From: Alteripontixanthobacter maritimus | Lineage (GTDB): Bacteria > Pseudomonadota > Alphaproteobacteria > Sphingomonadales > Sphingomonadaceae | Assembly: GCF_003340475.1 (NCBI RefSeq) | Contig: NZ_QBKA01000002.1 | Span: 629,501-693,500 of the forward strand | Reading direction: 5' to 3' | DNA: 64,000 bases | The notes under the pieces: model-generated | What the model was told of the DNA's origin: nothing | The model's database searches: none | Seen by the model: only the letters and a program-made list of their open reading frames with translations | Part shown: piece after piece, positions 1-64,000 of the stretch | Layout: each line of letters starts with the position of its first letter | How positions within the stretch are numbered: position 1 is the first letter of the stretch | Translations under genes and position numbers: made by a program

Positions 1-45
1 GCGATGGAGGGCTTTCACTTCGGCTGGACCGAAGGGAACCCGTGA
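1..45 (+). CDS. 3' end of an unidentified protein (partial)
   Basis: The first 45 bases read as an open frame ending AMEGFHFGWTEGNP-stop, and its TGA shares one base with the ATG of the next gene (TGATG). This is the pattern of a translationally coupled operon, so I read it as the last 14 codons of an upstream gene cut by the window edge. The peptide is too short to assign. The two downstream genes (methyltransferase, FAD oxidoreductase) often accompany a type III polyketide synthase in sphingomonads, but nothing in these 14 residues proves that. Confidence 0.55.
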   Translation, partial: AMEGFHFGWTEGNP

Positions 46-746
46 TGCTGGCCGAAAGGCTTATCGCCGACGAGTTGATGGACGACCCGTCATTGCCGCC
101 GGAAACCTACGCCGCCGTGCTGGGCGATCTGGCGAAAGTGAACCGCGTTACGATGGCCGCGCGCCCGACGCTGGGCTTTCTGGATCGCGCGATAGGAAAT
201 CGTGACGAGTTCTCCCTGCTCGATGTCGGGTTCGGCGATGGGGATATGCTGCGCACGATTGCGCATTGGGCTAGGAAGCGCGGCAAGCGGGCGCGGTTGG
301 TCGGCATTGATCTGAATGAAAAGAGCTTTGCCGCAGCGCGCCGGTCCACGCCCGACGATCTGGGCATAGATTATCGAACAGGCGACTATGCCGATCTGAC
401 TGGCGAAGGCTTCGACTGCATCGTCTCCAGCCTTGTCGCACATCATATGACCCGCACGCAGCTGGTGCAGTTCCTGCGTTTCATGGATGCGGAGGCGAGA
501 GCGGGCTGGTTCGTCAACGACCTCCACCGACATGCGTTCGCATATATGGGATACCCGCTACTGGCGCGTCTGGCAGGTTGGCACGAGATCGTGCGCCACG
601 ATGGCAGAATGTCGATTGCGCGATCCTACCGTCCTGCGGAATGGGCGCCGCTGCTGGCCGAAGCCGGAGCTAATGACGCCCGGGTTCTTCGAGCGTTTCC
701 TTTTCGCCTATGTGTCGAAAAATTGCGCGCTGGGAAAGTGCGCTGA
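45..746 (+). CDS. Class I SAM-dependent methyltransferase
   Basis: A 233-residue soluble protein with a Rossmann-type SAM-binding core. Motif I is LLDVGFGDGD at about residues 58-67, followed by the acidic strand GIDLNEKS near 88-95 and a post-I region with SSLVAHHM. The family transfers a methyl group to a small molecule; the substrate cannot be read from the sequence. The start is taken at the ATG that overlaps the upstream TGA, although a GTG three bases earlier is in frame. It is followed by an FAD oxidoreductase whose start lies inside this gene, so the two are probably cotranscribed in a secondary-metabolite or lipid-tailoring operon. The operon role is inference. Confidence 0.85.
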   Translation: MLAERLIADELMDDPSLPPETYAAVLGDLAKVNRVTMAARPTLGFLDRAIGNRDEFSLLDVGFGDGDMLRTIAHWARKRGKRARLVGIDLNEKSFAAARRSTPDDLGIDYRTGDYADLTGEGFDCIVSSLVAHHMTRTQLVQFLRFMDAEARAGWFVNDLHRHAFAYMGYPLLARLAGWHEIVRHDGRMSIARSYRPAEWAPLLAEAGANDARVLRAFPFRLCVEKLRAGKVR

Positions 747-1813
747 GCCAGCCGTTGATTTTGGGTGCCGGCCCCGCCGGGTGCGTGGCTGCTATACGGT
801 TGGCGCACGCGGGCGCGAAACCGTTGCTGATCGACCGTGACAAAGTGGTGGGCGACGCGATCTGCGGCGGCTTCCTCAGCTGGCGCAGCGCGGAACAATT
901 GCGCATGGCTGGTTTCGACCTGGCTGGCAGTACGGCGCACCATGTCACGCGCCTCTCCCTCTATGCAGGCCGGTACGAGGCGCATGCCGAGCTTCCCGAA
1001 ACTGGCTTTGGTCTTTCCCGGCACGCGCTCGACACAGCTCTGCGCGAGCGCGCTGTGGAAGCGGGCGCTTCGCTTGAAATCGACCGGATCCGCTTGGTTT
1101 CCACCGGATTTGCACAAGGCGATCGGCAGGACTGGCAGGCCAAGCATATCATGCTCGCCAGCGGCAAACATGATGTTCGCGGCCAATCGCGGCCACGCCA
1201 ATCTGACGATCCGGCGCTCGGCTTGCGGATACGCGTTCCGGGCTCTGCCGGCCTCCACAGACTGATCGACGGGCGTATCGAGCTGCATTTTTTCCAAGGG
1301 GGATATGCAGGAATTGTTCGGCAGGAGAGTGGCAGCGCCAACATCTGCCTGGCGTTACGCAAATCGCTGCTGGTCAAAGGAGGTGGGAAACCTCGCGCCC
1401 TGCTGGATATGCTTGCCGAGACACACCCGCATTTCGGCGCACGCATGGCGTTTGCCGGCCCGGACCTGCCAATCGATACGATTGCTAACGTCCCCTATGG
1501 CTGGATCGCACGCGATACGCCATATGGGTTGTACCGGTTGGGTGACCAAGCCGCAGTTATTCCGTCGCTTGCCGGGGAGGGAATGAGCATCGCCATCGCG
1601 AGCGGGATGTACGCGGCAGACGCGGTGTTGGCGAATATGGATGCGCGAACTTACCAGCGACAGTTTGCCCGTATGGCCCGGCGGCCCGTCGGTGTGGCAA
1701 AGGCGATCTGGCGGATCGCGGAGAGCAAACACGGCGGAACGGCAATTACGCAGCTTGCCAGACTGATACCGCCGACCGCAAATCTGGCAATGCGGGCGAG
1801 CCGTATCGGCTAA
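710..1813 (+). CDS. NAD(P)/FAD-dependent oxidoreductase (geranylgeranyl-reductase-like)
   Basis: A 367-residue flavoprotein. The N-terminal dinucleotide motif is LGAGPAGCVAAIRLA, followed by the acidic end of strand two (LLIDRD), a CGGFLSWRS segment and, near the C terminus, the second FAD motif YRLGDQAAVIPSLAGEGM. This architecture fits group A flavin monooxygenases and geranylgeranyl-reductase-type enzymes that oxidise or reduce polyketide or isoprenoid substrates. The ATG chosen overlaps the methyltransferase by 37 bases. A later non-ATG start just before SQPLILGAG is possible and would shorten the leader by about 11 residues. Its stop overlaps that of convergent ilvE by four bases. Confidence 0.85.
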   Translation: MCRKIARWESALSQPLILGAGPAGCVAAIRLAHAGAKPLLIDRDKVVGDAICGGFLSWRSAEQLRMAGFDLAGSTAHHVTRLSLYAGRYEAHAELPETGFGLSRHALDTALRERAVEAGASLEIDRIRLVSTGFAQGDRQDWQAKHIMLASGKHDVRGQSRPRQSDDPALGLRIRVPGSAGLHRLIDGRIELHFFQGGYAGIVRQESGSANICLALRKSLLVKGGGKPRALLDMLAETHPHFGARMAFAGPDLPIDTIANVPYGWIARDTPYGLYRLGDQAAVIPSLAGEGMSIAIASGMYAADAVLANMDARTYQRQFARMARRPVGVAKAIWRIAESKHGGTAITQLARLIPPTANLAMRASRIG

Positions 1814-2910
1814 TCCAGGCGGACGACCCAGCCATGCGGGTCCGGTTCGGTGCCGCGCTGGATGCCGGTCAGCTTCGCGCGCAATTTTGCGGTCAACTGC
1901 CCGGTGCCGCCTGATCCGATCGAGAAACTGCCATCGCGCCCGGCCACTTCGCCCACGGCCGTGACAACGGCGGCGGTTCCACATGCCATCGTTTCAACCA
2001 GCCTGCCGCTGGTCGCATCATCGCGCCACTGGTCGATGCTGTAAGGTTCCTCGCGCACGGCAAGCCCCTCATCTCGCATCAGGGAGAGCAGGCTGTCGCG
2101 GGTGATCCCGGGCAGGATCGTACCGGTCAATGGCGGAGTAACCACGCTGCCATCGTCGAACGCGAAGAACAGGTTCATGCCGCCCAGCTCCTCCACCCAT
2201 TTGCGCTCGATCGCATCGAGGAACACTACTTGATCGTGGCCTTTGGCGATGGCTTTTGCCTGCGGGACCAGACTGGCAGCATAATTTCCGCCGGTCTTCG
2301 CCGCGCCGGTACCGCCCTGCGCCGCGCGCACATAATCCTGGCTGACCCAGATGCTGACAGCTTTGGCGCCCTTCTTGAAATAACCGCCTACCGGGCTGGC
2401 AATGACGATGAACTTGTATTGCCGCGCGGGGCGGACACCCAAAAACGCCTCGGAAGCGAACATGAAAGGGCGCAAATATAGCGAGCCGCCTTCGACCTGA
2501 GGCATCCAGTTGCGGTCCGTCCGAACCAGTTCCTTCACCGCGTCGAGGAACAGCGCCTCGGGCACTTCGGGCATCGCCATGCGCCGTGCGGATGCGTTGA
2601 AGCGGCGGGCGTTTTGTTCGGGACGGAACAGGGCGGACGTGCCATCGGGATGGCGATAGGCCTTCATGCCTTCGAAGATTTCCTGCGCATAATGCAGCAC
2701 GGCGCAGGCCGGATCGACGGATATGGGCTCGCGCGGGCCGATGGTCGGGTTCTGCCAGCCGCCCTTGTCCGCATCATATTCGGCCATCACCATGTGATCG
2801 GTGAAGCTGGTGCCGAAGCCCGGGTCCTGCAAAATCGCTTCTCGCCGGGTATCGTTCATCGGTGAAGGGTGGGGAATACGGGTAAACTTGGTGTTCGGCG
2901 CATCGGCCAT
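1810..2910 (-). CDS. ilvE: Branched-chain amino acid aminotransferase
   Basis: A 366-residue PLP enzyme of fold type IV that interconverts leucine, isoleucine and valine with their 2-oxo acids using glutamate/2-oxoglutarate. The cofactor lysine is K205 in AAKTGGNYAAS. Other landmarks are ILQDPGFGTSFTDHM near residue 27, AQEIFEGMKAYR near 75, and GGMNLFF followed by PPLTGTILPGITR near 240-265. Length and motifs match the bacterial/eukaryotic group II enzymes rather than the shorter E. coli type. An AGGAG sits eight bases before the ATG. It is transcribed alone, with a structured non-coding stretch upstream, and meets the oxidoreductase tail to tail in a shared CTAA. Confidence 0.96.
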   Translation of the reverse strand: MADAPNTKFTRIPHPSPMNDTRREAILQDPGFGTSFTDHMVMAEYDADKGGWQNPTIGPREPISVDPACAVLHYAQEIFEGMKAYRHPDGTSALFRPEQNARRFNASARRMAMPEVPEALFLDAVKELVRTDRNWMPQVEGGSLYLRPFMFASEAFLGVRPARQYKFIVIASPVGGYFKKGAKAVSIWVSQDYVRAAQGGTGAAKTGGNYAASLVPQAKAIAKGHDQVVFLDAIERKWVEELGGMNLFFAFDDGSVVTPPLTGTILPGITRDSLLSLMRDEGLAVREEPYSIDQWRDDATSGRLVETMACGTAAVVTAVGEVAGRDGSFSIGSGGTGQLTAKLRAKLTGIQRGTEPDPHGWVVRLD

Positions 2911-3050
2911 CGGCAGGGCTCCTTTGCGCCAGCGCGATTAGGGCGGAAGCGGTTTGCGCGCAAGTTCGGTCGCAAATGAAATCAGTTATGCGGGCCGGGC
3001 GACCCTGTAGGTGTTCGGGGCTGTACGGAGTGAAATCGCTCCAGATATGG

Positions 3051-3086
3051 AAAGGGCGGCCCTTGCATATGCAGGTACCGCCCTTT
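3051..3086 (-). terminator. Long hairpin, possible terminator or processing site
   Basis: Nine-base perfect arms AAAGGGCGG and CCGCCCTTT enclose an 18-base loop that itself contains the palindrome TGCATATGCA. On the minus strand it lies downstream of the 18-codon ORF and upstream of ilvE. It has no clear U-tract, so a Rho-independent terminator is only a possibility. Confidence 0.45.
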
Positions 3087-3095
3087 GCATGGTCA

Positions 3096-3112
3096 GCGGC
3101 CAGTGTGGCCGC
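3096..3112. repeat. Short perfect hairpin
   Basis: GCGGCCA and TGGCCGC arms separated by three bases. It sits just downstream of the minus-strand 18-codon ORF and in series with the larger hairpin at 3051-3086, suggesting a structured 3' region of that transcript. Confidence 0.5.
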
Positions 3113-3138
3113 GCCTGAGCCTTAATCGGCGAAAGAAA

Positions 3139-3195
3139 CTACCGATTATACTCCAGGCGGCTCATCACCGACCCCTTTGCTGAACCATGAGACAT
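3139..3195 (-). CDS. 18-residue small ORF with an extreme Shine-Dalgarno
   Basis: The frame reads MSHGSAKGSVMSRLEYNR-stop, a basic peptide with an internal in-frame ATG that would give MSRLEYNR. Support for translation is the ribosome-binding site. AAAGGAGGTGATCC, one base before the ATG, is the full complement of the 3' end of 16S rRNA, far stronger than any other site in the window. Structured sequence lies both upstream (3227-3264) and downstream (3051-3112). I do not recognise the peptide family. It could be a regulatory leader peptide, a small protein, or a ribosome-sequestering RNA. That it is translated is inference. Confidence 0.5.
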   Translation of the reverse strand: MSHGSAKGSVMSRLEYNR

Positions 3196-3209
3196 CGGAT
3201 CACCTCCTT
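3196..3209 (-). promoter_or_regulatory. Full-length anti-16S Shine-Dalgarno
   Basis: On the minus strand this reads AAAGGAGGTGATCC plus the base before the ATG. It can pair along the entire 16S rRNA tail (GGATCACCTCCTTT), which is visible literally on the plus strand. The GGAGG core is seven bases from the ATG of the small ORF. Confidence 0.7.
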
Positions 3210-3226
3210 TCGCGCTTGAAAGCCAA

Positions 3227-3264
3227 AGACCCTGCCGATCATCGGGGGGTCTGGAACCGGCAGG
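3227..3264 (-). promoter_or_regulatory. Leader with two mutually exclusive stems
   Basis: Stem A pairs AGACCC (3227-3232) with GGGTCT (3247-3252), extended inside by CCGA/TCGG. Stem B pairs CCTGCCG (3231-3237) with CGGCAGG (3258-3264). The two share bases 3231-3237 and cannot form together. The element lies about 18 bases upstream of the strong ribosome-binding site at 3196-3209, the geometry of a switchable leader. Confidence 0.4.
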
Positions 3265-3363
3265 AATTGCCTGTTCGTGCCGCATATGTGAATCGTCGGA
3301 GCGTCGTTGGCAAGGGGGATTTGCAATTATCCCCATTTCGCCTGCATGTTTGGTGGTCAGGTG

Positions 3364-3918
3364 TTACCGGCAATCCTCGATGACGCGGGTAACTTCCGGA
3401 TAAGCGGGCACATAGAGCGTATCGCGGCCCTGCGCTCCGATAGCGAACCGGCCCTTGCTGAAAGCCATTGCATCAAGCAGCGGGTCACGCGCGTTCAGGA
3501 ATGCGGCGACGAACGGCCCGCCACCCGCATCGGGCTGGGCGGTCAGCAACCGCTCCGCACTTTCGGTGCGAACGCGGATGGAAATATCCTGGGTCGATCC
3601 ACCAGAACGGACCAGCCGCATCTGCCCGCTACCGCGCAGGCATTCGATACCGAACAGCGCATTTCCGCCCGGCGGTCCGAATGTGGCGCGAGTAAGCGAG
3701 CTGCCGCTGGCATAGCTCCAGTCGCCTGCCGTCAATGGCGCATCCATCCAGTCGGTGGAATTGGGCGCAGCGGCAACCGGCGGCGTGACGACTGGTGCCG
3801 GTATCGGAGCTGGTGCGGCAACGGGCGGTGCGGGTGTCGGCGCCGGTGCTGGCGAAGTGCAGCACGCTAGGGAGAAAAGGGGAAAAAGCAGAAGGGGTTT
3901 TTGAAATCGCATGATCAT
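3364..3918 (-). CDS. Putative lipoprotein, unknown function
   Basis: A protein of 184 residues (182 if the second ATG, at 3912, is used). It starts MIMRFQKPLLLFPLFSLACC, a lipoprotein signal with lipobox SLAC. A low-complexity Pro/Ala linker of about 40 residues follows, the usual spacer of outer-membrane or periplasmic lipoproteins, and then a globular domain of about 120 residues ending EVTRVIEDCR. I recognise no catalytic motif. It is divergent from tlyA with a 46-base gap holding both promoters. A family of similar small sphingomonad lipoproteins exists, but a function is not known to me. Confidence 0.75.
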   Translation of the reverse strand: MIMRFQKPLLLFPLFSLACCTSPAPAPTPAPPVAAPAPIPAPVVTPPVAAAPNSTDWMDAPLTAGDWSYASGSSLTRATFGPPGGNALFGIECLRGSGQMRLVRSGGSTQDISIRVRTESAERLLTAQPDAGGGPFVAAFLNARDPLLDAMAFSKGRFAIGAQGRDTLYVPAYPEVTRVIEDCR

Positions 3919-3964
3919 GTCCGGTGGCCTAATTCTATAACGCAGGCTAACCCGCTTCGGTCCC

Positions 3965-4702
3965 ATGGCCAAGAAACAACGTCTCGACCAGCTGCTCGTC
4001 GCTCGCGGACTTGCCGAAAGCCGGACCCGCGCGCAGGCGCTCGTCATGGCGGGGCTGGTGTTTTCCGGCGAAACGAAGCTGGCGAAGCCAGGTCAGCAAC
4101 TGGCGGACGACGCGATACTGGACGTGCGCGGGCGCGATCACCCATGGGTAGGCCGGGGCGGGATCAAGCTGGCCCATGCATTGAAGACATTCGCGCTGGA
4201 CCCATCCGGCGTCACGGCGATGGATGTCGGGAGTTCGACCGGCGGCTTCACCGACGTGCTTTTGCAAACCGGCGCGAGCCATGTGTTCGCAGTGGATTCC
4301 GGTACCAACCAACTGGCGTGGAAGCTGCGACAGGACCCGCGCGTAACGGTCATGGAACAGACGAGTGCGCGGGTGCTTACTCCCGACATGATCGACCGGC
4401 CTTTCGATTGGGTTGTGTGCGATGCATCCTTCATATCGCTGCGCAAGGTATTGGAAGTACCGCTGCAACTAGCTCAGCCGAGATGCCGTCTGGTCGCGCT
4501 GATTAAACCGCAATTCGAGGTCGGGCGCGAAGAAGTGGGGCGGGGCGGCGTGGTTCGTGATACCGCCTTGCATACCCGGGTATGCGAAGACGTGCAGGCG
4601 TGGTTGGAAGGCGAAGGTTGGACTGTGGACGGCATAGTACCCAGTCCGATTACCGGACCGGAAGGCAACGTGGAATTCCTCGTCAGCGCGCTGCGCAAGT
4701 GA
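3965..4702 (+). CDS. tlyA: TlyA family rRNA (cytidine-2'-O)-methyltransferase / hemolysin A
   Basis: A 245-residue protein with an N-terminal S4 RNA-binding domain (about residues 1-60, RLDQLLVARGLAESRTRAQ) and a FtsJ-like SAM methyltransferase domain. SAM motif I is MDVGSSTGGFTD at 86-97, and the catalytic-type segment IKPQFEVGREE lies near 178. Characterised members 2'-O-methylate cytidines in 16S and/or 23S rRNA; the hemolysin name is historical. The length fits the bacterial family. A possible weak ribosome-binding site precedes the ATG. It stands alone between a divergent lipoprotein gene and tspO. Confidence 0.93.
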   Translation: MAKKQRLDQLLVARGLAESRTRAQALVMAGLVFSGETKLAKPGQQLADDAILDVRGRDHPWVGRGGIKLAHALKTFALDPSGVTAMDVGSSTGGFTDVLLQTGASHVFAVDSGTNQLAWKLRQDPRVTVMEQTSARVLTPDMIDRPFDWVVCDASFISLRKVLEVPLQLAQPRCRLVALIKPQFEVGREEVGRGGVVRDTALHTRVCEDVQAWLEGEGWTVDGIVPSPITGPEGNVEFLVSALRK

Positions 4703-4865
4703 CGGCGACGTCCTTCGTAACACTCCCATGGTGGGACGGTCTGCGGGCCGTGATCTCCCCGACATTGCCAGTGCGCGCTGCTGCGGCCATGAAGCGCAGC
4801 CACAGTTCGCAGGCGAATCGCAAAAGTTGGCGGCGGACTTATTAGAATTACAGGCCGGAGACAGC

Positions 4866-5420
4866 ATGAACCTTCTTGCCAGCCGCGCGCAATTACGGGC
4901 CAGCTTCCTGCGCTGGGCGCTGTTTACCGTGCCTGCATGTGTATTACTGGGATTCCTGTCCGGCCAGTTCTCCGGCAGCGGGGCGGACGATTATTGGTTT
5001 GCCGAATTGACCAAGCCCGGCATTTTTCCCCCGCCGATGTGGTTCGGCATCGTGTGGACCGTGCTTTACGTGTTGATGGGAGTGGCTCTGGCGCTGGTCT
5101 GCGCGGCATGGGGTGCACGGGGGCGGGGCATTGCGATTGCCCTGTTCGCCCTGCAGTTCTGCGTCAATCTTGCATGGTCGCCGGTGTTCTTTGCATTGCA
5201 TGAAATACGCGCCGCTCTGGTGGTGATCGGCATTCTGGATGTGCTGGTGATCGCCACGATCTTCGCCTTCTGGAAGGTCCGCAAGACGGCGGCAATGCTG
5301 CTGCTTCCCTATCTTGTGTGGATATTGTTCGCGACCTTGCTGAATTACCAGTTCCTGGTGCTAAACCCGGATGCCGATGGCGTGGAACCCAGCAATGCGG
5401 TCCAGCGGATCGAACTGTAA
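4866..5420 (+). CDS. tspO: TspO/MBR family tryptophan-rich sensory protein
   Basis: A 184-residue integral membrane protein with five predicted helices and the family landmarks WFAELTKPGIFPPPMWFGIV near residues 41-60, LQFCVNLAWSPVFF near 99-112 and a C-terminal LLPYLVWILFATLLNY. The family binds porphyrins and cholesterol-like ligands and modulates tetrapyrrole and stress responses in alphaproteobacteria. The start is set at the ATG before NLLASRAQL because the upstream in-frame extension is polar and unlike the family. It is slightly longer at the N terminus than the usual 160 residues. About 160 bases of upstream sequence separate it from tlyA, so it probably has its own promoter. Confidence 0.92.
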   Translation: MNLLASRAQLRASFLRWALFTVPACVLLGFLSGQFSGSGADDYWFAELTKPGIFPPPMWFGIVWTVLYVLMGVALALVCAAWGARGRGIAIALFALQFCVNLAWSPVFFALHEIRAALVVIGILDVLVIATIFAFWKVRKTAAMLLLPYLVWILFATLLNYQFLVLNPDADGVEPSNAVQRIEL

Positions 5421-5461
5421 ACGCGCTTGCACTCGGCCGCGGGGCATCCCAGATAAGCGCC

Positions 5462-5713
5462 ATGCAGAGCCAGAACCCCATGATCGCCGACTTCGTCAAA
5501 CTCGCCAACAGCGCAGCGGGCACCTTCGCCGGCATGACGCGGGAAGCCCGTGAAAGCGCGCGCGAGCGCCTGAAAGAGGCGATGGGCGGCATGGACTTCG
5601 TCAGCCGCGAAGAATTCGATGCGGTAAAAGCCATGGCAGCCAAGGCGCGCGACGAAAACGATGCGCTGGCCGAACGCATTGCCGCGCTGGAAGCCAAACA
5701 CGCCAAAAGCTGA
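5462..5713 (+). CDS. ubiK: UbiK-like accessory factor (BMFP domain)
   Basis: An 83-residue protein beginning MQSQNPMIADFVKLANSAAG and ending in a heptad-rich coiled coil (EFDAVKAMAAKARDENDALA and on). This is the two-part architecture of the BMFP/UbiK family: an amphipathic membrane-active N terminus and a trimerising coiled coil. In Enterobacteria UbiK assists the aerobic ubiquinone-hydroxylase complex. In alphaproteobacteria the role is assumed. It follows tspO by 41 bases in the same direction. The gene symbol rests on family resemblance only. Confidence 0.8.
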   Translation: MQSQNPMIADFVKLANSAAGTFAGMTREARESARERLKEAMGGMDFVSREEFDAVKAMAAKARDENDALAERIAALEAKHAKS

Positions 5714-5784
5714 GGCGTCCAAGCCATACACCGCAGTCGCGGCCGGGTATTAAACAAAGTCAAAACCGGAACGGGTAATATTCT

Positions 5785-5798
5785 CTACCTGTTGGTAG
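5785..5798 (+). promoter_or_regulatory. Hairpin occluding a ribosome-binding site
   Basis: CTACC and GGTAG arms with a TGTT loop end three bases before the ATG of the following small gene, so the 3' arm covers the likely Shine-Dalgarno GGTAGG. A TAATAT box lies at 5776-5781 just upstream. This looks like local translational control, though five base pairs is short. Confidence 0.4.
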
Positions 5799-5801
5799 GC
5801 T

Positions 5802-6044
5802 ATGTTCACCCAGCTAAATCCATCGCTACCAGTTCATGTCCTGGGTAAGGGTGACGGGCTGGCGCTGGCGGTTATCGATTACGGTCCGGAGCACAACATA
5901 CTGTGGGTCACGGCGATCGATGCGACCGGCGAAATCTGGTGCGCACCCAACCCACAAGTTCGGATGCAGAAGAACTGGAGCATGGGGCGGCCGCAATCTC
6001 TCGCTGTCGATGCGTCCAAACGAGCGGACGCCAAGCAGGACTGA
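5802..6044 (+). CDS. Small conserved protein of unknown function
   Basis: An 80-residue soluble protein starting MFTQLNPSLPVHVLGKGDGL, with central segments AVIDYGPEHNILWVTAID and GEIWCAPNPQVRMQKNWSMG. I recall near-identical small proteins across Sphingomonadales, always hypothetical. The repeated beta-strand pattern and the aromatic W/C pair suggest a compact all-beta fold. It has no signal peptide and no catalytic signature. It sits alone between the UbiK-like gene and recO, preceded by a hairpin over its ribosome-binding site. The function is unknown. Confidence 0.8.
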   Translation: MFTQLNPSLPVHVLGKGDGLALAVIDYGPEHNILWVTAIDATGEIWCAPNPQVRMQKNWSMGRPQSLAVDASKRADAKQD

Positions 6045-6103
6045 GGTAACCCGGCGCATCGCATACACTTGCCTATGCCGCACCGCCGCGCCACATCACT
6101 GAC

Positions 6104-6706
6104 ATGCACCTGCGCGCCCCCGCCATAATCCTGTCCGCGCGGTCGCATGGTGAAACCGCCGTGATTGCGCGCATGCTGACCGAGGAAGCCGGACTGGTTG
6201 CAGCCTATATTGCGGGCGGGCGGGGGCGAAACCTGCGTCCGGTTGTCATTCCAGGCAATCTGGTAGCCGCCGATATTCGCGCCAAATCCGACAGCCAATT
6301 ACCCTTCGCACGGCTGGAGCTGGTGACGAGCCGCGCGCCGTGGCTGGCCGAACCGCTGCCCGCGGCAGCTATCGGTTGGGCTACCGCGTTGACGGCGACC
6401 GCACTCCCGGAACGCAATCCTTATGCGTCACTCTGGTCGGCGCTCGATGCGCTATTGACTGCGGTTTGCCACAGCGCATCCGCGCGGGACTGGGTGCGGG
6501 CGCTGGTTTCCTATGAGGCGCTGCTGCTGCGCGAAATGGGCTATGGCGGCGCGATGCCACCTGCCGAAGCACCGCTTGATACGCTGCTGGAATTGCTTGC
6601 CCGAAATGCGCCCTTGCTGGAACGCTACATCCTTGCCGGGCAGCGGGGCGATGTTATGGCCGCTCGCGCGCTGCTGTCGGCGCGGTTGGAACGGATGCAG
6701 GCATGA
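6104..6706 (+). CDS. recO: DNA repair protein RecO
   Basis: A 200-residue protein with the N-terminal OB-fold start [20 protein letters not shown] and [13 protein letters not shown], then the helical segment [13 protein letters not shown]. RecO anneals complementary strands and, with RecR, loads RecA on SSB-coated gaps in the RecFOR pathway. It is shorter than the common 230-250 residues and shows no zinc-binding cysteine cluster in the C-terminal half. Shorter forms like this occur in related alphaproteobacteria. Its stop overlaps the leuB start by four bases (ATGA). recF lies elsewhere in the same window. Confidence 0.9.
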
Positions 6707-7761
6707 AGATCGCGGTACTGGCAGGCGATGGCATCGGCCCGGAAGTAACCGCGCAGGCGATGCGTGTGCTGGACGCGCTGCGGTTGCCCGAATTGACCGT
6801 GTTCGAAGGCGACGTAGGCGGTATCGCATACCAGCGCCATGGCCATCCGCTGCCGCCCGAAACGCTTACCATGGCGCGCGAGGCGGATGCGGTCCTGTTC
6901 GGCGCGGTCGGCGATCCGGCCTGCGACAATCTGGAACGGCATTTGCGCCCCGAACAGGCAATTCTCGGGCTGCGTAGCGAACTCGGACTGTTCGCCAATT
7001 TGCGCCCAGCTTGCGCCATGCCCGGACTGGAAGGTTTGTCCGCATTGCGGCCCGAAATCGCCAGCAAGATCGATCTGCTGATCGTGCGTGAATTGAACGG
7101 CGATGTGTATTTCGGTGACAAGGGCACACGCACGCAGGCGGACGGTACCCGTGAGGGTTGGGATATGATGAGCTATGACGAGGCGGAGGTCCGCCGCATC
7201 GCTCATGTGGCGTTCCGTGCCGCGCAGGGCCGCAACGGGCGGCTGTGCAGTGTGGACAAGGCCAATGTGCTGGAGACCAGCCAGTTGTGGCGCGACGTGA
7301 TGATCGAGGCTGCGGCGGACTACCCCGGTGTCGATCTTAGCCATATGTATGTCGATAACGCGGCCATGCAGCTGGTTCGCGCGCCCGGACAATTCGATGT
7401 GATCGTTACCGGCAATCTGTTCGGCGATATTCTGTCCGATCAGGCGAGTATGTGTGTCGGCTCCATCGGCCTGCTCGCCAGTGCCGCCCTGGGCGAGCGA
7501 CAGACGCAATATGGCACGTTCGGCCTCTACGAACCCATTCACGGCAGCGCGCCCGACATCGCCGGGCAGGGTAACGCCAACCCCATGGCCACCATCCTGT
7601 CGGCAGCAATGATGTTACGTCACAGCTTTGGCCGCGAGGATGATGCGGCGCGAATCGAAGCTGCGATAACCGCGGCGCTGGACCATGGCGTCCGCGGGTT
7701 CGATCTAGGAGGTTCGGCCGGGACGGTGGATATTGGCGACGCCGTACTCGCGCGGCTGTAG
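6703..7761 (+). CDS. leuB: 3-isopropylmalate dehydrogenase
   Basis: A 352-residue member of the isocitrate/isopropylmalate dehydrogenase family. It carries out NAD-dependent oxidative decarboxylation of 3-isopropylmalate in leucine synthesis. Landmarks are the N-terminal [20 protein letters not shown], the substrate segment [13 protein letters not shown] near 128-140, the metal-binding [13 protein letters not shown] near 239-251 and the cofactor segment [18 protein letters not shown] near 277-294. It overlaps recO by four bases, so the two are probably translated from one message. leuC and leuD are not adjacent. Confidence 0.96.
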
Positions 7762-7767
7762 AACCAG

Positions 7768-8877
7768 GTGGAAGCGCCAACGCATAACGTGCTTACTCTT
7801 GCGATCATCCTGCCGACACGCGACGAACGCGATAATATTGCGCCGCTGATTGCGCGCATCGACGCGGCGCTCGGCCCGGATGGTTGGGAAGCTATCATCG
7901 TCGATGACGACAGCTCCGACGGAACTGCGGACGAGGCGCGCAGGCTGGCCGCTGCCGACCCGCGCATCCGTGTGATCCAGCGCGTTGGGCGGCGGGGCCT
8001 TGCTTCTGCCGTTATTGAAGGTGTTTGCTCGACCGCAGCGCCGTTTGTCGCGGTGATGGATGCCGACCACCAACACGATCCCCAACTGCTCGATGCCATG
8101 CTGAGAAAGGTACGGGACGGTGAGGCGGAGGTGGCCGTGGCCAGCCGCTTTGTGGAGGGTGCCAGCGCCGACGGGCTGGCCGATGCACACCGCGAAACCG
8201 GATCGCGGCTCGCCAACGATCTCGCCCGGCGATTGACCGGTGTGTCTCTGACCGATCCGTTGAGCGGGTACTTCCTGATGCGTACCGGGACCTTCCGGAC
8301 GTTAGTCCCGAAGCTTTCCGGGATAGGTTTCAAGATCTTGCTGGACATACTTGCCGCCGCGCCGGAACCGATGCGTGTTGTGGAAGTACCGCTGAACTTT
8401 GCGCACAGGCGTTCGGGCGATAGCAAGCTCGACCGGGCCGTGGCATTCGAATTTCTGGTCGGGTTGTATGACCGGTTGCTGGGCAAGCTTGTCCCGACCC
8501 GCTTCGCCCTGTTCGGTACGGTCGGCGCGGTGGGTATTGCCGTGCATATGGCGATCCTCGCTGTCCTGCTCGGCGGGGTCACTGCCACATTCTGGAAAGC
8601 GCAGGCGATCGCCACATTCGGCGCGATGAGCTTCAACTTCTGGCTTAACAACTGGCTGACCTACCGCGATCAGCGTTTACGCGGCCCGGCGGCGTTGCTG
8701 CGCGGATGGATGGGGTTTTGCGCGACCTGTTCGGTGGGCGCGTTCGCCAATGTCGCGGTCGCTACGCTGCTGGAAGGGCGCGGGGTGGTCTGGGTGCTGG
8801 CAGCGTTGGCGGGGATCGTGGTTGGGTCGGTGTGGAATTACGCGCTGTCAAGCCGCTTCGTATGGGGCAGGTATTAG
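7768..8877 (+). CDS. GT2 polyprenol-phosphate glycosyltransferase fused to a GtrA domain
   Basis: A 369-residue two-domain protein with a GTG start. Residues 1-235 are a family 2 glycosyltransferase of the dolichol-phosphate-mannose-synthase type: IILPTRDERDNIAPLI at the N terminus, VDDDSSDGTADEA near 47-59, the donor motif VMDADHQHDP near 95 and SGYFLMRTG near 167. Residues from about 245 form a GtrA-like four-helix membrane domain (FALFGTVGAVGIAVHMAIL, FNFWLNNWLTYR). Such enzymes charge a lipid carrier with a sugar at the membrane for later transfer. The GT39 gene that meets it tail to tail would be a natural user of the product (inference). Confidence 0.9.
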   Translation: MEAPTHNVLTLAIILPTRDERDNIAPLIARIDAALGPDGWEAIIVDDDSSDGTADEARRLAAADPRIRVIQRVGRRGLASAVIEGVCSTAAPFVAVMDADHQHDPQLLDAMLRKVRDGEAEVAVASRFVEGASADGLADAHRETGSRLANDLARRLTGVSLTDPLSGYFLMRTGTFRTLVPKLSGIGFKILLDILAAAPEPMRVVEVPLNFAHRRSGDSKLDRAVAFEFLVGLYDRLLGKLVPTRFALFGTVGAVGIAVHMAILAVLLGGVTATFWKAQAIATFGAMSFNFWLNNWLTYRDQRLRGPAALLRGWMGFCATCSVGAFANVAVATLLEGRGVVWVLAALAGIVVGSVWNYALSSRFVWGRY

Positions 8878-10142
8878 CTCCAGCTATCCAGCCACATCCA
8901 GTCGGTGAAACTGCCGGGTCCGGCGAGGGGCGCGGCAGAAATGATGGGATAGAACCACGCAAACATCGCCGCACCGCCAAGGATCGGGGTAAGCGCCAGC
9001 CATTTGCGGCCCGCCCTCCACACCGCATCGCAAGCGAGCGCAAGTGCGGCAAGCAGAGCGCAGCTCGGCAGGAAATAGTGGTAGTAAAATTGCACCGGCT
9101 TTGCAGCGACGATCCAGAAGCCGAGGCTGACGGCGAACAACACAAACACGGCCAATGGCGCGGGGTCCTTGCGATAGAAGCCGCGCCAGCCGCACCAGAT
9201 AATCGCAGGCAGGCCAAGCCACATGGTCGCCGGATTGCCGATCAGCAGGACGCCGCGCTGCGCCCCGTCGACCGGCTCGTACAGATACCAAATGGGGCGC
9301 AGGGTCAGCAGCCAGTCAGCCCAGCCGCTCTGATAGGGATGCGGTGCGAGAATCTGGGTCTGCAGGTCCAGCATCAGCACATGATGCGCCCATAATCCGC
9401 TCAATGGCTGCTGCGCAAATCCGATGGCTGGCAGGAATGTTGCGGCATAGACCAGCAGCGGCACGATCCCGAGCCACAATGCCGCTTCCGCAAGCCCAAT
9501 CCCCCGTACGGGCCGCCCGCGTGCAGCGAACAGTCCCTCCAGCCCGCGCCGTTGAAGTTTGACTGCCAGGAACCCCAGTCCCGGCAATACGGCCAGCGGC
9601 ACTGCGTTCCACTTAGCCGCCATCGCTGCGCCCAACATAATTCCGGCCACTGCAAGCCGCAGTCGGCCTCTTTCTGGCTCCCGCATAGCCGCCGCGCATT
9701 GCCAGAACGCCGTCAGCAGGAAGGCGACCATGAAGATGTCGAGCATGGCGATACGCGCATGGACGAAGGCGAAGATGCCGGTGGCGAACAATATGCCTCC
9801 GGCCACAGCCGCAAAGCGCGAGCATGCGGCGAACCAGAGCGCGCGCATGAACGCGAACATCGCCAACGCTCCTGCGAGGGCCGGGGCAATTCGCCAGCCG
9901 GTGGGGCTGTCGCCAAACAGTGCGATGCCGATTGCCAACAGCTCCTTACCCAACAAAGGATGTTCGCGGTTGCTGAACGTGCCCATTGCCAGCAGTTCGC
10001 GTGCTGCGGGCAGGTAGTGCATCTCGTCGAAATAGGGTTTGGACGGAATACCGATCCGCCACAGCACCAGTGCAAGGAAAGCCAGAGTCAGAGCCCAGCA
10101 CCAGCCGAGGGGGTCGCGGGAGTGGACAGGTGGCGGCTGCAT
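8874..10142 (-). CDS. GT39-type (PMT-like) membrane glycosyltransferase
   Basis: A 422-residue protein with about ten hydrophobic segments. The first loop carries the protein-O-mannosyltransferase signature: KPYFDEMHYLPAARELL with the acidic pair, then SNREHPLLGKELLAIG and ARIAMLDIFM. This family uses polyprenyl-phosphate-sugar donors to glycosylate proteins or envelope glycans on the periplasmic side. It lacks the MIR domains of fungal PMTs, as expected in bacteria. It is convergent with the GT2-GtrA gene (shared TTAG) and divergent from metZ with 107 bases between. The acceptor is unknown. Confidence 0.85.
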   Translation of the reverse strand: MQPPPVHSRDPLGWCWALTLAFLALVLWRIGIPSKPYFDEMHYLPAARELLAMGTFSNREHPLLGKELLAIGIALFGDSPTGWRIAPALAGALAMFAFMRALWFAACSRFAAVAGGILFATGIFAFVHARIAMLDIFMVAFLLTAFWQCAAAMREPERGRLRLAVAGIMLGAAMAAKWNAVPLAVLPGLGFLAVKLQRRGLEGLFAARGRPVRGIGLAEAALWLGIVPLLVYAATFLPAIGFAQQPLSGLWAHHVLMLDLQTQILAPHPYQSGWADWLLTLRPIWYLYEPVDGAQRGVLLIGNPATMWLGLPAIIWCGWRGFYRKDPAPLAVFVLFAVSLGFWIVAAKPVQFYYHYFLPSCALLAALALACDAVWRAGRKWLALTPILGGAAMFAWFYPIISAAPLAGPGSFTDWMWLDSWS

Positions 10143-10249
10143 CGGCCGCCGCGATAGGCAGTACGCCGCGCCTGCGCAAGCAAGCGCGGGACCAAATGCG
10201 CACCCTTCCCGGTTGCGCGCGCGAGCTGTGCGCCTTAACCGCTTATCCG

Positions 10250-11455
10250 ATGAAAAAGACCACCGGCATGAACCGTTCCGTCACGCAAGGCTGGCGTCCC
10301 GCCACACAGGCCGTGCGCGGCGGCACCTGGCGCAGCGAACATGGCGAAACCAGCGAGGCGCTGTTCCTGACCAGCGGCTATACTTACGACGACGCCGCCA
10401 CGGTCGCCGCACGGTTTGCAGGCGATGCGGACGGCATGACCTATTCGCGGTTGCAGAACCCTACCGTCGCGATGCTGGAAGAACGTATCGCGCTGATGGA
10501 GGGATCTGAGGGCTGCCGCGCGCAGGCCAGCGGGATGGCAGCAATGACTGCGGCGCTGCTGTGCCAGCTATCGGCAGGAGACCACTGTGTTGCCGCGCGC
10601 GCTGCCTTCGGATCGTGCCGCTGGCTGGTGGACAATCTGCTGCCCAAATTCGGCATCGAAACGACTGTAATCGACAGCGCCGTGAATGCCGAATGGGAAG
10701 CCGCGATCAGGCCGAACACCAAGGTGTTTTTCTTCGAAAGTCCCGCCAATCCAACGCTCGATATCGTGGATTTGGAATTCGTCTGCGGACTGGCGCGCGC
10801 GCACGGTATCGTCACCGTCGTGGACAACGCCTTTGCCAGCCCCGCATTGCAACGGCCCATGGAATTCGGCGCGGACGTAGTCGCGTATTCGGCAACCAAG
10901 CTGATGGACGGGCAGGGCCGCGTGCTGGCAGGCGCAATCTGCGGGACGGAGGAATTCATCGAGGAAACACTGATGCCGTTCCAGCGCAATACCGGCCCGA
11001 CGCTGGCGCCATTCAACGCCTGGGTGGTGCTGAAGGGACTGGAAACATTGGACCTGCGCGCCCGGCGGCAAAGCGAAAACGCGCTGGCACTCGGCAAGAT
11101 GATGGACGGCCGCGTGGCGCGGATGCTGCATCCCGGCCTGCCCAGCCATCCTCAATACGACCTGGCGACCAAACAGATGGACGCCTGCGGGCCGATCTTC
11201 AGTTTCCATGTCGAGGACAGGGCGCAGGCGCATGCCATTCTCGACGCGCTGGAACTGGTCGACATCTCGAACAATATCGGCGACGCGCGCAGCCTGATGT
11301 GTCATCCGGCCAGCACAACCCATGCCGGTCTGAGCGATGAAGACCGGCAGGAGATGGGAGTGACAGAGGGGCTCCTGCGGATCAATGTCGGCCTGGAAGA
11401 TCCGCGCGACGTGATCGACGATCTGGATCGCGCCTTAAGTTCGGCAGGATTGTAG
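10250..11455 (+). CDS. metZ: O-succinylhomoserine sulfhydrylase
   Basis: A 401-residue PLP enzyme of the Cys/Met metabolism family. It converts O-succinylhomoserine and sulfide to homocysteine in methionine synthesis. The segment RGGTWRSEHGETSEALFLTS near 23-42 is typical of MetZ. The cofactor lysine is K217 in AYSATKLMDGQGR. The C terminus carries HPASTTHAGLSDEDR and LLRINVGLEDPRD. I chose the ATG before KKTTGMNRS; the ATG six codons later is equally possible. The family also contains cystathionine gamma-synthases and lyases, but the GETSEALFLTSGY segment favours MetZ. The 107-base upstream gap shows no SAM riboswitch that I can recognise. Confidence 0.92.
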   Translation: MKKTTGMNRSVTQGWRPATQAVRGGTWRSEHGETSEALFLTSGYTYDDAATVAARFAGDADGMTYSRLQNPTVAMLEERIALMEGSEGCRAQASGMAAMTAALLCQLSAGDHCVAARAAFGSCRWLVDNLLPKFGIETTVIDSAVNAEWEAAIRPNTKVFFFESPANPTLDIVDLEFVCGLARAHGIVTVVDNAFASPALQRPMEFGADVVAYSATKLMDGQGRVLAGAICGTEEFIEETLMPFQRNTGPTLAPFNAWVVLKGLETLDLRARRQSENALALGKMMDGRVARMLHPGLPSHPQYDLATKQMDACGPIFSFHVEDRAQAHAILDALELVDISNNIGDARSLMCHPASTTHAGLSDEDRQEMGVTEGLLRINVGLEDPRDVIDDLDRALSSAGL

Positions 11456-11488
11456 GCGAACGGTCTGTAATTTCGGGGAGAAAAGCCG

Positions 11489-12760
11489 ATGGGCAAGATG
11501 TTGAGCGCGGCGCGCAGCCGGATGTACCGTGCCGCCAAGCAGGTCGATTTGCACGAGGAGTTGGTCCAGCGGCTGGACTATCCTGCCGAAACATTGGCTG
11601 TGTCGATCCCCCTACGCCGGGATGATGGCACGCTGATGCAGCTGAAATCGTGGCGTTGCCGCTACGACGATACGCTGGGGCCGAGCAAGGGCGGCATACG
11701 CTTCCATCATAGCGTTACGGAAGACGAGGTGCAGACGCTCGCCTTCCTGATGACCATGAAATGTTCGTTGATGGGCCTGCCTTTCGGCGGAGGTAAGGGC
11801 GGCATATGCGTGGATGCCGATGACCTGTCCCTGCATGAGAAAGAAGCTCTGTCCCGCGGTTGGGTGCGCGCGTTCGCCCGCATCCTTGGCCCGGACCGCG
11901 ACGTGCCCGCCCCTGATGTCGCCACCGGCGCGCGCGAGATGGCGTGGATGGCCGATGAATTCGGAACACTCACCGGAGAGATGCGTCCGGGTTCGTTCAC
12001 CGGCAAACCCGTGCCATTGGGCGGTATCGAGGGCCGTACACCTGCCACCGGCCATGGTGCGCTGATCGCGCTGGAGGCTGTACGCCACAAACTTGGCCTG
12101 CCATTGGGTCCGCTGAAGATTGCGCTGCAGGGCTTCGGCAATGCCGGGAGCTGGTTTGCAAAGGAAGCTGCAAGGGCTGGTCACAAGATCGTCGCAGTAT
12201 CGGATTCGTCAGGCCTGATCCGGCATGGCGAAGGGCTTTCCACCGATGCGCTGGAAGCGGCCAAGCAAAACGGGGGCTCTGTGGCCGATGCCGAACAGGC
12301 CGGCAGTGATACGCTGAAAACCAGCAGCCTAATTATCGAACAGGAATGCGACGTGCTGGCGCTGGCCGCGCTCGGCGGCGTCATCGATGGCGATAACGCC
12401 GCCTCGCTGAAATGCAGCGCCGTGCTGGAAATCGCCAACCGTCCCATACTACCCGATGCGGACGAGCACCTGCGCCGCGCCGGTATCGAGGTAATTCCCG
12501 ATATCCTCGCCAATGGCGGCGGGGTTACGGTCAGTCATGCAGAATGGGTCCAGAACCGGCAGGGCTTGGACTGGAGCGAAGACCGCGTGGCCGATTATCT
12601 TCGGGACACGATCGAGAACGCTTCCGCCAAGACGCTGCGGGTGATGGACGAAAACCAGACGGATATGCGGACGGCGGCGTATTGCGCTGCACTCATAAGG
12701 CTGTGCGAAGCCATAAGCGCCCGCGGAACCGCGCAGGATTACCAGCGGCGCCAGCAGTGA
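11489..12760 (+). CDS. gdhA: Glu/Leu/Phe/Val dehydrogenase (NAD-type glutamate dehydrogenase)
   Basis: A 423-residue amino-acid dehydrogenase that reversibly deaminates glutamate to 2-oxoglutarate and ammonia. The substrate-binding region is LGPSKGGIRFHHSVTEDEV followed by FGGGKGGICVD with the catalytic-region lysine. DVPAPDVATGAREMAWMADE lies in domain I and the Rossmann motif is LQGFGNAGSWFAKEAARAG near 210. ANGGGVTVSHAEWVQN near 336 is the conserved hinge segment. Cofactor preference cannot be fixed by eye, and the symbol is used loosely. It has its own gap after metZ (33 bases) and may be cotranscribed with it. Confidence 0.93.
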   Translation: MGKMLSAARSRMYRAAKQVDLHEELVQRLDYPAETLAVSIPLRRDDGTLMQLKSWRCRYDDTLGPSKGGIRFHHSVTEDEVQTLAFLMTMKCSLMGLPFGGGKGGICVDADDLSLHEKEALSRGWVRAFARILGPDRDVPAPDVATGAREMAWMADEFGTLTGEMRPGSFTGKPVPLGGIEGRTPATGHGALIALEAVRHKLGLPLGPLKIALQGFGNAGSWFAKEAARAGHKIVAVSDSSGLIRHGEGLSTDALEAAKQNGGSVADAEQAGSDTLKTSSLIIEQECDVLALAALGGVIDGDNAASLKCSAVLEIANRPILPDADEHLRRAGIEVIPDILANGGGVTVSHAEWVQNRQGLDWSEDRVADYLRDTIENASAKTLRVMDENQTDMRTAAYCAALIRLCEAISARGTAQDYQRRQQ

Positions 12761-12837
12761 CGCGCCTTTGTTAAGATTGCGGGTTTTTCCGCGAGCCCCT
12801 TGCGGCCTGCCGGTGAAACGTTACCTTTGACGGTATT

Positions 12838-13236
12838 ATGAAAGAGCTTTTCCAGCACGCCGCTACGACCGATGGCATTACCGTCCGCGTCGCGGTGAAC
12901 TTCTTGCCTGAACAATCCCGCCCGGAAGCGGATAAATGGTTCTGGGTCTATCATATCCGGATCGAGAACAATTCCGACCGGCAGGTGCAGCTGATCGCAC
13001 GGCATTGGCGGATTACAGATGCGCGCGGGATGGTGAACCACGTCGACGGCGATGGCGTGGTCGGGGAACAGCCGGTGCTGCAACCGGGCGAGGCGCATGA
13101 CTACGTTTCGGGATGCCCGCTGACCACGCAAAGCGGATCGATGGAAGGTTTCTATACTTTCCAGGACGCCGATGGCGCTCCCATGGAAGTGCGAATCCCT
13201 TACTTTCCGCTTGCTGCGCCCGCGACGGCCGGCTGA
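12838..13236 (+). CDS. apaG: ApaG domain protein
   Basis: A 132-residue single-domain beta-sandwich protein with the family core VRVAVNFLPEQSRPEADKWF, IENNSDRQVQLIARHWRIT and the loop GVVGEQPVLQPGEAHDYVSG. ApaG proteins are small fibronectin-III-like domains found near ksgA/apaH in many bacteria. They have been linked to cobalt/magnesium tolerance, but the biochemical role is open. Here it stands outside the apaH context, 77 bases after the glutamate dehydrogenase and before a LysR gene. Confidence 0.93.
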   Translation: MKELFQHAATTDGITVRVAVNFLPEQSRPEADKWFWVYHIRIENNSDRQVQLIARHWRITDARGMVNHVDGDGVVGEQPVLQPGEAHDYVSGCPLTTQSGSMEGFYTFQDADGAPMEVRIPYFPLAAPATAG

Positions 13237-13286
13237 TATGACGCCCCTACCGCTCCGGCGTGTGAGCGGGTAAGGGCCCTGTTGTC

Positions 13287-14081
13287 ATGAAGCGTACCCA
13301 TCTTCCCCTCAACGCGCTGCGCGTATTCGATGCAGCCGCGCGGCATTTGTCTTTCACCCGCGCGGCGGACGAGCTGGCGGTCACCCCCGCTGCTGTGGGC
13401 CAACAGATTCGCGCGTTGGAGGACCATCTCGGCACGGTGCTGTTCCGCCGAACATCGCGCGGTCTGGAACTGACGGACGAGGCGCTGGCCGGGCTTGACG
13501 CGCTGCGCGAAGGATTCCTGCGGTTCGAGGAAAGCGTGCAATCCATGCAGGCCGGGCAGGCCTCCGATCGGTACACTATCGCTGCGCCGCGCGAGTTCTA
13601 CGCGCAATGGCTGGCTCCGCGCCTGGCCCGCTTCCGGACCGCGAATCCCGATATCCACTTTCAGCTCGTGGCGGACGAGAATGCGGATTTCACCGAAGCC
13701 AATCTCGATGTTGCAGTCAGGCTGGTGGATGGACCGGGCGAGCTGGAGGGTGTGGAACTGGCGCCAGCCCGCCGCGTGGTCGTGGCCGCGCCGGGTGCGC
13801 CCGACAGCTGGATCGACTGGCCCGGAGCGCCCTTGCCGGAAGGCGCAGAAGCGCAGGTGCAGGCCGGCAATGCCGGACAGGCTTTATCCAGTTCGCTGGC
13901 GGGTCTCGGCAAGGCGATTCTGCCATATTTGCTGGTGGAAGATGCGCTGGAAGATGGCCGCCTGACCGCGCTGGAGGGACCGGATGAGGGCCGCCGCGCA
14001 TACTGGCTGGTCGCGCCGCTGCCGCAATGGCGGCAGAAAAAGGTCAAGGCACTGGTAGCCTCGCTGACCGCCGACGAGTGA
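13287..14081 (+). CDS. LysR-family transcriptional regulator (GcvA-like)
   Basis: A 264-residue regulator with an N-terminal winged helix-turn-helix: LPLNALRVFDAAARHLSFTR, ADELAVTPAAVGQQIRALED and LFRRTSRGLELT. The C-terminal two-lobe periplasmic-binding-like effector domain starts near residue 90. The phrase LNALRVFDAAARHLSFTRAA is characteristic of the GcvA subgroup. It is short (LysR proteins are usually about 300 residues), with a trimmed effector domain. It is followed by a TonB-dependent receptor 62 bases downstream in the same orientation, so that receptor is a plausible target or operon partner. The effector is unknown. Confidence 0.9.
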   Translation: MKRTHLPLNALRVFDAAARHLSFTRAADELAVTPAAVGQQIRALEDHLGTVLFRRTSRGLELTDEALAGLDALREGFLRFEESVQSMQAGQASDRYTIAAPREFYAQWLAPRLARFRTANPDIHFQLVADENADFTEANLDVAVRLVDGPGELEGVELAPARRVVVAAPGAPDSWIDWPGAPLPEGAEAQVQAGNAGQALSSSLAGLGKAILPYLLVEDALEDGRLTALEGPDEGRRAYWLVAPLPQWRQKKVKALVASLTADE

Positions 14082-14143
14082 TCTCGCCGGGAGCAATGAT
14101 CTCGCCCGGCCCTAAGTTTTTCTGAAAGCGCGCGTTCGCCTCT

Positions 14144-16189
14144 ATGACAACAGACTTTATTTCCCTTCGCGCGCTCGCGGCCTCGCTTGTGTGTATCGGT
14201 GCCAGCCACACCAGCTTTGCGGCGGCGCAGGACGGTCTCGTCGAACCCGCCGATGCAGAAACAGAAATCGTGGTGACCGGCGAGGGACTGCCGGACACAC
14301 CTGCCGCGCAAGCCTACGATGTCCAAGTGCTGGAGCGCGAGCAGATCATCGCCGCACCCTCCGGCCGGCTGGAGGATGCGCTGGCCCCCATTCCCGGGTT
14401 CCAGCAGTTCCGCCGCTCCGACAGTCGCAGCGCCAATCCGTCCGCGCAGGGTGCGACCCTGCGTGCGCTGGGAGGCAACGCCACCAGCCGTGCGCTGCTG
14501 CTGCTCGATGGGGTGCCGCAAACCAACCCGTTCTTCGGCTATATCCCGTTCAGTGCGTTGCCGCCCGAGCGGCTTTCGCAAATCCGCGTAAGACGGGGTG
14601 GGGGCTCCGGCCCGTTTGGAGCAGGCGCACTCGCTGGTACGATCGAACTGGAAAGCGCCGGGCCGGACGACCGGTCGCCAATCTATGGCAGCGCGTTGAT
14701 AAACGACCGCGGCGAGACCGAGCTTGCCGCCAGCATCGCGCCGAAGCTCGGCAAAGGTTTTGCCGTCGTGTCGGGCCGGTGGGATCGGGGGCAGGGGTTC
14801 TTTACCACACCGGAAGACCAGCGCGTTCCAGCATCGGCACGCGCTGCGTTCGATGCATGGTCGGTGGAAGCGCGCGCAGTTGCCCCCATCGCCCCGGACA
14901 CCGAATTGCAGGCGCGAATGGCATTGTTCGATGATGACCGGACGTTGCGGTTCGGCGGTGCCGATTCGTCCAGCAGCGGGCAGGATGCCAGCGTGCGCCT
15001 GGTCGGAACAGGCGACTGGGCCTTCGATGTGCTTGGTTATGTGCAGGCGCGCAATTTTTCCAACGTGGTCGTCAGCTCCACCCGGTTCGTGCCTGTTCTG
15101 GACCAGCGCAACACCCCTGCCACGGGCATTGGCGGCAAGCTGGAACTGCGCCCGCCGGTTGGCGATGACAGCATCCTCCGGCTTGGAGCGGATTATCGGC
15201 GTTCGGATGGCGAACTGTTCGAAACTGCCATCAGCGCCTTCACCGGCCGGGTGCGCGAACGCCGCAACGCCGGCGGCGTCACCAGCGATCTGGGTCTGTT
15301 CGCTGAATACGACCGGTCTTTCGGCGCTCTGACACTTACTGGCGGAGTACGCGCAGACCGCTACGCCATTACCGACGGGTTCTTTAACAGCCGCTCGGCC
15401 GGTGGCGGGTTCGTGTCGCAGGACAGATTCGCCGACCGCTCCGGATGGGAGCCATCCTTCCGCGGTGCTGCGTTGGCGACACTGGGCGGAGGTTTGAGCG
15501 TGCGGGCGGCAGCCTACACCGGCCTGCGCCTCCCGACCCTGAATGAGCTGTATCGACCCTTCGTCGTGTTCCCCGTCGTGACGCAGGCCAATGCGGCGCT
15601 GGAAATCGAACGGCTGGAAGGGTTCGAAGCCGGCATCGATTTTGCACCTGCACCCAAAATCAGGCTGGCAGTGACCGCCTTCGACAACCGGGTGAAGGAC
15701 GCCATCGCCAATGTCACTATCGATACCAACCTGCGGCAGCGGCAGAATATCGATGCAATCGAGGCGCAGGGGATCGAGCTGACCGGTTCGGCCACTCATG
15801 GCGCGTTCTCGCTCGACGCCGCTTTGTCCTACACCGACGCCACCGCGCGCGGATCCGGCTTCGCCGCTGCACTGGATGGCAACCGCCCATCGCAGACGCC
15901 GCGCTGGTATGCCGGCGGATCGGTCAGCTGGCGTCCGGCGGCGGACTGGCTGCTGTCGCTTTCCGTGCGGCATATCGGCGACCAGTTCGAAGATGATCTG
16001 GAAACCACGGTCCTGCCCGCATTCACCACTCTGGGCGCTTACATACAGGTGCCATTGCGCAAGCAATTAGCTTTGGTTTTACGCGGGGAGAACCTGACCG
16101 ACGCCGAGATCGTCACGCGCAATTCGGGCGGCAATCTGGATCTTGGCGCACCACGTACGATCTGGGGCGGGGTGCGCTTCGGCTTCTAA
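14144..16189 (+). CDS. TonB-dependent outer-membrane receptor
   Basis: A 681-residue receptor. A signal peptide covers about residues 1-28 (cleavage near SFAAAQ). A TonB box-like EIVVTG follows near 42, then the plug domain (SGRLEDALAPIPGFQQFRRS, ALGGNATSRALLLLDGVPQT, IRVRRGGGSGPFGAGALAG) and a beta-barrel of about 530 residues ending in the aromatic WGGVRFGF. The plug looks BtuB/FepA-like, but the substrate cannot be read. The shared order with the upstream LysR gene suggests a substrate-responsive unit. Its stop overlaps that of fahA on the other strand (CTAA). Confidence 0.92.
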   Translation: MTTDFISLRALAASLVCIGASHTSFAAAQDGLVEPADAETEIVVTGEGLPDTPAAQAYDVQVLEREQIIAAPSGRLEDALAPIPGFQQFRRSDSRSANPSAQGATLRALGGNATSRALLLLDGVPQTNPFFGYIPFSALPPERLSQIRVRRGGGSGPFGAGALAGTIELESAGPDDRSPIYGSALINDRGETELAASIAPKLGKGFAVVSGRWDRGQGFFTTPEDQRVPASARAAFDAWSVEARAVAPIAPDTELQARMALFDDDRTLRFGGADSSSSGQDASVRLVGTGDWAFDVLGYVQARNFSNVVVSSTRFVPVLDQRNTPATGIGGKLELRPPVGDDSILRLGADYRRSDGELFETAISAFTGRVRERRNAGGVTSDLGLFAEYDRSFGALTLTGGVRADRYAITDGFFNSRSAGGGFVSQDRFADRSGWEPSFRGAALATLGGGLSVRAAAYTGLRLPTLNELYRPFVVFPVVTQANAALEIERLEGFEAGIDFAPAPKIRLAVTAFDNRVKDAIANVTIDTNLRQRQNIDAIEAQGIELTGSATHGAFSLDAALSYTDATARGSGFAAALDGNRPSQTPRWYAGGSVSWRPAADWLLSLSVRHIGDQFEDDLETTVLPAFTTLGAYIQVPLRKQLALVLRGENLTDAEIVTRNSGGNLDLGAPRTIWGGVRFGF

Positions 16190-17193
16190 GCCTGCACCAC
16201 GTCCTGTTCGATAGCGCCGAAGATCGAATGGCCGTCGGCATCGTCCATCCAGATTTTCACGCTGTCACCCGGCTGCATGAAGCGGGTCTTGGCCTCGCCG
16301 TCCGCAATCGTTTCGATCATGCGGATTTCCGCGATGCAGGCATAGCCCGCGCCCCCTTCCGCCACCGGTTTGCCCGGGCCGCCATCGGCGCCCTTGTTGG
16401 AAATCGTTCCGGAGCCGATAATCGTGCCAGCGGTCAGGGGCCGCGTCTTGGCTGCATGGGCGACCAGATCGGGCAGGTTAAACGTCGCATCCTCGCCCAC
16501 TTCGGGACGACCGAACGCCTCGCCGTTGTAATCGATCTTCAGAGGTAGCTGGATCACGCCTTTGCTCCAGGCATCACCCAACTCGTCCGGGGTGATGGCA
16601 ACGGGCGAGAAGGCGGAAGGCGGCTTGGACTGAAAGAAGCCAAACCCCTTGGCCAGTTCGCCCGGGATCAGCCCGCGCAGCGACACGTCGTTCACCAGCA
16701 TGATAAGCTTGATGTGGCCCGCAGCGTCCTCGCTCGAAACGCCCATCGGAACATCGTCTACGATGCAGGCAACCTCGCCTTCCATGTCGCAGCCCCATGC
16801 GGTGTCCTTCAGGGGGATGTCGTCGCGCGGGGCGAGAAAGCCGTCGCTGCCGCCCTGATACATCAGCGGATCGTGGTAGAAACTGTCCGGCACTTCCGCG
16901 CCGCGTGCCTTGCGCACCAGTTCCACGTGATTGATGTAAGCGCTGCCGTCTGCCCATTGATAGGCGCGGGGAAGCGGGGAATGTGCCTCACGCTCGTGGA
17001 ACCGCTGGCAAGGCACCGCCTCATGTTCCACATCGCGGGCGAGCGCTTCCAGCTTGGGCGCGCATTCGGCCCAGTTGTCGAGCGCGGCCTGGAGCGTCGG
17101 CGCAATGTTGTCCGCCGCGCAATACCGCGTCACGTCCTTCGACACGACAACGAGTTTGCCGTCACGACCGGATTTCAGGCTGGCGAGTTTCAT
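16186..17193 (-). CDS. fahA: Fumarylacetoacetate hydrolase family protein
   Basis: A 335-residue protein of the FAH superfamily with the metal-ligand region WGCDMEGEVACIVDDVPMG near 132-150, the conserved LIMLVNDVSLRGLIPGE near 162-178 and FGFFQSKPPSAFSPVAITP. In tyrosine catabolism the enzyme cleaves fumarylacetoacetate to fumarate and acetoacetate. It directly follows a maleylacetoacetate isomerase gene with a four-base overlap, which supports that pathway. The family also covers other acylpyruvate hydrolases, so the exact substrate rests on context. Confidence 0.88.
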   Translation of the reverse strand: MKLASLKSGRDGKLVVVSKDVTRYCAADNIAPTLQAALDNWAECAPKLEALARDVEHEAVPCQRFHEREAHSPLPRAYQWADGSAYINHVELVRKARGAEVPDSFYHDPLMYQGGSDGFLAPRDDIPLKDTAWGCDMEGEVACIVDDVPMGVSSEDAAGHIKLIMLVNDVSLRGLIPGELAKGFGFFQSKPPSAFSPVAITPDELGDAWSKGVIQLPLKIDYNGEAFGRPEVGEDATFNLPDLVAHAAKTRPLTAGTIIGSGTISNKGADGGPGKPVAEGGAGYACIAEIRMIETIADGEAKTRFMQPGDSVKIWMDDADGHSIFGAIEQDVVQA

Positions 17194-17840
17194 AGGACTT
17201 TTTCCTTCTCAGGCGTGTCGGGCTGGTTATCGGGATGGGCGGCGATAAAGGCGGGCAGCGCAAGGCAGGCCTCCTCGATCGCAGTAATACGGGGCGAAGC
17301 GGCAAAATCGTAATCGAACCGGCGGGCATTGTAGACCTGGGGTAGCAGTACCGCCTCGAACAGGCCGGGACGATCAAACAGGAAGTCGCCGGTTTCCAGC
17401 TGTTCCAGACGTTGTTCAAGCGGCACCAGCGTTTTCTCCAACCAGTGCCGGTACCAGATCCCGACCGCTTCCTTGTCCTGTTCCAGCTCGTTCGTGAGAT
17501 ATTTCAGAACCGGCAGGTTTAGCGGCGCGTGAAGTTCGGTCGCAATCGCCATCGCCAGTTCGCGACAAATATACCGATCCTCGATATCGGCAGGAAGCAG
17601 GGGGCGTGCGGGATGCGCCTCGTCCAGCCATTCCAGGATCGCCATGGACTGCGCGCGGTCGCGCCCGCTGGCTTCAAGCATCGGCACACCTGCGAACGGG
17701 TTGCGCGCGCGGAAGGCATCGCCGCGCTGTTCCGATTTGAGCAGATTGACCGGCTCGATATCGTAATCGAGACCCTTCAGATTGAGGGCAATCCGCAGGC
17801 GGTAACTGGTCGAGCTGCGGTAATATCCGTATAGTTTCAT
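17190..17840 (-). CDS. maiA: Maleylacetoacetate isomerase (zeta-class glutathione transferase)
   Basis: A 216-residue GST-fold protein. The N-terminal signature MKLYGYYRSSTSYRLRIALN carries the SSTSYR motif (zeta class SSCSxR-like, with Thr where Cys is usual). The helical C-terminal domain includes IATELHAPLNLPVLKYL. It isomerises maleylacetoacetate to fumarylacetoacetate in a glutathione-dependent step of tyrosine/homogentisate breakdown. I prefer the ATG at MKLYG; a TTG four codons upstream would overlap the gcdH stop. The fahA gene follows immediately, giving consecutive pathway steps. Confidence 0.92.
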   Translation of the reverse strand: MKLYGYYRSSTSYRLRIALNLKGLDYDIEPVNLLKSEQRGDAFRARNPFAGVPMLEASGRDRAQSMAILEWLDEAHPARPLLPADIEDRYICRELAMAIATELHAPLNLPVLKYLTNELEQDKEAVGIWYRHWLEKTLVPLEQRLEQLETGDFLFDRPGLFEAVLLPQVYNARRFDYDFAASPRITAIEEACLALPAFIAAHPDNQPDTPEKEKVL

Positions 17841-17848
17841 CGTATCGT

Positions 17849-19033
17849 TCAAAATGCCGGAATGTCCGTAATGGCACGCCCCAGGATCAGAGCGTGCACG
17901 TCATGCGCGCCTTCGTAGGTGTTGACGGTTTCCAGGTTTACCATGTGGCGCATGACCTGGTATTCTTCGGAAATTCCGTTGCCGCCATGCATATCGCGCG
18001 ACTGGCGCGCGATATCGAGCGCCTTGCCCACATTATTGCGCTTCACGATGGAGATCATTTCGGGCGCGAACTTGCCTTCGTCCATCAGCCGGCCAACCTG
18101 CAGCGAGCTTTGCAGGCCCATCGCGATGTCGGTCATCATGTCGGCGAGCTTTTTCTGGAACAACTGCGTTGCCGCGAGCGGTCTGCCGAACTGGTGCCGG
18201 TCGAGGCCATATTGGCGGGCCGCGTGAAAACAGAACTCCGCCGCGCCCAGCGCGCCCCATGAAATGCCGTAGCGCGCGCGGTTGAGACAGCCGAACGGCC
18301 CTTTCAGCCCGGCCACATCGGGCAGGATCGCGTCGGCGGGAAGCTTAACCTCGTCCATCACGATCATGCCGGTGGTGCTGGCGCGCAGCGACAGCTTGCC
18401 CTCGATCTTGGGCGCGGATAGTCCCTTCATTTCTTTGTCGAGCACAAAGCCTTTGATCGCGCCATCATGCGCCTCGCTTTTGGCCCAGACGACAAACACA
18501 TCCGCGAACGGCGCGTTGGAAATCCACGTCTTGCTGCCCGAAAGCGAGTAGCCGTCGCCGTCCTTTTTGGCGTAGGTTTTCATACCGCCGGGATCGCTGC
18601 CTGCGTCGGGCTCTGTCAGGCCGAAACAGCCGATAAGTTCGCCCGAAGCGAGGCCGGGCAGGTATTTTTTGCGTTGGTCTTCGGTGCCGAAGTCCTGGAT
18701 CGGGTACATGACCAGGCTGGATTGAACAGAGGCCATCGAACGGTAGCCGCTATCGACCCGCTCGATCTCACGCGCGACGAGGCCGTAGGAGACGTAGGAT
18801 GCGCCCGCGCCGCCATATTCTTCCGGTACGGTAACGCCCAGCAGGCCCGCTTCGCCCATCATCGGGAACAGTTCCGGCGCGTCCACCTCATCGCGGAAGG
18901 CGTCGATTACGCGGGGCTGCAATTCGCCTTGTGCAAAGCCGCGTGCGGCATCGCGGATCATGCGTTCTTCGTCGGAAAGTTGGCTTTCCAGATTGAACGG
19001 ATCTTCCCAATCGAAACGTGCCATGCCGGCCAT
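17849..19033 (-). CDS. gcdH: Glutaryl-CoA dehydrogenase (acyl-CoA dehydrogenase family)
   Basis: A 394-residue flavoenzyme. Family landmarks are [13 protein letters not shown] near 100, [17 protein letters not shown] near 138-155, [18 protein letters not shown] and the catalytic glutamate E374 in [18 protein letters not shown] at the C terminus. The [15 protein letters not shown] ending and the SVQSSLVM segment are characteristic of glutaryl-CoA dehydrogenases, which convert glutaryl-CoA to crotonyl-CoA in lysine/tryptophan breakdown. The start is at [12 protein letters not shown], with GGAAGAAC upstream. It heads the operon gcdH-maiA-fahA, an unusual mix of lysine-type and tyrosine-type steps. 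Confidence 0.93.
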
Positions 19034-19174
19034 ATGTGTTCTTCCTTTTCCGCCGTATGCCTTTGCAGGGGGCGGGCGGCGGGGCAAGGGGCACGGCGGG
19101 ATTTTTGGTTTAAGGGGGAGGCTCTCTTGCGCTTCCAGATCCCGCTCGACACGAGCGGATAGGGAGGTGGTTCG

Positions 19175-21124
19175 TCAGCTTGCCGGTCGGCCCGCCACCA
19201 GATGTTCGACCACCTCAGGATCGGCCAGAGTGCTGGTGTCTCCCAGATTGGCGACGTCGCCTTCTGCAATTTTGCGCAGAATACGGCGCATGATCTTGCC
19301 GCTTCGTGTCTTGGGGAGTGCGGGCGCGAATTGCAGCACGTCGGGCGTGGCGATCGGGCCGATTTCCTTGCGGACCCACTGGACCAGTTCGGCACGCAGG
19401 CTGCCGTCTGAGTCGACCCCGGCATTTGGCGTGACATAGGCGTAGATGCCCTGTCCCTTCACCTCATGCGGCATTCCCACGACAGCGGCTTCTGCGACCG
19501 ACGGGTGGGCGACGAGCGCACTTTCCACTTCGGCGGTGCCCATGCGGTGGCCCGACACGTTGATGACATCGTCGATCCGGCCGGTGATCCAGTAATAGCC
19601 ATCCTCGTCACGCCGCGCGCCATCGCCGGTGAAATAGGAGCCGGGGAAGGTGCTGAAATAGGTCTGGAAGAACCGCTCGTGGTCGCCATAAACGGTTCGC
19701 ATCTGGCCGGGCCAGCTGGCTTTGATGACCAGCGCGCCTTCCGCTGCACCTTCCAGTTCTTTGCCATCATTGTCGACCAGTGCAGGCTGTACGCCGAACA
19801 TAGGGAGGGTGGCGCTACCGGGTTTCAAGGGCGTCGCGCCGGGCAGGGGCGTAATCATCGCGCCGCCGGTTTCGGTCTGCCACCAAGTGTCGACGATCGG
19901 GCAACGGCCATCGCCGATGACGTTGTAATACCAGTTCCATGCCTCGGGATTGATCGGTTCGCCGACCGTCCCAAGCAGCCGGAGCGACTTGCGGCTGGTT
20001 GCGGTGACATAACCGTCCCCCTCACGCATCAAAGCGCGCAAGGCCGTGGGTGCCGCGTAGAAAATCTCCACGTCGTATTTGTCCACGATCTGCCAGAACC
20101 GCGATTGGTCGGGAAAGTTCGGCACGCCTTCGAACATCACCTGCGTCGCTCCATTGAGCAGCGGGCCATATACGACGTAGCTGTGTCCGGTGACCCAGCC
20201 GACATCGGCGGCGCACCAATAGACAGGCATCGAGCCATCGGCGTTCGGTTGGTAATCGAACACATATTCATGCGTCATGGAAGTCCACACGGCATAACCG
20301 CCGGTGGTGTGCAGCACGCCCTTGGGCTTGCCGGTAGAGCCGCTGGTGTAGAGGATGAACAGCGGGTCTTCCGCGTCCATTTCCTCCGCCGGGCAATCGT
20401 CCGGCACTCCGGCGACCGCTTCCGCCCAATCGATATCGCGGCCTTCCACCATCGGTACGTCCGCGCCGGTGTGACGCAGCATGATGACCGTGCTGGCCGA
20501 CGCTTTCTCCAGCGCCGCATCGACATTTGCCTTCAGCGGCACGCGCTTGCCCCCGCGCAGGCCCTCGTCGGCGGTAATCACGATATCGCTTGCGCAATCC
20601 TCGATCCGGCCGGCCAGCGCCTCGGGTGAGAACCCTGCGAACACCACAGAATGCACCGCTCCGATCCGCGCGCAGGCGAGCATCGCCACGGCAGCCTCTG
20701 GCACCATCGGAAGGTAGATCGTCACACGGTCGCCCTTCGTGACCCCGCGAGCTTTCAGCAGGTTGGCGAAGCGGCAGACGTCCCGGTGCAACTGCGCGTA
20801 GGTGATGCGGCGCGCATCAGTCTGTGGGTCGTCCGGCTCCCACAGAATAGCGACCTGACTGCCGCGTTCGGCCAGATGCCGGTCAAGGCAGTTGGCCGCC
20901 ATATTGAGCGTGCCGCCGGTGAACCACGCAATCCCGAAATCACGTTCGTCGAAACTGGCATCCTGCACCGTATCGAACGATGTTATCCAGTCGATCCGCT
21001 GCGCTTCTTCGCGCCAGAATGCGTCGCTGTCCTCGATGGACCGGCGGTATTTTGCGCGGTAGCCGTCCGCGTCGATCAACGCGTTGGCGGCCCAGTGGGG
21101 AGGAACTGGATGGGTGCTGGACAT
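19175..21124 (-). CDS. acs: Acetyl-CoA synthetase
   Basis: A 649-residue AMP-forming synthetase. Conserved segments are the P-loop-like [20 protein letters not shown] near 270, [19 protein letters not shown] near 412, [20 protein letters not shown] near 500 and the C-terminal [19 protein letters not shown], in which K610 is the site of regulatory acetylation in characterised homologues. It activates acetate to acetyl-CoA. It lies upstream of gcdH on the same strand with a 141-base gap that probably holds a separate promoter for the catabolic operon. Confidence 0.97.
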
Positions 21125-21144
21125 GATTGGTCTCCCTCCGGTTG

Positions 21145-21672
21145 TCAGACTGCGCCGAATTTTGCGCGGAACCCGGCCTCGTCATTATCGGCGAGATAGC
21201 GGGCCTGCGTGCGCCAGTCGTCACGCTCGATGCGTCCGGCGAAGCGACCGAGCTGGCCGTCGATGCGGGCCACATCGGCGTCCGTCCAAGCGGCAATCTG
21301 CGCGAAAGTGGTTATTCCCATACCGCGCAGTGTCATTGCAAGTTTCGGCCCCACGCCCTTCATACGAGTCAGATCGTCGCCGTCTGTTGCTGCCGGTGCG
21401 GAAGTACCAACAGGCGCGCCAGCTACCTGCCGCGCGGCGACGGTTGCGGGTATGGCTGTCCCGGCCAGGCCGGTCGGCACTGCGGAGGCGGGCGGCGCAT
21501 CGATCAGCGCCTGATTGCGGGCGGCGGCGTCGGCACCTTCGTCCAGCACGTCGGTCCGGGTCGTTTCCACCTTGGTGCGGCGCAGGGCGACAAACAACCA
21601 CCATGCGACCAGCAGGCCGATTACCAATGCCGCCACCAGCAGCGGCCAGTTCGTTTGGACCAGTTCGATCAT
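21145..21672 (-). CDS. Membrane-anchored helix-hairpin-helix protein
   Basis: A 175-residue protein with one N-terminal transmembrane helix ([20 protein letters not shown] and on), a low-complexity Ala/Pro/Thr linker of about 70 residues, and a C-terminal domain of about 70 residues. That domain has the helix-hairpin-helix phrase [20 protein letters not shown] and the recurring end [14 protein letters not shown]. Proteins of this kind occur widely in sphingomonads and other alphaproteobacteria and resemble the C-terminal extension of some NADH dehydrogenase and L21-fused proteins. No function is established. It lies 43 bases after a 30-codon gene and an ompA-like gene. Confidence 0.82.
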
Positions 21673-21715
21673 CGTGCGTTCCGTGCAAGAGGTAGGGAGA
21701 AATCCGGGGCCGCAA

Positions 21716-21808
21716 TCATTCACGCGCTCCCCATAACAGCCAGCCGATCCCGATGCCTGTCGCATAGGCGGCAATCGCGAGTACCAGCAATTCGATCCAG
21801 ATCGGCAT
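21716..21808 (-). CDS. 30-residue single-pass membrane micropeptide
   Basis: An open frame of 30 codons starting MPIWIELLVLAIAAYATGIG and ending WLLWGARE. It is almost entirely one hydrophobic helix with small residues (GxGxG), flanked by an acidic start and a charged tail. Its ATG lies five bases after the ompA-like stop, and the next gene follows after 43 bases, which supports translation as part of the operon. It is easily missed because of its length. I do not know a named family. The downstream neighbour also starts with a similar TM helix ([19 protein letters not shown]), so a partnership in the membrane is conceivable. Confidence 0.6.
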   Translation of the reverse strand: MPIWIELLVLAIAAYATGIGIGWLLWGARE

Positions 21809-21813
21809 TCAGG

Positions 21814-22554
21814 CTACCTCGCGCTGGGGGTGTCGATGGGGGTGGGCTGGATCGGAACGGTGGTTATCACGGAAAAGTCGATCCGCCGGTTTGCCGGATC
21901 GGCAGGGTCCAGACCCTCGACCGGTGCCGACGATCCGACCCCGGTAGCGCGCAAGCCGTCGCGCGGGATGCCGCGTGCCACCAATGCCTCGCGCACGGCG
22001 GCCGCGCGTTCCTGCGATAACGCGATGTTACGCGGTTCCTCACCCGAACTGTCGGTATGGCCGGTGACCGCGATGATGCTGCCGAGACACGGGCGCAATG
22101 CGGCAGCGACCTCGTCGAGCAATTCCACGCTGCCACCCTCGATGGTGCTGCTGGATTCCTCGAACCGGATGGTCCGCGCGCCCAGCAGGGCCTGCACATC
22201 GTCCTGGCAGTGCATCGGAGTGAACACCTGCTTGCCGCGTTCCGCCACCATCGTGCCATCGGCCCAGCGAATGCCGCCCATTCCGGGCACCGCGGCCACG
22301 GCATTGGCGACGGCCTGGCGGGTCGCCTCGTCTAGCGCTCCTCCGCCGGAGAGCGTCGGGTGGCGCGAGGGGGAGCCGTCGAAACTGGTGAAGTCCGCCA
22401 CGACACCCGTGCCGCCTGCATCGGTGATGGCGCCGGTTGCCGACGCGTGCAGTTCGGCGGCAAGCTCGGTGTCCGTGATCTCGCCTGCAAAACCTGCCAG
22501 CGCAGCGACCGCGATGGCACCAGCGGTGATGATGAGAGTGGAGCGGACAGGCAT
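21814..22554 (-). CDS. OmpA-family protein
   Basis: A 246-residue exported protein. It has an N-terminal hydrophobic signal (MPVRSTLIITAGAIAVAALA), a region with repeated acidic/Gly segments resembling a BON-like or ArfA-type domain, and a C-terminal OmpA/MotB peptidoglycan-binding domain: IRFEESSSTIEGGSVELLDE, VTGHTDSSGEEPRNIALSQE, RAAAVREALVARGI and ANRRIDFSV with the diaminopimelate-contacting Asp/Arg. It anchors an envelope component to peptidoglycan. The ATG at MPVRST gives a proper signal; the upstream in-frame extension overlaps the flippase and is rejected. It is followed by the 30-residue peptide gene. Confidence 0.85.
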   Translation of the reverse strand: MPVRSTLIITAGAIAVAALAGFAGEITDTELAAELHASATGAITDAGGTGVVADFTSFDGSPSRHPTLSGGGALDEATRQAVANAVAAVPGMGGIRWADGTMVAERGKQVFTPMHCQDDVQALLGARTIRFEESSSTIEGGSVELLDEVAAALRPCLGSIIAVTGHTDSSGEEPRNIALSQERAAAVREALVARGIPRDGLRATGVGSSAPVEGLDPADPANRRIDFSVITTVPIQPTPIDTPSAR

Positions 22555-22666
22555 GCTGCATGCTCTAGCAAAAAGGTGCGAGGGCAAAAGGGCAAATCCG
22601 CCTTGCACGATATTTCGCATGTCCGCCGTGGTGAAACAGGGACGCTGCCGCAGTGCGAGCGAAGTG

Positions 22667-24223
22667 TCAGGAAGCTTCCGCCGCTTCCTCCCCACCGGCG
22701 ATGTTCTTACGAAACAGCACCCGATCCTCCGGCCCGAACCCGCGATGCCATATGACGAAACCGTATGTGGCAAGGATGGCGGGAATGCCTATCAGCAGCT
22801 CCAGCCATTCGGGCAGGAACGTGGCGGCATAGCCAACAGCCACAGCGGGCGCGGTGGCGTATACCAGTGCCCAGCGCCAGTTGTTGATGCGGTGCCCCAG
22901 CAGGCGACCAAGTAGCCAAGCTTTCACCAGCGATGCCGTGCCCAGTGCGATCATCAGGGCCAGTCCAGCACCGGCGGCCTTGTACGCTTCGGGCCAGGCG
23001 TAGGCTTCGACTGCCAGCATGATGCCGACCGTCAGCGCGGCCTGAAAGCCGATGGTAGCGATGGATATCCACAGATTGCGGACGCGCGCCATATAGACTA
23101 GTGCCGCTTCCGAAACGACGGCGGTCGCGGCCACAACTTCTGCCATCAGCAGGAAGGCGAGTGCGGCGGTCCCGCCCACGAAGTTCGGACCGACCAGGCC
23201 CATGACAGCCTCGCCGGGTATACCGAGCGCCAGCGCGATGCCCGCCTGCGCGGCAAGAATCCAGAACCCCACCTGACAAAGCTGGCGCGCAATGGCGCCG
23301 TAATTGTTCGTCTTCAGGTTCTTGGTAATAACCGGGCCGAGGATAGGCTCGAAGCTGGTTTTCAGTTTTTGCGGCAGGCTCGCCACCTGCTGCGCCACGT
23401 AATAGACACCGACAGCAGCCGGTGCCGCAAACAGGCCGAGGATGAAGATATCGATCCTGCGCGTGCCCCATTCGATGGCATCGGCGGTGGCAAGCGGCAG
23501 CGCGCGCATCGTCATCTTGCCCATGGCGCGCAATTGCGGCGTCCATGCCTTTGGCAGGCCGTAGGTGCGCAGGAACGGCCACAAGCCGGTCAGAAGCCCG
23601 GCATAGATCGACAGGATATAGGCAAGGCTCAGACCGTCTTCCGGTGCGATGAAATAGAACGCGCCTGCGCCGATGCTGATCGCCCACGGTTCGACGATTG
23701 CGCGGGCGCGCACGGTGGTTGCGATGTCATAGCGATAGGCCTGCGCCGCCAACACAATCTCCGTCAGCGCATAGGCTGGGATGGCCAGCACCAGCATCTG
23801 GTCGATCAGGGAATATTCGCCGCTCGGGAACATCGGCGCGGGCACGAACCAGAAAAACAGCGCCGCCAGAGTGCCAAAGATGGTGGCGAGCAGGATGGCG
23901 TCGAACACTGTATTTGCCGGGCGCGCTTCACTGTTTGCCAACCGCTGCGCCAGTCCGCGTTTTTCGCCCATGGAACACATTAGCGCCGTCAGCTCGATGA
24001 CCACCAGCGCGCTGGCGAAGCGGCCCAGCTCCTCCGCGCCGTAAAGCCGCCCGGCAATAAACAGGAACGGGATGCGGGCCGCGAGGCGCAGCAGGAAGCC
24101 GAAGAAATTGGTGCGCCCGCCCTTGGCCAGCGCGGCGATATCCTGACCGTCCTCACCGGAAGCCGCCGCAGCAGACCCGCTTCCCAGGGTTCGCGGATGT
24201 ACCGGATTGTCCGGTTCGCTCAC
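22667..24223 (-). CDS. Lipopolysaccharide/polysaccharide flippase-like membrane protein (MOP superfamily)
   Basis: A 518-residue polytopic membrane protein with about twelve to fourteen hydrophobic helices. FFGFLLRLAARIPFLFIAGRLYGA near 40-63 is the RfbX/Wzx-type opening, and the N-terminal 35 residues are polar and cytosolic. MOP-family flippases move lipid-linked glycans across the inner membrane. The substrate is not readable, and there is no glycan cluster nearby. It is the third gene of tsaD-gpsA-flippase and overlaps gpsA by four bases (ATGA). A glycan-export role is therefore inferred from the family, not the operon. Confidence 0.82.
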   Translation of the reverse strand: MSEPDNPVHPRTLGSGSAAAASGEDGQDIAALAKGGRTNFFGFLLRLAARIPFLFIAGRLYGAEELGRFASALVVIELTALMCSMGEKRGLAQRLANSEARPANTVFDAILLATIFGTLAALFFWFVPAPMFPSGEYSLIDQMLVLAIPAYALTEIVLAAQAYRYDIATTVRARAIVEPWAISIGAGAFYFIAPEDGLSLAYILSIYAGLLTGLWPFLRTYGLPKAWTPQLRAMGKMTMRALPLATADAIEWGTRRIDIFILGLFAAPAAVGVYYVAQQVASLPQKLKTSFEPILGPVITKNLKTNNYGAIARQLCQVGFWILAAQAGIALALGIPGEAVMGLVGPNFVGGTAALAFLLMAEVVAATAVVSEAALVYMARVRNLWISIATIGFQAALTVGIMLAVEAYAWPEAYKAAGAGLALMIALGTASLVKAWLLGRLLGHRINNWRWALVYATAPAVAVGYAATFLPEWLELLIGIPAILATYGFVIWHRGFGPEDRVLFRKNIAGGEEAAEAS

Positions 24224-25260
24224 GCAGGCGCGCCTTCTTCGCCGGACACTTCTCGGCGGAGCGGGCGGGCCAGCAGCGCTTCCACGATCACTGGTGCAGG
24301 CGCACCTTTCAGCACTTCGTCCACCGCCGAAACGATCGGCATCGGTACGCCGTGCTTGCGGGCCAGTTCAGCCAGCACCGGCGCAGTGTGCGCGCCTTCG
24401 GCTACGGTCGTGCGGTCCTGCATTAGTGAAGTGGGGTCTGTCCGCTCGCCATTACCCTGCGCGCCCAATTCGCCCAGCGTCTTGCCGAGCGAAAAATTGC
24501 GGCTGGCCGTGCTGGAACAGGTCAACACCAAATCCCCCAAACCACACAGCCCCGCCAGCGTTTCGGCCCGCGCACCCAGTGCCTCCCCAAAACGCAGCAT
24601 TTCGGCATAGCCGCGTGCGATCAAGGCTGCGCGGGCGTTCTGGCCAAGGCCGAGACCTTCGACGACACCGCACGCAATCGCGAGGACGTTCTTTACCGAG
24701 CCGCCAATCTCGGTTCCGGTCAGATCGTCGGAGTAATAGGGCCGGAAGGCGGGCCGCGCGATATCTGGCGAAATGCGATCCCATTGCTCCTCGCCGCCGG
24801 AACAGGCGAGCGTTACCGCCGTAGGCAGACCTGCTGCGACCTCATGCGCGAAAGTGGGTCCGGAAAGGACCGCTACTGCGCTGACCGGCGCAGCGTCCCT
24901 TGCCACTTCGTTCATCAGCCGCCCGGTGGCGCGTTCGATACCCTTGCTGCACAGGATCAGGTCGCGCGGCTGGGTGGTCAGACTGCCGAGGACTGCTCCC
25001 AGATGTTGTGCCGGGGTTACGGCGAGCACGGTGTCTATGCCTGCCAGATCGGTCACGTCGCCGGTGGCGGTGATATTGGGGTGTAACTCGATGCCGGGCA
25101 GGAAGTGATCGTTGCGGTTATATGCGCCTATATCGGCCACCACCTCGGGTTCACGTGCCCATAGCGTGACCGCGCGGCCATCACTGGCGAGCATCTGCGC
25201 CAGCGCAGTACCCCAGGCCCCTGCGCCAATCACGGCGACCGGATTTTGCGTCTCGCTCAT
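24220..25260 (-). CDS. gpsA: Glycerol-3-phosphate dehydrogenase [NAD(P)+]
   Basis: A 346-residue enzyme reducing dihydroxyacetone phosphate to sn-glycerol-3-phosphate for phospholipid synthesis. The Rossmann motif is [18 protein letters not shown] near 8-25. [18 protein letters not shown], then [20 protein letters not shown] carry the conserved lysine and substrate residues, and [20 protein letters not shown] contains the catalytic lysine. The C-terminal [10 protein letters not shown] segment is conserved. It overlaps tsaD and the flippase gene by four bases each, indicating one transcript. Confidence 0.96.
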
Positions 25261-26327
25261 GCTTTAACTCCAGCTCCGCGCGCAGGGGCGGCATCGGGAT
25301 CGAGCGGCCAGCGCGGACGGGCCATGATGTCCAACGGATCGGACTGGCCGAGCCGCTCGCAGCCCGCCCAGGCAATCATCGCGGCATTATCCGTACACAG
25401 CGCCATCGGCGGCGCGGAAAAGCCGATGCCGCGCGCGCTGGCAAAGTCACCAAGAGCGCTGCGCATGGCGGCATTGGCAGCCACTCCGCCAGCCACCACC
25501 AGTGCTGGAATGTCGGGCATGGTATCCAGTGCGATGCGCAGCCGGTCGGTCACACATTCGATTGCGGCTTGCTGGAAGGATGCAGCAATATCGGCGTCAG
25601 AATAGGCCACGCCTTTGCTACCGGCCTGCGCATCCTTGGCGCGCATCACCGCGCTTTTCAGTCCGGCAAAGCTGAAATGCGGTTCGCCGCTGCCGACCAG
25701 CGGGCGCGGCAGTTTCACCGCGTTCGGATCACCTTGCAAGGCGAGCTTTTCCACCGCCGGTCCGCCAGGATAGCCCAAGCTCAGGATCTTGGCGGTCTTG
25801 TCGAACGCCTCGCCCAAGGCATCGTCGATAGTGGTGGCAAGGCGGGTGTACCGGCCTACGCCGTCGACCCGCAATATCTGGCAATGCCCGCCCGATACCA
25901 GCAGCAATGCATAGGGGAAATCCAGCTCCGGATCGGCGAGACGCGGACTGAGCGCATGACCTTCCAGATGGTTTATCGCGATCAGCGGGACGTCCGTTGC
26001 CATGGCCAGCGCCTTTGCACTTACCAGGCCGACCATGACCCCGCCGATCAGCCCCGGCCCGGCGGTCGCTGCAATCGCGTCGAGGTCGCTCAGCGCCAGT
26101 CCGGCATCTTCCAGCACAGCCTTCACCAGCGGCGTGACCCGTTCGGCATGAGCGCGGGCGGCGATTTCGGGGACGACACCGCCATAGGGTGCGTGTTCGG
26201 CGTCTTGCGAGGCTATCCGCTGCGCGATTATGCGCCGGTCGTCATCCGCATCATCGGGCCCGCCAATGGCAACAAGTGCGGCCGCGGTTTCGTCGCAGCT
26301 CGATTCAATTCCCAGCACGATTGCCAT
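25257..26327 (-). CDS. tsaD: tRNA N6-adenosine threonylcarbamoyltransferase
   Basis: A 356-residue ASKHA-fold protein. The N terminus [19 protein letters not shown] is the family hallmark. [20 protein letters not shown] and the metal-binding [13 protein letters not shown] (both histidines present) follow, then [14 protein letters not shown] and [16 protein letters not shown]. It transfers the threonylcarbamoyl group to A37 of ANN-decoding tRNAs together with TsaB/TsaE, which are not in the window. It is the first gene of the operon and divergent from hemC with 57 bases between, a classic pairing in alphaproteobacteria. Confidence 0.97.
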
Positions 26328-26384
26328 GCCGCTTTCCCTGCACCTGTTGCGAAGCTAGGGCAAGCATCGCAATAGGCAGGCTAC

Positions 26385-27350
26385 ATGACCGAAAACAATC
26401 CCACTCCATCCTCTACCGCCATTCAGCTGCGCCTCGGCACGCGGCAGTCGCCGCTGGCGATGGCGCAGGCGGAGGAAGCACGCAGGCGCCTGTGTGCGGC
26501 CCATGGATGGGAAGAGGGTGCCGTTGAACTGGTTCCGGTGGTGGCAAGCGGCGACAAGATCCAGGATCGCGCTCTGGCGGAGATTGGCGGGAAGGCCCTG
26601 TGGACGCGCGAGCTCGACATCTGGCTGGACGAAGGACGCATCGATGCGGCGGTGCATTCCATGAAGGATGTGGAGACCATCCGCCCGCCGCGTCTTGTGA
26701 TCGCTGCCATCCTGCCGCGCGCGGACCGGCGCGATGTACTGGTGGGCGCGTCGTCCATCGCCGCCATCCCGCATGGTGCCAAGATCGGCACCAGTGCACC
26801 GCGCCGCGCCGCGCAGATGCTGAACCTGCGGCCCGATTGCGAAGTCGTGCTGTTTCGCGGAAACGTCGCCACGCGGTTGGCCAAGCTGGCGGCGGGCGAG
26901 GCGGATGTGACGCTGCTTGCCGCAGCCGGGCTTGAGCGGTTGGGAGAAACGGACACGGGCGCCGCGCTCGACCTGGATGAATTCCTATCCGCTCCTGCGC
27001 AGGGTGCAATCGGGCTGGAATGCCGCGCCGACGATACCCGTACGCTGAAGCTGCTGTCCGCAATCGATCACGAAACCAGTCACACCGAAATCCTGACCGA
27101 GCGCGCGCTCCTCTCCGCTCTGGAAGGCAGTTGCCACAGTCCGATTGCTGCATCCGCTGTTAAGAATATCGATGGTAGGGTCAATTTACGTGCCGTAATC
27201 TTCAGTCCCGACGGGTCGGATCGTGTGGCCGGCGAAGTCGCGTTCGCCGCGTCGCTATCGGACCCGGTCGGGCCGGTGGCGGATTTTGCCGCCGATCTCC
27301 TGAAGCGCGCAAAGCCTGCAACACGCGCCGTATTCGGCCAAATGCAGTAG
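26385..27350 (+). CDS. hemC: Porphobilinogen deaminase (hydroxymethylbilane synthase)
   Basis: A 321-residue enzyme that polymerises four porphobilinogens into hydroxymethylbilane. The N-terminal segment RLGTRQSPLAMAQAEEAR, the ligand region IDAAVHSMKDVETIRPP and SAPRRAAQMLNLRPD are conserved. C250 in ERALLSALEGSCHSPIAA is the attachment site of the dipyrromethane cofactor. It starts a heme operon with hemD 17 bases downstream. The promoter region is shared with divergent tsaD. Confidence 0.97.
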   Translation: MTENNPTPSSTAIQLRLGTRQSPLAMAQAEEARRRLCAAHGWEEGAVELVPVVASGDKIQDRALAEIGGKALWTRELDIWLDEGRIDAAVHSMKDVETIRPPRLVIAAILPRADRRDVLVGASSIAAIPHGAKIGTSAPRRAAQMLNLRPDCEVVLFRGNVATRLAKLAAGEADVTLLAAAGLERLGETDTGAALDLDEFLSAPAQGAIGLECRADDTRTLKLLSAIDHETSHTEILTERALLSALEGSCHSPIAASAVKNIDGRVNLRAVIFSPDGSDRVAGEVAFAASLSDPVGPVADFAADLLKRAKPATRAVFGQMQ

Positions 27351-27367
27351 AACGGAATTAAAAGCCC

Positions 27368-28054
27368 ATGCGACAGACGCAGCCGGTGCTCTGCATCAGA
27401 CCCGAACCCGGACTGACCGCCACCCGCCGCAATGCGGCAAAGGCTGGCATCGAGGTCAAGGGCCAACCGATGTTCGCCATCCGCAGCGTATCCTGGGACC
27501 CACCCGAAGGCCGCTTCGATGCGATTTTGGCTGGTAGCGCGAACGTCTTTCGCAAGGGCGGGCCGGGGCTTGCATTGTACAAAGACCTGCCGGTTCACGC
27601 GGTAGGGCAAACCACCGCCGAACTCGCCCGCCAGCACGGGTTCACCGTTGCCTCGATCGGGCGCGGTGGGTTGCAATCCGTGCTCGATGCGCTGGGGGGC
27701 GGGGTGCTTCACCTGTTACGATTGTGCGGGCGTGATCGGGTCGAATTGTCGGTGCATGAAGCCGTTTCGGTCACCGACCGGGCAGTTTACGAAAGTGCGC
27801 CCCTTCCCATGCCGGCTGAAATGGGCGCGATCCTGCGCGATGGCGGCGTCGTGCTGCTACATTCGGCCGCTGCGGCGCGACATTTTGCGGAGCAGATCGA
27901 CCGCCTGCGAATCCATCGCGGCAACATCGCACTGGTGGCGCTTGCGCCCGCCATTGCCGTGGCGGCCGGTAACGGCTGGCGCGCTGTTCTGGTGGCGGAA
28001 ACGCCCGACGATACCGCGCTGCTGGCCTTGGCCGCGCAGTTGTGCCACGATTAA
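27368..28054 (+). CDS. hemD: Uroporphyrinogen-III synthase
   Basis: A 228-residue protein with the two-lobed HemD fold: CIRPEPGLTATRRNAAKAGI at the N terminus, FDAILAGSANVFRKGGPGLA (the variable family form of the TSANAV segment) and LPVHAVGQTTAELARQHGFTV. HemD closes hydroxymethylbilane with inversion of ring D. Sequence conservation in the family is low, so placement directly after hemC carries much of the weight. It is followed by a mitofilin-like membrane protein, as in many alphaproteobacteria. Confidence 0.92.
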   Translation: MRQTQPVLCIRPEPGLTATRRNAAKAGIEVKGQPMFAIRSVSWDPPEGRFDAILAGSANVFRKGGPGLALYKDLPVHAVGQTTAELARQHGFTVASIGRGGLQSVLDALGGGVLHLLRLCGRDRVELSVHEAVSVTDRAVYESAPLPMPAEMGAILRDGGVVLLHSAAAARHFAEQIDRLRIHRGNIALVALAPAIAVAAGNGWRAVLVAETPDDTALLALAAQLCHD

Positions 28055-28105
28055 TCGGTAGCCAGCATTGGCTGCAACCGCGCATCGGCGCCGTCTGGCA
28101 AGGGT

Positions 28106-29113
28106 ATGATGGACAGCTTCACTTCAGGAACTTCAGGCAATGCTGCAGATCGCGGCACGACACCGGATGATACGCCGGATGCCGGATCGACCGCTTCGTC
28201 GGCCAAGCCAACGGCAAAACAGGCGGGAGCCGTTTCGGTCCGCACAATGATCGGCCTGATTGCAGCCGCGTTTCTGGCGGGCGCCGTGCTGCTTGCAGTG
28301 TTGCTCCATTTTTCAGGCTACACATCCGACCGGCCCGAGACCGCACAAATCTCGACCCAGCAGAAACTTGCCGCAGACAGCGCCAGTATCGACGCCGCGC
28401 TGGAGGCTGGCGCTGCTGACGAGCCGGAGGCGCTGGACGAAACGCAGGCCGTCGAAGCGGTTGAGGCAGCTGAGCGGGTGGCCGAAACGCAAGGTGGGTT
28501 GGACCAGCGACTGGCAGCTGCGGAACAGCGGATCGGGCGCCTCGACCTGCAGGCGCAGGCTGCGTCGGGCAATGCGGCGCGAGCGGAAGGCCTGCTGATT
28601 GCGTTTGCCGCGCGCCGCACGCTCGATCGCGGCGCCGAACTTGGGTATCTTGCGGACCAGTTGCGGTTGCGGTTCGGGGACGCCAAACCCAACGCAGTGC
28701 GCGCCGTAATAGAGGGCGCGCGCGATCCGGTTACTCTGGATGGGCTGATCGCCCGGCTCGACGGGCTGGCTCCGGTACTGGAAACGCGCGAGGAAGAGCT
28801 GAGCTTTGCCCGCCTGCGCCGCGAACTGGGCGAAGTCTTCGTCGTCCGACGCGAAAACACACCGTCACCCCAACCCCGCCGCCGTCTGGAGCGCGCGCGG
28901 TTTTTCCTTGAAAGCGGACGCGTGCCGCGCGCGATTCAGGAAGTGCAGCAATTGCCCGGCGCGGCAAGCGCGCAGGACTGGATTACCGACGCGCAGCGTT
29001 ACGCCCGGATCAGGGAAGCGTTGGACCTGCTGGAGACGACAGCGATACTGGAAACCCGCCAGTTGCGCGATGCCGATGCACAGCGGGTGGAGCAGCCAAG
29101 CCCAGCGCAATAA
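28106..29113 (+). CDS. Mitofilin/HemX-like inner-membrane protein
   Basis: A 335-residue protein. A disordered cytosolic N terminus of about 45 residues precedes a single transmembrane helix (VRTMIGLIAAAFLAGAVLLA). A periplasmic coiled coil of about 80 residues (ETQAVEAVEAAERVAETQGG, QRLAAAEQRIGRLDLQAQAA) leads into a helical C-terminal region. This is the topology of alphaproteobacterial mitofilin homologues, which lie beside hem genes and have been connected with envelope contact sites and membrane shaping. ATGATG gives two adjacent starts. A catalytic function is not expected. Confidence 0.8.
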   Translation: MMDSFTSGTSGNAADRGTTPDDTPDAGSTASSAKPTAKQAGAVSVRTMIGLIAAAFLAGAVLLAVLLHFSGYTSDRPETAQISTQQKLAADSASIDAALEAGAADEPEALDETQAVEAVEAAERVAETQGGLDQRLAAAEQRIGRLDLQAQAASGNAARAEGLLIAFAARRTLDRGAELGYLADQLRLRFGDAKPNAVRAVIEGARDPVTLDGLIARLDGLAPVLETREEELSFARLRRELGEVFVVRRENTPSPQPRRRLERARFFLESGRVPRAIQEVQQLPGAASAQDWITDAQRYARIREALDLLETTAILETRQLRDADAQRVEQPSPAQ

Positions 29114-29142
29114 GCGGGGTCCGCGCCACTTATCCGCAATAT

Positions 29143-30369
29143 CTATCCTCGCAGCAATTCCGGCAGATCGCCCGAAACGCCGCGCGCCTCGTTCATGAAC
29201 CAGTCTTTCAGCATCGGCGCGCGCTGGATGCCTGCCATTCCCAAGCGGCGGACGGCAGAGGCACCTCGGCCCGGAATACCGAACAGCCGCGTCAGGCCGT
29301 CGGTTGCAAGCGCCACGGAAAAGGCGTCCAGCCCGCGCCAGTTTTCGTAACGCGCCAGCAATTGGGCGTCACCCGGCTCCAGCCCCAGCCGAAGCCCGTC
29401 ATCCAGCACTTCCACCAACGCGCCAACATCGCGCAGGCCCAGGTTCAGGCCCTGTCCGGCGATGGGGTGGATGCCGTGCGCGCTGTCTCCGATCAAGGCT
29501 AGCCGCTCCGCCGTGATTTTGGCCGTGTGGTGGAAGCCCAGCGGCCAGGAACTACGCGGGCCTGCCTCAGTAATTTTGCCGAGGATACCGTCCATCCGCA
29601 TTTCCGCTTCTGCGATGAAAGCCCGGTCGCCCAGTTTCAAGCTGCCGGCGGCGTCTTTTTCGTCCACCGTCCAGACCAGCGCGCTGCGATGACGGCCCTG
29701 TTCGTCATCGAGCAGAGGCAGCAGCGCGAACGGCCCTGCGGAATAGAAGATTTCCCACGCCACATGATCGTGCGGTTTTTCGTGGATCAACCCGGAAATG
29801 ATGGCGCGGTGGCGGTAATCCCACTTCGCGATGGCGAGCCCGGCTTCGTCCCGTGTGGGGGAGCCGCGCCCTTCCGCGCCGACCAGCAACGCACCTTCCA
29901 GAACCGTTCCGTCCGCCAGGGTTGCCGACACCCCATGCTCGCCGCGATGTCGCGCCACCACCTCAGCACCGGGGTGCCAGTTTATGAGTGGTTCATCCTG
30001 CGCGGCATCGAACATCGCCTTGCGCAACTGCCGATTGGCGAACATCCGGCCCAGCGATCCCTCGCCTTCGCCCGGCTGGAAGTCGATCCGGCCCGGTCGC
30101 ATGGCGTCGGTGACGGCAATCTTGGAAATCGGGCTGGCGAACGGCGCCAGCGCTTCGGCAAGACCGATATTCTTGAACAGGTTCCAGCTGGCAGTGGAAA
30201 TGGCGGACGCACGGCCATCGAAGCCTTCCGCCATTTGTGCGGCCGGATCGGCGCGGTCTACAACATGGCTAGTCATCCCCTTGTTCGCGGCTGCCAGTGC
30301 CAGCGTCATGCCGACCAGCCCGCCGCCCAGTATGACCAGGTCGTTCCGCTTCGCGTGCGCCGCGTTCAT
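29143..30369 (-). CDS. ubiH: UbiH/UbiF/COQ6-family FAD-dependent hydroxylase
   Basis: A 408-residue flavin monooxygenase of ubiquinone synthesis. The ADP-binding motif is DLVILGGGLVGMTLALAAAN, and the family signature ALIGDSAHGIHPIAGQGLNL lies near 283-302. DGRASAISTASWNLFKNIGL near 50 is the conserved substrate-loop region. The start is taken at MNAAHAKRN; another ATG four codons upstream would also work. Which ring position it hydroxylates cannot be told from the sequence, so the symbol is provisional. It is divergent from the DsbD-like gene with 26 bases between. Confidence 0.88.
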   Translation of the reverse strand: MNAAHAKRNDLVILGGGLVGMTLALAAANKGMTSHVVDRADPAAQMAEGFDGRASAISTASWNLFKNIGLAEALAPFASPISKIAVTDAMRPGRIDFQPGEGEGSLGRMFANRQLRKAMFDAAQDEPLINWHPGAEVVARHRGEHGVSATLADGTVLEGALLVGAEGRGSPTRDEAGLAIAKWDYRHRAIISGLIHEKPHDHVAWEIFYSAGPFALLPLLDDEQGRHRSALVWTVDEKDAAGSLKLGDRAFIAEAEMRMDGILGKITEAGPRSSWPLGFHHTAKITAERLALIGDSAHGIHPIAGQGLNLGLRDVGALVEVLDDGLRLGLEPGDAQLLARYENWRGLDAFSVALATDGLTRLFGIPGRGASAVRRLGMAGIQRAPMLKDWFMNEARGVSGDLPELLRG

Positions 30370-30395
30370 GCCGTTTTCCATTCCAAAATCATCGC

Positions 30396-32486
30396 ATGAA
30401 CCCTATGGCCACCGGCACGATGCGCGCAAGCACCTTCCCGTTTTACCAACTTTTATCGGCCATGCTGGTTTTGTTGTCCGCTGCTTGCTGGCCGGGCATG
30501 TCGGCGGCCCGAGGCGAGACCAATCTCGCTGCCGAACTTGTCCCTTCGGGCGCTGCCGTTCCGGGTGAAACGCTGGAACTCGCGATCCGCTTCACACCGC
30601 GTACGCCGGAATGGCATGGCTACTGGTCCAATCCGGGCGATGCGGGGATCGGGATGCAGCTCGACTGGCAGCTGCCGGACGGATGGAAAGCGGGAGAGCC
30701 CGACTATCCCGTACCGCGCCGGCTACTCATTGCGGGGCTGATGAACCACGTTTACGAAGGGGAGTATGCAGTTCTGGTGCCCATAACGGTTCCAGAAAGC
30801 GCGCAGCCCGGATTGGTGCAGGCCATATCGGTAAATGCGCAATGGCTTGCCTGCACCGACCAGATCTGTGTGCCCGAAGGGGGTGTCCTGACCGCTGATG
30901 TCAAAGTGGCCGCAAAACCGGGCGCGGCAGCCCGCCAGTTCGCACAATGGCGCGCTGCGGTTCCGCCGATGCTGGACGCGGAAGGCCGGTTCGACCGGCA
31001 AGGCGGTACCCTGCGGATAGCCATACCGCTGGCAGAAGCCGCCGTGCTGAGCGATCCGCATGTGTTCCTCGCAACCGAAGATCTGGTGCGGTATTCCGCC
31101 GCCCAGACTTTCCGGCGGCAGGGCGATGTTCTGGTGGCGGAAATACCGCTTGATGGCGATCCCGTCCTTCCCGACACGGTAAGCGGCATTCTGGCTTTTG
31201 CAGATGGCGAAGGTGTTCGCTTTGAGGCCGAGGTCGGGATTGTGCCTTCGAGCCTGCCGCTGTTCGCAGCCGCTGATAGCCAAGTTGGCGACTTCTGGCT
31301 TGTCCTGCTGGCGGCGCTGGCGGGCGGGTTGTTGCTCAACATCCTGCCTTGCGTGTTTCCGATCCTCAGCCTGAAAGCCCTGTCGCTGGTGCGCGCCGGT
31401 GGGAGCGAGCGCACAGCAAGGCGCGAAGGTGCGGCCTATCTGGCAGGCACCACCGCAATGACGTTGGGATTAGGCGCTCTGTTACTGGTCCTGCGCGCCG
31501 GTGGGGAGCAGGCTGGGTGGGCTTTCCAGTTGCAGGAACCGGCAATTATCGCAGCCCTGCTGGTACTGATGGTGGCAATCACCGCCAATCTGGCCGGGCT
31601 GTTTCACCTGCCCAGCCTGTCCTTCTCTCGTCAGACGGGTGCGAGTGGCGCGTTCGGTACCGGGTTATTGGCGGCTTTCGTGGCGACGCCATGCACGGGT
31701 CCGTTCATGGCGGCGGCGCTGGGCGCGGCTTTGCTGCTGCCGAACTGGCAGGCGATGGCCCTGTTCGGGATGCTGGGAGTAGGGCTGGGGCTGCCGTTCC
31801 TGCTAATCGGCTTCGTCCCGTCGCTGCGCCGGATGCTACCCAAACCGGGGGCATGGATGGAGACATTCCGCAAGCTGATGGCGGTACCCATGGCGCTGAC
31901 GGCGGCGGCTTTGGTGTGGCTTTGCTGGCGGATCGGGGGCGCTGCATTCGCAGGACTCGCGGTGGCGTTGGCTTTCCTGCTGACTCTCGCCATGGCGCGC
32001 GCATCGCAGCGCAGGATGGCGGGCAAGCATGTTCTTGGCGGCACGGTCGCCCCTGCTCTGGTGCTGTCTGTAGCGGCGATCTTCGTAATGTCGCGCGTCG
32101 TTGCTGGCGGCACGACTGCTACAGAGATCGAAAGCGTGCTGGACACCGAGCCATTTTCCGCCGCTGCCTTGGCCGAGGCGCGCGCAGGAAGTAGGCCGGT
32201 ATTCGTATGGATGACCGCCGATTGGTGCGTCACCTGCAAGATCAACGAAAGCGTTGCCATCGAACGTCAGGCAACGCGGGAGGCGTTCGAAGCCGCAAAT
32301 GTCACCGTATTGCGCGGCGACTGGACCCGGCGCGATGCTGAAATTGGGGCGTATATAGCCGAGCAGGGCGCGGCCGGGGTGCCGCTCTATATCTGGTACG
32401 ACGATGGCGGGCCGGGCAGGAAATTGCCGCAATTGCTGGGGCAGGATGCGCTGGTCGAACTGGCCGAAGCGAGTGCCGCTCGTTGA
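30396..32486 (+). CDS. dsbD: DsbD-family thiol:disulfide interchange protein
   Basis: A 696-residue three-domain protein. A signal peptide (about 1-40) is followed by a periplasmic N-terminal domain (about 40-285) containing WLACTDQICVPEGG with the redox cysteine pair. The eight-helix membrane domain carries NILPCVFPILSLKAL and FVATPCTGPFMAAALG, whose cysteines form the transmembrane redox pair. The C-terminal thioredoxin domain has VWMTADWCVTCKINESVA. It passes electrons from cytosolic thioredoxin to periplasmic partners. The N-terminal domain looks ScsB-like rather than classic E. coli DsbD. Confidence 0.92.
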   Translation: MNPMATGTMRASTFPFYQLLSAMLVLLSAACWPGMSAARGETNLAAELVPSGAAVPGETLELAIRFTPRTPEWHGYWSNPGDAGIGMQLDWQLPDGWKAGEPDYPVPRRLLIAGLMNHVYEGEYAVLVPITVPESAQPGLVQAISVNAQWLACTDQICVPEGGVLTADVKVAAKPGAAARQFAQWRAAVPPMLDAEGRFDRQGGTLRIAIPLAEAAVLSDPHVFLATEDLVRYSAAQTFRRQGDVLVAEIPLDGDPVLPDTVSGILAFADGEGVRFEAEVGIVPSSLPLFAAADSQVGDFWLVLLAALAGGLLLNILPCVFPILSLKALSLVRAGGSERTARREGAAYLAGTTAMTLGLGALLLVLRAGGEQAGWAFQLQEPAIIAALLVLMVAITANLAGLFHLPSLSFSRQTGASGAFGTGLLAAFVATPCTGPFMAAALGAALLLPNWQAMALFGMLGVGLGLPFLLIGFVPSLRRMLPKPGAWMETFRKLMAVPMALTAAALVWLCWRIGGAAFAGLAVALAFLLTLAMARASQRRMAGKHVLGGTVAPALVLSVAAIFVMSRVVAGGTTATEIESVLDTEPFSAAALAEARAGSRPVFVWMTADWCVTCKINESVAIERQATREAFEAANVTVLRGDWTRRDAEIGAYIAEQGAAGVPLYIWYDDGGPGRKLPQLLGQDALVELAEASAAR

Positions 32487-32501
32487 GAGTGGCGCTGGAA
32501 G

Positions 32502-33125
32502 CTAGTCCAGGTCCTCCTGCTCCATTTCCTCCTCCGGCGCGTCCTGTTCCAAATCTTCCGTTTCTGCACCCAGATCCTGTTCGGGAGGTGCGGCGCGGCA
32601 TTGGCTGACAAGTTCGCCGGGCAACGGGCTGGCGTTCAATTTGACCAGGCCGGCGCCCGGTACTGTTACCGTAACATCGCGCGGCCCGGTCAGGACGTTA
32701 AACTCCGTCCGGTCCGCCGCATCCACGCCGCGCCACAGCCACGCCCGGCCGTTATATTCCGCATCGACCGGCACACGGGCGACATGGCCGTTGCCAACCA
32801 GTGCCATCAGCGCCTGTGCCTTGGCATCTGCCCGTGCAAAGCGGGTGAATTCGAGTTGCCCGGTGCCATCATCGGCGGCGGAACATTCCAGTGCCAGCAG
32901 AGGCGCTGCGCCGGGTACGCCGTAAACCAGCCGCGCATCGATACCCGGGCGCAAATCGGTGGCAACCCAGACTGCGCCTTCTGTATCGGGAGAGGGCAAC
33001 GGCTCGCTTGCGAAATCGCGGCTTTCCGCAAGGTCCACCCGCTCGACATAGCCGTCCGCCGCCGGCGGGGCGCACGCGGTAACAGCGCCTGCCGTCAGTG
33101 CTACCACACCGCATTTTCGCCACAT
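32502..33125 (-). CDS. Putative lipoprotein with an acidic C-terminal tail
   Basis: A 207-residue exported protein. MWRKCGVVALTAGAVTACAP is a lipoprotein signal with lipobox VTAC. The body of about 150 residues has alternating beta-type segments (ARLVYGVPGAAPLLALECSA, GRAWLWRGVDAADRTEFNVL). The last 25 residues are strikingly acidic (EDLEQDAPEEEMEQEDLD). Earlier in-frame starts exist at 33137, 33146 and a GTG at 33152 that overlaps the uvrB stop. No known family is recognised. Placed just after uvrB, it may be cotranscribed. Confidence 0.75.
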   Translation of the reverse strand: MWRKCGVVALTAGAVTACAPPAADGYVERVDLAESRDFASEPLPSPDTEGAVWVATDLRPGIDARLVYGVPGAAPLLALECSAADDGTGQLEFTRFARADAKAQALMALVGNGHVARVPVDAEYNGRAWLWRGVDAADRTEFNVLTGPRDVTVTVPGAGLVKLNASPLPGELVSQCRAAPPEQDLGAETEDLEQDAPEEEMEQEDLD

Positions 33126-33148
33126 GCTGGCCCCCATACTGGCCATTA

Positions 33149-35335
33149 TCACTTGCCCCAGCGCTTTTTCTTCTGGCCGTAACGGGTCTTGCGGGTGCCG
33201 GGTTTGCCTTCGTTGCTGCGACCCACCTTCGGCGCCTTGTGTTCCAGTTCGGGCAGGCCGAGCTCGTCATTTTCGAGAGAGCGGATTTCGTCTCGCAACC
33301 GTCCGGCCGTCTCGAATTCAAGATCGGCGGCCGCGGCGCGCATCTGTTTTTCCAGATCCTCGATATAGGCGCGCAAATTGTGGCCGACCAAATTTGCCGG
33401 TGCGTTGTCGTCATCGGCATTCGACATGCCGTCATTCGCAGCGGAGATCGAAACGATATCGGCAATGCCGCGCGTAATCGTGCGCGGCGTGATGTCGTGT
33501 TCTTCGTTATAAGCGCGCTGTTTTTCCCGCCGACGCTCGGTTTCTGCCATGGCGCGTTCCATGCTTCCGGTAATCCGATCAGCATAGAGGATAACCTTCC
33601 CATCCACGTTGCGCGCCGCGCGCCCGATGGTCTGGATCAGGCTGGTTTCGGAGCGGAGGAAGCCTTCCTTGTCCGCATCGAGGATCGCCACCAGCCCGCA
33701 TTCGGGAATGTCCAATCCCTCACGCAGCAGGTTGATGCCGACCAGCACGTCATACACGCCCAGCCGCAGATCACGGATCAGCTCGATCCGCTCCAGCGTT
33801 TCCACGTCGGAGTGCATGTAGCGGACTTTCAGCCCGGCCTCGTGCATGAACTCGGTAAGGTCCTCGCTCATCCGCTTGGTCAGCGTGGTGACAAGCGTGC
33901 GGTAGCCGTTGGCGGCAACTTTGCGGCATTCCTCGATACAATCCTGCACTTGGTCTTCCACGGGCCGGATTTCGATCGGCGGGTCGATCAGGCCGGTCGG
34001 GCGAATGACCTGTTCGGCAAACACACCGCCGGTCTGCTCCATCTCCCACCCGCCCGGAGTTGCGGAGACAGCAAAGGTCTGCGGCCGCATCGCGTCCCAC
34101 TCGTTGAAGCGCAAGGGGCGGTTGTCGATACAGGATGGTAGGCGGAAGCCATATTCGGCGAGCGTCAGCTTGCGGCGATGATCACCTTTCGCCATCGCGC
34201 CGATCTGCGGCACGGTCTGGTGGCTTTCATCGACGAACAGCAGCGCGTTTTCCGGCAGATATTCGAACAAGGTCGGTGGCGGTTCGCCGGGCAGGCGACC
34301 GGTCAGGAAACGCGAGTAGTTCTCGATCCCTGCGCAGCTTCCGGTCGCAGCAATCATTTCGAGGTCAAAATTGGTGCGCTGCTCCAACCGCTGCGCTTCC
34401 AGCAGCAAGCCTTCTTCTTGCAATTCCTTCAGCCGTTCGGTCAGTTCGAACTTGATGGCGCTGGCGGCCTGCTTCATCGTCGGGCCGGGTGTGACGTAGT
34501 GCGAATTGGCATAGATGCGCACAGTCTTGAGGCTGGCGCCCTTCTTGCCGGTCAGCGGATCGAATTCGTGAATTTCCTCGATATCGTCACCGAAGAAGCT
34601 GATGCGCCAAGCCATGTCTTCATAATGGCTGGGGTATATCTCCAGATTGTCGCCGCGGACACGAAAATTGCCGCGCCCGAACCCGGCATCGTTGCGCTTG
34701 TATTGCAGCGCCACCAGCTTGCGAATGAGTTCGCGCTGGTCGACTGTTTCGCCCGCCTTGATATCGAAGATCATGGCGGAATAGGTTTCGACAGAGCCGA
34801 TCCCGTACAGGCACGATACCGATGCCACGATAATTACATCGTCGCGTTCCAGCAGGGAGCGTGTGGCCGAATGACGCATCCGGTCGATCGCCTCGTTTAC
34901 CGAGCTTTCCTTCTCGATATAGGTGTCCGACCGCGCGACATAGGCTTCCGGTTGGTAGTAATCGTAATAACTGACGAAATACTCGACCGCGTTGTTGGGA
35001 AAGAAGCTCTTGAATTCGCCGTATAGCTGGGCGGCTAGGATCTTGTTGGGTGCCAGGATTAGCGCGGGCCGCTGCGTTGCCTCGATCACCTTGGCCATGG
35101 TGAAAGTCTTGCCGCTGCCGGTGACGCCCAGCAACGTCTGCGTCTGTTCGCCGTCCTTCACGCCCTGAACGAGTTCCGCAATCGCGCGTGGCTGGTCGCC
35201 TGCTGGCGAATAATCCGACACCAGTTCGAACTTACGGCCGCCCATCGATTTGTTGGGTCGTACGGGTTTGTGCGGTTTGAATTCGCCCGTGGTGTCGGGT
35301 TCCTCCAAGCCTCTGCGAATAACCAGTTCTGCCAT
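33149..35335 (-). CDS. uvrB: Excinuclease ABC subunit B
   Basis: A 728-residue helicase-like DNA damage verifier. Walker A is [19 protein letters not shown], the beta-hairpin region contains [17 protein letters not shown], the DEAD-type box is [12 protein letters not shown], and helicase motif VI is [20 protein letters not shown]. The C-terminal UVR motif [20 protein letters not shown] binds UvrC. An N-terminal extension of about 30 residues before [18 protein letters not shown] is common in alphaproteobacteria. The ATG chosen is MAELVIRR; the longer reading upstream lacks support. Confidence 0.97.
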
Positions 35336-35487
35336 GGCGGACCATATGGGGAACAGCGGCGGCCGGGGCAAGCGGCCGCGTGAAGCTGTCACCGCCGGGG
35401 TCGCCAGCATCTTGGCAAGCTCCTTGGCAAGCGATGCCACGCGCGGTAGCCTGCCGGTCGGCTACCGACGATTTTGGAGACCTGGCG

Positions 35488-36030
35488 ATGCGCTATTCCT
35501 ACGCAGTTATTCTCGCATTCGCGCTTACACTCGCCGCGTGCGGCAGCGATCCGGCGACGCCAATGGACGAGGAAGAATTGCTGGCGCGTGCGGACGCTTT
35601 GGTGATGCCGAAGGCCGGTCTCTACAACGCGAGCACCGAAATGCTGGAATTCGATGTTGCCGGCCTCCCGCCGCAGCAAGCCGACCGGATGAAGGACATG
35701 ATGTCCGGCATGCGCGGGGCACCGCAATCCTATTGCCTGACGCAGGCCGATGTGGAGGGCGGTTTCAAGGAATCGCTTCGCCGCCTGAACCAGAAGCAGG
35801 GCGAAAGCTGCGACTTTACCGCGTTCGAAACCGATGGCGACGACGTAGATGCCGCAATGTCATGCTCGGTCCCGGGTGGCGGCACGGCGGACATCGAGAT
35901 GGACGGCACGGTCAGCGCGGAACAGCAGGATATGGTCATGACCATCACCACGTCGAGCAGCATGATACCCGGAGGCAAGATGACGATGAAGATGCGAACG
36001 ACTGCAGAATATAGCGGCCCCTGCGGCTGA
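35488..36030 (+). CDS. DUF3617-type lipoprotein
   Basis: A 180-residue protein with a lipoprotein signal (MRYSYAVILAFALTLAACGS, lipobox LAAC). Its mature part carries the recurrent DUF3617 pattern: MPKAGLYNASTEMLEFDVAG, RMKDMMSGMRG, SYCLTQADVEGGFKESL and CDFTAFETDGDDVDAAMSC. Family members are periplasmic or outer-membrane lipoproteins of unknown role, frequent in sphingomonads. It is divergent from uvrB. The cysteines spaced through the domain may form disulfides. Confidence 0.85.
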   Translation: MRYSYAVILAFALTLAACGSDPATPMDEEELLARADALVMPKAGLYNASTEMLEFDVAGLPPQQADRMKDMMSGMRGAPQSYCLTQADVEGGFKESLRRLNQKQGESCDFTAFETDGDDVDAAMSCSVPGGGTADIEMDGTVSAEQQDMVMTITTSSSMIPGGKMTMKMRTTAEYSGPCG

Positions 36031-36094
36031 CTGTTCTTCAGTCGCGATCGGCTGGTTCATGGGCAGTATAAGCAGGCGCTCACATAAACCGGGC

Positions 36095-36910
36095 ATGGCT
36101 TTCAGCAATCTGACATTGCGGCGTTCCGCAACCTCCCCGCCGGTAGCCATGGCGAGTGCGACCGGAACTTTAGCGCCAACGGACGCCATCGGGTTTCGCA
36201 CCCGGCTCGCGCTTGCAAGCGAACGGCCTGCCGTTCCCGAACCACGCCCGCCCGTATGGCGGATGATGGCGGAACTTGAATATATGGCCGAACCGGTGCG
36301 TCGCCGGTTCCGCAAGATCGACGTCCCGCGCGCCGCCCATCCGCGCACGGTCATGATCCTGCCAGGTTTCGCCACAACACCGTGGCGGATGCGCTATCTC
36401 GCCGTGCAGCTGGAGCGGGCAGGGCATACCGTCAGGCGCTGGGGCCTCGGCACGAATTGGGGACCGACGCCTGAAAACGTTTCCTTTCTCGAAGGACGGC
36501 TGGCGACATTGTCCGAATTGTCGGGCGACAAGGTATCGCTGGTCGGCTGGAGCCTGGGTGGGCTGTTCGCGCGCGAGCTTGCCCGCAGGCGCCCTGCGAA
36601 TGTGGCGAAAGTCATCACGATGGGTACGCCGTTTTCTGGTAGCCCGCGCGCCAACAACGCCTGGCGCGCGTATCAATTCGTTACCGGCCACAGCGTGGAT
36701 GCGCCCCCGATCACGGGTGATGTAGCGATCAAGCCACCCGTGCCTACGGTAGCGTTATGGAGTCCGCGCGACGGTATTATTGCGCCGCGTGCCGCCTGCG
36801 GCAGGCAGGGCGAACGGGATCGCGCGATTGCCCTGCGGTGCACGCATATGGGCTTTTCCTTCAGCCGGGAGGCGATTGAAACTCTGGCGGCGGAACTGGA
36901 CGCGCCCTGA
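36095..36910 (+). CDS. Alpha/beta hydrolase (lipase/esterase-like)
   Basis: A 271-residue protein with the nucleophile elbow VGWSLGGLFARELARR (GxSxG with serine near residue 153). The oxyanion-side strand is TVMILPGFATTPWRMRYLAV, and ITMGTPFSGSPRANNAWRAY is typical of PGAP1/lipase-like enzymes. The late histidine is in RCTHMGFSFSREAI. No signal peptide is visible at the ATG chosen (MAFSNLTLRR); an ATG twelve codons earlier is in frame. It precedes the ATP-grasp/alpha-E/transglutaminase/Anbu genes on the same strand with a 69-base gap, so it may belong to that unit. Confidence 0.85.
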   Translation: MAFSNLTLRRSATSPPVAMASATGTLAPTDAIGFRTRLALASERPAVPEPRPPVWRMMAELEYMAEPVRRRFRKIDVPRAAHPRTVMILPGFATTPWRMRYLAVQLERAGHTVRRWGLGTNWGPTPENVSFLEGRLATLSELSGDKVSLVGWSLGGLFARELARRRPANVAKVITMGTPFSGSPRANNAWRAYQFVTGHSVDAPPITGDVAIKPPVPTVALWSPRDGIIAPRAACGRQGERDRAIALRCTHMGFSFSREAIETLAAELDAP

Positions 36911-36979
36911 AGGCTTGGTAAGGGGAAGCGCGCTGCATTTCCGCAAGGCGCGCTGCATCCTGTGCCATCAGCGGGCGCG

Positions 36980-38422
36980 ATGCCCCGGGGGTTCATCATC
37001 GGCGACAACAGTTTTTTCAACGAGATGCGCAATGCCGACGGCAGCGTGCGTCCGGCTTACGAAGATTACGCAACCTGGTTTGATGAGCAGGAAGACGGAT
37101 TTCTGGCGCGCAAGGGTGCCGAGGCGGAAGGGGCCTTTCGCAAGACCGGCATCACCTTCAATGTCTATGGCGAGGATGAGGCTGAAGAACGTCTAATCCC
37201 GTTCGACATGGTGCCGCGGGTGTTGACTGCGAGCGAATGGCGCCGGCTTACGCGCGGTATCGAACAGCGGGTCAAGGCGCTAAACGCCTTCATGTACGAT
37301 CTCTATCACCGGCAGGAGATCATCCGCGCCGGTCGCCTGCCGCAGCGATTGTTCCGCAATAACGAAGCCTGGCTTCCCAACATGGTCGGTTTTACGCCGC
37401 CGGGCGGGGTCTACACCCACATCGTAGGAATTGATTTGGTTCGTACCGGGCCGGACGAGTTTTACGTGCTGGAAGACAATGCGCGCACCCCGTCGGGCGT
37501 TTCCTACATGCTGGAAAACCGCGAAACGATGATGAGCATGTTCCCCGAACTATTCACCCGCGTCGGCGTGCGCCCGGTTTCGGACTATCCGCGCCGCCTT
37601 GCCAAAAGCCTTGCGGCCTGTGCCCCCGATATGACGACCGGCAAGCCTCGCGTCGCTGTGCTGACGCCGGGTATCTACAACAGCGCCTATTACGAACACG
37701 CCTTCCTTGCCGATCAGATGGGCGCAGAGCTGGTCGAGGGTAGCGATTTGCGCGTGATCGATGGCCGCGTGGCGATGCGGACCACCCATGGGTTCCAGCC
37801 GGTCGACGTGATCTACCGGCGGGTTGATGACGATTTTCTCGATCCGCTGACTTTCAACCCCGACAGCGCGCTGGGCGTGCCGGGCATCATGGATGTATAC
37901 CGCGCGGGCGGCATCACGATTGCAAACGCGCCAGGTACCGGCGTGTGCGACGACAAGGCGATTTACAGCTTCATGCCGGAAATCGTCGAATTCTATACCG
38001 GCGAAAAGCCGCTGCTGCCGAACGTCCAGACCTGGCGCTGCGCTGAGCCGGACAGCCTGGCCTATGTGCTCGACAATCTGGCCGAACTGGTGGTGAAAGA
38101 AGTCCACGGTTCGGGCGGTTACGGAATGCTCATTGGCCCGGCGGCGAATTCCGACGAACTGGACGCATTCCGCCGCAAGCTGCGGGACAATCCGGAAAAT
38201 TACATCGCACAGCCGACGCTGGCGCTTAGCACTTGTCCCATTTTTACCGAAAGCGGCCTTGCCCCGCGTCACGTCGATTTACGGCCCTACGTGCTGGTTT
38301 CACCCAATGGGGTAGATATCACGCCCGGTGGTCTAACGCGGGTAGCGATGGAGGATGGATCGCTGGTCGTGAACTCTTCGCAAGGCGGAGGCACCAAGGA
38401 TACTTGGGTGTTGAAAGACTGA
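36980..38422 (+). CDS. Circularly permuted ATP-grasp protein (DUF404/DUF407)
   Basis: A 480-residue protein of the circularly permuted ATP-grasp family. Conserved pieces are LTRGIEQRVKALNAFMYDLY, QEIIRAGRLPQ, the FYVLEDNARTPSGVSYMLEN segment with acidic metal ligands, GICDDK-like TGVCDDKAIYSFMPEIVEFY, and the glycine-rich VVKEVHGSGGYGMLIGPAAN. The family is predicted to form amide or peptide bonds using ATP, with no defined substrate. It is the first of four genes (ATP-grasp, alpha-E, transglutaminase, Anbu) that are linked in many bacteria. A GTG six codons upstream is also in frame. Confidence 0.9.
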   Translation: MPRGFIIGDNSFFNEMRNADGSVRPAYEDYATWFDEQEDGFLARKGAEAEGAFRKTGITFNVYGEDEAEERLIPFDMVPRVLTASEWRRLTRGIEQRVKALNAFMYDLYHRQEIIRAGRLPQRLFRNNEAWLPNMVGFTPPGGVYTHIVGIDLVRTGPDEFYVLEDNARTPSGVSYMLENRETMMSMFPELFTRVGVRPVSDYPRRLAKSLAACAPDMTTGKPRVAVLTPGIYNSAYYEHAFLADQMGAELVEGSDLRVIDGRVAMRTTHGFQPVDVIYRRVDDDFLDPLTFNPDSALGVPGIMDVYRAGGITIANAPGTGVCDDKAIYSFMPEIVEFYTGEKPLLPNVQTWRCAEPDSLAYVLDNLAELVVKEVHGSGGYGMLIGPAANSDELDAFRRKLRDNPENYIAQPTLALSTCPIFTESGLAPRHVDLRPYVLVSPNGVDITPGGLTRVAMEDGSLVVNSSQGGGTKDTWVLKD

Positions 38423-38453
38423 TGGCTGCGCGCGCAACACGGGAAACAGCTTC

Positions 38454-39398
38454 ATGTTAGGTCGCACCGCAAATGGCGTGTTCTGGCTCTTCCGGTATCT
38501 GGAGCGGGTCGAAAATACCGCCCGCCTGCTGGATGCGGGTCTGCGCATGGCGCTCACCCGCGATATCGTTACGGCGGAGGAAGAGTGGCGCTCGGTCATG
38601 GAAACTGCCGGGCAGCGCGCCGGTTACGAAACGAAGCATGGTACCTATACGGGCGTACAGGCCTGGAACTATATCCTGCGGGATAATGACAATCCGGCAA
38701 ACGTCCTGAAAATGTTCGAAGGTGTTCGAACAAACGCCCGTTTGGCGCGCAACGCGATCAGCGGCGAATTGTGGGAAGCCATCAACGAAGGCTGGATGCA
38801 GATCGAAGAGCTGCTGTCACGGCCGGTCGGCCAAGGCGAAGTTGGCGAGGTTATCGCGACGATTCGCCGCGCCGCTACTCTCGCTCATGGCGCGGTTGAC
38901 GGTACTTTGTTGCGCAATGCGGCGTATTACTTTGGCCGGGCGGGCACCTTCCTGGAACGCGCCGACAGCACCGCCCGCATCCTCGATATCAAGTACTACC
39001 TGCTGCTGCCGTCCTTCAGTCATGTCGGCTCCAGCCTGGATACTGGCCAATGGGAGCATATTCTGCGCTCCGTATCGGGTGACCGTGCCTATCGCTGGCT
39101 CAATGCAGGCAATATCGATGCGCGCGGTATGGTCGAATTTCTGGTGCTGGACGACCGGTTTCCGCGCAGTCTCGCCTTTTGCCATTCGGCTCTCCGCGAT
39201 AATCTGGCGGCGCTGGCCCGGGTGCATGGCCGCGAAGGGCAGTGCAACGAAATCATCCGCCAAGCCGATATCGAACTGACCGACCTGACGATCGACGCCG
39301 TGCTCGAGCAGGGATTGCACCAGTTCCTGCAGCAATTCACTAATCGCAATGCCGCCATATCATCCGCCATCGCGGACGATTACCGGTTTCTTGCCTGA
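38454..39398 (+). CDS. Alpha-E domain protein
   Basis: A 314-residue all-helical protein starting MLGRTANGVFWLFRYLERVE, the family signature. Other features are a conserved NARLARNAISGELWEAINEG segment and DSTARILDIKYYLLLPS. Alpha-E domains accompany circularly permuted ATP-grasp proteins, occasionally fused to them, and are predicted to act with them in peptide ligation. There is no membrane segment. It follows the ATP-grasp gene by 31 bases and precedes the transglutaminase by 10 bases. Confidence 0.9.
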   Translation: MLGRTANGVFWLFRYLERVENTARLLDAGLRMALTRDIVTAEEEWRSVMETAGQRAGYETKHGTYTGVQAWNYILRDNDNPANVLKMFEGVRTNARLARNAISGELWEAINEGWMQIEELLSRPVGQGEVGEVIATIRRAATLAHGAVDGTLLRNAAYYFGRAGTFLERADSTARILDIKYYLLLPSFSHVGSSLDTGQWEHILRSVSGDRAYRWLNAGNIDARGMVEFLVLDDRFPRSLAFCHSALRDNLAALARVHGREGQCNEIIRQADIELTDLTIDAVLEQGLHQFLQQFTNRNAAISSAIADDYRFLA

Positions 39399-39408
39399 GG
39401 ATACGCCA

Positions 39409-40224
39409 ATGCGCCTCTCCATCAAACATACCAGCACCTATCGCTTCGGCGGGCCTGTGGTCCATGCGTTGCAACGTCTGCGCCTGACCCCCAAAGCCAC
39501 GCAGGGACAGAAAATCGTCAAGTGGGGGATGAAATACACTAACGCGAACCCCGAACTCGAATATGAAGACCAGCACTTCAACACCGTGACGCTGGTCGCT
39601 GTCGAACCGGAAGTGCGCGAGGTTATGGTCGAATGTAGCGGTGTCGTGGATACGGAAGACAATGCCGGGGTAATCGGCAAGCATTCAGGGCATCTGCCGC
39701 TCTGGAGCTTTTTGGGGCAGACCAGCCTGACCAAACCAGGCAAGGCGGTCCGCGCGCTGATGGACGATTTGCCGGATCCCGAGAACGACAAGGTGGCGTT
39801 CCTGCACGCTCTGTCTGCCAAAATCGTGGACCGCGTGGATTATCGCATCGGCGAAACCGGGGTGAAGACGACCGGCGAAGAGGCCGCAGAGCATGGGAGC
39901 GGTGTATGTCAGGACCATGCACATATTTTCCTGGGCGCGGCGCGTGCGGCCGATATCCCTGCGCGTTACGTGTCAGGATATTTGATGATGAACGACCGTA
40001 TCGATCAGGAAGCTACGCACGCCTGGGCCGAAGCGCATGTCGATGGGCTTGGCTGGGTAGGGTTCGACGTATCCAACGGCATCAGCCCGGATCCCCGCTA
40101 TGTTCGCGTGGCGACGGGCCGGGATTATCGTGACGCCGCGCCGATTACCGGCATCAGCTTTGGCGGGCTGGCGGAAAATCTCGAAGTGAATGTCGCTGTC
40201 GAACAGCAGCAGAACCAGCAATAA
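39409..40224 (+). CDS. Transglutaminase-like cysteine protease/amidase
   Basis: A 271-residue protein. An N-terminal beta domain (MRLSIKHTSTYRFGGPVVHA, LQRLRLTPKATQGQKIVKW) precedes a transglutaminase-like core with a full Cys-His-Asp triad: C167 in EHGSGVCQDHAHIFLGAARA, H204 in QEATHAWAEAHVDG, and D220 in WVGFDVSNG. Such proteins hydrolyse or form isopeptide bonds. In this gene neighbourhood they are thought to act on the product of the ATP-grasp/alpha-E pair. No signal peptide is present, so it is cytosolic. Confidence 0.9.
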   Translation: MRLSIKHTSTYRFGGPVVHALQRLRLTPKATQGQKIVKWGMKYTNANPELEYEDQHFNTVTLVAVEPEVREVMVECSGVVDTEDNAGVIGKHSGHLPLWSFLGQTSLTKPGKAVRALMDDLPDPENDKVAFLHALSAKIVDRVDYRIGETGVKTTGEEAAEHGSGVCQDHAHIFLGAARAADIPARYVSGYLMMNDRIDQEATHAWAEAHVDGLGWVGFDVSNGISPDPRYVRVATGRDYRDAAPITGISFGGLAENLEVNVAVEQQQNQQ

Positions 40225-40270
40225 CAACCCGCCTGCCACCGGCAGCGCGCGATAAAGGATAGACGCTACA

Positions 40271-41014
40271 ATGACGTATTGTGTGGGTATGATGCTCGAA
40301 AAAGGGATCGTCATGATGAGCGACACCCGAACGAATTCGGGCGTCGATAATATCAGCGTCTTCCGTAAGATGTTCCACTGGTCGAAGCCGGGTGAACGCA
40401 TGATGGCGGTCATGACCGCCGGTAATCTTGCCACTACGCAGGCTGTTATCAGCAGGCTGGAAGAACGAACCAAGGCACCCGAGGATCGCAGCATCGGCCT
40501 GTTCGAGGCGCCGACGATGTTTCAAGTGGCAACCGAAATCGGTCAGATGTTACGTGAAACGATCGCTCATCGGCAAAAAGCCAATGGCGAGGCCGGACGG
40601 CGCAAATTTACCGCCTCGATCATTCTTGCAGGACAGATCGCAGGTATGGAACCGCGCCTGTTCATGATCTACCCCGAAGGCAACTTCATCGAAGCGAGCT
40701 ATGACACGCCGTTCTTCCAGATCGGCGAGACTAAATATGGCCGTCCGATCCTGATCCGCGGTTACGACCGGGACATGAGTTTCGAAGACGCAGTCAAGCT
40801 GCTGATGGTGTCCTTCGACTCCACACTGAAGGCTAACCTGTCGGTCGGGCTGCCGCTCGATATGATGGTGATCGGCCGTGACGATTTTGCGGCTACGCAT
40901 GAGCGTCGGCTCACGCACGACGATCCCTATTTCGAACGGTTGAGCGACGAATGGGGCAATGCCCTTCGCACGGCGTTCCATTCGCTGCCGCCATACAGCT
41001 TTCCGGATACGTAA
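40271..41014 (+). CDS. Anbu, ancestral beta-subunit proteasome-like hydrolase
   Basis: A 247-residue N-terminal-nucleophile hydrolase of the Anbu/bacterial proteasome homologue family. After removal of Met the catalytic threonine would be exposed (MTYCVGMMLEKGIVMMSDTR). The conserved aspartate is in MMSDTRTN and the lysine in VFRKMFHW, as in proteasome beta subunits. GERMMAVMTAGNLATTQAVI and KFTASIILAGQIAGMEPRLF complete the core. Characterised Anbu proteins form helical or ring-like oligomers with no clear peptidase activity on standard substrates. It is the last gene of the four-gene module, separated by 46 bases from the transglutaminase. Confidence 0.93.
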   Translation: MTYCVGMMLEKGIVMMSDTRTNSGVDNISVFRKMFHWSKPGERMMAVMTAGNLATTQAVISRLEERTKAPEDRSIGLFEAPTMFQVATEIGQMLRETIAHRQKANGEAGRRKFTASIILAGQIAGMEPRLFMIYPEGNFIEASYDTPFFQIGETKYGRPILIRGYDRDMSFEDAVKLLMVSFDSTLKANLSVGLPLDMMVIGRDDFAATHERRLTHDDPYFERLSDEWGNALRTAFHSLPPYSFPDT

Positions 41015-41015
41015 T

Positions 41016-41070
41016 CCCCCTTAGGAAAACGGCCTAGGGGGTGTTCCGCAAGGATGATCCCCTAGCCGTT
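41016..41070 (+). promoter_or_regulatory. Three-arm CCTAGGGG inverted-repeat element
   Basis: CCCCCTTAGG (41016-41025) can pair with CCTAGGGGG (41033-41041). The same central arm, read as AACGGCCTAGGGG (41028-41040), can instead pair with CCCCTAGCCGTT (41059-41070) with a one-base bulge. It lies directly after the Anbu stop and upstream of the FixJ-like gene, so it may be a terminator, an operator with repeated CCTAGG half-sites, or an RNA switch. Confidence 0.5.
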
Positions 41071-41130
41071 AACTCCAGATCGGTGCGAAATTTTTACCGC
41101 ATTTCCGCCGTTTGGGATGGTCTGATGAAT

Positions 41131-41160
41131 GGTTGAACAACCGGATCGGTATTGGTCCGG
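41131..41160 (+). promoter_or_regulatory. Inverted repeats upstream of the FixJ-like gene
   Basis: GGTTG-AA-CAACC at 41131-41142 and CCGGA/TCCGG arms at 41141-41145 and 41156-41160 lie 38-67 bases before the regulator ATG. They are plausible operator half-sites for an autoregulated LuxR-type protein. Binding is not shown by sequence alone. Confidence 0.35.
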
Positions 41161-41197
41161 AATGCGCGAAGCTGCGTAATGCCGCACTCTTCCGGGC

Positions 41198-41839
41198 ATG
41201 GAACAGCGTCAGATCATTCATTTCGTCGACCCCTCCAGCCGGATGCGGGCCGAATTGTCCCGCCTTGCCTACGACCTTGGCCACCATGCCGAAGTTTACA
41301 GCGATGGCGATGAACTGGTGGCCGATCCGCCACGGGAAGGCATTCTGGTCCTGCGCGACAGTCCGGCATGCGGTGAGATCGGGGATATCATGGACCGGCT
41401 TGCGCAAACCGGCGTATGGCTGCCGCTGATTGCAGCTGCCGAGAACCCGCAGGCGGACCGGATCGTGGCCGCAATCAAGGCGGGTGCGCTCGACTATCTC
41501 AGCCTGCCGCTCGATTCCACCAACCTTGCCAACGCTATCCAGCGGATCGGGCGCGAGGCTCGGGAGCATTCTGTCATGCGCCGCCGGATGATCGACGCGC
41601 GCACGCGGATTGCCAATCTCTCGGTCCGTGAACGTGAAGTGCTGGACTGGCTTGCGGAAGGCAGCAGCAACAAGCTAATCGCCCGCGAACTCGAAATCAG
41701 TCCGCGTACCGTGGAAATCCACCGGGCGAACATGATGACCAAGCTGGGCGCGAAACATTCGGCTGAAGCGGTCCGGATGCGCATCGAAGCGCAGATCGAC
41801 GGGACGCAAATGGCCATGCGGCAGCCGGTGGCGGCGTAG
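41198..41839 (+). CDS. FixJ/LuxR-type regulator with a degenerate receiver
   Basis: A 213-residue protein with a receiver-like N-terminal domain (about 1-118) and a C-terminal LuxR helix-turn-helix (about 141-200: LSVREREVLDWLAEGSSNKL, ELEISPRTVEIHRANMM, KLGAKHSAEAV). The acidic residue at D11 is kept, but the phospho-acceptor position after ILVL is R53 (with D54 next to it). The switch Thr/Ser is alanine (LIAAAE), and the lysine of the KP motif is L103 (DYLSLPLD). This suggests phosphorylation-independent control. It follows Anbu by 183 bases; regulation of that module is inference. Confidence 0.88.
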   Translation: MEQRQIIHFVDPSSRMRAELSRLAYDLGHHAEVYSDGDELVADPPREGILVLRDSPACGEIGDIMDRLAQTGVWLPLIAAAENPQADRIVAAIKAGALDYLSLPLDSTNLANAIQRIGREAREHSVMRRRMIDARTRIANLSVREREVLDWLAEGSSNKLIARELEISPRTVEIHRANMMTKLGAKHSAEAVRMRIEAQIDGTQMAMRQPVAA

Positions 41840-41876
41840 TTGTGACCTATAAACGCGCCCGGTGGCTCGAGGTCCA

Positions 41877-42572
41877 TTAGCGACAAAAATTCCGCCGACC
41901 GCCGATTGTGCTTTCGAGATGGAAATGATCGCGATGCGCGCTGTCGTAATCCGGGCTGAGGACCGTCCCGAACCGGCGGCAAGCGCTTCTGTGGACAGTC
42001 CGTAGAAACTCGCGCTCCGCCTGTGTGCCGTCGTCCCAATGGCGCAATACCGATATGCGCCTGCCATCCTCCAATACGAACCCGCCCACATCGATTGCTT
42101 CAGCGGTCGAGTGGGCCGAACGGCGGGAAGAACCGGCGACATTACGGCAGGCGAAGCTACCCATGGTTTCGATTTGGGCGAGCGGACTGCCAAGAATCTG
42201 CCGCGCCGCACGATCCACCCCGAACCGCGCCCACGCTGCGAATGTGGTTGCCACAGGGCAGGCCACCGGACCCAGATTGCTTACGGAAAAGTTTGCCAGA
42301 TCACCGCGCAGTGCAGTGAACTCCACAGTGTTGCGAAGGTTGCACCGATCCGGCGAAAGCTTGTCCGGTAGTGGCGAGAAACGCGCGCCCGTCTGACCTA
42401 GCTGGGCAAGACATTGCTGCGCACCGGGCGTTCGGCTCATGCGGGCGGTAGTATTAGTCGTACCAACAACGGGCCTTACGTTCTCGCCAGTACGACCTTC
42501 CGGCAGAAGATTGCACGCACTCAGAGCAAACGGAACTACAAGTATAGTCAGCAGGGCGGGACGGGCAGTCAT
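41877..42572 (-). CDS. Extensin-like C-terminal domain lipoprotein
   Basis: A 231-residue exported protein. MTARPALLTILVVPFALSAC is a lipoprotein signal. The mature protein carries the extensin-like domain: QQCLAQLGQTGARFSPLPD, CNLRNTVEFTAL, GPVACPVATTFAAWARFGVD, GSFACRNVAGSSRRSAHSTA and AIDVGGFVLEDGRRISVLRH, ending FGTVLSPDYDSAHRDHFHLE. The HSTAEAIDVGGF and DHFHLE segments match the metal-binding His/Asp layout of D,D-peptidase-type (VanY/peptidase M15-like) folds, so a peptidoglycan role is plausible. Cysteines suggest a periplasmic, disulfide-bonded protein. Confidence 0.87.
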   Translation of the reverse strand: MTARPALLTILVVPFALSACNLLPEGRTGENVRPVVGTTNTTARMSRTPGAQQCLAQLGQTGARFSPLPDKLSPDRCNLRNTVEFTALRGDLANFSVSNLGPVACPVATTFAAWARFGVDRAARQILGSPLAQIETMGSFACRNVAGSSRRSAHSTAEAIDVGGFVLEDGRRISVLRHWDDGTQAEREFLRTVHRSACRRFGTVLSPDYDSAHRDHFHLESTIGGRRNFCR

Positions 42573-42627
42573 GCAGCCATTGTGAAACCTGCAAGATTAA
42601 GGGCGGCCTAATCGACTGAGCCTGATT

Positions 42628-44130
42628 TTACGCCTGTGCGTGCACAGGCGCTGCCTGTGTTGCTTTACTTACCAGCCAGATCGCCAACCAACTTGCGACA
42701 AAGCCCGGAACGATTTCATACAAGCCCGGTCCCCCGAGGAAGGACGCATTCCAGCCGAGCGCGATCCATAATGCGACGACTGCCGCGCCGGTCACCAGTC
42801 CTGCCACCGCGCCTGCTCCGGTCATCCGGTCCCATGTCAGCGCCAGTACGATCAGCGGACCGAAGGCGGCACCGAACCCTGCCCAGGCATTACCAACCAG
42901 CCCCAACACCTGCGATTCCGGATCGGCAGCGATGATGCCGGCCATGATGGCGACCAGCAGCACGGCCAGGCGGCTGACGTTCACGGTCTCACGTTCGCTG
43001 GCATTGCGGCGGATGAACAGGCGGTAGAAGTCTTCCGTCAGGCTGCTGGAACTGACCAGCAGTTGCGAACTGATGGTGGACATAATCGCGGCCAGCAATG
43101 CCGCCAGCAGGAAACCTGTGATCAGCGGATGGAACAGCAGGCCCGCCAGCACGATGAAGATCGTCTCGGGGTCGGCCAGCGCGATGCCGTTAGCTTCGGC
43201 GAAAGCGCGGCCTGTCACGCCCAGCCCGATGGCTCCCAGCAGCGACACTGCCATCCAGCTCAATCCGATATTGCGGGCGGTGGGTACCTCCGCCACGCTG
43301 CGGATTGCCATGAACCGCACGATGATGTGCGGCTGCCCGAAATAGCCCAGGCCCCAGGTCACCGCGCTGATGAAGCCTATGAAAGTAAGCCCGCCGAACA
43401 GGTTGAAGAACCCCGGCTGGACCGCGTCCATCGTCGCCATGACACCGCCGAACCCGCCCCCGATACCGGCATCGCTCATCAATACGACCGCGGGCATCAG
43501 CACCAGCGCCACCACCATGATGCAGCCCTGCACGAAATCGGTCAGGCTGACCGCGAGGAATCCGCCGATCATCGTATAGGCCAGCACCACGGTCGCGGTA
43601 ATCCAGATGCCCAGCATGTAGTCGCTTTGGCCCCCGAACAAGTCAGAGCTTGGCAGCAACCCGGCAAACGCGGTTTCGAACAGCTTGCCGCCGCCTACCA
43701 GTCCTGCGGCGGTATAGACGGTGAAGAACAACACGATGACGATCGCGGAAATGACCCGCAGCGCCACGGCCTTGTCGGGGAAGCGGTTGGCGAGGAATTC
43801 CGGTATCGTCAGCGCATTGCCCAGCCGCTCGGTCTGTTCGCGCAGACGCGGGGCGACGATGATCCAGTTGGCCACCGCGCCCGCAAACAGTCCGATGCCG
43901 ATCCACGCCTCGACCAGACCGGCGGCATATAGCGCGCCGGGCAGGCCCAGTAGTAACCAGCCCGACATATCGGACGCACCAGCCGACAGGGCTGCCACGG
44001 CGGGGGAGAGGCTGCGACCGGCAAGCAGATAGCCCGCACTGTCAGCGGTCGATTTGCGCCAGGCATACAGTCCGATGCCCAGCATCAGGATAAAGTACAG
44101 GGCGAGCGAAACGAGAGTGCCGGTTTCCAT
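42628..44130 (-). CDS. putP: Sodium/proline symporter
   Basis: A 500-residue SSS-family transporter with about thirteen membrane helices. Landmarks are LLAGRSLSPAVAALSAGASD near 36-55 with the sodium-site region, SDMSGWLLLGLPGALYAAGL, EFLANRFPDK, YTMIGGFLAVSLTDFVQGCI near 185 and GYFGQPHIIVRFMAIRS near 263. These are diagnostic of PutP. It imports proline with Na+ across the inner membrane. Its last codons form a strong hairpin (42631-42650). It is divergent from the ZIP-like gene with about 210 bases between. Confidence 0.94.
   Translation of the reverse strand: METGTLVSLALYFILMLGIGLYAWRKSTADSAGYLLAGRSLSPAVAALSAGASDMSGWLLLGLPGALYAAGLVEAWIGIGLFAGAVANWIIVAPRLREQTERLGNALTIPEFLANRFPDKAVALRVISAIVIVLFFTVYTAAGLVGGGKLFETAFAGLLPSSDLFGGQSDYMLGIWITATVVLAYTMIGGFLAVSLTDFVQGCIMVVALVLMPAVVLMSDAGIGGGFGGVMATMDAVQPGFFNLFGGLTFIGFISAVTWGLGYFGQPHIIVRFMAIRSVAEVPTARNIGLSWMAVSLLGAIGLGVTGRAFAEANGIALADPETIFIVLAGLLFHPLITGFLLAALLAAIMSTISSQLLVSSSSLTEDFYRLFIRRNASERETVNVSRLAVLLVAIMAGIIAADPESQVLGLVGNAWAGFGAAFGPLIVLALTWDRMTGAGAVAGLVTGAAVVALWIALGWNASFLGGPGLYEIVPGFVASWLAIWLVSKATQAAPVHAQA
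42631..42650 (-). repeat. Perfect hairpin in the putP 3' coding end
   Basis: CGCCTGTG and CACAGGCG arms around a four-base loop, ending at the stop codon and encoding the last residues APVHAQA. It has no U-tract, so it could stabilise the mRNA end or help termination. Confidence 0.45.
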
Positions 44131-44340
44131 GATCCGCCCCTAACAGCGGGCGGCGGGAAAAGACAATTGCCGCGCCTGACACCGATCTGGCTACCAGTTG
44201 AGAATGGTAGACTTGCGTACAAGGTCATGGCGCGGCAGACGGTTGGAGAGGGGGCGGGTTATGCATTTGAACGCCAACAACGTTTTAAGGACAATCCTAG
44301 CCGGTCAAGGCAGCCTTCACGGCCGAGTGCGGGTGCGATC

Positions 44341-45102
44341 ATGACTGCACCTGTACTGTTGACCGCCGGGATGGCGCTCGCTTTCTGTGCGGTGCATCTA
44401 TTTGTCGGCAAGCTGCGGTTTCTCGACGTTGCGCCACGTTCCCGGTGGCTCAGCTTCGCCGGCGGGGTCGCGGTCGGGTATGTGTTCCTGCATGTCATGC
44501 CGGAGATCGGGGCACATGGAGGTGACTTCGCCAGTGCTACCGGATGGTCGGTTCCCGCGGCAGAAGCGGCGGTTTACACGCTGGCGCTGGCTGGACTCGT
44601 GCTGTTCTATGGCATCGAGCAGGCGCTAGAACGGTCACGCGGGACCCGGATGGAGCAGGAGGGGCGCGACCGTCCGCACCATTCCGTCTTCTGGCTGCAT
44701 ATCGCTGCTTCGGCGCTGCTGGTTTTCATTATCGGCTACCTGTTGAACCACCGTGAAGATGACAGCGTCGCGGGTATCGCGCTGTTCTTTACCGCAATGG
44801 TACTGCACTTCGTAACCGCAGATTACGGTACCCGCGCGGACCATCCCGAAATCTACGACAGTCGTGGCCGCTGGGTGCTCGTCGTAGCGACGCTGGGCGG
44901 TTGGCTGACAGGGTTGGGCGTGGAATTGCCCGAACTTGCCATCGGATGCCTGTTTGCGTTTGTCGGCGGGGCGATCGTGCTGGTGGTGCTGAAGGAAGAA
45001 CTGCCGACCGACCGGGAAAGCGCCTTCCAGCCGTTCCTGCTCGGCATTGTCCTCTACTCTGTGCTCGTGCTGGGCGAGGTTGCCGTGGTTGGTTGGGAGT
45101 AA
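44341..45102 (+). CDS. ZIP-like integral membrane protein, unknown substrate
   Basis: A 253-residue protein with about eight hydrophobic segments. FLHVMPEIGAHGG near residues 43-55 resembles the metal-binding HxxPE of ZIP transporters, and there are further His residues in HFVTADYGTRADHPEIYD. A basic/acidic cytosolic loop (RSRGTRMEQEGRDRPHH) lies mid-protein. The overall similarity to ZIP zinc transporters is partial, so I call it ZIP-like only. The start at MTAPVLLTAGMALAF is preferred over a longer in-frame reading from 44167, which would add polar sequence. A small lipoprotein gene follows after 43 bases. Confidence 0.72.
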   Translation: MTAPVLLTAGMALAFCAVHLFVGKLRFLDVAPRSRWLSFAGGVAVGYVFLHVMPEIGAHGGDFASATGWSVPAAEAAVYTLALAGLVLFYGIEQALERSRGTRMEQEGRDRPHHSVFWLHIAASALLVFIIGYLLNHREDDSVAGIALFFTAMVLHFVTADYGTRADHPEIYDSRGRWVLVVATLGGWLTGLGVELPELAIGCLFAFVGGAIVLVVLKEELPTDRESAFQPFLLGIVLYSVLVLGEVAVVGWE

Positions 45103-45145
45103 TGTGGTATCGGAAACGTGATACTGTAAGGCGCGTATTTACTGC

Positions 45146-45655
45146 ATGAAAGCAACTGGTATCTTCAGGATCGTGCCGTTCGCCCTGTCGGCGATCGCTT
45201 TGACAGCTTGCGGCGAACCGGCACCGGACACAGCAAAATCCGGCAGCGCCCAGTTGGAAGCGACTGCGGCGGCCGACGGCGAAACCAAAGCCACTTCCGA
45301 CCTTTCGCAAGACCCCAACCTTGCGCAAGATTATACAGAGCGGCAGGCCGTGAAAGCTCCGGAGGAAACGGTTATTCCTGAACGCTTCCGCGGGACTTAT
45401 GGCGAAACTCGTGACGCCTGCGCACAACGAAATCACGGGAACTTCACGATAACGGCCGATCGCATCGATTTTTTCGAAAGCAACGGTGAAGTCCAATCGG
45501 TGCGGGTCGACGGCGATTATGCAGCCGCCAGCATCAGGGAACCCTATGCGGACGAGGTCAGCGAGTACGTTTTCTACATGGCGCTGGAAAGTGGAGAGAC
45601 CCTGCGCTTCCGGTACGATAAGGGCGAGCGCCAGACGTGGGTAAGGTGCGATTGA
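45146..45655 (+). CDS. Putative lipoprotein
   Basis: A 169-residue protein. MKATGIFRIVPFALSAIALT followed by ACGEPAP is a lipoprotein signal (lipobox LTAC). An Ala/Ser/Thr-rich linker follows, and then a C-terminal domain of about 90 residues (IPERFRGTYGETRDACAQRN, ITADRIDFFESNGEVQSVRV) with conserved cysteines near its start and end. I do not recognise a named family; similar small lipoproteins occur in sphingomonads. It may be cotranscribed with the ZIP-like gene. Confidence 0.75.
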   Translation: MKATGIFRIVPFALSAIALTACGEPAPDTAKSGSAQLEATAAADGETKATSDLSQDPNLAQDYTERQAVKAPEETVIPERFRGTYGETRDACAQRNHGNFTITADRIDFFESNGEVQSVRVDGDYAAASIREPYADEVSEYVFYMALESGETLRFRYDKGERQTWVRCD

Positions 45656-45817
45656 TCCCGGCTGCTGCGAAGGACAGACTTGCATTTACTACTGACTATG
45701 AAGCCGCGCTGTAACCACTCGAAGCAGTTGAACGAACCGGTCTCGCCAAGCGCGTTGCCAAGCGCGATGCGTATCTGACCTGACCGTAACACCGGCAAGT
45801 CCACACCGGGAGACCCC

Positions 45818-46834
45818 ATGACCATTGCACTGCTCGCCTTCGCGGCGCTTTTCCTCGCTTTCAGCAATGGGGCCAACGACAATTTCAAGGGGTTTGCTAC
45901 GGTCTGGGGCAGTGCGACGCTGCCCTATCGCCGCGCCTTGATAATGGCGACAGGGGCGACCGTTCTGGGCGGCCTCGCATCGGTGTTTATTGCGGACGGG
46001 TTGGTCGCGCAATTTTCGGGAAAAGGGCTGGTGGGTGACGATCTGGCTAACACCCCGGGGTTCGCGTTGGCTGTCGCGGCGGGCGCAGCCGGAACGGTCA
46101 TTCTGGCAACCCGGCTGGGTTTCCCCGTATCCACTACCCATGCCCTTGTCGGCGGATTGGTCGGCGCGGGGCTAGCGTTGAGCGATACCGGCGTGGCCTT
46201 GGGCAATTTGGGAACGGGTTTCGTGCTGCCCCTTCTGACAAGTCCGTTCCTGTCTGCCGGTCTGGCGTTTGCTGTTTTCGTGCTGCTGCGCCTTATCAAA
46301 GTGCGGCGGGCACGGTCCGCGGTAGGGTATGGCGGTATGCCGGGACTGTCGGCCGCCACCACCTCGCCGCGCCCTCGTTTCGCCAAGATGATTGAGCCGC
46401 TGCATCTGCTGTCGGCAGCAAGCATCTGTTTTGCGCGTGGAGTAAACGACACACCGAAGATCGCCGCGTTGCTGATCGGGACCAGAATGGTGACCCCGCA
46501 ATACTCGGCGCTGGCGGTGGCCCTGGCGATGGCCGTGGGCGGTTGGCTGTTATCGCGCCGAGTGGCTGAAACGATGAGCCTGAAGCTCAATCGCCTGGAC
46601 GCAGTGCAAGGTGTTTCCGCCAATCTGATCACCGCCGGCCTGGTACTTGGGGCGAGCCGGTTTGGCCTGCCAGTTTCGACCACACATGTGTCGGTCGGAT
46701 CGATTATCGGCACCGGCGCGGCCGCAGGTACGCTGGACCTGTCTGTCGTGCGCAGCGTGTTGCTGTCCTGGGTGGCCACATTACCCGTCGCGGCGGGGCT
46801 GGCCTATGCCATTGGAACGATGTTGGGGGTATAA
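45818..46834 (+). CDS. pit: Inorganic phosphate transporter, Pit family
   Basis: A 338-residue membrane protein with the duplicated Pit signature: SNGANDNFKGFATVWGSATL near residue 15, and CFARGVNDTPKIAALLIGTR near 206, each GxND-K. The paired PVSTTHALVGGLVGAG and PVSTTHVSVGSIIGTG re-entrant segments confirm the fold. It is a low-affinity phosphate (metal-phosphate) importer. The C terminus runs directly into a 14-base tandem repeat that contains the stop codon. No phoU-like gene is adjacent. Confidence 0.94.
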   Translation: MTIALLAFAALFLAFSNGANDNFKGFATVWGSATLPYRRALIMATGATVLGGLASVFIADGLVAQFSGKGLVGDDLANTPGFALAVAAGAAGTVILATRLGFPVSTTHALVGGLVGAGLALSDTGVALGNLGTGFVLPLLTSPFLSAGLAFAVFVLLRLIKVRRARSAVGYGGMPGLSAATTSPRPRFAKMIEPLHLLSAASICFARGVNDTPKIAALLIGTRMVTPQYSALAVALAMAVGGWLLSRRVAETMSLKLNRLDAVQGVSANLITAGLVLGASRFGLPVSTTHVSVGSIIGTGAAAGTLDLSVVRSVLLSWVATLPVAAGLAYAIGTMLGV

Positions 46835-46858
46835 TATTGGCGGTATAATATTGGGGGT
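46825..46858 (+). repeat. 14-base tandem repeat spanning the pit stop codon
   Basis: GGGGGTATAATATT is followed by GGCGGTATAATATT and a further GGGGGT. Each copy contains a perfect TATAAT. The pit stop TAA lies in the first copy. It looks like a slippage-generated duplication. Nothing on the plus strand downstream needs a promoter. Confidence 0.7.
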
Positions 46859-46889
46859 CTGAGCAAAGCCGCCCAAACCCCACGCCGGT

Positions 46890-48713
46890 TCAATCGGAAG
46901 CGCGGCGGCGGTTTTTCTTGCGTTCGTTCGGATCGAGTTCGGCCTTGCGCAGGCGGATGCTCGATGGGGTAACCTCGACCATTTCGTCGTCGCCGATATA
47001 AGCGATGGCCTGTTCGAGCGTCATCACACGCGGCGGGGTGAGGCGGATAGCGTCATCCTTGCCGGTGGAGCGGAAGTTGGTGAGCTGCTTCGACTTCATC
47101 GGATTGACTTCCAGATCGTCGGGCTTGGCGTTTTCGCCGATTACCATGCCTTCGTAGATCTTGGCATTTGCGCCGATGAACAGTTCGCCACGTTCTTCCA
47201 GCATGTTGAGTGCATAGGCCGCCGCTTCACCGTCGCAGTTGGAGATAAGCGCGCCGTTGGCGTTGCTTTCGATCTGGCCCTTATACACGTCGTACTTCTC
47301 GTACAGGCGGTTCATGATCCCGGTGCCGCGCGTGTCGGACAGGAATTCACCGTGGTAGCCGATCAAGCCGCGCGAGGGGGCGGAGAAGGTGATGCGGGTC
47401 TTGCCAGCGCCGCTGGGGCGCATGTCGGTAAGCTCGCCCTTGCGTTTCTGCATTTTCTCCACGACGTTGCCCGAATATTCATCGTCCACATCGATGACGA
47501 CGGTTTCGTATGGTTCGGTACGCTTGCCGTTATCGTCCTCACGGAACAGGACGCGCGGGCGCGAAATGCCCAGCTCGAAGCCTTCGCGGCGCATCGTTTC
47601 GATCAGCACTCCCAGCTGCAATTCCCCGCGCCCGGCCACTTCGAAACTGTCCTTGTCGGCGCTTTCGGTGACGCGAATGGCGACATTGGTTTCCGCCTCG
47701 CGCGCCAGACGGTCGCGGATCATGCGGCTCGTCACCTTGCTACCCTCGCGGCCCGCCAAGGGTGAATCATTCACACTGAACTGCATGGCGAGCGTGGGCG
47801 GATCGATCTTCTGTGCAAAGATCGGTTCGGTCACGGCGGGATCGGCGATGGTGTTGGATACGGTCGCCTTCTCCAGCCCGGCGATGGCGATGATGTCGCC
47901 TGCGCTAGCAGTTTCCACCGGCACCCGCTCCAGCCCGTCGAAGCTCATCAGCTTGGTTGCACGGCCCACTTCCACCACTTCGCCATCGGCGTCGATGGCG
48001 CGGATCGGATCATTGATGTTGACCGTGCCAGACTGGACGCGCCCCGTTAGCACGCGGCCCATGAAGTTGTCCCGGTCGAGCAGTGTGGCGAGGAAGCTGA
48101 ACGGGCCATCCTTGTCGAGGCCCGGTTCCGGCACATGGCTGATGATGAGATCGAACAAAGGTGTCAGATCGCCCTCGCGCGCGGTTTCATTATCGGAGGC
48201 ATAACCGTCGCGGCCCGACGCCCAAAGCGAGGGGAAGTCGAGCTGTTCGTCGTTCGCATCGAGGCTGGCGAACAGGTCGAACACTTCGTCCAGCACTTCC
48301 TGCGGGCGTGCATCGCTGCGGTCGATCTTGTTGACGACCACGATGGGTTTCAACCCGAGCGCCAGCGCCTTGCCGGTGACGAACTTGGTCTGCGGCATCG
48401 GCCCTTCGGCGCTGTCCACCAGCAGGATAACGCCATCGACCATCGACAGGATACGCTCCACCTCGGCCCCGAAATCGGCGTGGCCCGGTGTGTCTACAAT
48501 ATTGATACGCGTATCGCCGAATTCCACCGACGTACATTTCGCTAGAATAGTAATTCCGCGCTCTTTTTCCAGATCGTTGGAATCCATCGCCCGTTCTTCG
48601 ACGCGCTGATTTTCGCGGAAGGTGCCGGACTGGCGGAAAAGCTGGTCCACGAGAGTGGTCTTGCCGTGGTCGACGTGGGCGATAATCGCCACGTTGCGAA
48701 GGGAGGAGGTCAT
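46890..48713 (-). CDS. typA: Translational GTPase TypA/BipA
   Basis: A 607-residue ribosome-binding GTPase. G1 is [20 protein letters not shown] near the start, G3 [17 protein letters not shown]4 [11 protein letters not shown]. The EF-G-like domains follow and the BipA-specific C-terminal domain ends with [20 protein letters not shown] and [17 protein letters not shown]. It acts in 50S assembly and stress adaptation. The start is placed at [13 protein letters not shown] with GGAGGA upstream on the minus strand; a longer upstream reading is not supported. Confidence 0.96.
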
Positions 48714-48825
48714 GCTGTCTCGTCTGGTCGGCACGCCGCCATATTCCTGCGCGGAAGTGCGGGGGCGGAGTGCTGGAAAAAAGAAAGGCGCCGTGAGCGC
48801 CCTTTCGTTGCGCGCGCCTTACCCC

Positions 48826-48847
48826 AGCTTGCCTGGCAGGGCAAGCT
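48826..48847. repeat. Perfect 8-bp hairpin
   Basis: AGCTTGCC and GGCAAGCT arms with a six-base loop lie between divergent typA and the TonB receptor. There is no U-tract on either side. Confidence 0.5.
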
Positions 48848-49018
48848 TTGCTGCACCTGCGAAGGTAGGCAGGTCCTGCCGGCGAACCTGCGCGGTTCAG
48901 GTGTGTCTTGCGTGCCACAACCAGTCGCTAAGTAGCGGGTATGGGCGCTATTTCACGCTTGTGCCGTGTGGGGCCTGCGATTATGCGCATCAGCATAGAG
49001 GCAAACCACACACACCTG

Positions 49019-49071
49019 CCAAGGCCGTATCAAGGGCCAAGGTCGTATCAAGGCCCAGGTCGTACCAAGAA
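49019..49071 (+). repeat. Three imperfect 18-base tandem repeats in a receptor leader
   Basis: Copies are CCAAGGCCGTATCAAGGG, CCAAGGTCGTATCAAGGC and the shorter CCAGGTCGTACCAAGAA. They end 28 bases before the receptor ATG, so they lie in the 5' leader or promoter. The helical-turn-like period (18, roughly two turns) would suit a repeated protein-binding site. Confidence 0.75.
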
Positions 49072-49099
49072 TTGCCCGCTACGGAGAGGACACCAGTAC

Positions 49100-51766
49100 A
49101 TGAACTTCACGTCTTTCGGCGCCACCAATGTGCGCACCCTGCTGATGACCGGCGCTGCGGCAGCTGCGTTTTCGGTTCCTTCGATCGCCAGCGCCCAAGG
49201 CGTCGGGACGGACGAAGCCGAAGCCCAGATCGAAACGCCCGACGATGGCGATACTTTTACCGGGATCGAGGAAAGCCGCTCCGCGAACGAGATTATCGTC
49301 ACCGCGACCAAGCGCGCCCGGACCCTGCAGGATACCCCCGTTTCCGTCAGCGTGACGACGGCCGAAACGCTGGAACGCGCCGAAATTCGCGACCTTATCG
49401 ATCTCCAGACGGTTACCCCGTCCTTGCGCGTCAGCCAGCTGCAAAGCTCCGCCAACACTACCTTCATCATTCGCGGCTTCGGTAACGGCGCCAACAATGT
49501 CGGCATCGAACCATCCGTTGGTGTTTTCATCGACGGGGTGTTCCGCAGCCGCTCCGCTGGCCAGATCGGTGACATCGCCAACGTGTCGCGCATCGAAGTG
49601 CTGCGCGGACCGCAATCTACGCTGTTCGGCAAGAACGCCTCCGCCGGTGTCATTTCCGTCATCACCCGCGAACCGCAGTTCGATTTCGGCGGCTCGGTTT
49701 CCGCCACTTACGGTAATTTCGATCAGATCGTGCTGAAGGCCGATGTGACCGGCCCGATTACCGATACCATCGCGTTCTCGATCGACGGCAACTTGAACAA
49801 GCGCGACGGTTATGTCGATGTTGTGAACCTGGGTGAGAAGATCAATGAGCGCGACCGTTACGGCGTTCGCGGCCAATTGCTGTTCGAACCGTCCGATACG
49901 CTCAAGCTGCGTGCCATCGGCGATTATTCCAAGATCGATGAGCTGTGCTGCTTTGCCGGTAACGTCCTCGCTGGTCCTACGACAGCGGCTATCATCGGTG
50001 CGGGCGGACAGATCCAGCCAAACGACCTGTTTTCCGACCGGACATTCCTGAATGTGCTGCCGGAAAACGAGATCGAAAGCTATGGCGGCTCGCTTCAAGG
50101 CGATCTGGAACTGGGCGCGCTGACGCTTACCTCCATCACCGCCTATCGCGAACTGCGCAGCTTCAACGCTCAGGATGTCGATTTCACCAGCGCCAATATC
50201 GTCAATGAATTCCGCGATCAGGCGATCGATACGTTCACGCAGGAAGTTCGCGTTACGTCGGATTTCGACGGGCCTCTCAATTTCCTGCTCGGCGGCTTCT
50301 ATTTCGATGAATCCGTGGTCCAGAATAGTGGTTTGGACACTGGCCCGCAGGGCCGGGCGTTCTTCAATCTGCTGGCAGGCGGTGCGCTTCCGTTTGCAGA
50401 AGCCGGTCTCGGTCTGCCAGCCGGTAGCATCTTTGCACCTGGCCCGCTGACACGGGAACTGTTTACGCTGGACAACACGTCCTACTCGATCTTCGGTACG
50501 GTCGATTTCGAACTGACCGACCGGCTCACACTGACTGCCGGGTTCAACTACACCGACGATTCCAAGGACTTTACGCTTTCGCAGCAGTCCAGCGATCCCT
50601 TAGCCAACATCAATCTGGTGGATGCGGTCATCGTGGGTCAGATCGCCCAGATTTTGCAAATCCCACCCAGCGCAGTAACCCCTGCGGTTATCGGTGGTTT
50701 CCAGCAAGCCAATCCCGCTGCGTTCGGCCAGATCGCTGCAGCGGCTACCAATCCTGCGCTCAACCCGCTGCTTGGGCTGCAGGCGTTGCAATTCCAGCCG
50801 CCGTTCGTGGACTTGCCGAACTCGGTCGAGCCGGGCGAAACGAACGATGACGATTTCAGCTATACCCTGCGTGCGTCTTACGAGGTCAACAACAACGTAA
50901 ACGTTTATGCGACCTATGCGACGGGCTTCAAGGCGTCTTCGGTCAACCTGTCACGTGACAGCCGCCCATCGAATGCGGACTTCATAGCAGGACCGGGCGG
51001 TAGCACGATCCTGGCACCATCATCGCCAATCCGCGATGCCGGGCTGGCCGTCCCCAACCTGAGCAGCGGTTCGCGTTTCGCCGGGCCGGAAGATTCCGAA
51101 GTTTATGAAGTCGGCCTGAAAGCCAGTTTCCCCGGTTTCGGTTTCAACCTCGCTATATTCGACCAGACGATCGAAGGCTTCCAGTCGTTCGCATTTACAG
51201 GCACGGGCTTTGCCCTCACCAACGCTGGTGAACAATCGACCCGCGGCGTGGAGTTCGACACGACGATTTCACCCAGTGATGCGTTGCTGTTTACCTTCGC
51301 CACGACATATCTCGATGCGACCTTCGACAGCTTCCCCGGTTCCGCCGTGGGCGATCTGACGGGTGAAACGCCAGCCGGCATTCCGGAATGGACCATCTCT
51401 ACCTCGGCGCAGTATACGCAGGAGCTGGGCAATTCCGGCAGCGCGCTGATCGGGCGGGTGGATTACTACCACGAAAGCAACACCCAGATCCTTGACGGCG
51501 TGCCCGGCTTCGGTGCCACGGCAACCGAGACCGCCAACGAAGTTGCTCGCCGTATCGCGCGCAATTATCGCCGCGAAGTGAACCAGGTGAACGCCTCGCT
51601 CACGCTGGCTCTGGATAATGGTTTCGAACTCAGCGCATGGGCGCGCAACCTGTTGGACGAACGTTACATCACGACGATCTTCCCCAGCGTGGCGCAGGCC
51701 GGATCGATTTCCGGCTACCCCAACGCTCCGCGCACTTACGGTGTAACGGGCCGTTTCCGGTTCTAA
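49100..51766 (+). CDS. TonB-dependent outer-membrane receptor (large, sphingomonad type)
   Basis: An 888-residue receptor. The signal peptide spans about residues 1-34 (cleavage after SIASAQ), and the TonB box-like [20 protein letters not shown] lies near 67-86. The plug follows ([40 protein letters not shown]), then a beta-barrel of about 700 residues ending in aromatic GVTGRFRF. A long insert near 500-620 is rich in Gln/Ala/Pro. This belongs to the group whose members carry varied natural substrates (phenolics, sugars, siderophores). The substrate is unknown. A strong terminator follows. Confidence 0.93.
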
Positions 51767-51785
51767 TCGGGATTGCATGACCAAA

Positions 51786-51818
51786 TGAAAAAAGGGGGTC
51801 CTTCGCGGCCCCCTTTTT
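51786..51818 (+). terminator. Rho-independent terminator after the TonB receptor
   Basis: AAAAGGGGG and CCCCCTTTT arms with an inner TCC/CGG extension and a TTCG-type loop, followed by a T run. It sits 19 bases after the receptor stop and is the clearest intrinsic terminator in the window. The A/T-symmetric ends may make it bidirectional. Confidence 0.88.
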
Positions 51819-51884
51819 ATGCCGGTGTTGCGATCGGACCTGCCAACTGGAAATAGTGTATTGCATGACGGGAGCCGGCATCGC

Positions 51885-52358
51885 TTGAGCATCTTAGATA
51901 CCTTGAAGCGACCGTTCGTTTTATGGAATGTTTGGCAAGATCGCGCCGGGCGCCGCGAATACTGGTTGTTCACGCTCGCCAATTTGCTGGTGGGCTTGGC
52001 CTTGGTGGCGATCTCGCTGGCAGCTGGCATCGAATGGGCGAACGACGGCGTGATGCGTTGGAGCGTTACGGCAGAAGCGAATGCCGACAATCCGGCGTTT
52101 AGGCCGCTATCGATTATTATCGCAATATGGCTGGTCGTGGTCACGTTGCCTTATATCGGGCTTAACGTCAGAAGGCTGCATGACCGCGGTTTTTCCGGCT
52201 GGTGGTACCTTGGCTATGTTGTTCTATCATCGCTGCCGGTGCTCGGTATCAGCCTGACCATTGCCTATTTTATTCAGATGGCGTTGCCCGGTACGAAGGA
52301 GGAAAACCGCTACGGTCCTGATCCGGTGGAGCGCAATCCCGATTACTTGTTGAAGTAA
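51885..52358 (+). CDS. DUF805 inner-membrane protein
   Basis: A 157-residue protein with four hydrophobic segments. The N-terminal LSILDTLKRPFVLWNVWQDR, then AGRREYWLFTLANLLVGLAL, and NVRRLHDRGFSGWWYLGYVV with the RRLHDxG motif are diagnostic of DUF805. An ATG upstream at 51819 would sit inside the terminator, so a TTG start at 51885 with GGGAG before it is preferred. Function is unknown. It is convergent with the ybbP-like permease gene (5-base gap). Confidence 0.85.
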   Translation: MSILDTLKRPFVLWNVWQDRAGRREYWLFTLANLLVGLALVAISLAAGIEWANDGVMRWSVTAEANADNPAFRPLSIIIAIWLVVVTLPYIGLNVRRLHDRGFSGWWYLGYVVLSSLPVLGISLTIAYFIQMALPGTKEENRYGPDPVERNPDYLLK

Positions 52359-52363
52359 CCATT

Positions 52364-54898
52364 CTATAGCGTGCGCAATGCCTGCGCTGGTTTAGCCCGT
52401 AGCAGCGGCAGCGATCCGGCCAGTGCGAACACCATGACGGTAGCGAGGCCGAAACCCAGTACTGCGAACACCTGCCCCCAATCGGGTAGCCAGTCGAATT
52501 CGAACAATTGTGTGATGACCAACCACGCAAGCCCGCTGCCCAAGGCCAGCGCGACGCCTGCGAGAATGAGGGCCAGCAAGCCGTATTCGAACAATTGCAT
52601 CAGCAGTATCTGCCGCCTGCTCGCTCCCAGCACACGCAGTACGACCGTATCGTACATGCGCGCAGCCCGGGCCGCCGCGATTGCGCCGAGCAGCACGGCG
52701 AGGCCGGCCAGCACCGCCACCGATGCCGCCGCCAGCGTGGCAATCCCGACCTGGCCGAGGATGGTGCGCGCTTCTTCCAGCACCTGCCCGATCTCGATCA
52801 CGGAACTTGACGGGAACGCGCCGACCAGTTGCCGTAGCAACGGGCCGGTGGGCGTGCCTTCCGGCAGGTCGATGGTGGCGGCCAGATTGTGCGGGGCGTC
52901 CGCGAGCGCGTTGGGACTGAAGACCAGCACATAGTTGAAGCCCATGCTTTCCCAGTCGATCCGCCGCAAATTGGCAACGCGGGCGGTACGCTCGACGCCG
53001 AGCACCCCGATTGTAATGTAATCCCCGATGGCGAGGTCGATAGCGGCAGCAAACTCCTCATCCACCGACACCAGCGGCTCGCCGTCATGGGCCTCGCCCC
53101 ACCATTCGCCTTCGGTGAGCGAGTTGCCAGGCGGCACATTTGCGGAATAGGTTAGCCCGCGTTCGCCGCGCAGCGCCCAGGCACCATCCGGCAGTTCCTC
53201 CAGATCGGCCACCCGCGTCATCGCGTCTTGCGGGCCATATGCCAGCACTGCGCCGCGTAGGGCCGGCACGGTGCGGATCGCCGCGTCGGCACTGGTCTGG
53301 CGTACGAGCGCGCGAAATTCCGCTTCCCCGTCGCGCGGCACGTCGAGCACGAAATAGTCGGGTGCTTCAGCCGGAACACGGCTCTGGATATTGCCATCGA
53401 TACTGGACTGAATGGCCGCCAGCAGCACGAACGCGGCAAGTCCGAAACCTAAAGCCGTCACCAGCGCCCCGGTGCTAGACCCCGGACGATGCAGATTGGC
53501 GAGCGCATTGCGGAGCAGCGGGTTGGACGAACGGGGCAACCGGGTAGAGGCCTTACGGATCGCCCAGCCAAGCAATGCAAGCAGACCCAGAGCAGCGGCG
53601 GCACCTACCAAAAACAAGCCCGACAGCATCGGATTGGACGATGTCAGCAACGCGATGGCAATAATTGCTGCCAGTCCTCCGACGATCCAAGTCAGTGCCC
53701 GTCCATCGCGTCCCAGCGACCCCATCCGCGACCGCATCAGCGCCATGGCAGGGAACTGGCGTGCACGGGCCAGCGGCGTCGCGGCGAATACCAGTGCAAC
53801 CAGCAAGCCGTAAGCAGCGGCGACTATTAGAGCCATTGGCGCGAACACGAAGCCGCTGGATACCGGCAGTAGCCCATCCAGTGCGCCGGCCAGCAACGGG
53901 GTCACCAGCATACCCACTAGCAATCCTGCAACCGTGCCGACCAGCGCAGCAGCGCCGATCTGCAACGCATAGATACGCGCGATATCGCGGCTGCTAGCAC
54001 CCAGCACCTTGAAAGTGGCGATGCTGGCCCGGCGCGCTTCGAGATAGGATGATACGCCGCCGCCGATGCCGATCCCGGCAATTACCAGCGCGGCCAGACC
54101 GACCAATGTCAGAAATTCGCCCATCCGCCCGACGAACCGGTCCGCCCCCGGCGAAGCGCGATCACGCGTGCGATATTCGAAGCCTGAATTGGGGAAACGT
54201 TCTTCCAGAGCCTCGCGCACGGTATCGGGCGGTGTCGCATCTCCGAACGCCACGCGATACTTGCTCTGATACATCGCGCCTGGCTGGATCAGGCCGGCGC
54301 GTTCGGGCATGGTTTTAGCCACGATGATGGTGGGCCCAAGCTGGAAGCCTTCGCCCAGCCGGTCCGGTTCGTCCGCAATAATTCCGCCGATCTCCAGCTC
54401 GACCGTGCCGATGCGAAAACGATCGCCCACTGCCAAGTCCAGCCGGTCGATTGCGCCTTGGGCCAGCCATGCCTGTCCTTCGGGCGGCGCCCTTGCGGTG
54501 CGTCCGTCGGCCAAGGTGAGCTCGCCATAGAGAGGCCAGTTCTCGTCGACTGCCTTCAGCTCGACCGGCGCGGCGTTTTCGCCCGAAGTCGCCATGGCCT
54601 GCAGCCTTGTGCCGCCGGAAACATCGCCATATTCTTCCAGAGCCGCAAGTTCCTCCGCACTGGGACCGCGCTGCCAAAGCTCTACCTGCAGATCGCCACC
54701 AAGGATCGTCTGGCCGCGATCTTGCAGCTCGCTCTCGATGGCGCTGGTAAGCGTGCCGATGGCGGCAAGCGCCCCGGTGCCGAGGAACAGGCAGATCAGC
54801 AACAGGCGCAAGCCGCGAAAATTCGCGTTGAGGTCGCGTCGCGCAATACGCCACGCGGTTCCCCAGCCGAGAGAGGTTTGTGCGGCCTCGCCCGTCAT
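52364..54898 (-). CDS. ybbP: ABC transporter permease, YbbP/FtsX-like
   Basis: An 844-residue membrane protein with a short cytosolic N terminus, one membrane helix, a large periplasmic MacB_PCD-type domain and repeated FtsX helices (three around 265-400, two near 430-475, three near the C terminus). SYLEARRASIATFKVLGASS and the C-terminal RVLGASRRQILLMQLFEYGL are FtsX signatures. It pairs with the ATP-binding gene immediately upstream in a TGATG overlap. In E. coli the corresponding ybbA-ybbP genes lie next to tesA, as they do here. A role in lipid or lipoprotein extraction is inferred from the family. Confidence 0.88.
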   Translation of the reverse strand: MTGEAAQTSLGWGTAWRIARRDLNANFRGLRLLLICLFLGTGALAAIGTLTSAIESELQDRGQTILGGDLQVELWQRGPSAEELAALEEYGDVSGGTRLQAMATSGENAAPVELKAVDENWPLYGELTLADGRTARAPPEGQAWLAQGAIDRLDLAVGDRFRIGTVELEIGGIIADEPDRLGEGFQLGPTIIVAKTMPERAGLIQPGAMYQSKYRVAFGDATPPDTVREALEERFPNSGFEYRTRDRASPGADRFVGRMGEFLTLVGLAALVIAGIGIGGGVSSYLEARRASIATFKVLGASSRDIARIYALQIGAAALVGTVAGLLVGMLVTPLLAGALDGLLPVSSGFVFAPMALIVAAAYGLLVALVFAATPLARARQFPAMALMRSRMGSLGRDGRALTWIVGGLAAIIAIALLTSSNPMLSGLFLVGAAAALGLLALLGWAIRKASTRLPRSSNPLLRNALANLHRPGSSTGALVTALGFGLAAFVLLAAIQSSIDGNIQSRVPAEAPDYFVLDVPRDGEAEFRALVRQTSADAAIRTVPALRGAVLAYGPQDAMTRVADLEELPDGAWALRGERGLTYSANVPPGNSLTEGEWWGEAHDGEPLVSVDEEFAAAIDLAIGDYITIGVLGVERTARVANLRRIDWESMGFNYVLVFSPNALADAPHNLAATIDLPEGTPTGPLLRQLVGAFPSSSVIEIGQVLEEARTILGQVGIATLAAASVAVLAGLAVLLGAIAAARAARMYDTVVLRVLGASRRQILLMQLFEYGLLALILAGVALALGSGLAWLVITQLFEFDWLPDWGQVFAVLGFGLATVMVFALAGSLPLLRAKPAQALRTL

Positions 54899-55599
54899 CA
54901 GGCGGCGGCTGCGCTGCGTGTATCGCTCGCGATGATACCGTCGGCCATGGTCAACACCCGGTCGCAGCGAGCGGCCAGTTCCGCATCATGCGTGATGATC
55001 AGCAACGTGGCGCCGGTTTCAGCGCGGCGAGCGAACAACAGGTCGATGATTTCGTGCCCGGTCGCCGCATCCAGATTGCCGGTTGGTTCGTCGGCAAAGA
55101 TAAGGTCCGGCCGACCGGCAGTGGCGCGGGCGATAGCGACGCGCTGTTGCTCGCCCCCTGAGAGCTGCGCGGGCAAATGCCCCAGCCGATGGCCAAGCCC
55201 GACCGCCTTCAGTTCCGCCCGGCTACGCGCATCCGCGTCGGCAATTCCGGCAAGCTCCATCGGCGTTGCCACATTTTCGGTAGCGGTCATGGTCGGAAGC
55301 AGGTGAAACGCCTGTAGCACGATGCCGATCCGTCCGCGCCGCGCCTGTGCCAGCGCGTCTTCGTCCATGGCAGCAAAGTCGGCTCCCGCCACCTGCAATG
55401 CGCCACCCGTCGCCCGTTCGAGGCCGGAAAGCACTGCCATCAGGGAGCTCTTTCCCGAACCCGACGGGCCGAGCAGGGCGACCACATCACCGCGAGTAAC
55501 GTCGAGATCGACACCGCGCAGGATATCGACCGGCGCATCGTGGCTACCGAGGGTCAGGGTCAGGTTTCGGGCGGAAATCGCAAGGTCTGGACTTGTCAC
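54898..55599 (-). CDS. ybbA: ABC transporter ATP-binding protein, YbbA/LolD-like
   Basis: A 233-residue ATPase with Walker A LLGPSGSGKSSLMAVLSGLE, the Q-loop region IGIVLQAFHLLPTMTATENV, signature QLSGGEQQRVAIARA, Walker B LIFADEPTGNLD and the H-loop TLLIITHDAEL. It energises the downstream FtsX-type permease. The stop and the permease ATG share one base. Divergent from the TesA-like gene with 46 bases of spacer. Confidence 0.93.
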   Translation of the reverse strand: MTSPDLAISARNLTLTLGSHDAPVDILRGVDLDVTRGDVVALLGPSGSGKSSLMAVLSGLERATGGALQVAGADFAAMDEDALAQARRGRIGIVLQAFHLLPTMTATENVATPMELAGIADADARSRAELKAVGLGHRLGHLPAQLSGGEQQRVAIARATAGRPDLIFADEPTGNLDAATGHEIIDLLFARRAETGATLLIITHDAELAARCDRVLTMADGIIASDTRSAAAA

Positions 55600-55645
55600 C
55601 TTATATAGATGGCATAGGCATAGGTCTCAAACAAGGATGGACCCC

Positions 55646-56371
55646 ATGAAACTCAGTAATTTGGCTATCGCCCGGTGCCTTTCTTCGATTGCAATGTGCG
55701 CCGCTCTTGCCGCGTGCGACGAAAATGCCGGCGATGCGGTAGCGGAACCAACTGCCGCACGGGAGCAGGTGGCAGATGATGTCAGCCAGCCGGTTATGGG
55801 TCCGCAGCGGCAAGTCCTCGCGTTCGGGAACAGCCTGTTCGCCGGCTACCGCGTGCCGGCGGCGGATGCCTATCCGGCGAAACTGCAGAACGCATTGCGA
55901 GCGCGCGGCATCAACGCGCAGGTCGTCAATGCCGGTGTGTCGGGCGACACCACGGCGGCCGGGTTGCAGCGTTTCGCGTTTACTCTGAATGCGCAGGATA
56001 CCCCGCCCGAACTGGTGATCCTTGAATTGGGCGGCAACGATCTGCTGCGTAATCTACCGCCCGAAGCGACCCGTGCAAACCTTGCCGCGATGCTGGATGA
56101 ACTGAAAAAGCGCGACATCCCGGCAATTCTGTTCGGTATGCGTGCGCCGCCCAACCTGGGGCCGGACTACGTCGCGCAATATGATGCGCTGTACCGCGAT
56201 TTGGCGGAGCAATACGGAGCCGCGCTGGTGCCGTTTTTCCTTGAGCCGGTTTACGATCAACCACGGCTGATCCAGCCCGACCGTATCCATCCCACGACCG
56301 AAGGGATCGAGGCGCTGGTAGCCTATACGGCGGATGACGTGGCGGAAGCGCTGCCGGACGCTGCGAAGTAA
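55646..56371 (+). CDS. tesA: SGNH-hydrolase (TesA/arylesterase-like) lipoprotein
   Basis: A 241-residue protein with a lipoprotein-type signal (SIAMCAALAACDEN, lipobox LAAC). The SGNH blocks are FGNSLFAGY (block I, nucleophile S63), NAGVSGDTTAAGL with the oxyanion glycine, ILELGGNDLLRNLP (block III Asn) and QPDRIHPTTEGI with the Asp/His pair. In block I the usual GDSL is GNSL, an Asp to Asn change just before the serine. TesA-type enzymes are acyl-CoA thioesterases/lysophospholipases of the periplasm. The symbol rests on the tesA-ybbAP layout. Confidence 0.87.
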   Translation: MKLSNLAIARCLSSIAMCAALAACDENAGDAVAEPTAAREQVADDVSQPVMGPQRQVLAFGNSLFAGYRVPAADAYPAKLQNALRARGINAQVVNAGVSGDTTAAGLQRFAFTLNAQDTPPELVILELGGNDLLRNLPPEATRANLAAMLDELKKRDIPAILFGMRAPPNLGPDYVAQYDALYRDLAEQYGAALVPFFLEPVYDQPRLIQPDRIHPTTEGIEALVAYTADDVAEALPDAAK

Positions 56372-56390
56372 AGGGCGTGCGGGGCGGGGC

Positions 56391-57509
56391 CTAGACCCGC
56401 TCCACAACTCCGTTCCCGACCCGCCATACGGCAGCTTCCTCCAGGATATCCGCGAACGGCGCGCTTTCTGTGCCGGTTAGCCAGACCTGCGCGCCGCCTT
56501 CGCGCAGCCGTGCAAACAGCGCGGTGCGCCTGACTGGATCGAGATGCGCAGCGACCTCGTCCAGCAAAAGTAGCGAAGGCCGCCCACGTGCGGCAAGTTC
56601 GGCATGGGCGAGGGTAATCGCTATCAGCATGGCTTTCTGCTCACCGGTGGAGCAGCGCGCAGCCTCCATTCCGGCGCTGTGATCTGCTTCGCCGGAAGCC
56701 GCCATTCGAACCTCCAACTCGTCACGATGCGGGCCTATCAGTGTGCGACCGGCGCGTTGATCCTGCGGACGGTTCGTGGCCAGTGCCGCGATCAGTTCCT
56801 CGCGAATGATCGGCCCGCCGGGCACCAGCGTCAGGGCTGGACGGGCAAATGGTTCGGCGGGCAGGGCGGACAATGCCTCCATCAGCGCGCCCACCAGCCG
56901 CGCGCGCCCCTGCGCCAGCATTGCGCCGTGTTCCGCAAGACGCGGCTCGACTGCCGAAAGCCATTGCGGATCGGCCGGCTGGCCGCGATCCTGCGCATCC
57001 GAAAGCAACCGGTTACGTTCGCGCAAGGCGGCTTCATACCGGCTTGCATGTCCGGCATGGGCAGGATCGAGCGCCAGCGCCATCCGGTCGAGGAACCGCC
57101 GCCGTGCGCCTGCGCTGTCGGTAAACAACCGGTCCATTGCCGGCGTGAGCCAGCTTAGAGAAAGCCATTCGCCAAGCGCCAGGGCGCTGGCGGCCGCGCT
57201 GTTGATGCGCACCAATCGCCGGGTCGGTTGCGCGGCCTCGGTCTGGGTACCCAGCCGCACGGGGTCGCCGCCATCATCTGTTTGCAGGGTAGCCCCTACG
57301 GCAAATCCGCCCGCACCGCGCTGCTCAGCCATATCTGGCAACATCGCGCGGCGTAGCCCGCGCCCAGGTGCCAGCAGCGAGATTGCCTCCAATACGTTGG
57401 TTTTTCCCGCACCGTTTTCCCCGATCAGCAGGTTGAAGCGCCGCGTGTCGTCGAGAGTGGTCGCGCTATGATTGCGAAAGCGCGCGAGGCTGATCTGGGT
57501 AAGTGCCAT
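56391..57509 (-). CDS. recF: DNA replication and repair protein RecF
   Basis: A 372-residue SMC-like ATPase. Walker A is LIGENGAGKTNVLEAISLLA near 32-51, the signature is CSTGEQKAMLIAITLAHAEL near 280-300, and Walker B/D-loop is LLLLDEVAAHLDPVRRTALF. It recognises ssDNA-dsDNA junctions and acts with RecO and RecR. It does not sit beside dnaA or dnaN here. The start is at MALTQISLARFRNH, not the longer upstream ATG. The stop is convergent with the TesA-like gene. Confidence 0.95.
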   Translation of the reverse strand: MALTQISLARFRNHSATTLDDTRRFNLLIGENGAGKTNVLEAISLLAPGRGLRRAMLPDMAEQRGAGGFAVGATLQTDDGGDPVRLGTQTEAAQPTRRLVRINSAAASALALGEWLSLSWLTPAMDRLFTDSAGARRRFLDRMALALDPAHAGHASRYEAALRERNRLLSDAQDRGQPADPQWLSAVEPRLAEHGAMLAQGRARLVGALMEALSALPAEPFARPALTLVPGGPIIREELIAALATNRPQDQRAGRTLIGPHRDELEVRMAASGEADHSAGMEAARCSTGEQKAMLIAITLAHAELAARGRPSLLLLDEVAAHLDPVRRTALFARLREGGAQVWLTGTESAPFADILEEAAVWRVGNGVVERV

Positions 57510-57757
57510 GAGGGCGTTCGAGATAGGAGCAGCAAACCGAAATCGCCAGCGAAACCATGCTGGCTGCCAAACGGGCAAACTTAACAAACCAAAAGTTGGT
57601 GCAAATCACCGATTGTTTGTATTTTCATTGACGATCGATGAATAAGTTTGTCAGGAACCCTTTGATAACGCGCGATTTACCGAAACTGGCACGGCCCGTG
57701 CAAAGTATCCGGTGTCCAGCCAGTCCCGGCCAGACAGTTTAACAAAGGAGACTTTCC
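57510..57757 (+). promoter_or_regulatory. AT-richer promoter region of the small exported peptide
   Basis: This is the least GC-rich stretch nearby. It contains TTGACG at about 57630, GGAAC at about 57653-57657 followed 17 bases later by a TTT run (an imperfect match to GGAAC-N17-GTT sites), and ends in AAAGGAGACTTTCC, a strong ribosome-binding site for the next ATG. An EcfG-type promoter is possible but the -10 element is not canonical. Confidence 0.4.
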
Positions 57758-57880
57758 ATGACCGCATTCTCGAACCGCATCACCGCTGCCGTAGGCTCGC
57801 TCGCAATTTCCGCCGTTCTTTTGGCAACTGCAATTCTGCCGGCCACACAAAGCGTCGCCAATAGCGGAATGATCGCATGA
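57758..57880 (+). CDS. 40-residue exported small protein
   Basis: A 40-codon frame: MTAFSNRITAAVGSLAISAV followed by LLATAILPATQSVANSGMIA. A positively charged start, a hydrophobic core and an ATQSVA-like site make it look like a signal peptide with almost no mature part, or a small membrane protein. AAGGAG seven bases before the ATG supports translation, and its TGA overlaps the PspC-gene ATG by four bases. Similar tiny genes precede PspC-domain genes in sphingomonads. Function unknown. Confidence 0.7.
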   Translation: MTAFSNRITAAVGSLAISAVLLATAILPATQSVANSGMIA

Positions 57881-58113
57881 ACCAGCTGAACCACAACGCG
57901 GGCGGCGGTGCGCCGTCCGACCGTACCGGATCGAATAGCCACAGGTTTACGCTCGACAAGCGAAACGCGAAACTGGCCGGGGTCTGCTCCGGCATCGCAC
58001 GATACTTCGAAGTGGATGCCACGATGGTCCGGATCGGGTTTGTCGCAGGAACGCTGCTTGGCTTCGGATCGCTGTTGATCGTTTATCTTATCATCGCGCT
58101 GGTGGCGGACTGA
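57877..58113 (+). CDS. pspC: PspC-domain membrane protein
   Basis: A 78-residue protein with the PspC signature: FTLDKRNAKLAGVCSGIARY, EVDATMVRIGFVAGTLLGFG, and a C-terminal membrane helix. PspC family proteins take part in envelope-stress (phage-shock) responses, where PspC acts with PspB in E. coli; small stand-alone PspC-domain proteins of sphingomonads are not characterised. It is translationally coupled to the 40-residue exported protein. Confidence 0.9.
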   Translation: MNQLNHNAGGGAPSDRTGSNSHRFTLDKRNAKLAGVCSGIARYFEVDATMVRIGFVAGTLLGFGSLLIVYLIIALVAD

Positions 58114-58189
58114 TCGCCGCCAGCCATCTTTCCATCCTCATACAGGCCCGATCGGACAATCGTACTCACTCTCACACTCATGTCCAGGT

Positions 58190-58984
58190 TCACATAGCGG
58201 AAATTCCGCCGTCGAGTTTGAGTTCGGCGGCGGTCATGAAGCGGCTTTCGTCGCTTGCCAAATAGAGCACCCCGGCGGCGATGTCGTCGGGTTCCCCGAC
58301 TCTGCCGAGCGGCACCTGCCGCGCGAGCTTGCCCATTACCACTTCCTTGTCGATCCCGGCATTTGCCGCCATTCCGTCCAGAATGGGCGTATCTACAAAG
58401 GTCGGATGGACCGAATTGCACCTGATATCCCAACCCTTTTTCGCGGCATGGAGCGCGACCGATTTGGTCAGCATCCAGACGGCCGCTTTCGATGCGTTGT
58501 AAGCGGGCATTGTATCGCTTGCGATCAGGCCGGCGATGGAACTGATGTTCACGATCGAGCCGGGCTGGTTGTCGGCCATCAGCGGCAGAGCGCGCTGGCA
58601 GCCGAGGAAGGCGCTGTCGACATTCACCGAAAATGCCAGCTTCCAGTCTTCGAAGCTGCAGGTTTCGATATTGCCCTTCACGCCGATCCCGGCATTGTTG
58701 ACCAGCACCGACAACCCGCCCATTTGGTCGCGCGCCATTTCGATCGCAGCGTCCCAGTCTTCCGCATTCGTCACGTCGTGCTTCAGTGCGAATGCAGTAC
58801 CAGCCCCCAGTTCTGAATTGAGTGCGGCTGCGGTTGCTTCGGCGCCTTCGCCATTGATATCTGTGCAAAGGACGCGCGCGCCTTCACGTGCCAGCATGGT
58901 CGCTTCCGCTGCGCCGAGCCCTTGCGCAGCCCCGGTTACCAGCGCCAGTTTTCCGGCCACGCGGCCTGCCTTGCGGTCAGTCAT
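58190..58984 (-). CDS. Short-chain dehydrogenase/reductase
   Basis: A 264-residue classic SDR. Cofactor motif TGAAQGLGAAEATMLAREGA (TGxxxGxG), then NNAGIGVKGNIETCSFEDWK, INISSIAG-like IVNISSIAGLIASDTMPAYN with the catalytic Ser and the YNASKAAVWML Tyr/Lys pair. The C-terminal LDGGISAM closes the family signature. NAD-type cofactor is likely from the LCTDIN acidic end. The substrate is not inferable. It is the last gene of the operon lemA, TPM, TPM, Nudix, SDR, and overlaps the Nudix gene by four bases. Confidence 0.92.
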   Translation of the reverse strand: MTDRKAGRVAGKLALVTGAAQGLGAAEATMLAREGARVLCTDINGEGAEATAAALNSELGAGTAFALKHDVTNAEDWDAAIEMARDQMGGLSVLVNNAGIGVKGNIETCSFEDWKLAFSVNVDSAFLGCQRALPLMADNQPGSIVNISSIAGLIASDTMPAYNASKAAVWMLTKSVALHAAKKGWDIRCNSVHPTFVDTPILDGMAANAGIDKEVVMGKLARQVPLGRVGEPDDIAAGVLYLASDESRFMTAAELKLDGGISAM

Positions 58985-59574
58985 AATCCGTCTCCCAATA
59001 TTGTTTGGCCGAGCGCGAGCAGGATACGCGTATCGATGCCCGCTCCGCGTACCCGTGCATCTGTAATGAAGTCCTCGATACCGTCCAATGGTACGCGGTG
59101 GACCGCTATGTTTTCGCCCGCGACCCCGCCGCCATCACCGACCTTGGTAAGGCCTTGCGCACGGACCAGCGTGAATGCTTCGCTGACCATGCCTGGGGAG
59201 GAGTAGAACTCGCCGCAATTCGTCAGGCGGGCGGCTCGGTAACCAGTTTCTTCTTCCAGTTCCCGTCCGGCTGCGGCAAGCGCAACTTCGCCTTCGCCGC
59301 CATCCTCGTCGCCGATCAAACCGGCGGGCAGTTCGATGCATGGCTTGCCGAGCGGGACCCGGTACTGTTCGACGAGCAATATGTGCCCATCTTCCACCGC
59401 CAGAATGACCGCAGCCCGAATGCCCCGAGCGCGGCCGACATATTCCCAGCGACCGCGCGTCTTGGCGGTTATGAATTTTCCCTGCCAGCGTATTTCTTCC
59501 GGCAGGTCTGCATCAGGATCGCGAAGGCCGTCTACCTGACCATGGGCAATGCCGTCGCCCTTTCCGAATGGCAT
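58981..59574 (-). CDS. Nudix hydrolase (ADP-ribose pyrophosphatase-like)
   Basis: A 197-residue enzyme with a full Nudix box: GEGEVALAAAGRELEEETGY contains the REL-EE-TGY core and the E/G positions, with upstream PCIELPAGLIGDEDGG typical of ADP-ribose pyrophosphatases. N-terminal strands VGRARGIRAAVILAVEDGHI match the same subgroup. It hydrolyses nucleoside diphosphate derivatives. It is coupled by a TGATG overlap with the TPM gene before it and by four bases with the SDR after it. Confidence 0.9.
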   Translation of the reverse strand: MPFGKGDGIAHGQVDGLRDPDADLPEEIRWQGKFITAKTRGRWEYVGRARGIRAAVILAVEDGHILLVEQYRVPLGKPCIELPAGLIGDEDGGEGEVALAAAGRELEEETGYRAARLTNCGEFYSSPGMVSEAFTLVRAQGLTKVGDGGGVAGENIAVHRVPLDGIEDFITDARVRGAGIDTRILLALGQTILGDGL

Positions 59575-60248
59575 CAGACTTCGATCAGCCGGTCGGGCAG
59601 TTCATTGGTGTCATCTTCCGCGCGTGGGAAATGCTCGGACAGGATTTGCCCGACATCGCGAACACCGGCAGCCATGCCTTCCGCAATGCGGCCCTGCTTT
59701 ATCTCGACCAGCATGTCGGCCATCGCTTCCCCCCAGACTTCGGCGGAAACCTTTGCCGCGATCGGTTCGTCGGCCACGATTTCAGCGCGATGTTCGTGCA
59801 TGGACAAGTAGATCAACACGCCGGTGCGGCCATGCGTGCGGCGTTCGGCACCGACCTTGAAATGGGTGATGGCACGGTCGTGCACGCGGGTGGTTTTGAC
59901 GAGCCCGGGGATTAGCGCGAATTTCAGCGGCGTCCATAGTTGCAGGAGCCAGACCCCGACGAATTTCAGAATTCCCAAGGCGGTGACCAGCCCGATTATA
60001 CCGCCAGTGCTCCAATCGGTGTTCCAGGCACCGATGATCCAGTTGACCTTGTCCAGGAAGAAGTCCGGAAAAACCGCCCAGACCGTCATCGCGGTAAACG
60101 CAGCGAGGGCGGACCAGGCGAGCGCAATGTCGCTGTAACCATCGCTTCGATCGGCCAGTACCGTGACGATTTCGCCGGACGTGGAAAGTTCTGCCTGCGA
60201 TACGGCTTCGGTTACGATGCGGTGGCCTGTTTCGTCCAGATACGCCAT
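59574..60248 (-). CDS. TPM-domain membrane protein
   Basis: A 224-residue protein. The N-terminal TPM_phosphatase-type domain (AYLDETGHRIVTEAVSQAEL, ASGEIV-like SGEIVTVLADRSDGYSDIAL) is split by a hydrophobic stretch (about 47-110, two to three membrane helices). A second half follows with HDRAITHFKVGAERRTHGRT and TGVLIYLSMHEHRAEIVADE, the core TPM pattern. The TPM domain is used in plant Psb32/TLP18.3 and in bacteria of unclear role. Directly after the YgcG-like gene (stop TAG then ATG), so the two likely work together. Confidence 0.85.
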   Translation of the reverse strand: MAYLDETGHRIVTEAVSQAELSTSGEIVTVLADRSDGYSDIALAWSALAAFTAMTVWAVFPDFFLDKVNWIIGAWNTDWSTGGIIGLVTALGILKFVGVWLLQLWTPLKFALIPGLVKTTRVHDRAITHFKVGAERRTHGRTGVLIYLSMHEHRAEIVADEPIAAKVSAEVWGEAMADMLVEIKQGRIAEGMAAGVRDVGQILSEHFPRAEDDTNELPDRLIEV

Positions 60249-61085
60249 CTACCAGCCCCCGCTCGCGCCGCCGCCACCGAAGCTGCCACCGCCGCCGGAG
60301 AAACCTCCGCCGCCAAAGCCGCCTCCGCCGAAACCACCCCCGAAACCTCCGCCGCCCCAGCCACCACGGCGGCTACCGCGCGTGGCCTGGTTGACCGCTT
60401 CCCACAGCAGGATGTCACCCACGGCACCGCCGACGCCGCGGCGGCGGTATTTGCGCCCCCGTTTGCCGCGCAGCAGTGGCAGGATGAAGAAGAAGAACAG
60501 GAAGCCGACCCAGATGATGGCATTGACCGGAATGCCGGCCCCTTCGCTGCGGGCCCGCTGCTCGCCGGCTTGCGCCGCGATGGCGCGCGCTTCCTCCTCG
60601 GGCAGGATAAGCTGTTCGATTATGGCGTCGGTCCCGGCCACGATACCGCCTGCAAAATCGTTTTCGCGAAAGCGGGGAAGGATGGTGTTTTGCACGATCA
60701 ACCCGGAAAGCCCGTCGGTCAGCACCGGCTCTGCGCCGTAGCCCACTTCAATCCGAACCTTTTTGTCGTTGGGTGCGACCAGCAGGATGACGCCGTCGTC
60801 GCGCTCCTCGTCCCCGATGCCCCATTCGCGGCCCAGCCGGTATCCATAATCGGAGATCGGGTATCCGCCCAGATCGGGTATGGTCGCGACCACGAATTGC
60901 CGCTGCGACTGGGTTTCCAGAGCAGCTAACTTCGCGTCGATCTCCGCCTCTATATCTGCCGGGATAATGTCCGCTTCATCCACCACCCGCCCACTCAGCG
61001 CAGGAAACTCCTGCGCCGCGAGCGGCCCGGCGAGGCCGAGCGCGAGGCTCGCCACCAGCAGGCGAACGATGGATCGAAGGGCCAT
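60249..61085 (-). CDS. TPM-domain exported protein (YgcG-like)
   Basis: A 278-residue protein: signal peptide (MALRSIVRLLVASLALGLAG), TPM domain (FPALSGRVVDEADIIPADIE; VATIPDLGGYPISDYGYRLG; DDGVILLVAPNDKKVRIEVG), a transmembrane helix (IPVNAIIWVGFLFFFFILPL) and a glycine-rich tail ending GGGGSFGGGGASGGW. This tail is a hallmark of YgcG-type proteins. Adjacent LemA and TPM genes form a module seen widely in bacteria, with envelope-stress or membrane functions proposed. The domain can show phosphatase activity in plants, but the role here is unproven. Confidence 0.9.
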   Translation of the reverse strand: MALRSIVRLLVASLALGLAGPLAAQEFPALSGRVVDEADIIPADIEAEIDAKLAALETQSQRQFVVATIPDLGGYPISDYGYRLGREWGIGDEERDDGVILLVAPNDKKVRIEVGYGAEPVLTDGLSGLIVQNTILPRFRENDFAGGIVAGTDAIIEQLILPEEEARAIAAQAGEQRARSEGAGIPVNAIIWVGFLFFFFILPLLRGKRGRKYRRRGVGGAVGDILLWEAVNQATRGSRRGGWGGGGFGGGFGGGGFGGGGFSGGGGSFGGGGASGGW

Positions 61086-61095
61086 GGCCTCGCCC

Positions 61096-61701
61096 TTAGC
61101 TGTTGGGCGTCAGATCGAGTTCGGGCGCCTCTTCCGCACCTTCGGTCGTGGCTTCGTAAGGCACCATGGGTTCCGCACCGTGAATGATGTTCGCGCCGAT
61201 CGTATCGGGGAAGGTGCGGATGGTGGTGTTATAATCGCGCACCGCATCGTTGTAATCCATGATCGAGATACGGATCTTGTTCTCGATGCCTTCCAGCTGG
61301 CTTTGCAGCATCACGAAGTTCTGGTTCGACTTGATGTCGGGGTAACGTTCGACATTCACCAATAACCGCCCGAGCCCCTGGCCGAGTTCAGCCTGCGCCG
61401 CGCGGAACTGTTCGACCTTCGCGGGATCGTTGAGATCGGATGCGTCGATATTGACGCTGGTGGCACGGCTACGCGCCTCGATCACATCGGTCAGGATCCC
61501 GCGCTCCCCCTCCTGCGCGCCGCGCGCGACTTCCGCGAGGTTGTTCACGAGATTGGAGCGCGCCTGGTAGGCCGCCTGAACGTCGGCCCATTTGGCCTTG
61601 GCGGCTTCTTCCTTGGTTGGGACGGAATTGATACCGCATGCGGAAATGGCGAGGGCCAGAAACCCTATGAACGCGGCTCTGACAGGTTTGACGAACGGCA
61701 T
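61096..61701 (-). CDS. lemA: LemA family protein
   Basis: A 201-residue lipoprotein-like member of the LemA family. MPFVKPVRAAFIGFLALAIS and ACGIN give a signal with lipobox ISAC. The four-helix domain has the family core VQAAYQARSNLVNNLAEVAR, ERYPDIKSNQNFVMLQSQLE and DYNDAVRDYNTTIRTFPDTI. It is the first gene of the operon and precedes two TPM proteins. LemA proteins have no known enzymatic activity. Divergent from mscL with about 144 bases between. Confidence 0.92.
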   Translation of the reverse strand: MPFVKPVRAAFIGFLALAISACGINSVPTKEEAAKAKWADVQAAYQARSNLVNNLAEVARGAQEGERGILTDVIEARSRATSVNIDASDLNDPAKVEQFRAAQAELGQGLGRLLVNVERYPDIKSNQNFVMLQSQLEGIENKIRISIMDYNDAVRDYNTTIRTFPDTIGANIIHGAEPMVPYEATTEGAEEAPELDLTPNS

Positions 61702-61845
61702 GAATCTTCCTTCGATAAAAAGCTGTATTATGGGGATAGCACGGCTGGGCGGTGGTGCAAGCTGGGCGCACGCTTTTCTCACTCTTGCGCGGTTACTGCC
61801 AATTGCTAAGCGGGACAAAATCACGGGTTGGATATGGGGGCTTCG

Positions 61846-62316
61846 ATGCTTGGCGAATTCAAGAAATTTATCGCGCGCGGCAATGTGCTGGACCTGGCGG
61901 TGGGCGTGGTAATCGGCGCGGCATTCGGCAAGATCGTGACCGCGCTCACAGAAAGCATGCTGATGCCGCTGATCGGCTGGGTGTTTGGCGATGTCGATTT
62001 CTCCAACTGGTTCGTTCTCCTGGGTACGATACCGGCTGAATATACGGGATCGCGCACTAATTACGCCGAACTGAAGGAGGCCGGGGTGGCGATGCTGGGT
62101 TATGGCGACTTCCTGACCCAGCTCGTGAACTTCGTCATCATCGCGTTCGCTCTGTTCCTGCTGTTGAAATCGGTGAACCGGGTGCTCGACGAGATACAGG
62201 AAAAGCAGGCGCAAACCGAAGACAGCTCAAAAAGCGACGAGGTTCCGACCGATCCGCAGCTCGACGTGTTGAAGAAAATATTGGCCGAATTGCGCGCCGA
62301 TAGCGTTAAGGGCTGA
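61846..62316 (+). CDS. mscL: Large-conductance mechanosensitive channel
   Basis: A 156-residue channel subunit. The N-terminal amphipathic MLGEFKKFIARGNVLDLAVG leads into TM1 VVIGAAFGKIVTALTESMLM, the periplasmic loop carries the usual Asp-Phe/Tyr pattern, TM2 is LVNFVIIAFALFLLLKSVNR, and a C-terminal cytoplasmic helix bundle ends KKILAELRADSVKG. It is an emergency release valve for hypoosmotic shock. In-frame ATGs at 61834 and 61846 are candidates; 61846 matches the family start. Confidence 0.95.
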   Translation: MLGEFKKFIARGNVLDLAVGVVIGAAFGKIVTALTESMLMPLIGWVFGDVDFSNWFVLLGTIPAEYTGSRTNYAELKEAGVAMLGYGDFLTQLVNFVIIAFALFLLLKSVNRVLDEIQEKQAQTEDSSKSDEVPTDPQLDVLKKILAELRADSVKG

Positions 62317-62335
62317 CGCACCTTGCACTGCTCAC

Positions 62336-62363
62336 TTCACATTAACGCTGGAACGCTTATATA
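62336..62363 (+). promoter_or_regulatory. Sigma-70 type promoter for ssrA
   Basis: TTCACA (62336-62341) and TATATA (62358-62363) separated by 16 bases, with the acceptor RNA beginning about seven bases further on. It is a near-consensus housekeeping promoter, matching the strong expression expected of tmRNA. Confidence 0.7.
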
Positions 62364-62565
62364 GAGAGAGCCGGTTTTGGCCGGATATGACGATAAAGTG
62401 CACTGTGTAATAGGCACAACGGACCCGGGGGCAGTACCCGGCGGCTCCACCAAAAGCGGCGGTTTTGCGCCGTTCCTGATGGGGCCGAACTAGGATCGAC
62501 GTGTGTTGAAAGGCTTTGTTTTCGTTCGGGCTGAGTAACCCGTTTAAGGCTCACAAACCATAAGT

Positions 62566-62601
62566 GCAAATGACAATGAAGCACTCGCAATCGCCGCGTA
62601 A
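62566..62601 (+). other. Proteolysis tag frame of tmRNA
   Basis: GCA resume codon then NDNEALAIAA and TAA. The full tag is ANDNEALAIAA with the hydrophobic LAIAA tail that ClpXP-type proteases recognise. The frame lies in the coding piece of ssrA. Confidence 0.93.
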
Positions 62602-62680
62602 TTTTAGGGCCTAACGGTCTGAATTTACAAAGCTAAAGCGCGGTTGGACACACCGGGCAACAGAAGTGTTACGGGGGCCC

Positions 62681-62715
62681 GGGGGGCCTAGCAACAGAAC
62701 CCCCCACTCCTTTTC
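62681..62715 (+). terminator. Hairpin at the ssrA 3' end
   Basis: GGGGGG (62681-62686) and CCCCCC (62700-62705) around a 13-base loop, followed by ACTCCTTTTC. It may be the last tmRNA pseudoknot, a terminator, or both. Confidence 0.5.
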
Positions 62716-62730
62716 TGGGTCCCTGCGGGC

Positions 62731-62910
62731 GCAGGCCATCCGGCCTGCTTGCTTCCTCGCTCCCGCGGCCTTCGGCCACTTCGCTGCGGGCGGCCCGTTC
62801 GGGCCTTTGGTTTGCTCATCGCAAACGGGTCCTGCGCCAAGCCTGCAAGGTAGTCCCGGTTCCGGGTCACGGCAGTCCAGCGTGCGACCGCACGCCGGCC
62901 GGTAGGCCGG
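62731..62910. repeat. Array of seven consecutive perfect inverted repeats
   Basis: The repeats follow each other with little space: GCAGGCC/GGCCTGC (62731-62748), CCCGC/GCGGG enclosing GGCC/GGCC (62762-62790), GGCCCG/CGGGCC (62792-62805), GTTTGC/GCAAAC (62810-62826), CCCGG/CCGGG (62855-62866), CGTGCG/CGCACG (62881-62894) and CCGGCC/GGCCGG (62895-62910). Loops are two to five bases. It contains no coding frame I would trust. Confidence 0.75.
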
Positions 62911-62974
62911 AAGCCTAAGAAAGCGCATGCGACCGCCGACGCTTGAGGCTACTACAAAAACTGGCAGCAATCGG

Positions 62975-63232
62975 TCACTTGACTGTGACGGGCTCCGGCT
63001 CATCCACTGCCCTATCCAACCCAGCTTCCAGCTTCAAACAATCCAGGATCTTCGCGCCTGCAAGAAACACCGCGCCGGTGCAGCACAGAAACATGAACCA
63101 GCCGAAATAGCCGGGAAACTGTGTGAGGTAATTCGCGCCGCGTTCGGTTGCGCCCAAAGCGAGCGCATAGATAATGAGATAGGCCTCCCACCGCGTCTTA
63201 ATGACGAAAAGCCTTTTTATCTTCAGCAACAT
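62975..63232 (-). CDS. Small membrane protein conserved in sphingomonads
   Basis: An 85-residue protein beginning MLLKIKRLFVIKTRWEAYLI, with two hydrophobic segments (IYALALGATERGANYLTQFP is loop-like; YFGWFMFLCCTGAVFLAGAK is the second helix) and a basic/acidic C-terminal tail. I recall similar proteins annotated hypothetical across sphingomonads, with the same IKTRxEAYxIIYA opening. The AAGGGG upstream of the ATG on the minus strand supports the start. No function is known. Confidence 0.8.
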   Translation of the reverse strand: MLLKIKRLFVIKTRWEAYLIIYALALGATERGANYLTQFPGYFGWFMFLCCTGAVFLAGAKILDCLKLEAGLDRAVDEPEPVTVK

Positions 63233-63244
63233 GAACGCCCCTTC

Positions 63245-63304
63245 TTAACCTTTTCGGTAGCAAGCACCGTGCCAGCGGCGCATTCGTGCGGCCGGCGAAG
63301 GTTA
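63245..63304. repeat. Inverted repeat TTAACCTT / AAGGTTAA
   Basis: Perfect eight-base arms at 63245-63252 and 63297-63304 with about 44 bases between, in the gap between the small membrane protein gene and astB. Additional GTTAAC words follow to 63355. Possibly a regulator site or the remnant of a hairpin. Confidence 0.35.
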
Positions 63305-63368
63305 ATGCAGGGGCGAGTGTAAGGGCCGCCGACAGAACGGCAAGGGCGTTAACCCTGAACAGCTTTGG

Positions 63369-64000
63369 TTAGCGAAGCTCGCCGAGATCCAGCAGATCGA
63401 GCAGGGCACCGCGCGCAGCACGGATCTTTCCTGCGAGCGCATCGGTGCCGACATCGGCAGGATCGATATGTTCGGGCCAATGAGCGTCGATGACCGCTTC
63501 CATAGCGTCCGCCTTATCGACATCCATCATGAAGCGCGCATCCACCGTCGCCGGGTCTGCAACGACGCGCAATCGCAGGCAGGCCGGACCGCCGCCATTG
63601 GACATCGATTGCCGCACATCGACCGGGATGACTTTGCGAATGGGACCGTTTCCTGCCTGCATCGTTTCGAGCCAATTCCACACCGGCTTACTTTCACGGC
63701 ATTCGCTAGGCACGACGAGCGCCATTTCGCCTGTGGGCAAAGTCAGCAATTGGGCGTTGAACAGATAGGTACGTATCGCTTCCGCCAAAGACACCGCATC
63801 GGCAGGCACTTCCACGACTTCCAATGCCGGGAAGGCGGCGCGAATGGCGTCATAGGCGGCCTGCTGGTCGGCAAAGGCTTCCGCGTGGGTGAACAGCACG
63901 CGTTCGTTTGCGACCGACACCACATCATTGTGAAACGCACCGGCTTCGATGGCCGCAGGGTTCTGTTCGATAAAGACGCAAGCGGAAGGGTCGAGCCCGT
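63369..64000 (-). CDS. astB: N-succinylarginine dihydrolase (C-terminal part, partial)
   Basis: About 210 residues of the C-terminal part, cut by the window edge. NPAAIEAGAFHNDVVSVANE matches the AstB segment with a catalytic His. The signature PVDVRQSMSNGGGPACLRLR includes the nucleophile cysteine. The end reads DPADVGTDALAGKIRAARGA and closes LLDLLDLGELR. The enzyme hydrolyses N2-succinylarginine in the arginine succinyltransferase pathway. The true start and N-terminal part lie beyond position 64000. Other ast genes are not seen here. Confidence 0.93.
   Translation of the reverse strand, partial: GLDPSACVFIEQNPAAIEAGAFHNDVVSVANERVLFTHAEAFADQQAAYDAIRAAFPALEVVEVPADAVSLAEAIRTYLFNAQLLTLPTGEMALVVPSECRESKPVWNWLETMQAGNGPIRKVIPVDVRQSMSNGGGPACLRLRVVADPATVDARFMMDVDKADAMEAVIDAHWPEHIDPADVGTDALAGKIRAARGALLDLLDLGELR

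Follow-up and report, generated by a model that had tools for sequence, protein, structure and literature searches.

Bacterial genomes commonly contain hairpin repeats as part of their non-coding DNA. MITEs and similar elements (Correia, RUP and ERIC) are small, carry terminal inverted repeats and insert near genes, and group IIC introns insert just behind intrinsic terminators. The CGTC REPs, as PMC3733652 describes them, are 20 to 40 bp long and have a CCA tail, a CGTC, TGTC or CCTC tag and an 8- to 9-bp stem whose first two pairs are AT, and the enzyme that moves the alphaproteobacterial ones is presented there as an open question.

We analyzed a block of hairpins behind ssrA, the tmRNA gene, in a stretch of 64,000 nt from Alteripontixanthobacter maritimus, called the window throughout. 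An earlier note had taken this block for a possible structured RNA, a repetitive extragenic palindrome cluster or a protein-binding array. Our comparisons indicate that it is probably one copy, now diverged, of a repeat of ∼250 bp that inserts non-autonomously and is assembled from interchangeable hairpin modules. Such a copy is a trap for annotators, who could otherwise mistake hairpins that covary behind ssrA for a new small RNA.

The hairpin block and its copies

Seven short inverted repeats can be read by eye in the block, at 62731-62748, 62767-62777 (with a 4-bp stem), 62792-62805, 62810-62826, 62855-62866, 62880-62895 and 62895-62910, the last two overlapping by one base. The earlier note had called them seven perfect hairpins, far beyond chance. 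With perfect, non-overlapping stems of at least 5 bp, the strict count is four for loops of 3 to 8 nt and five for loops of 2 to 8 nt. Dinucleotide shuffles of the block gave a mean of 1.37 such hairpins and reached four or more in 11 of 500 cases, and 10 of the 1064 windows of 180 nt in the 64-kb window also contain at least four. The folding z-score for 62693-62925 was -0.80 on the + strand and -1.81 on the - strand, whereas a more typical copy folds better relative to its shuffles (z of -2.68 and -3.67). The visual impression is right in kind and the hairpin number is unusual, yet its statistical weight was overstated; we judge the hairpins to be real because of the comparison with other copies, not because of their count or folding in this block. 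The tmRNA gene placed before the block was confirmed by ARAGORN and by Rfam (alpha_tmRNA match at 62332-62673, 224 bits). Of the small membrane protein gene placed after it, a small gene stands, as an 85-aa ORF on the opposite strand with no Pfam family, and the ∼180 bases given for the block fall within a wider unit (Table 1).

Searched against its own 2.68-Mb genome, the ssrA block gave 68 matching pieces. We then used a covariance model, R1, made from 18 copies of this genome, leaving out the window copy, the copies of the D type (Table 1) and any that contained large inserts or for which trimming failed; R1 is tuned to these copies, and weak or partial copies elsewhere may escape it. The window copy was matched at 62779-62913 with 50.2 bits even though it is absent from the model. 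Across the genome, R1 gave 30 rows, which were reduced to 26 places by removing those at 3700 (a contig-end duplicate) and at 117065, 2022586 and 2187604 (second pieces). A motif scan gave 36 hits, of which eleven were removed as chance, duplicate or second-piece matches. Scattered copies, which had been named beforehand as the mark of a selfish repeat, are therefore present at 26 places, and the suggestion of a repetitive extragenic palindrome cluster came close, the block being dispersed, palindromic and extragenic.

The copies are unevenly distributed, 21 of the 26 lying within a 1.04-Mb arc (G000:C2, 1.52 to 2.56 Mb), a clustering matched by 5 of 5000 random placements. GC skew in 20 sampled stretches was too flat to place the origin or the terminus, and runs of like-oriented copies along the chromosome were not significant (hand calculation, z of about -1.2). 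Stable RNA genes lie near four copies, namely, the tmRNA gene, the SRP RNA gene (with the copy 5' of it) and two tRNA genes; we considered an enrichment beside such genes and dropped it, since four copies are too few for the claim. The near-identical stretches at G000:C2 3.7 kb (L011) and 2562.8 kb (L009) differ by small indels; the first lies near the beginning of the contig, the second about 95 kb short of its end, and they are probably contig ends that overlap and were left unjoined.

Table 1. Positions in the window of the parts of the ssrA copy and of the neighboring genes
Feature	Coordinates	Strand	Description and basis
Whole dispersed element, ssrA copy	62710..62961	.	Ends approximate, from comparison with other copies in the same genome
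Outer edges of the ssrA copy			Left T-rich CTTTTCTGGG, right TACTACAAAAAC; approximate
Left end module	62720..62730	+	CCCTGCGGGC type; comparison of copies
Hairpin P	62731..62748	+	7-bp stem, loop ATCC; family covariation
Extra hairpin	62762..62790	+	CCCGC / GCGGG around GGCC-TTC-GGCC; read from the sequence
Hairpin H1	62792..62805	+	5-bp stem, loop GTTC
Hairpin H2	62810..62826	+	6-bp stem, loop TCATC (most copies: TGGTC)
Variable center	62838..62854	.	Differs in nearly every copy
Conserved beta motif	62865..62877	+	GGTCACGGCAGTC; comparison of copies
Alternative right module D	62880..62910	+	Hairpins GCGTGCG-AC-CGCACGC and CCGGCC-GGTA-GGCCGG
Right end module	62935..62949	-	Reads GCCTCAAGCGTCGGC; one mismatch from the common end unit; G000:C2:692434-692449
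ssrA	62357..62692	+	tmRNA gene, permuted alphaproteobacterial type; ARAGORN; neighbor, outside the element
85-aa ORF facing ssrA	62975..63232	-	No Pfam family; neighbor, outside the element
mscL	61828-62316	+	Pfam MscL, E of 1.1e-38; just upstream of ssrA

The first half of the unit is ordered as T-tract, end module (CCCTGCGGGC or CCTCAAGCGCCGGGC), hairpin P with the loop ATCC or GTCC, linker CTCGCATAAGCTCGGGCG, H1 and H2, and is followed by the variable center, the inverted second half, the second end module and an A-tract. We collected 79 half-elements by P loop, linker and spacing, the stem sequence not being a criterion; the end module before P is of the CCTCAAGCGCCGGGC type in 58 of them and of the CCCTGCGGGC type in 17, and T-tracts lie beside 51 of the 79 compared to 625 of 15600 random stretches. 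The second half usually starts with the beta motif in the window's genome and is, as read from the matches, an inverted copy of the first-half type in some other genomes. Few H2 alleles occur per genome. The ssrA copy is a mosaic, in which the extra hairpin occupies the place of the linker found in most copies and module D, also present in three other copies of the same genome (1807, 2187.7 and 2304 kb), has been taken in.

We considered the variable center as a guide or target sequence and set this aside, since the centers grade into one another as a series that reads as fast drift. One copy (L031, G000:C2 at about 117.0 kb) carries an insert starting with CGTCATTGCGAGGAG inside its center, which we take to resemble CGTC-type REPs, and another insert, CCTTCGACAGGCTCAGGAC, lies between H1 and H2 in three of the copies aligned for R1.

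Stem arms vary together around loops that hardly vary

In the 79 half-elements, 98.4% of the 869 stem cells of P and H1 are standard pairs, compared to 68.5% in shuffles. Double changes numbered 252 against 90.9±6.1 in shuffles and the covariation score was 0.691 against 0.164, both values reached by 0 of 500 shuffles, and structures slid out of register were 54% paired or less. The copies are related and exchange modules, so the double-change counts are not independent events. For P, there are 33 different 5' arms and 69 of the 79 stems are perfect; 540 of its 553 cells are Watson-Crick, with 6 A·C and 0 G·T, and the loop is ATCC in 59 cases and GTCC in 20. Its outer pair is G-C in 76 of 79 and the second pair is C-G or G-C, also in 76 of 79. 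A separate scan found 61 perfect stems for P and 64 for H2, with 28 and 16 different sequences, respectively, while scrambled-loop controls gave 0 perfect stems of 67 for P and 0 of 26 for H2. The 18 copies of the window's own genome, taken alone, show five pairs with a double change, a number reached by 25 of 500 shuffles. In an element shared by the genomes G131 and G059, four hairpins (P, one with an ATAA loop, H1 and H1') have exchanged their stem sequences for others and are still paired, and H2' and P' of G059 each have a single mismatch.

The hairpin stems thus change both arms together while their loops are nearly constant, and the hairpins are under pairing constraint. Compensatory changes, whose lack the earlier note had regarded as the sign of a mistaken reading, are massive, and they fit RNA and DNA hairpins alike.

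Gene context, spread and insertion sites

Gene context was scanned with our own codon-scored gene caller for 106 occurrences in 119 loci of CTCGCATAAGCTCGGGCG matches, several loci contributing two. Only 2 of the 106 overlap a called ORF and 6 are without a neighbor. The 98 with two called neighbors comprise 38 convergent, 48 co-directed and 12 divergent cases; convergent and divergent pairs being equally frequent in a circular chromosome, the difference between them has a p of 0.0003. The co-directed cases show no preferred direction (23 versus 25). The element favors gene 3' ends.

R1 matches at E up to 1e-4 were present in 54 of the 149 genomes sampled from the family and, counted by genus, in 39 of 96. 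The exact 18-mer CTCGCATAAGCTCGGGCG occurs in at least 119 stretches of named genomes; the 80 matches listed with names are mostly from Erythrobacter, Qipengyuania, Sphingomonas and their kin and include Asticcacaulis, Kordiimonadaceae, Iodidimonas and Hwanghaeella. By eye, the end module and hairpin P accompany CTCGCATAAGCTCGGGCG in 11 of 21 loci; the Asticcacaulis copies have no P and partly retain the end module, and in a Paracoccaceae MAG (L228), where neither stands beside CTCGCATAAGCTCGGGCG, the match looks like coincidence. When one mismatch was allowed, 10 of 289 class-wide genomes matched. Seven of these belong to other families and have 14, 11, 7, 5, 2, 1 and 1 matches, and the single matches (G198 and G414) mean little because the reversed control pattern also gave one match in each of five genomes of this sample.

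Some copies that one species carries are missing from the corresponding place in a congener. The genome G119 has at least 21 R1 matches, and at the three of its copies compared with the congener G036, the element was absent from all three matching sites. Site 1 measures 312 nt in G119 and 33 nt in G036, with the element placed immediately behind an intrinsic terminator, preserved in both genomes, and adjoining its T-run; sites 2 and 3 measure 311 versus 20 nt and 275 versus 90 nt, the 90 nt of G036 being unrelated sequence. No target duplication was evident by eye at the three sites. The absences in G036 could in principle reflect loss rather than insertion in G119. The element shared by G131 and G059 stands at one matching site, and hence copies can also persist.

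The probable reading of the ssrA block as a diverged copy of such an inserting repeat can be put as a sequence of steps. The element would consist of two inverted halves around the variable center, each built of interchangeable hairpin modules, and some factor, most probably an enzyme responsible for moving or copying it, would recognize the extruded hairpins by their loop and their pairing, not by stem sequence, which would be the reason why the hairpins are kept. Copies would survive mainly behind genes, where insertion harms least, and would swap modules with one another by recombination, and the ssrA copy would have inserted into the gap that separates ssrA from its oppositely oriented neighbor.

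Strand asymmetry and a possible action as RNA

When the different P and H2 stems that have exactly one defect are read inward, A·C occurs 21 times and G·T twice (p of 6.6e-5), a few members of this set probably being chance matches. Biased mutation is a poor explanation of the A·C excess because the unpaired stretches show no such excess, with G>A against C>T at 6 versus 6 in the linker, 1 versus 7 in a second stretch and 7 versus 5 in the beta motif. Read outward, the A·C defects turn into pairs of the G·U or G·T type, an indication that folding and recognition take place on the outward strand of each half. For H1, there was no asymmetry (29 versus 26 distinct), and we dismissed its wobble counts as noise, since 4-bp stems match by chance.

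This bias, which favors G·U outward and is missing from the unpaired linker, would also be expected of an element that acts as RNA. Its hairpins would then form a 3'-end structure that terminates transcription or shields transcripts, in keeping with the preference for gene 3' ends, or small RNAs would run outward from the center; in both versions, selection on the RNA would keep the element and mobility would be secondary. We consider these two versions, taken together, unlikely. A single transcript cannot explain both halves because the halves are inverted, so that one transcript cannot read both outward. The near-pure Watson-Crick pairing of P, which lacks G·T altogether, the symmetric H1 counts and the co-directed neighbors without preferred direction also argue against it. 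To make an intrinsic terminator, the T-tracts would have to stand on the other side; as such a terminator the element had been considered and rejected, 62792-62805 being the single terminator-like internal site. A search of Rfam gave no described family for the element, either in the window at gathering score or in six loci at E up to 5.

Origin of the pairing and of the dispersal

Perfect pairing could also arise without selection. Template switching during replication could make the palindromes and perfect them again, with gene conversion spreading them and nothing recognizing them, and both the high share of perfect P stems (69 of 79) and the few H2 alleles per genome would agree with such neutral palindromes. 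The loops, linker and end modules are nearly constant while the stems vary, however, and new insertions appear at matching sites, which together make a purely neutral origin quite improbable.

Mobilization as a REP or BIME by a RAYT (Y1) transposase would agree with the palindromic, extragenic and mosaic nature of the repeats, which is also described for REPs in PMC2817692 and PMC3733652. No Y1_Tnp, the RAYT-type transposase domain, was found in the window's own genome, and across the 149 family genomes, 9 of the 24 with Y1 carry the element where 8.7 would be expected; the copy-rich genomes G119, G015, G113, G091 and G095 are absent among these 24. The conserved tag is also missing. Within 10 nt 5' of hairpin P, the one hairpin scanned, CGTC, TGTC or CCTC occurs in 0 of 79 half-elements on either strand, and GTAG occurs in 17 of 79 (16 on the outward strand, 1 on the inward) and is not conserved, the outward-strand GTAG being one variant of the linker. 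A RAYT mover may have been lost after spreading, but we find mobilization by RAYT very hard to credit. The element has the repeated, extragenic and palindromic features of a REP or BIME in the broad sense and, with its inverted end modules and filled and empty sites, those of a MITE; by the features tested, it is not a GTAG or CGTC REP.

The reading that we prefer is therefore still that of an inserting, non-autonomous repeat. A more specific form of it, which we put forward tentatively, is an undescribed mobile-element family across several alphaproteobacterial orders whose hairpins are read by loop and pairing in single-stranded form, as RNA or as single-stranded DNA, by an enzyme other than Y1 that takes the outward strand of each half, so that the stems drift freely and their pairing is kept. 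The surprise lies in the strong turnover of stems with nearly constant loops, the alphaproteobacterial spread and the missing mover. This family combines very strong compensatory change, filled and empty sites in one genus and copy-rich genomes without Y1, a combination that would allow a search for the mover based on nothing more than gene content.

Relation to ssrA

We located the tmRNA gene in 29 of 30 relatives, own genome included, and in 30 of 30 further genomes chosen among those that bear the element, and searched these 59 loci with R1, taking up to 1.5 kb on either side. A copy 3' of ssrA was found in 1 of the 59, the window's own, so the block is not fixed behind ssrA as the earlier note had thought it might be. 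Weaker R1 matches at L323 and L336 lie on the 5' side of ssrA. In 37 of the 59 loci, counting the window's own, a homologue of the 85-aa ORF stands 3' of ssrA and is encoded on the opposite strand, from which we take ssrA and the facing gene to be an old pair and the element to be the newcomer. A structured RNA or regulatory array linked to ssrA and fixed behind it, for which the position of the block and a partial element seen by eye behind ssrA in G113 (L337) would speak, has practically no chance of being right in view of the other 58 loci, where no 3' copy was detected by the model, and of the 25 other places in the window's own genome. The ssrA-linked reading is refuted for the family, and a private role of the ssrA copy alone is possible. 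That the element stands behind ssrA is probably a matter of where this copy happened to insert, with no particular connection to the tmRNA.

Other repeats were seen at these loci. In L115 (G008), L124 (G006) and L107 (G150), partial tmRNA 3' segments (GCAACAGAA, then a C-run) are repeated behind ssrA, as if insertions or duplications had occurred there repeatedly and left remnants. Five relatives (L119, L124, L318, L323 and L340) have a palindrome-rich repeat of another type (CGGCCTGCGAACGGCA..CTGCGCTTCCGGTGCTCACGACCTT..GGTCGCTGCGCGCCGGTTCTCG) behind ssrA, and L106, L127 and L334 have long near-perfect inverted repeats, with arms of tens of bases, close behind ssrA.

Comparison with known systems

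We found no report of the element in the literature, also when searching with the motif letters, in a search whose coverage of subscription journals was thin; it is apparently a hairpin repeat that has not been named, its general type being known. One G119 copy lies just behind an intrinsic terminator, as group IIC introns do, but the element is palindromic and about 250 bp long, and no intron family was found by Rfam in six loci at E up to 5. The element resembles MITEs in its size, its terminal inverted repeats and its insertion near genes, and differs from them in that it has several internal hairpins, whose loops are constant and whose stems are exchanged. With the GTAG REPs, BIMEs and RAYTs of PMC2817692 and PMC3733652, it shares mosaic inverted units and the likely nature of non-autonomous mobile DNA, whereas its GTAG is not conserved and it has no link to a Y1 transposase. 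Compared to the CGTC REPs of PMC3733652, the element is larger, at about 250 bp, and untagged, with several hairpins and a 7-bp G+C-rich P stem; like them, it consists of dispersed hairpins, mostly in alphaproteobacteria and with no dedicated transposase (for the element, in the search for Y1), that lie behind genes and between convergent ORFs and occur in several stem versions per genome.
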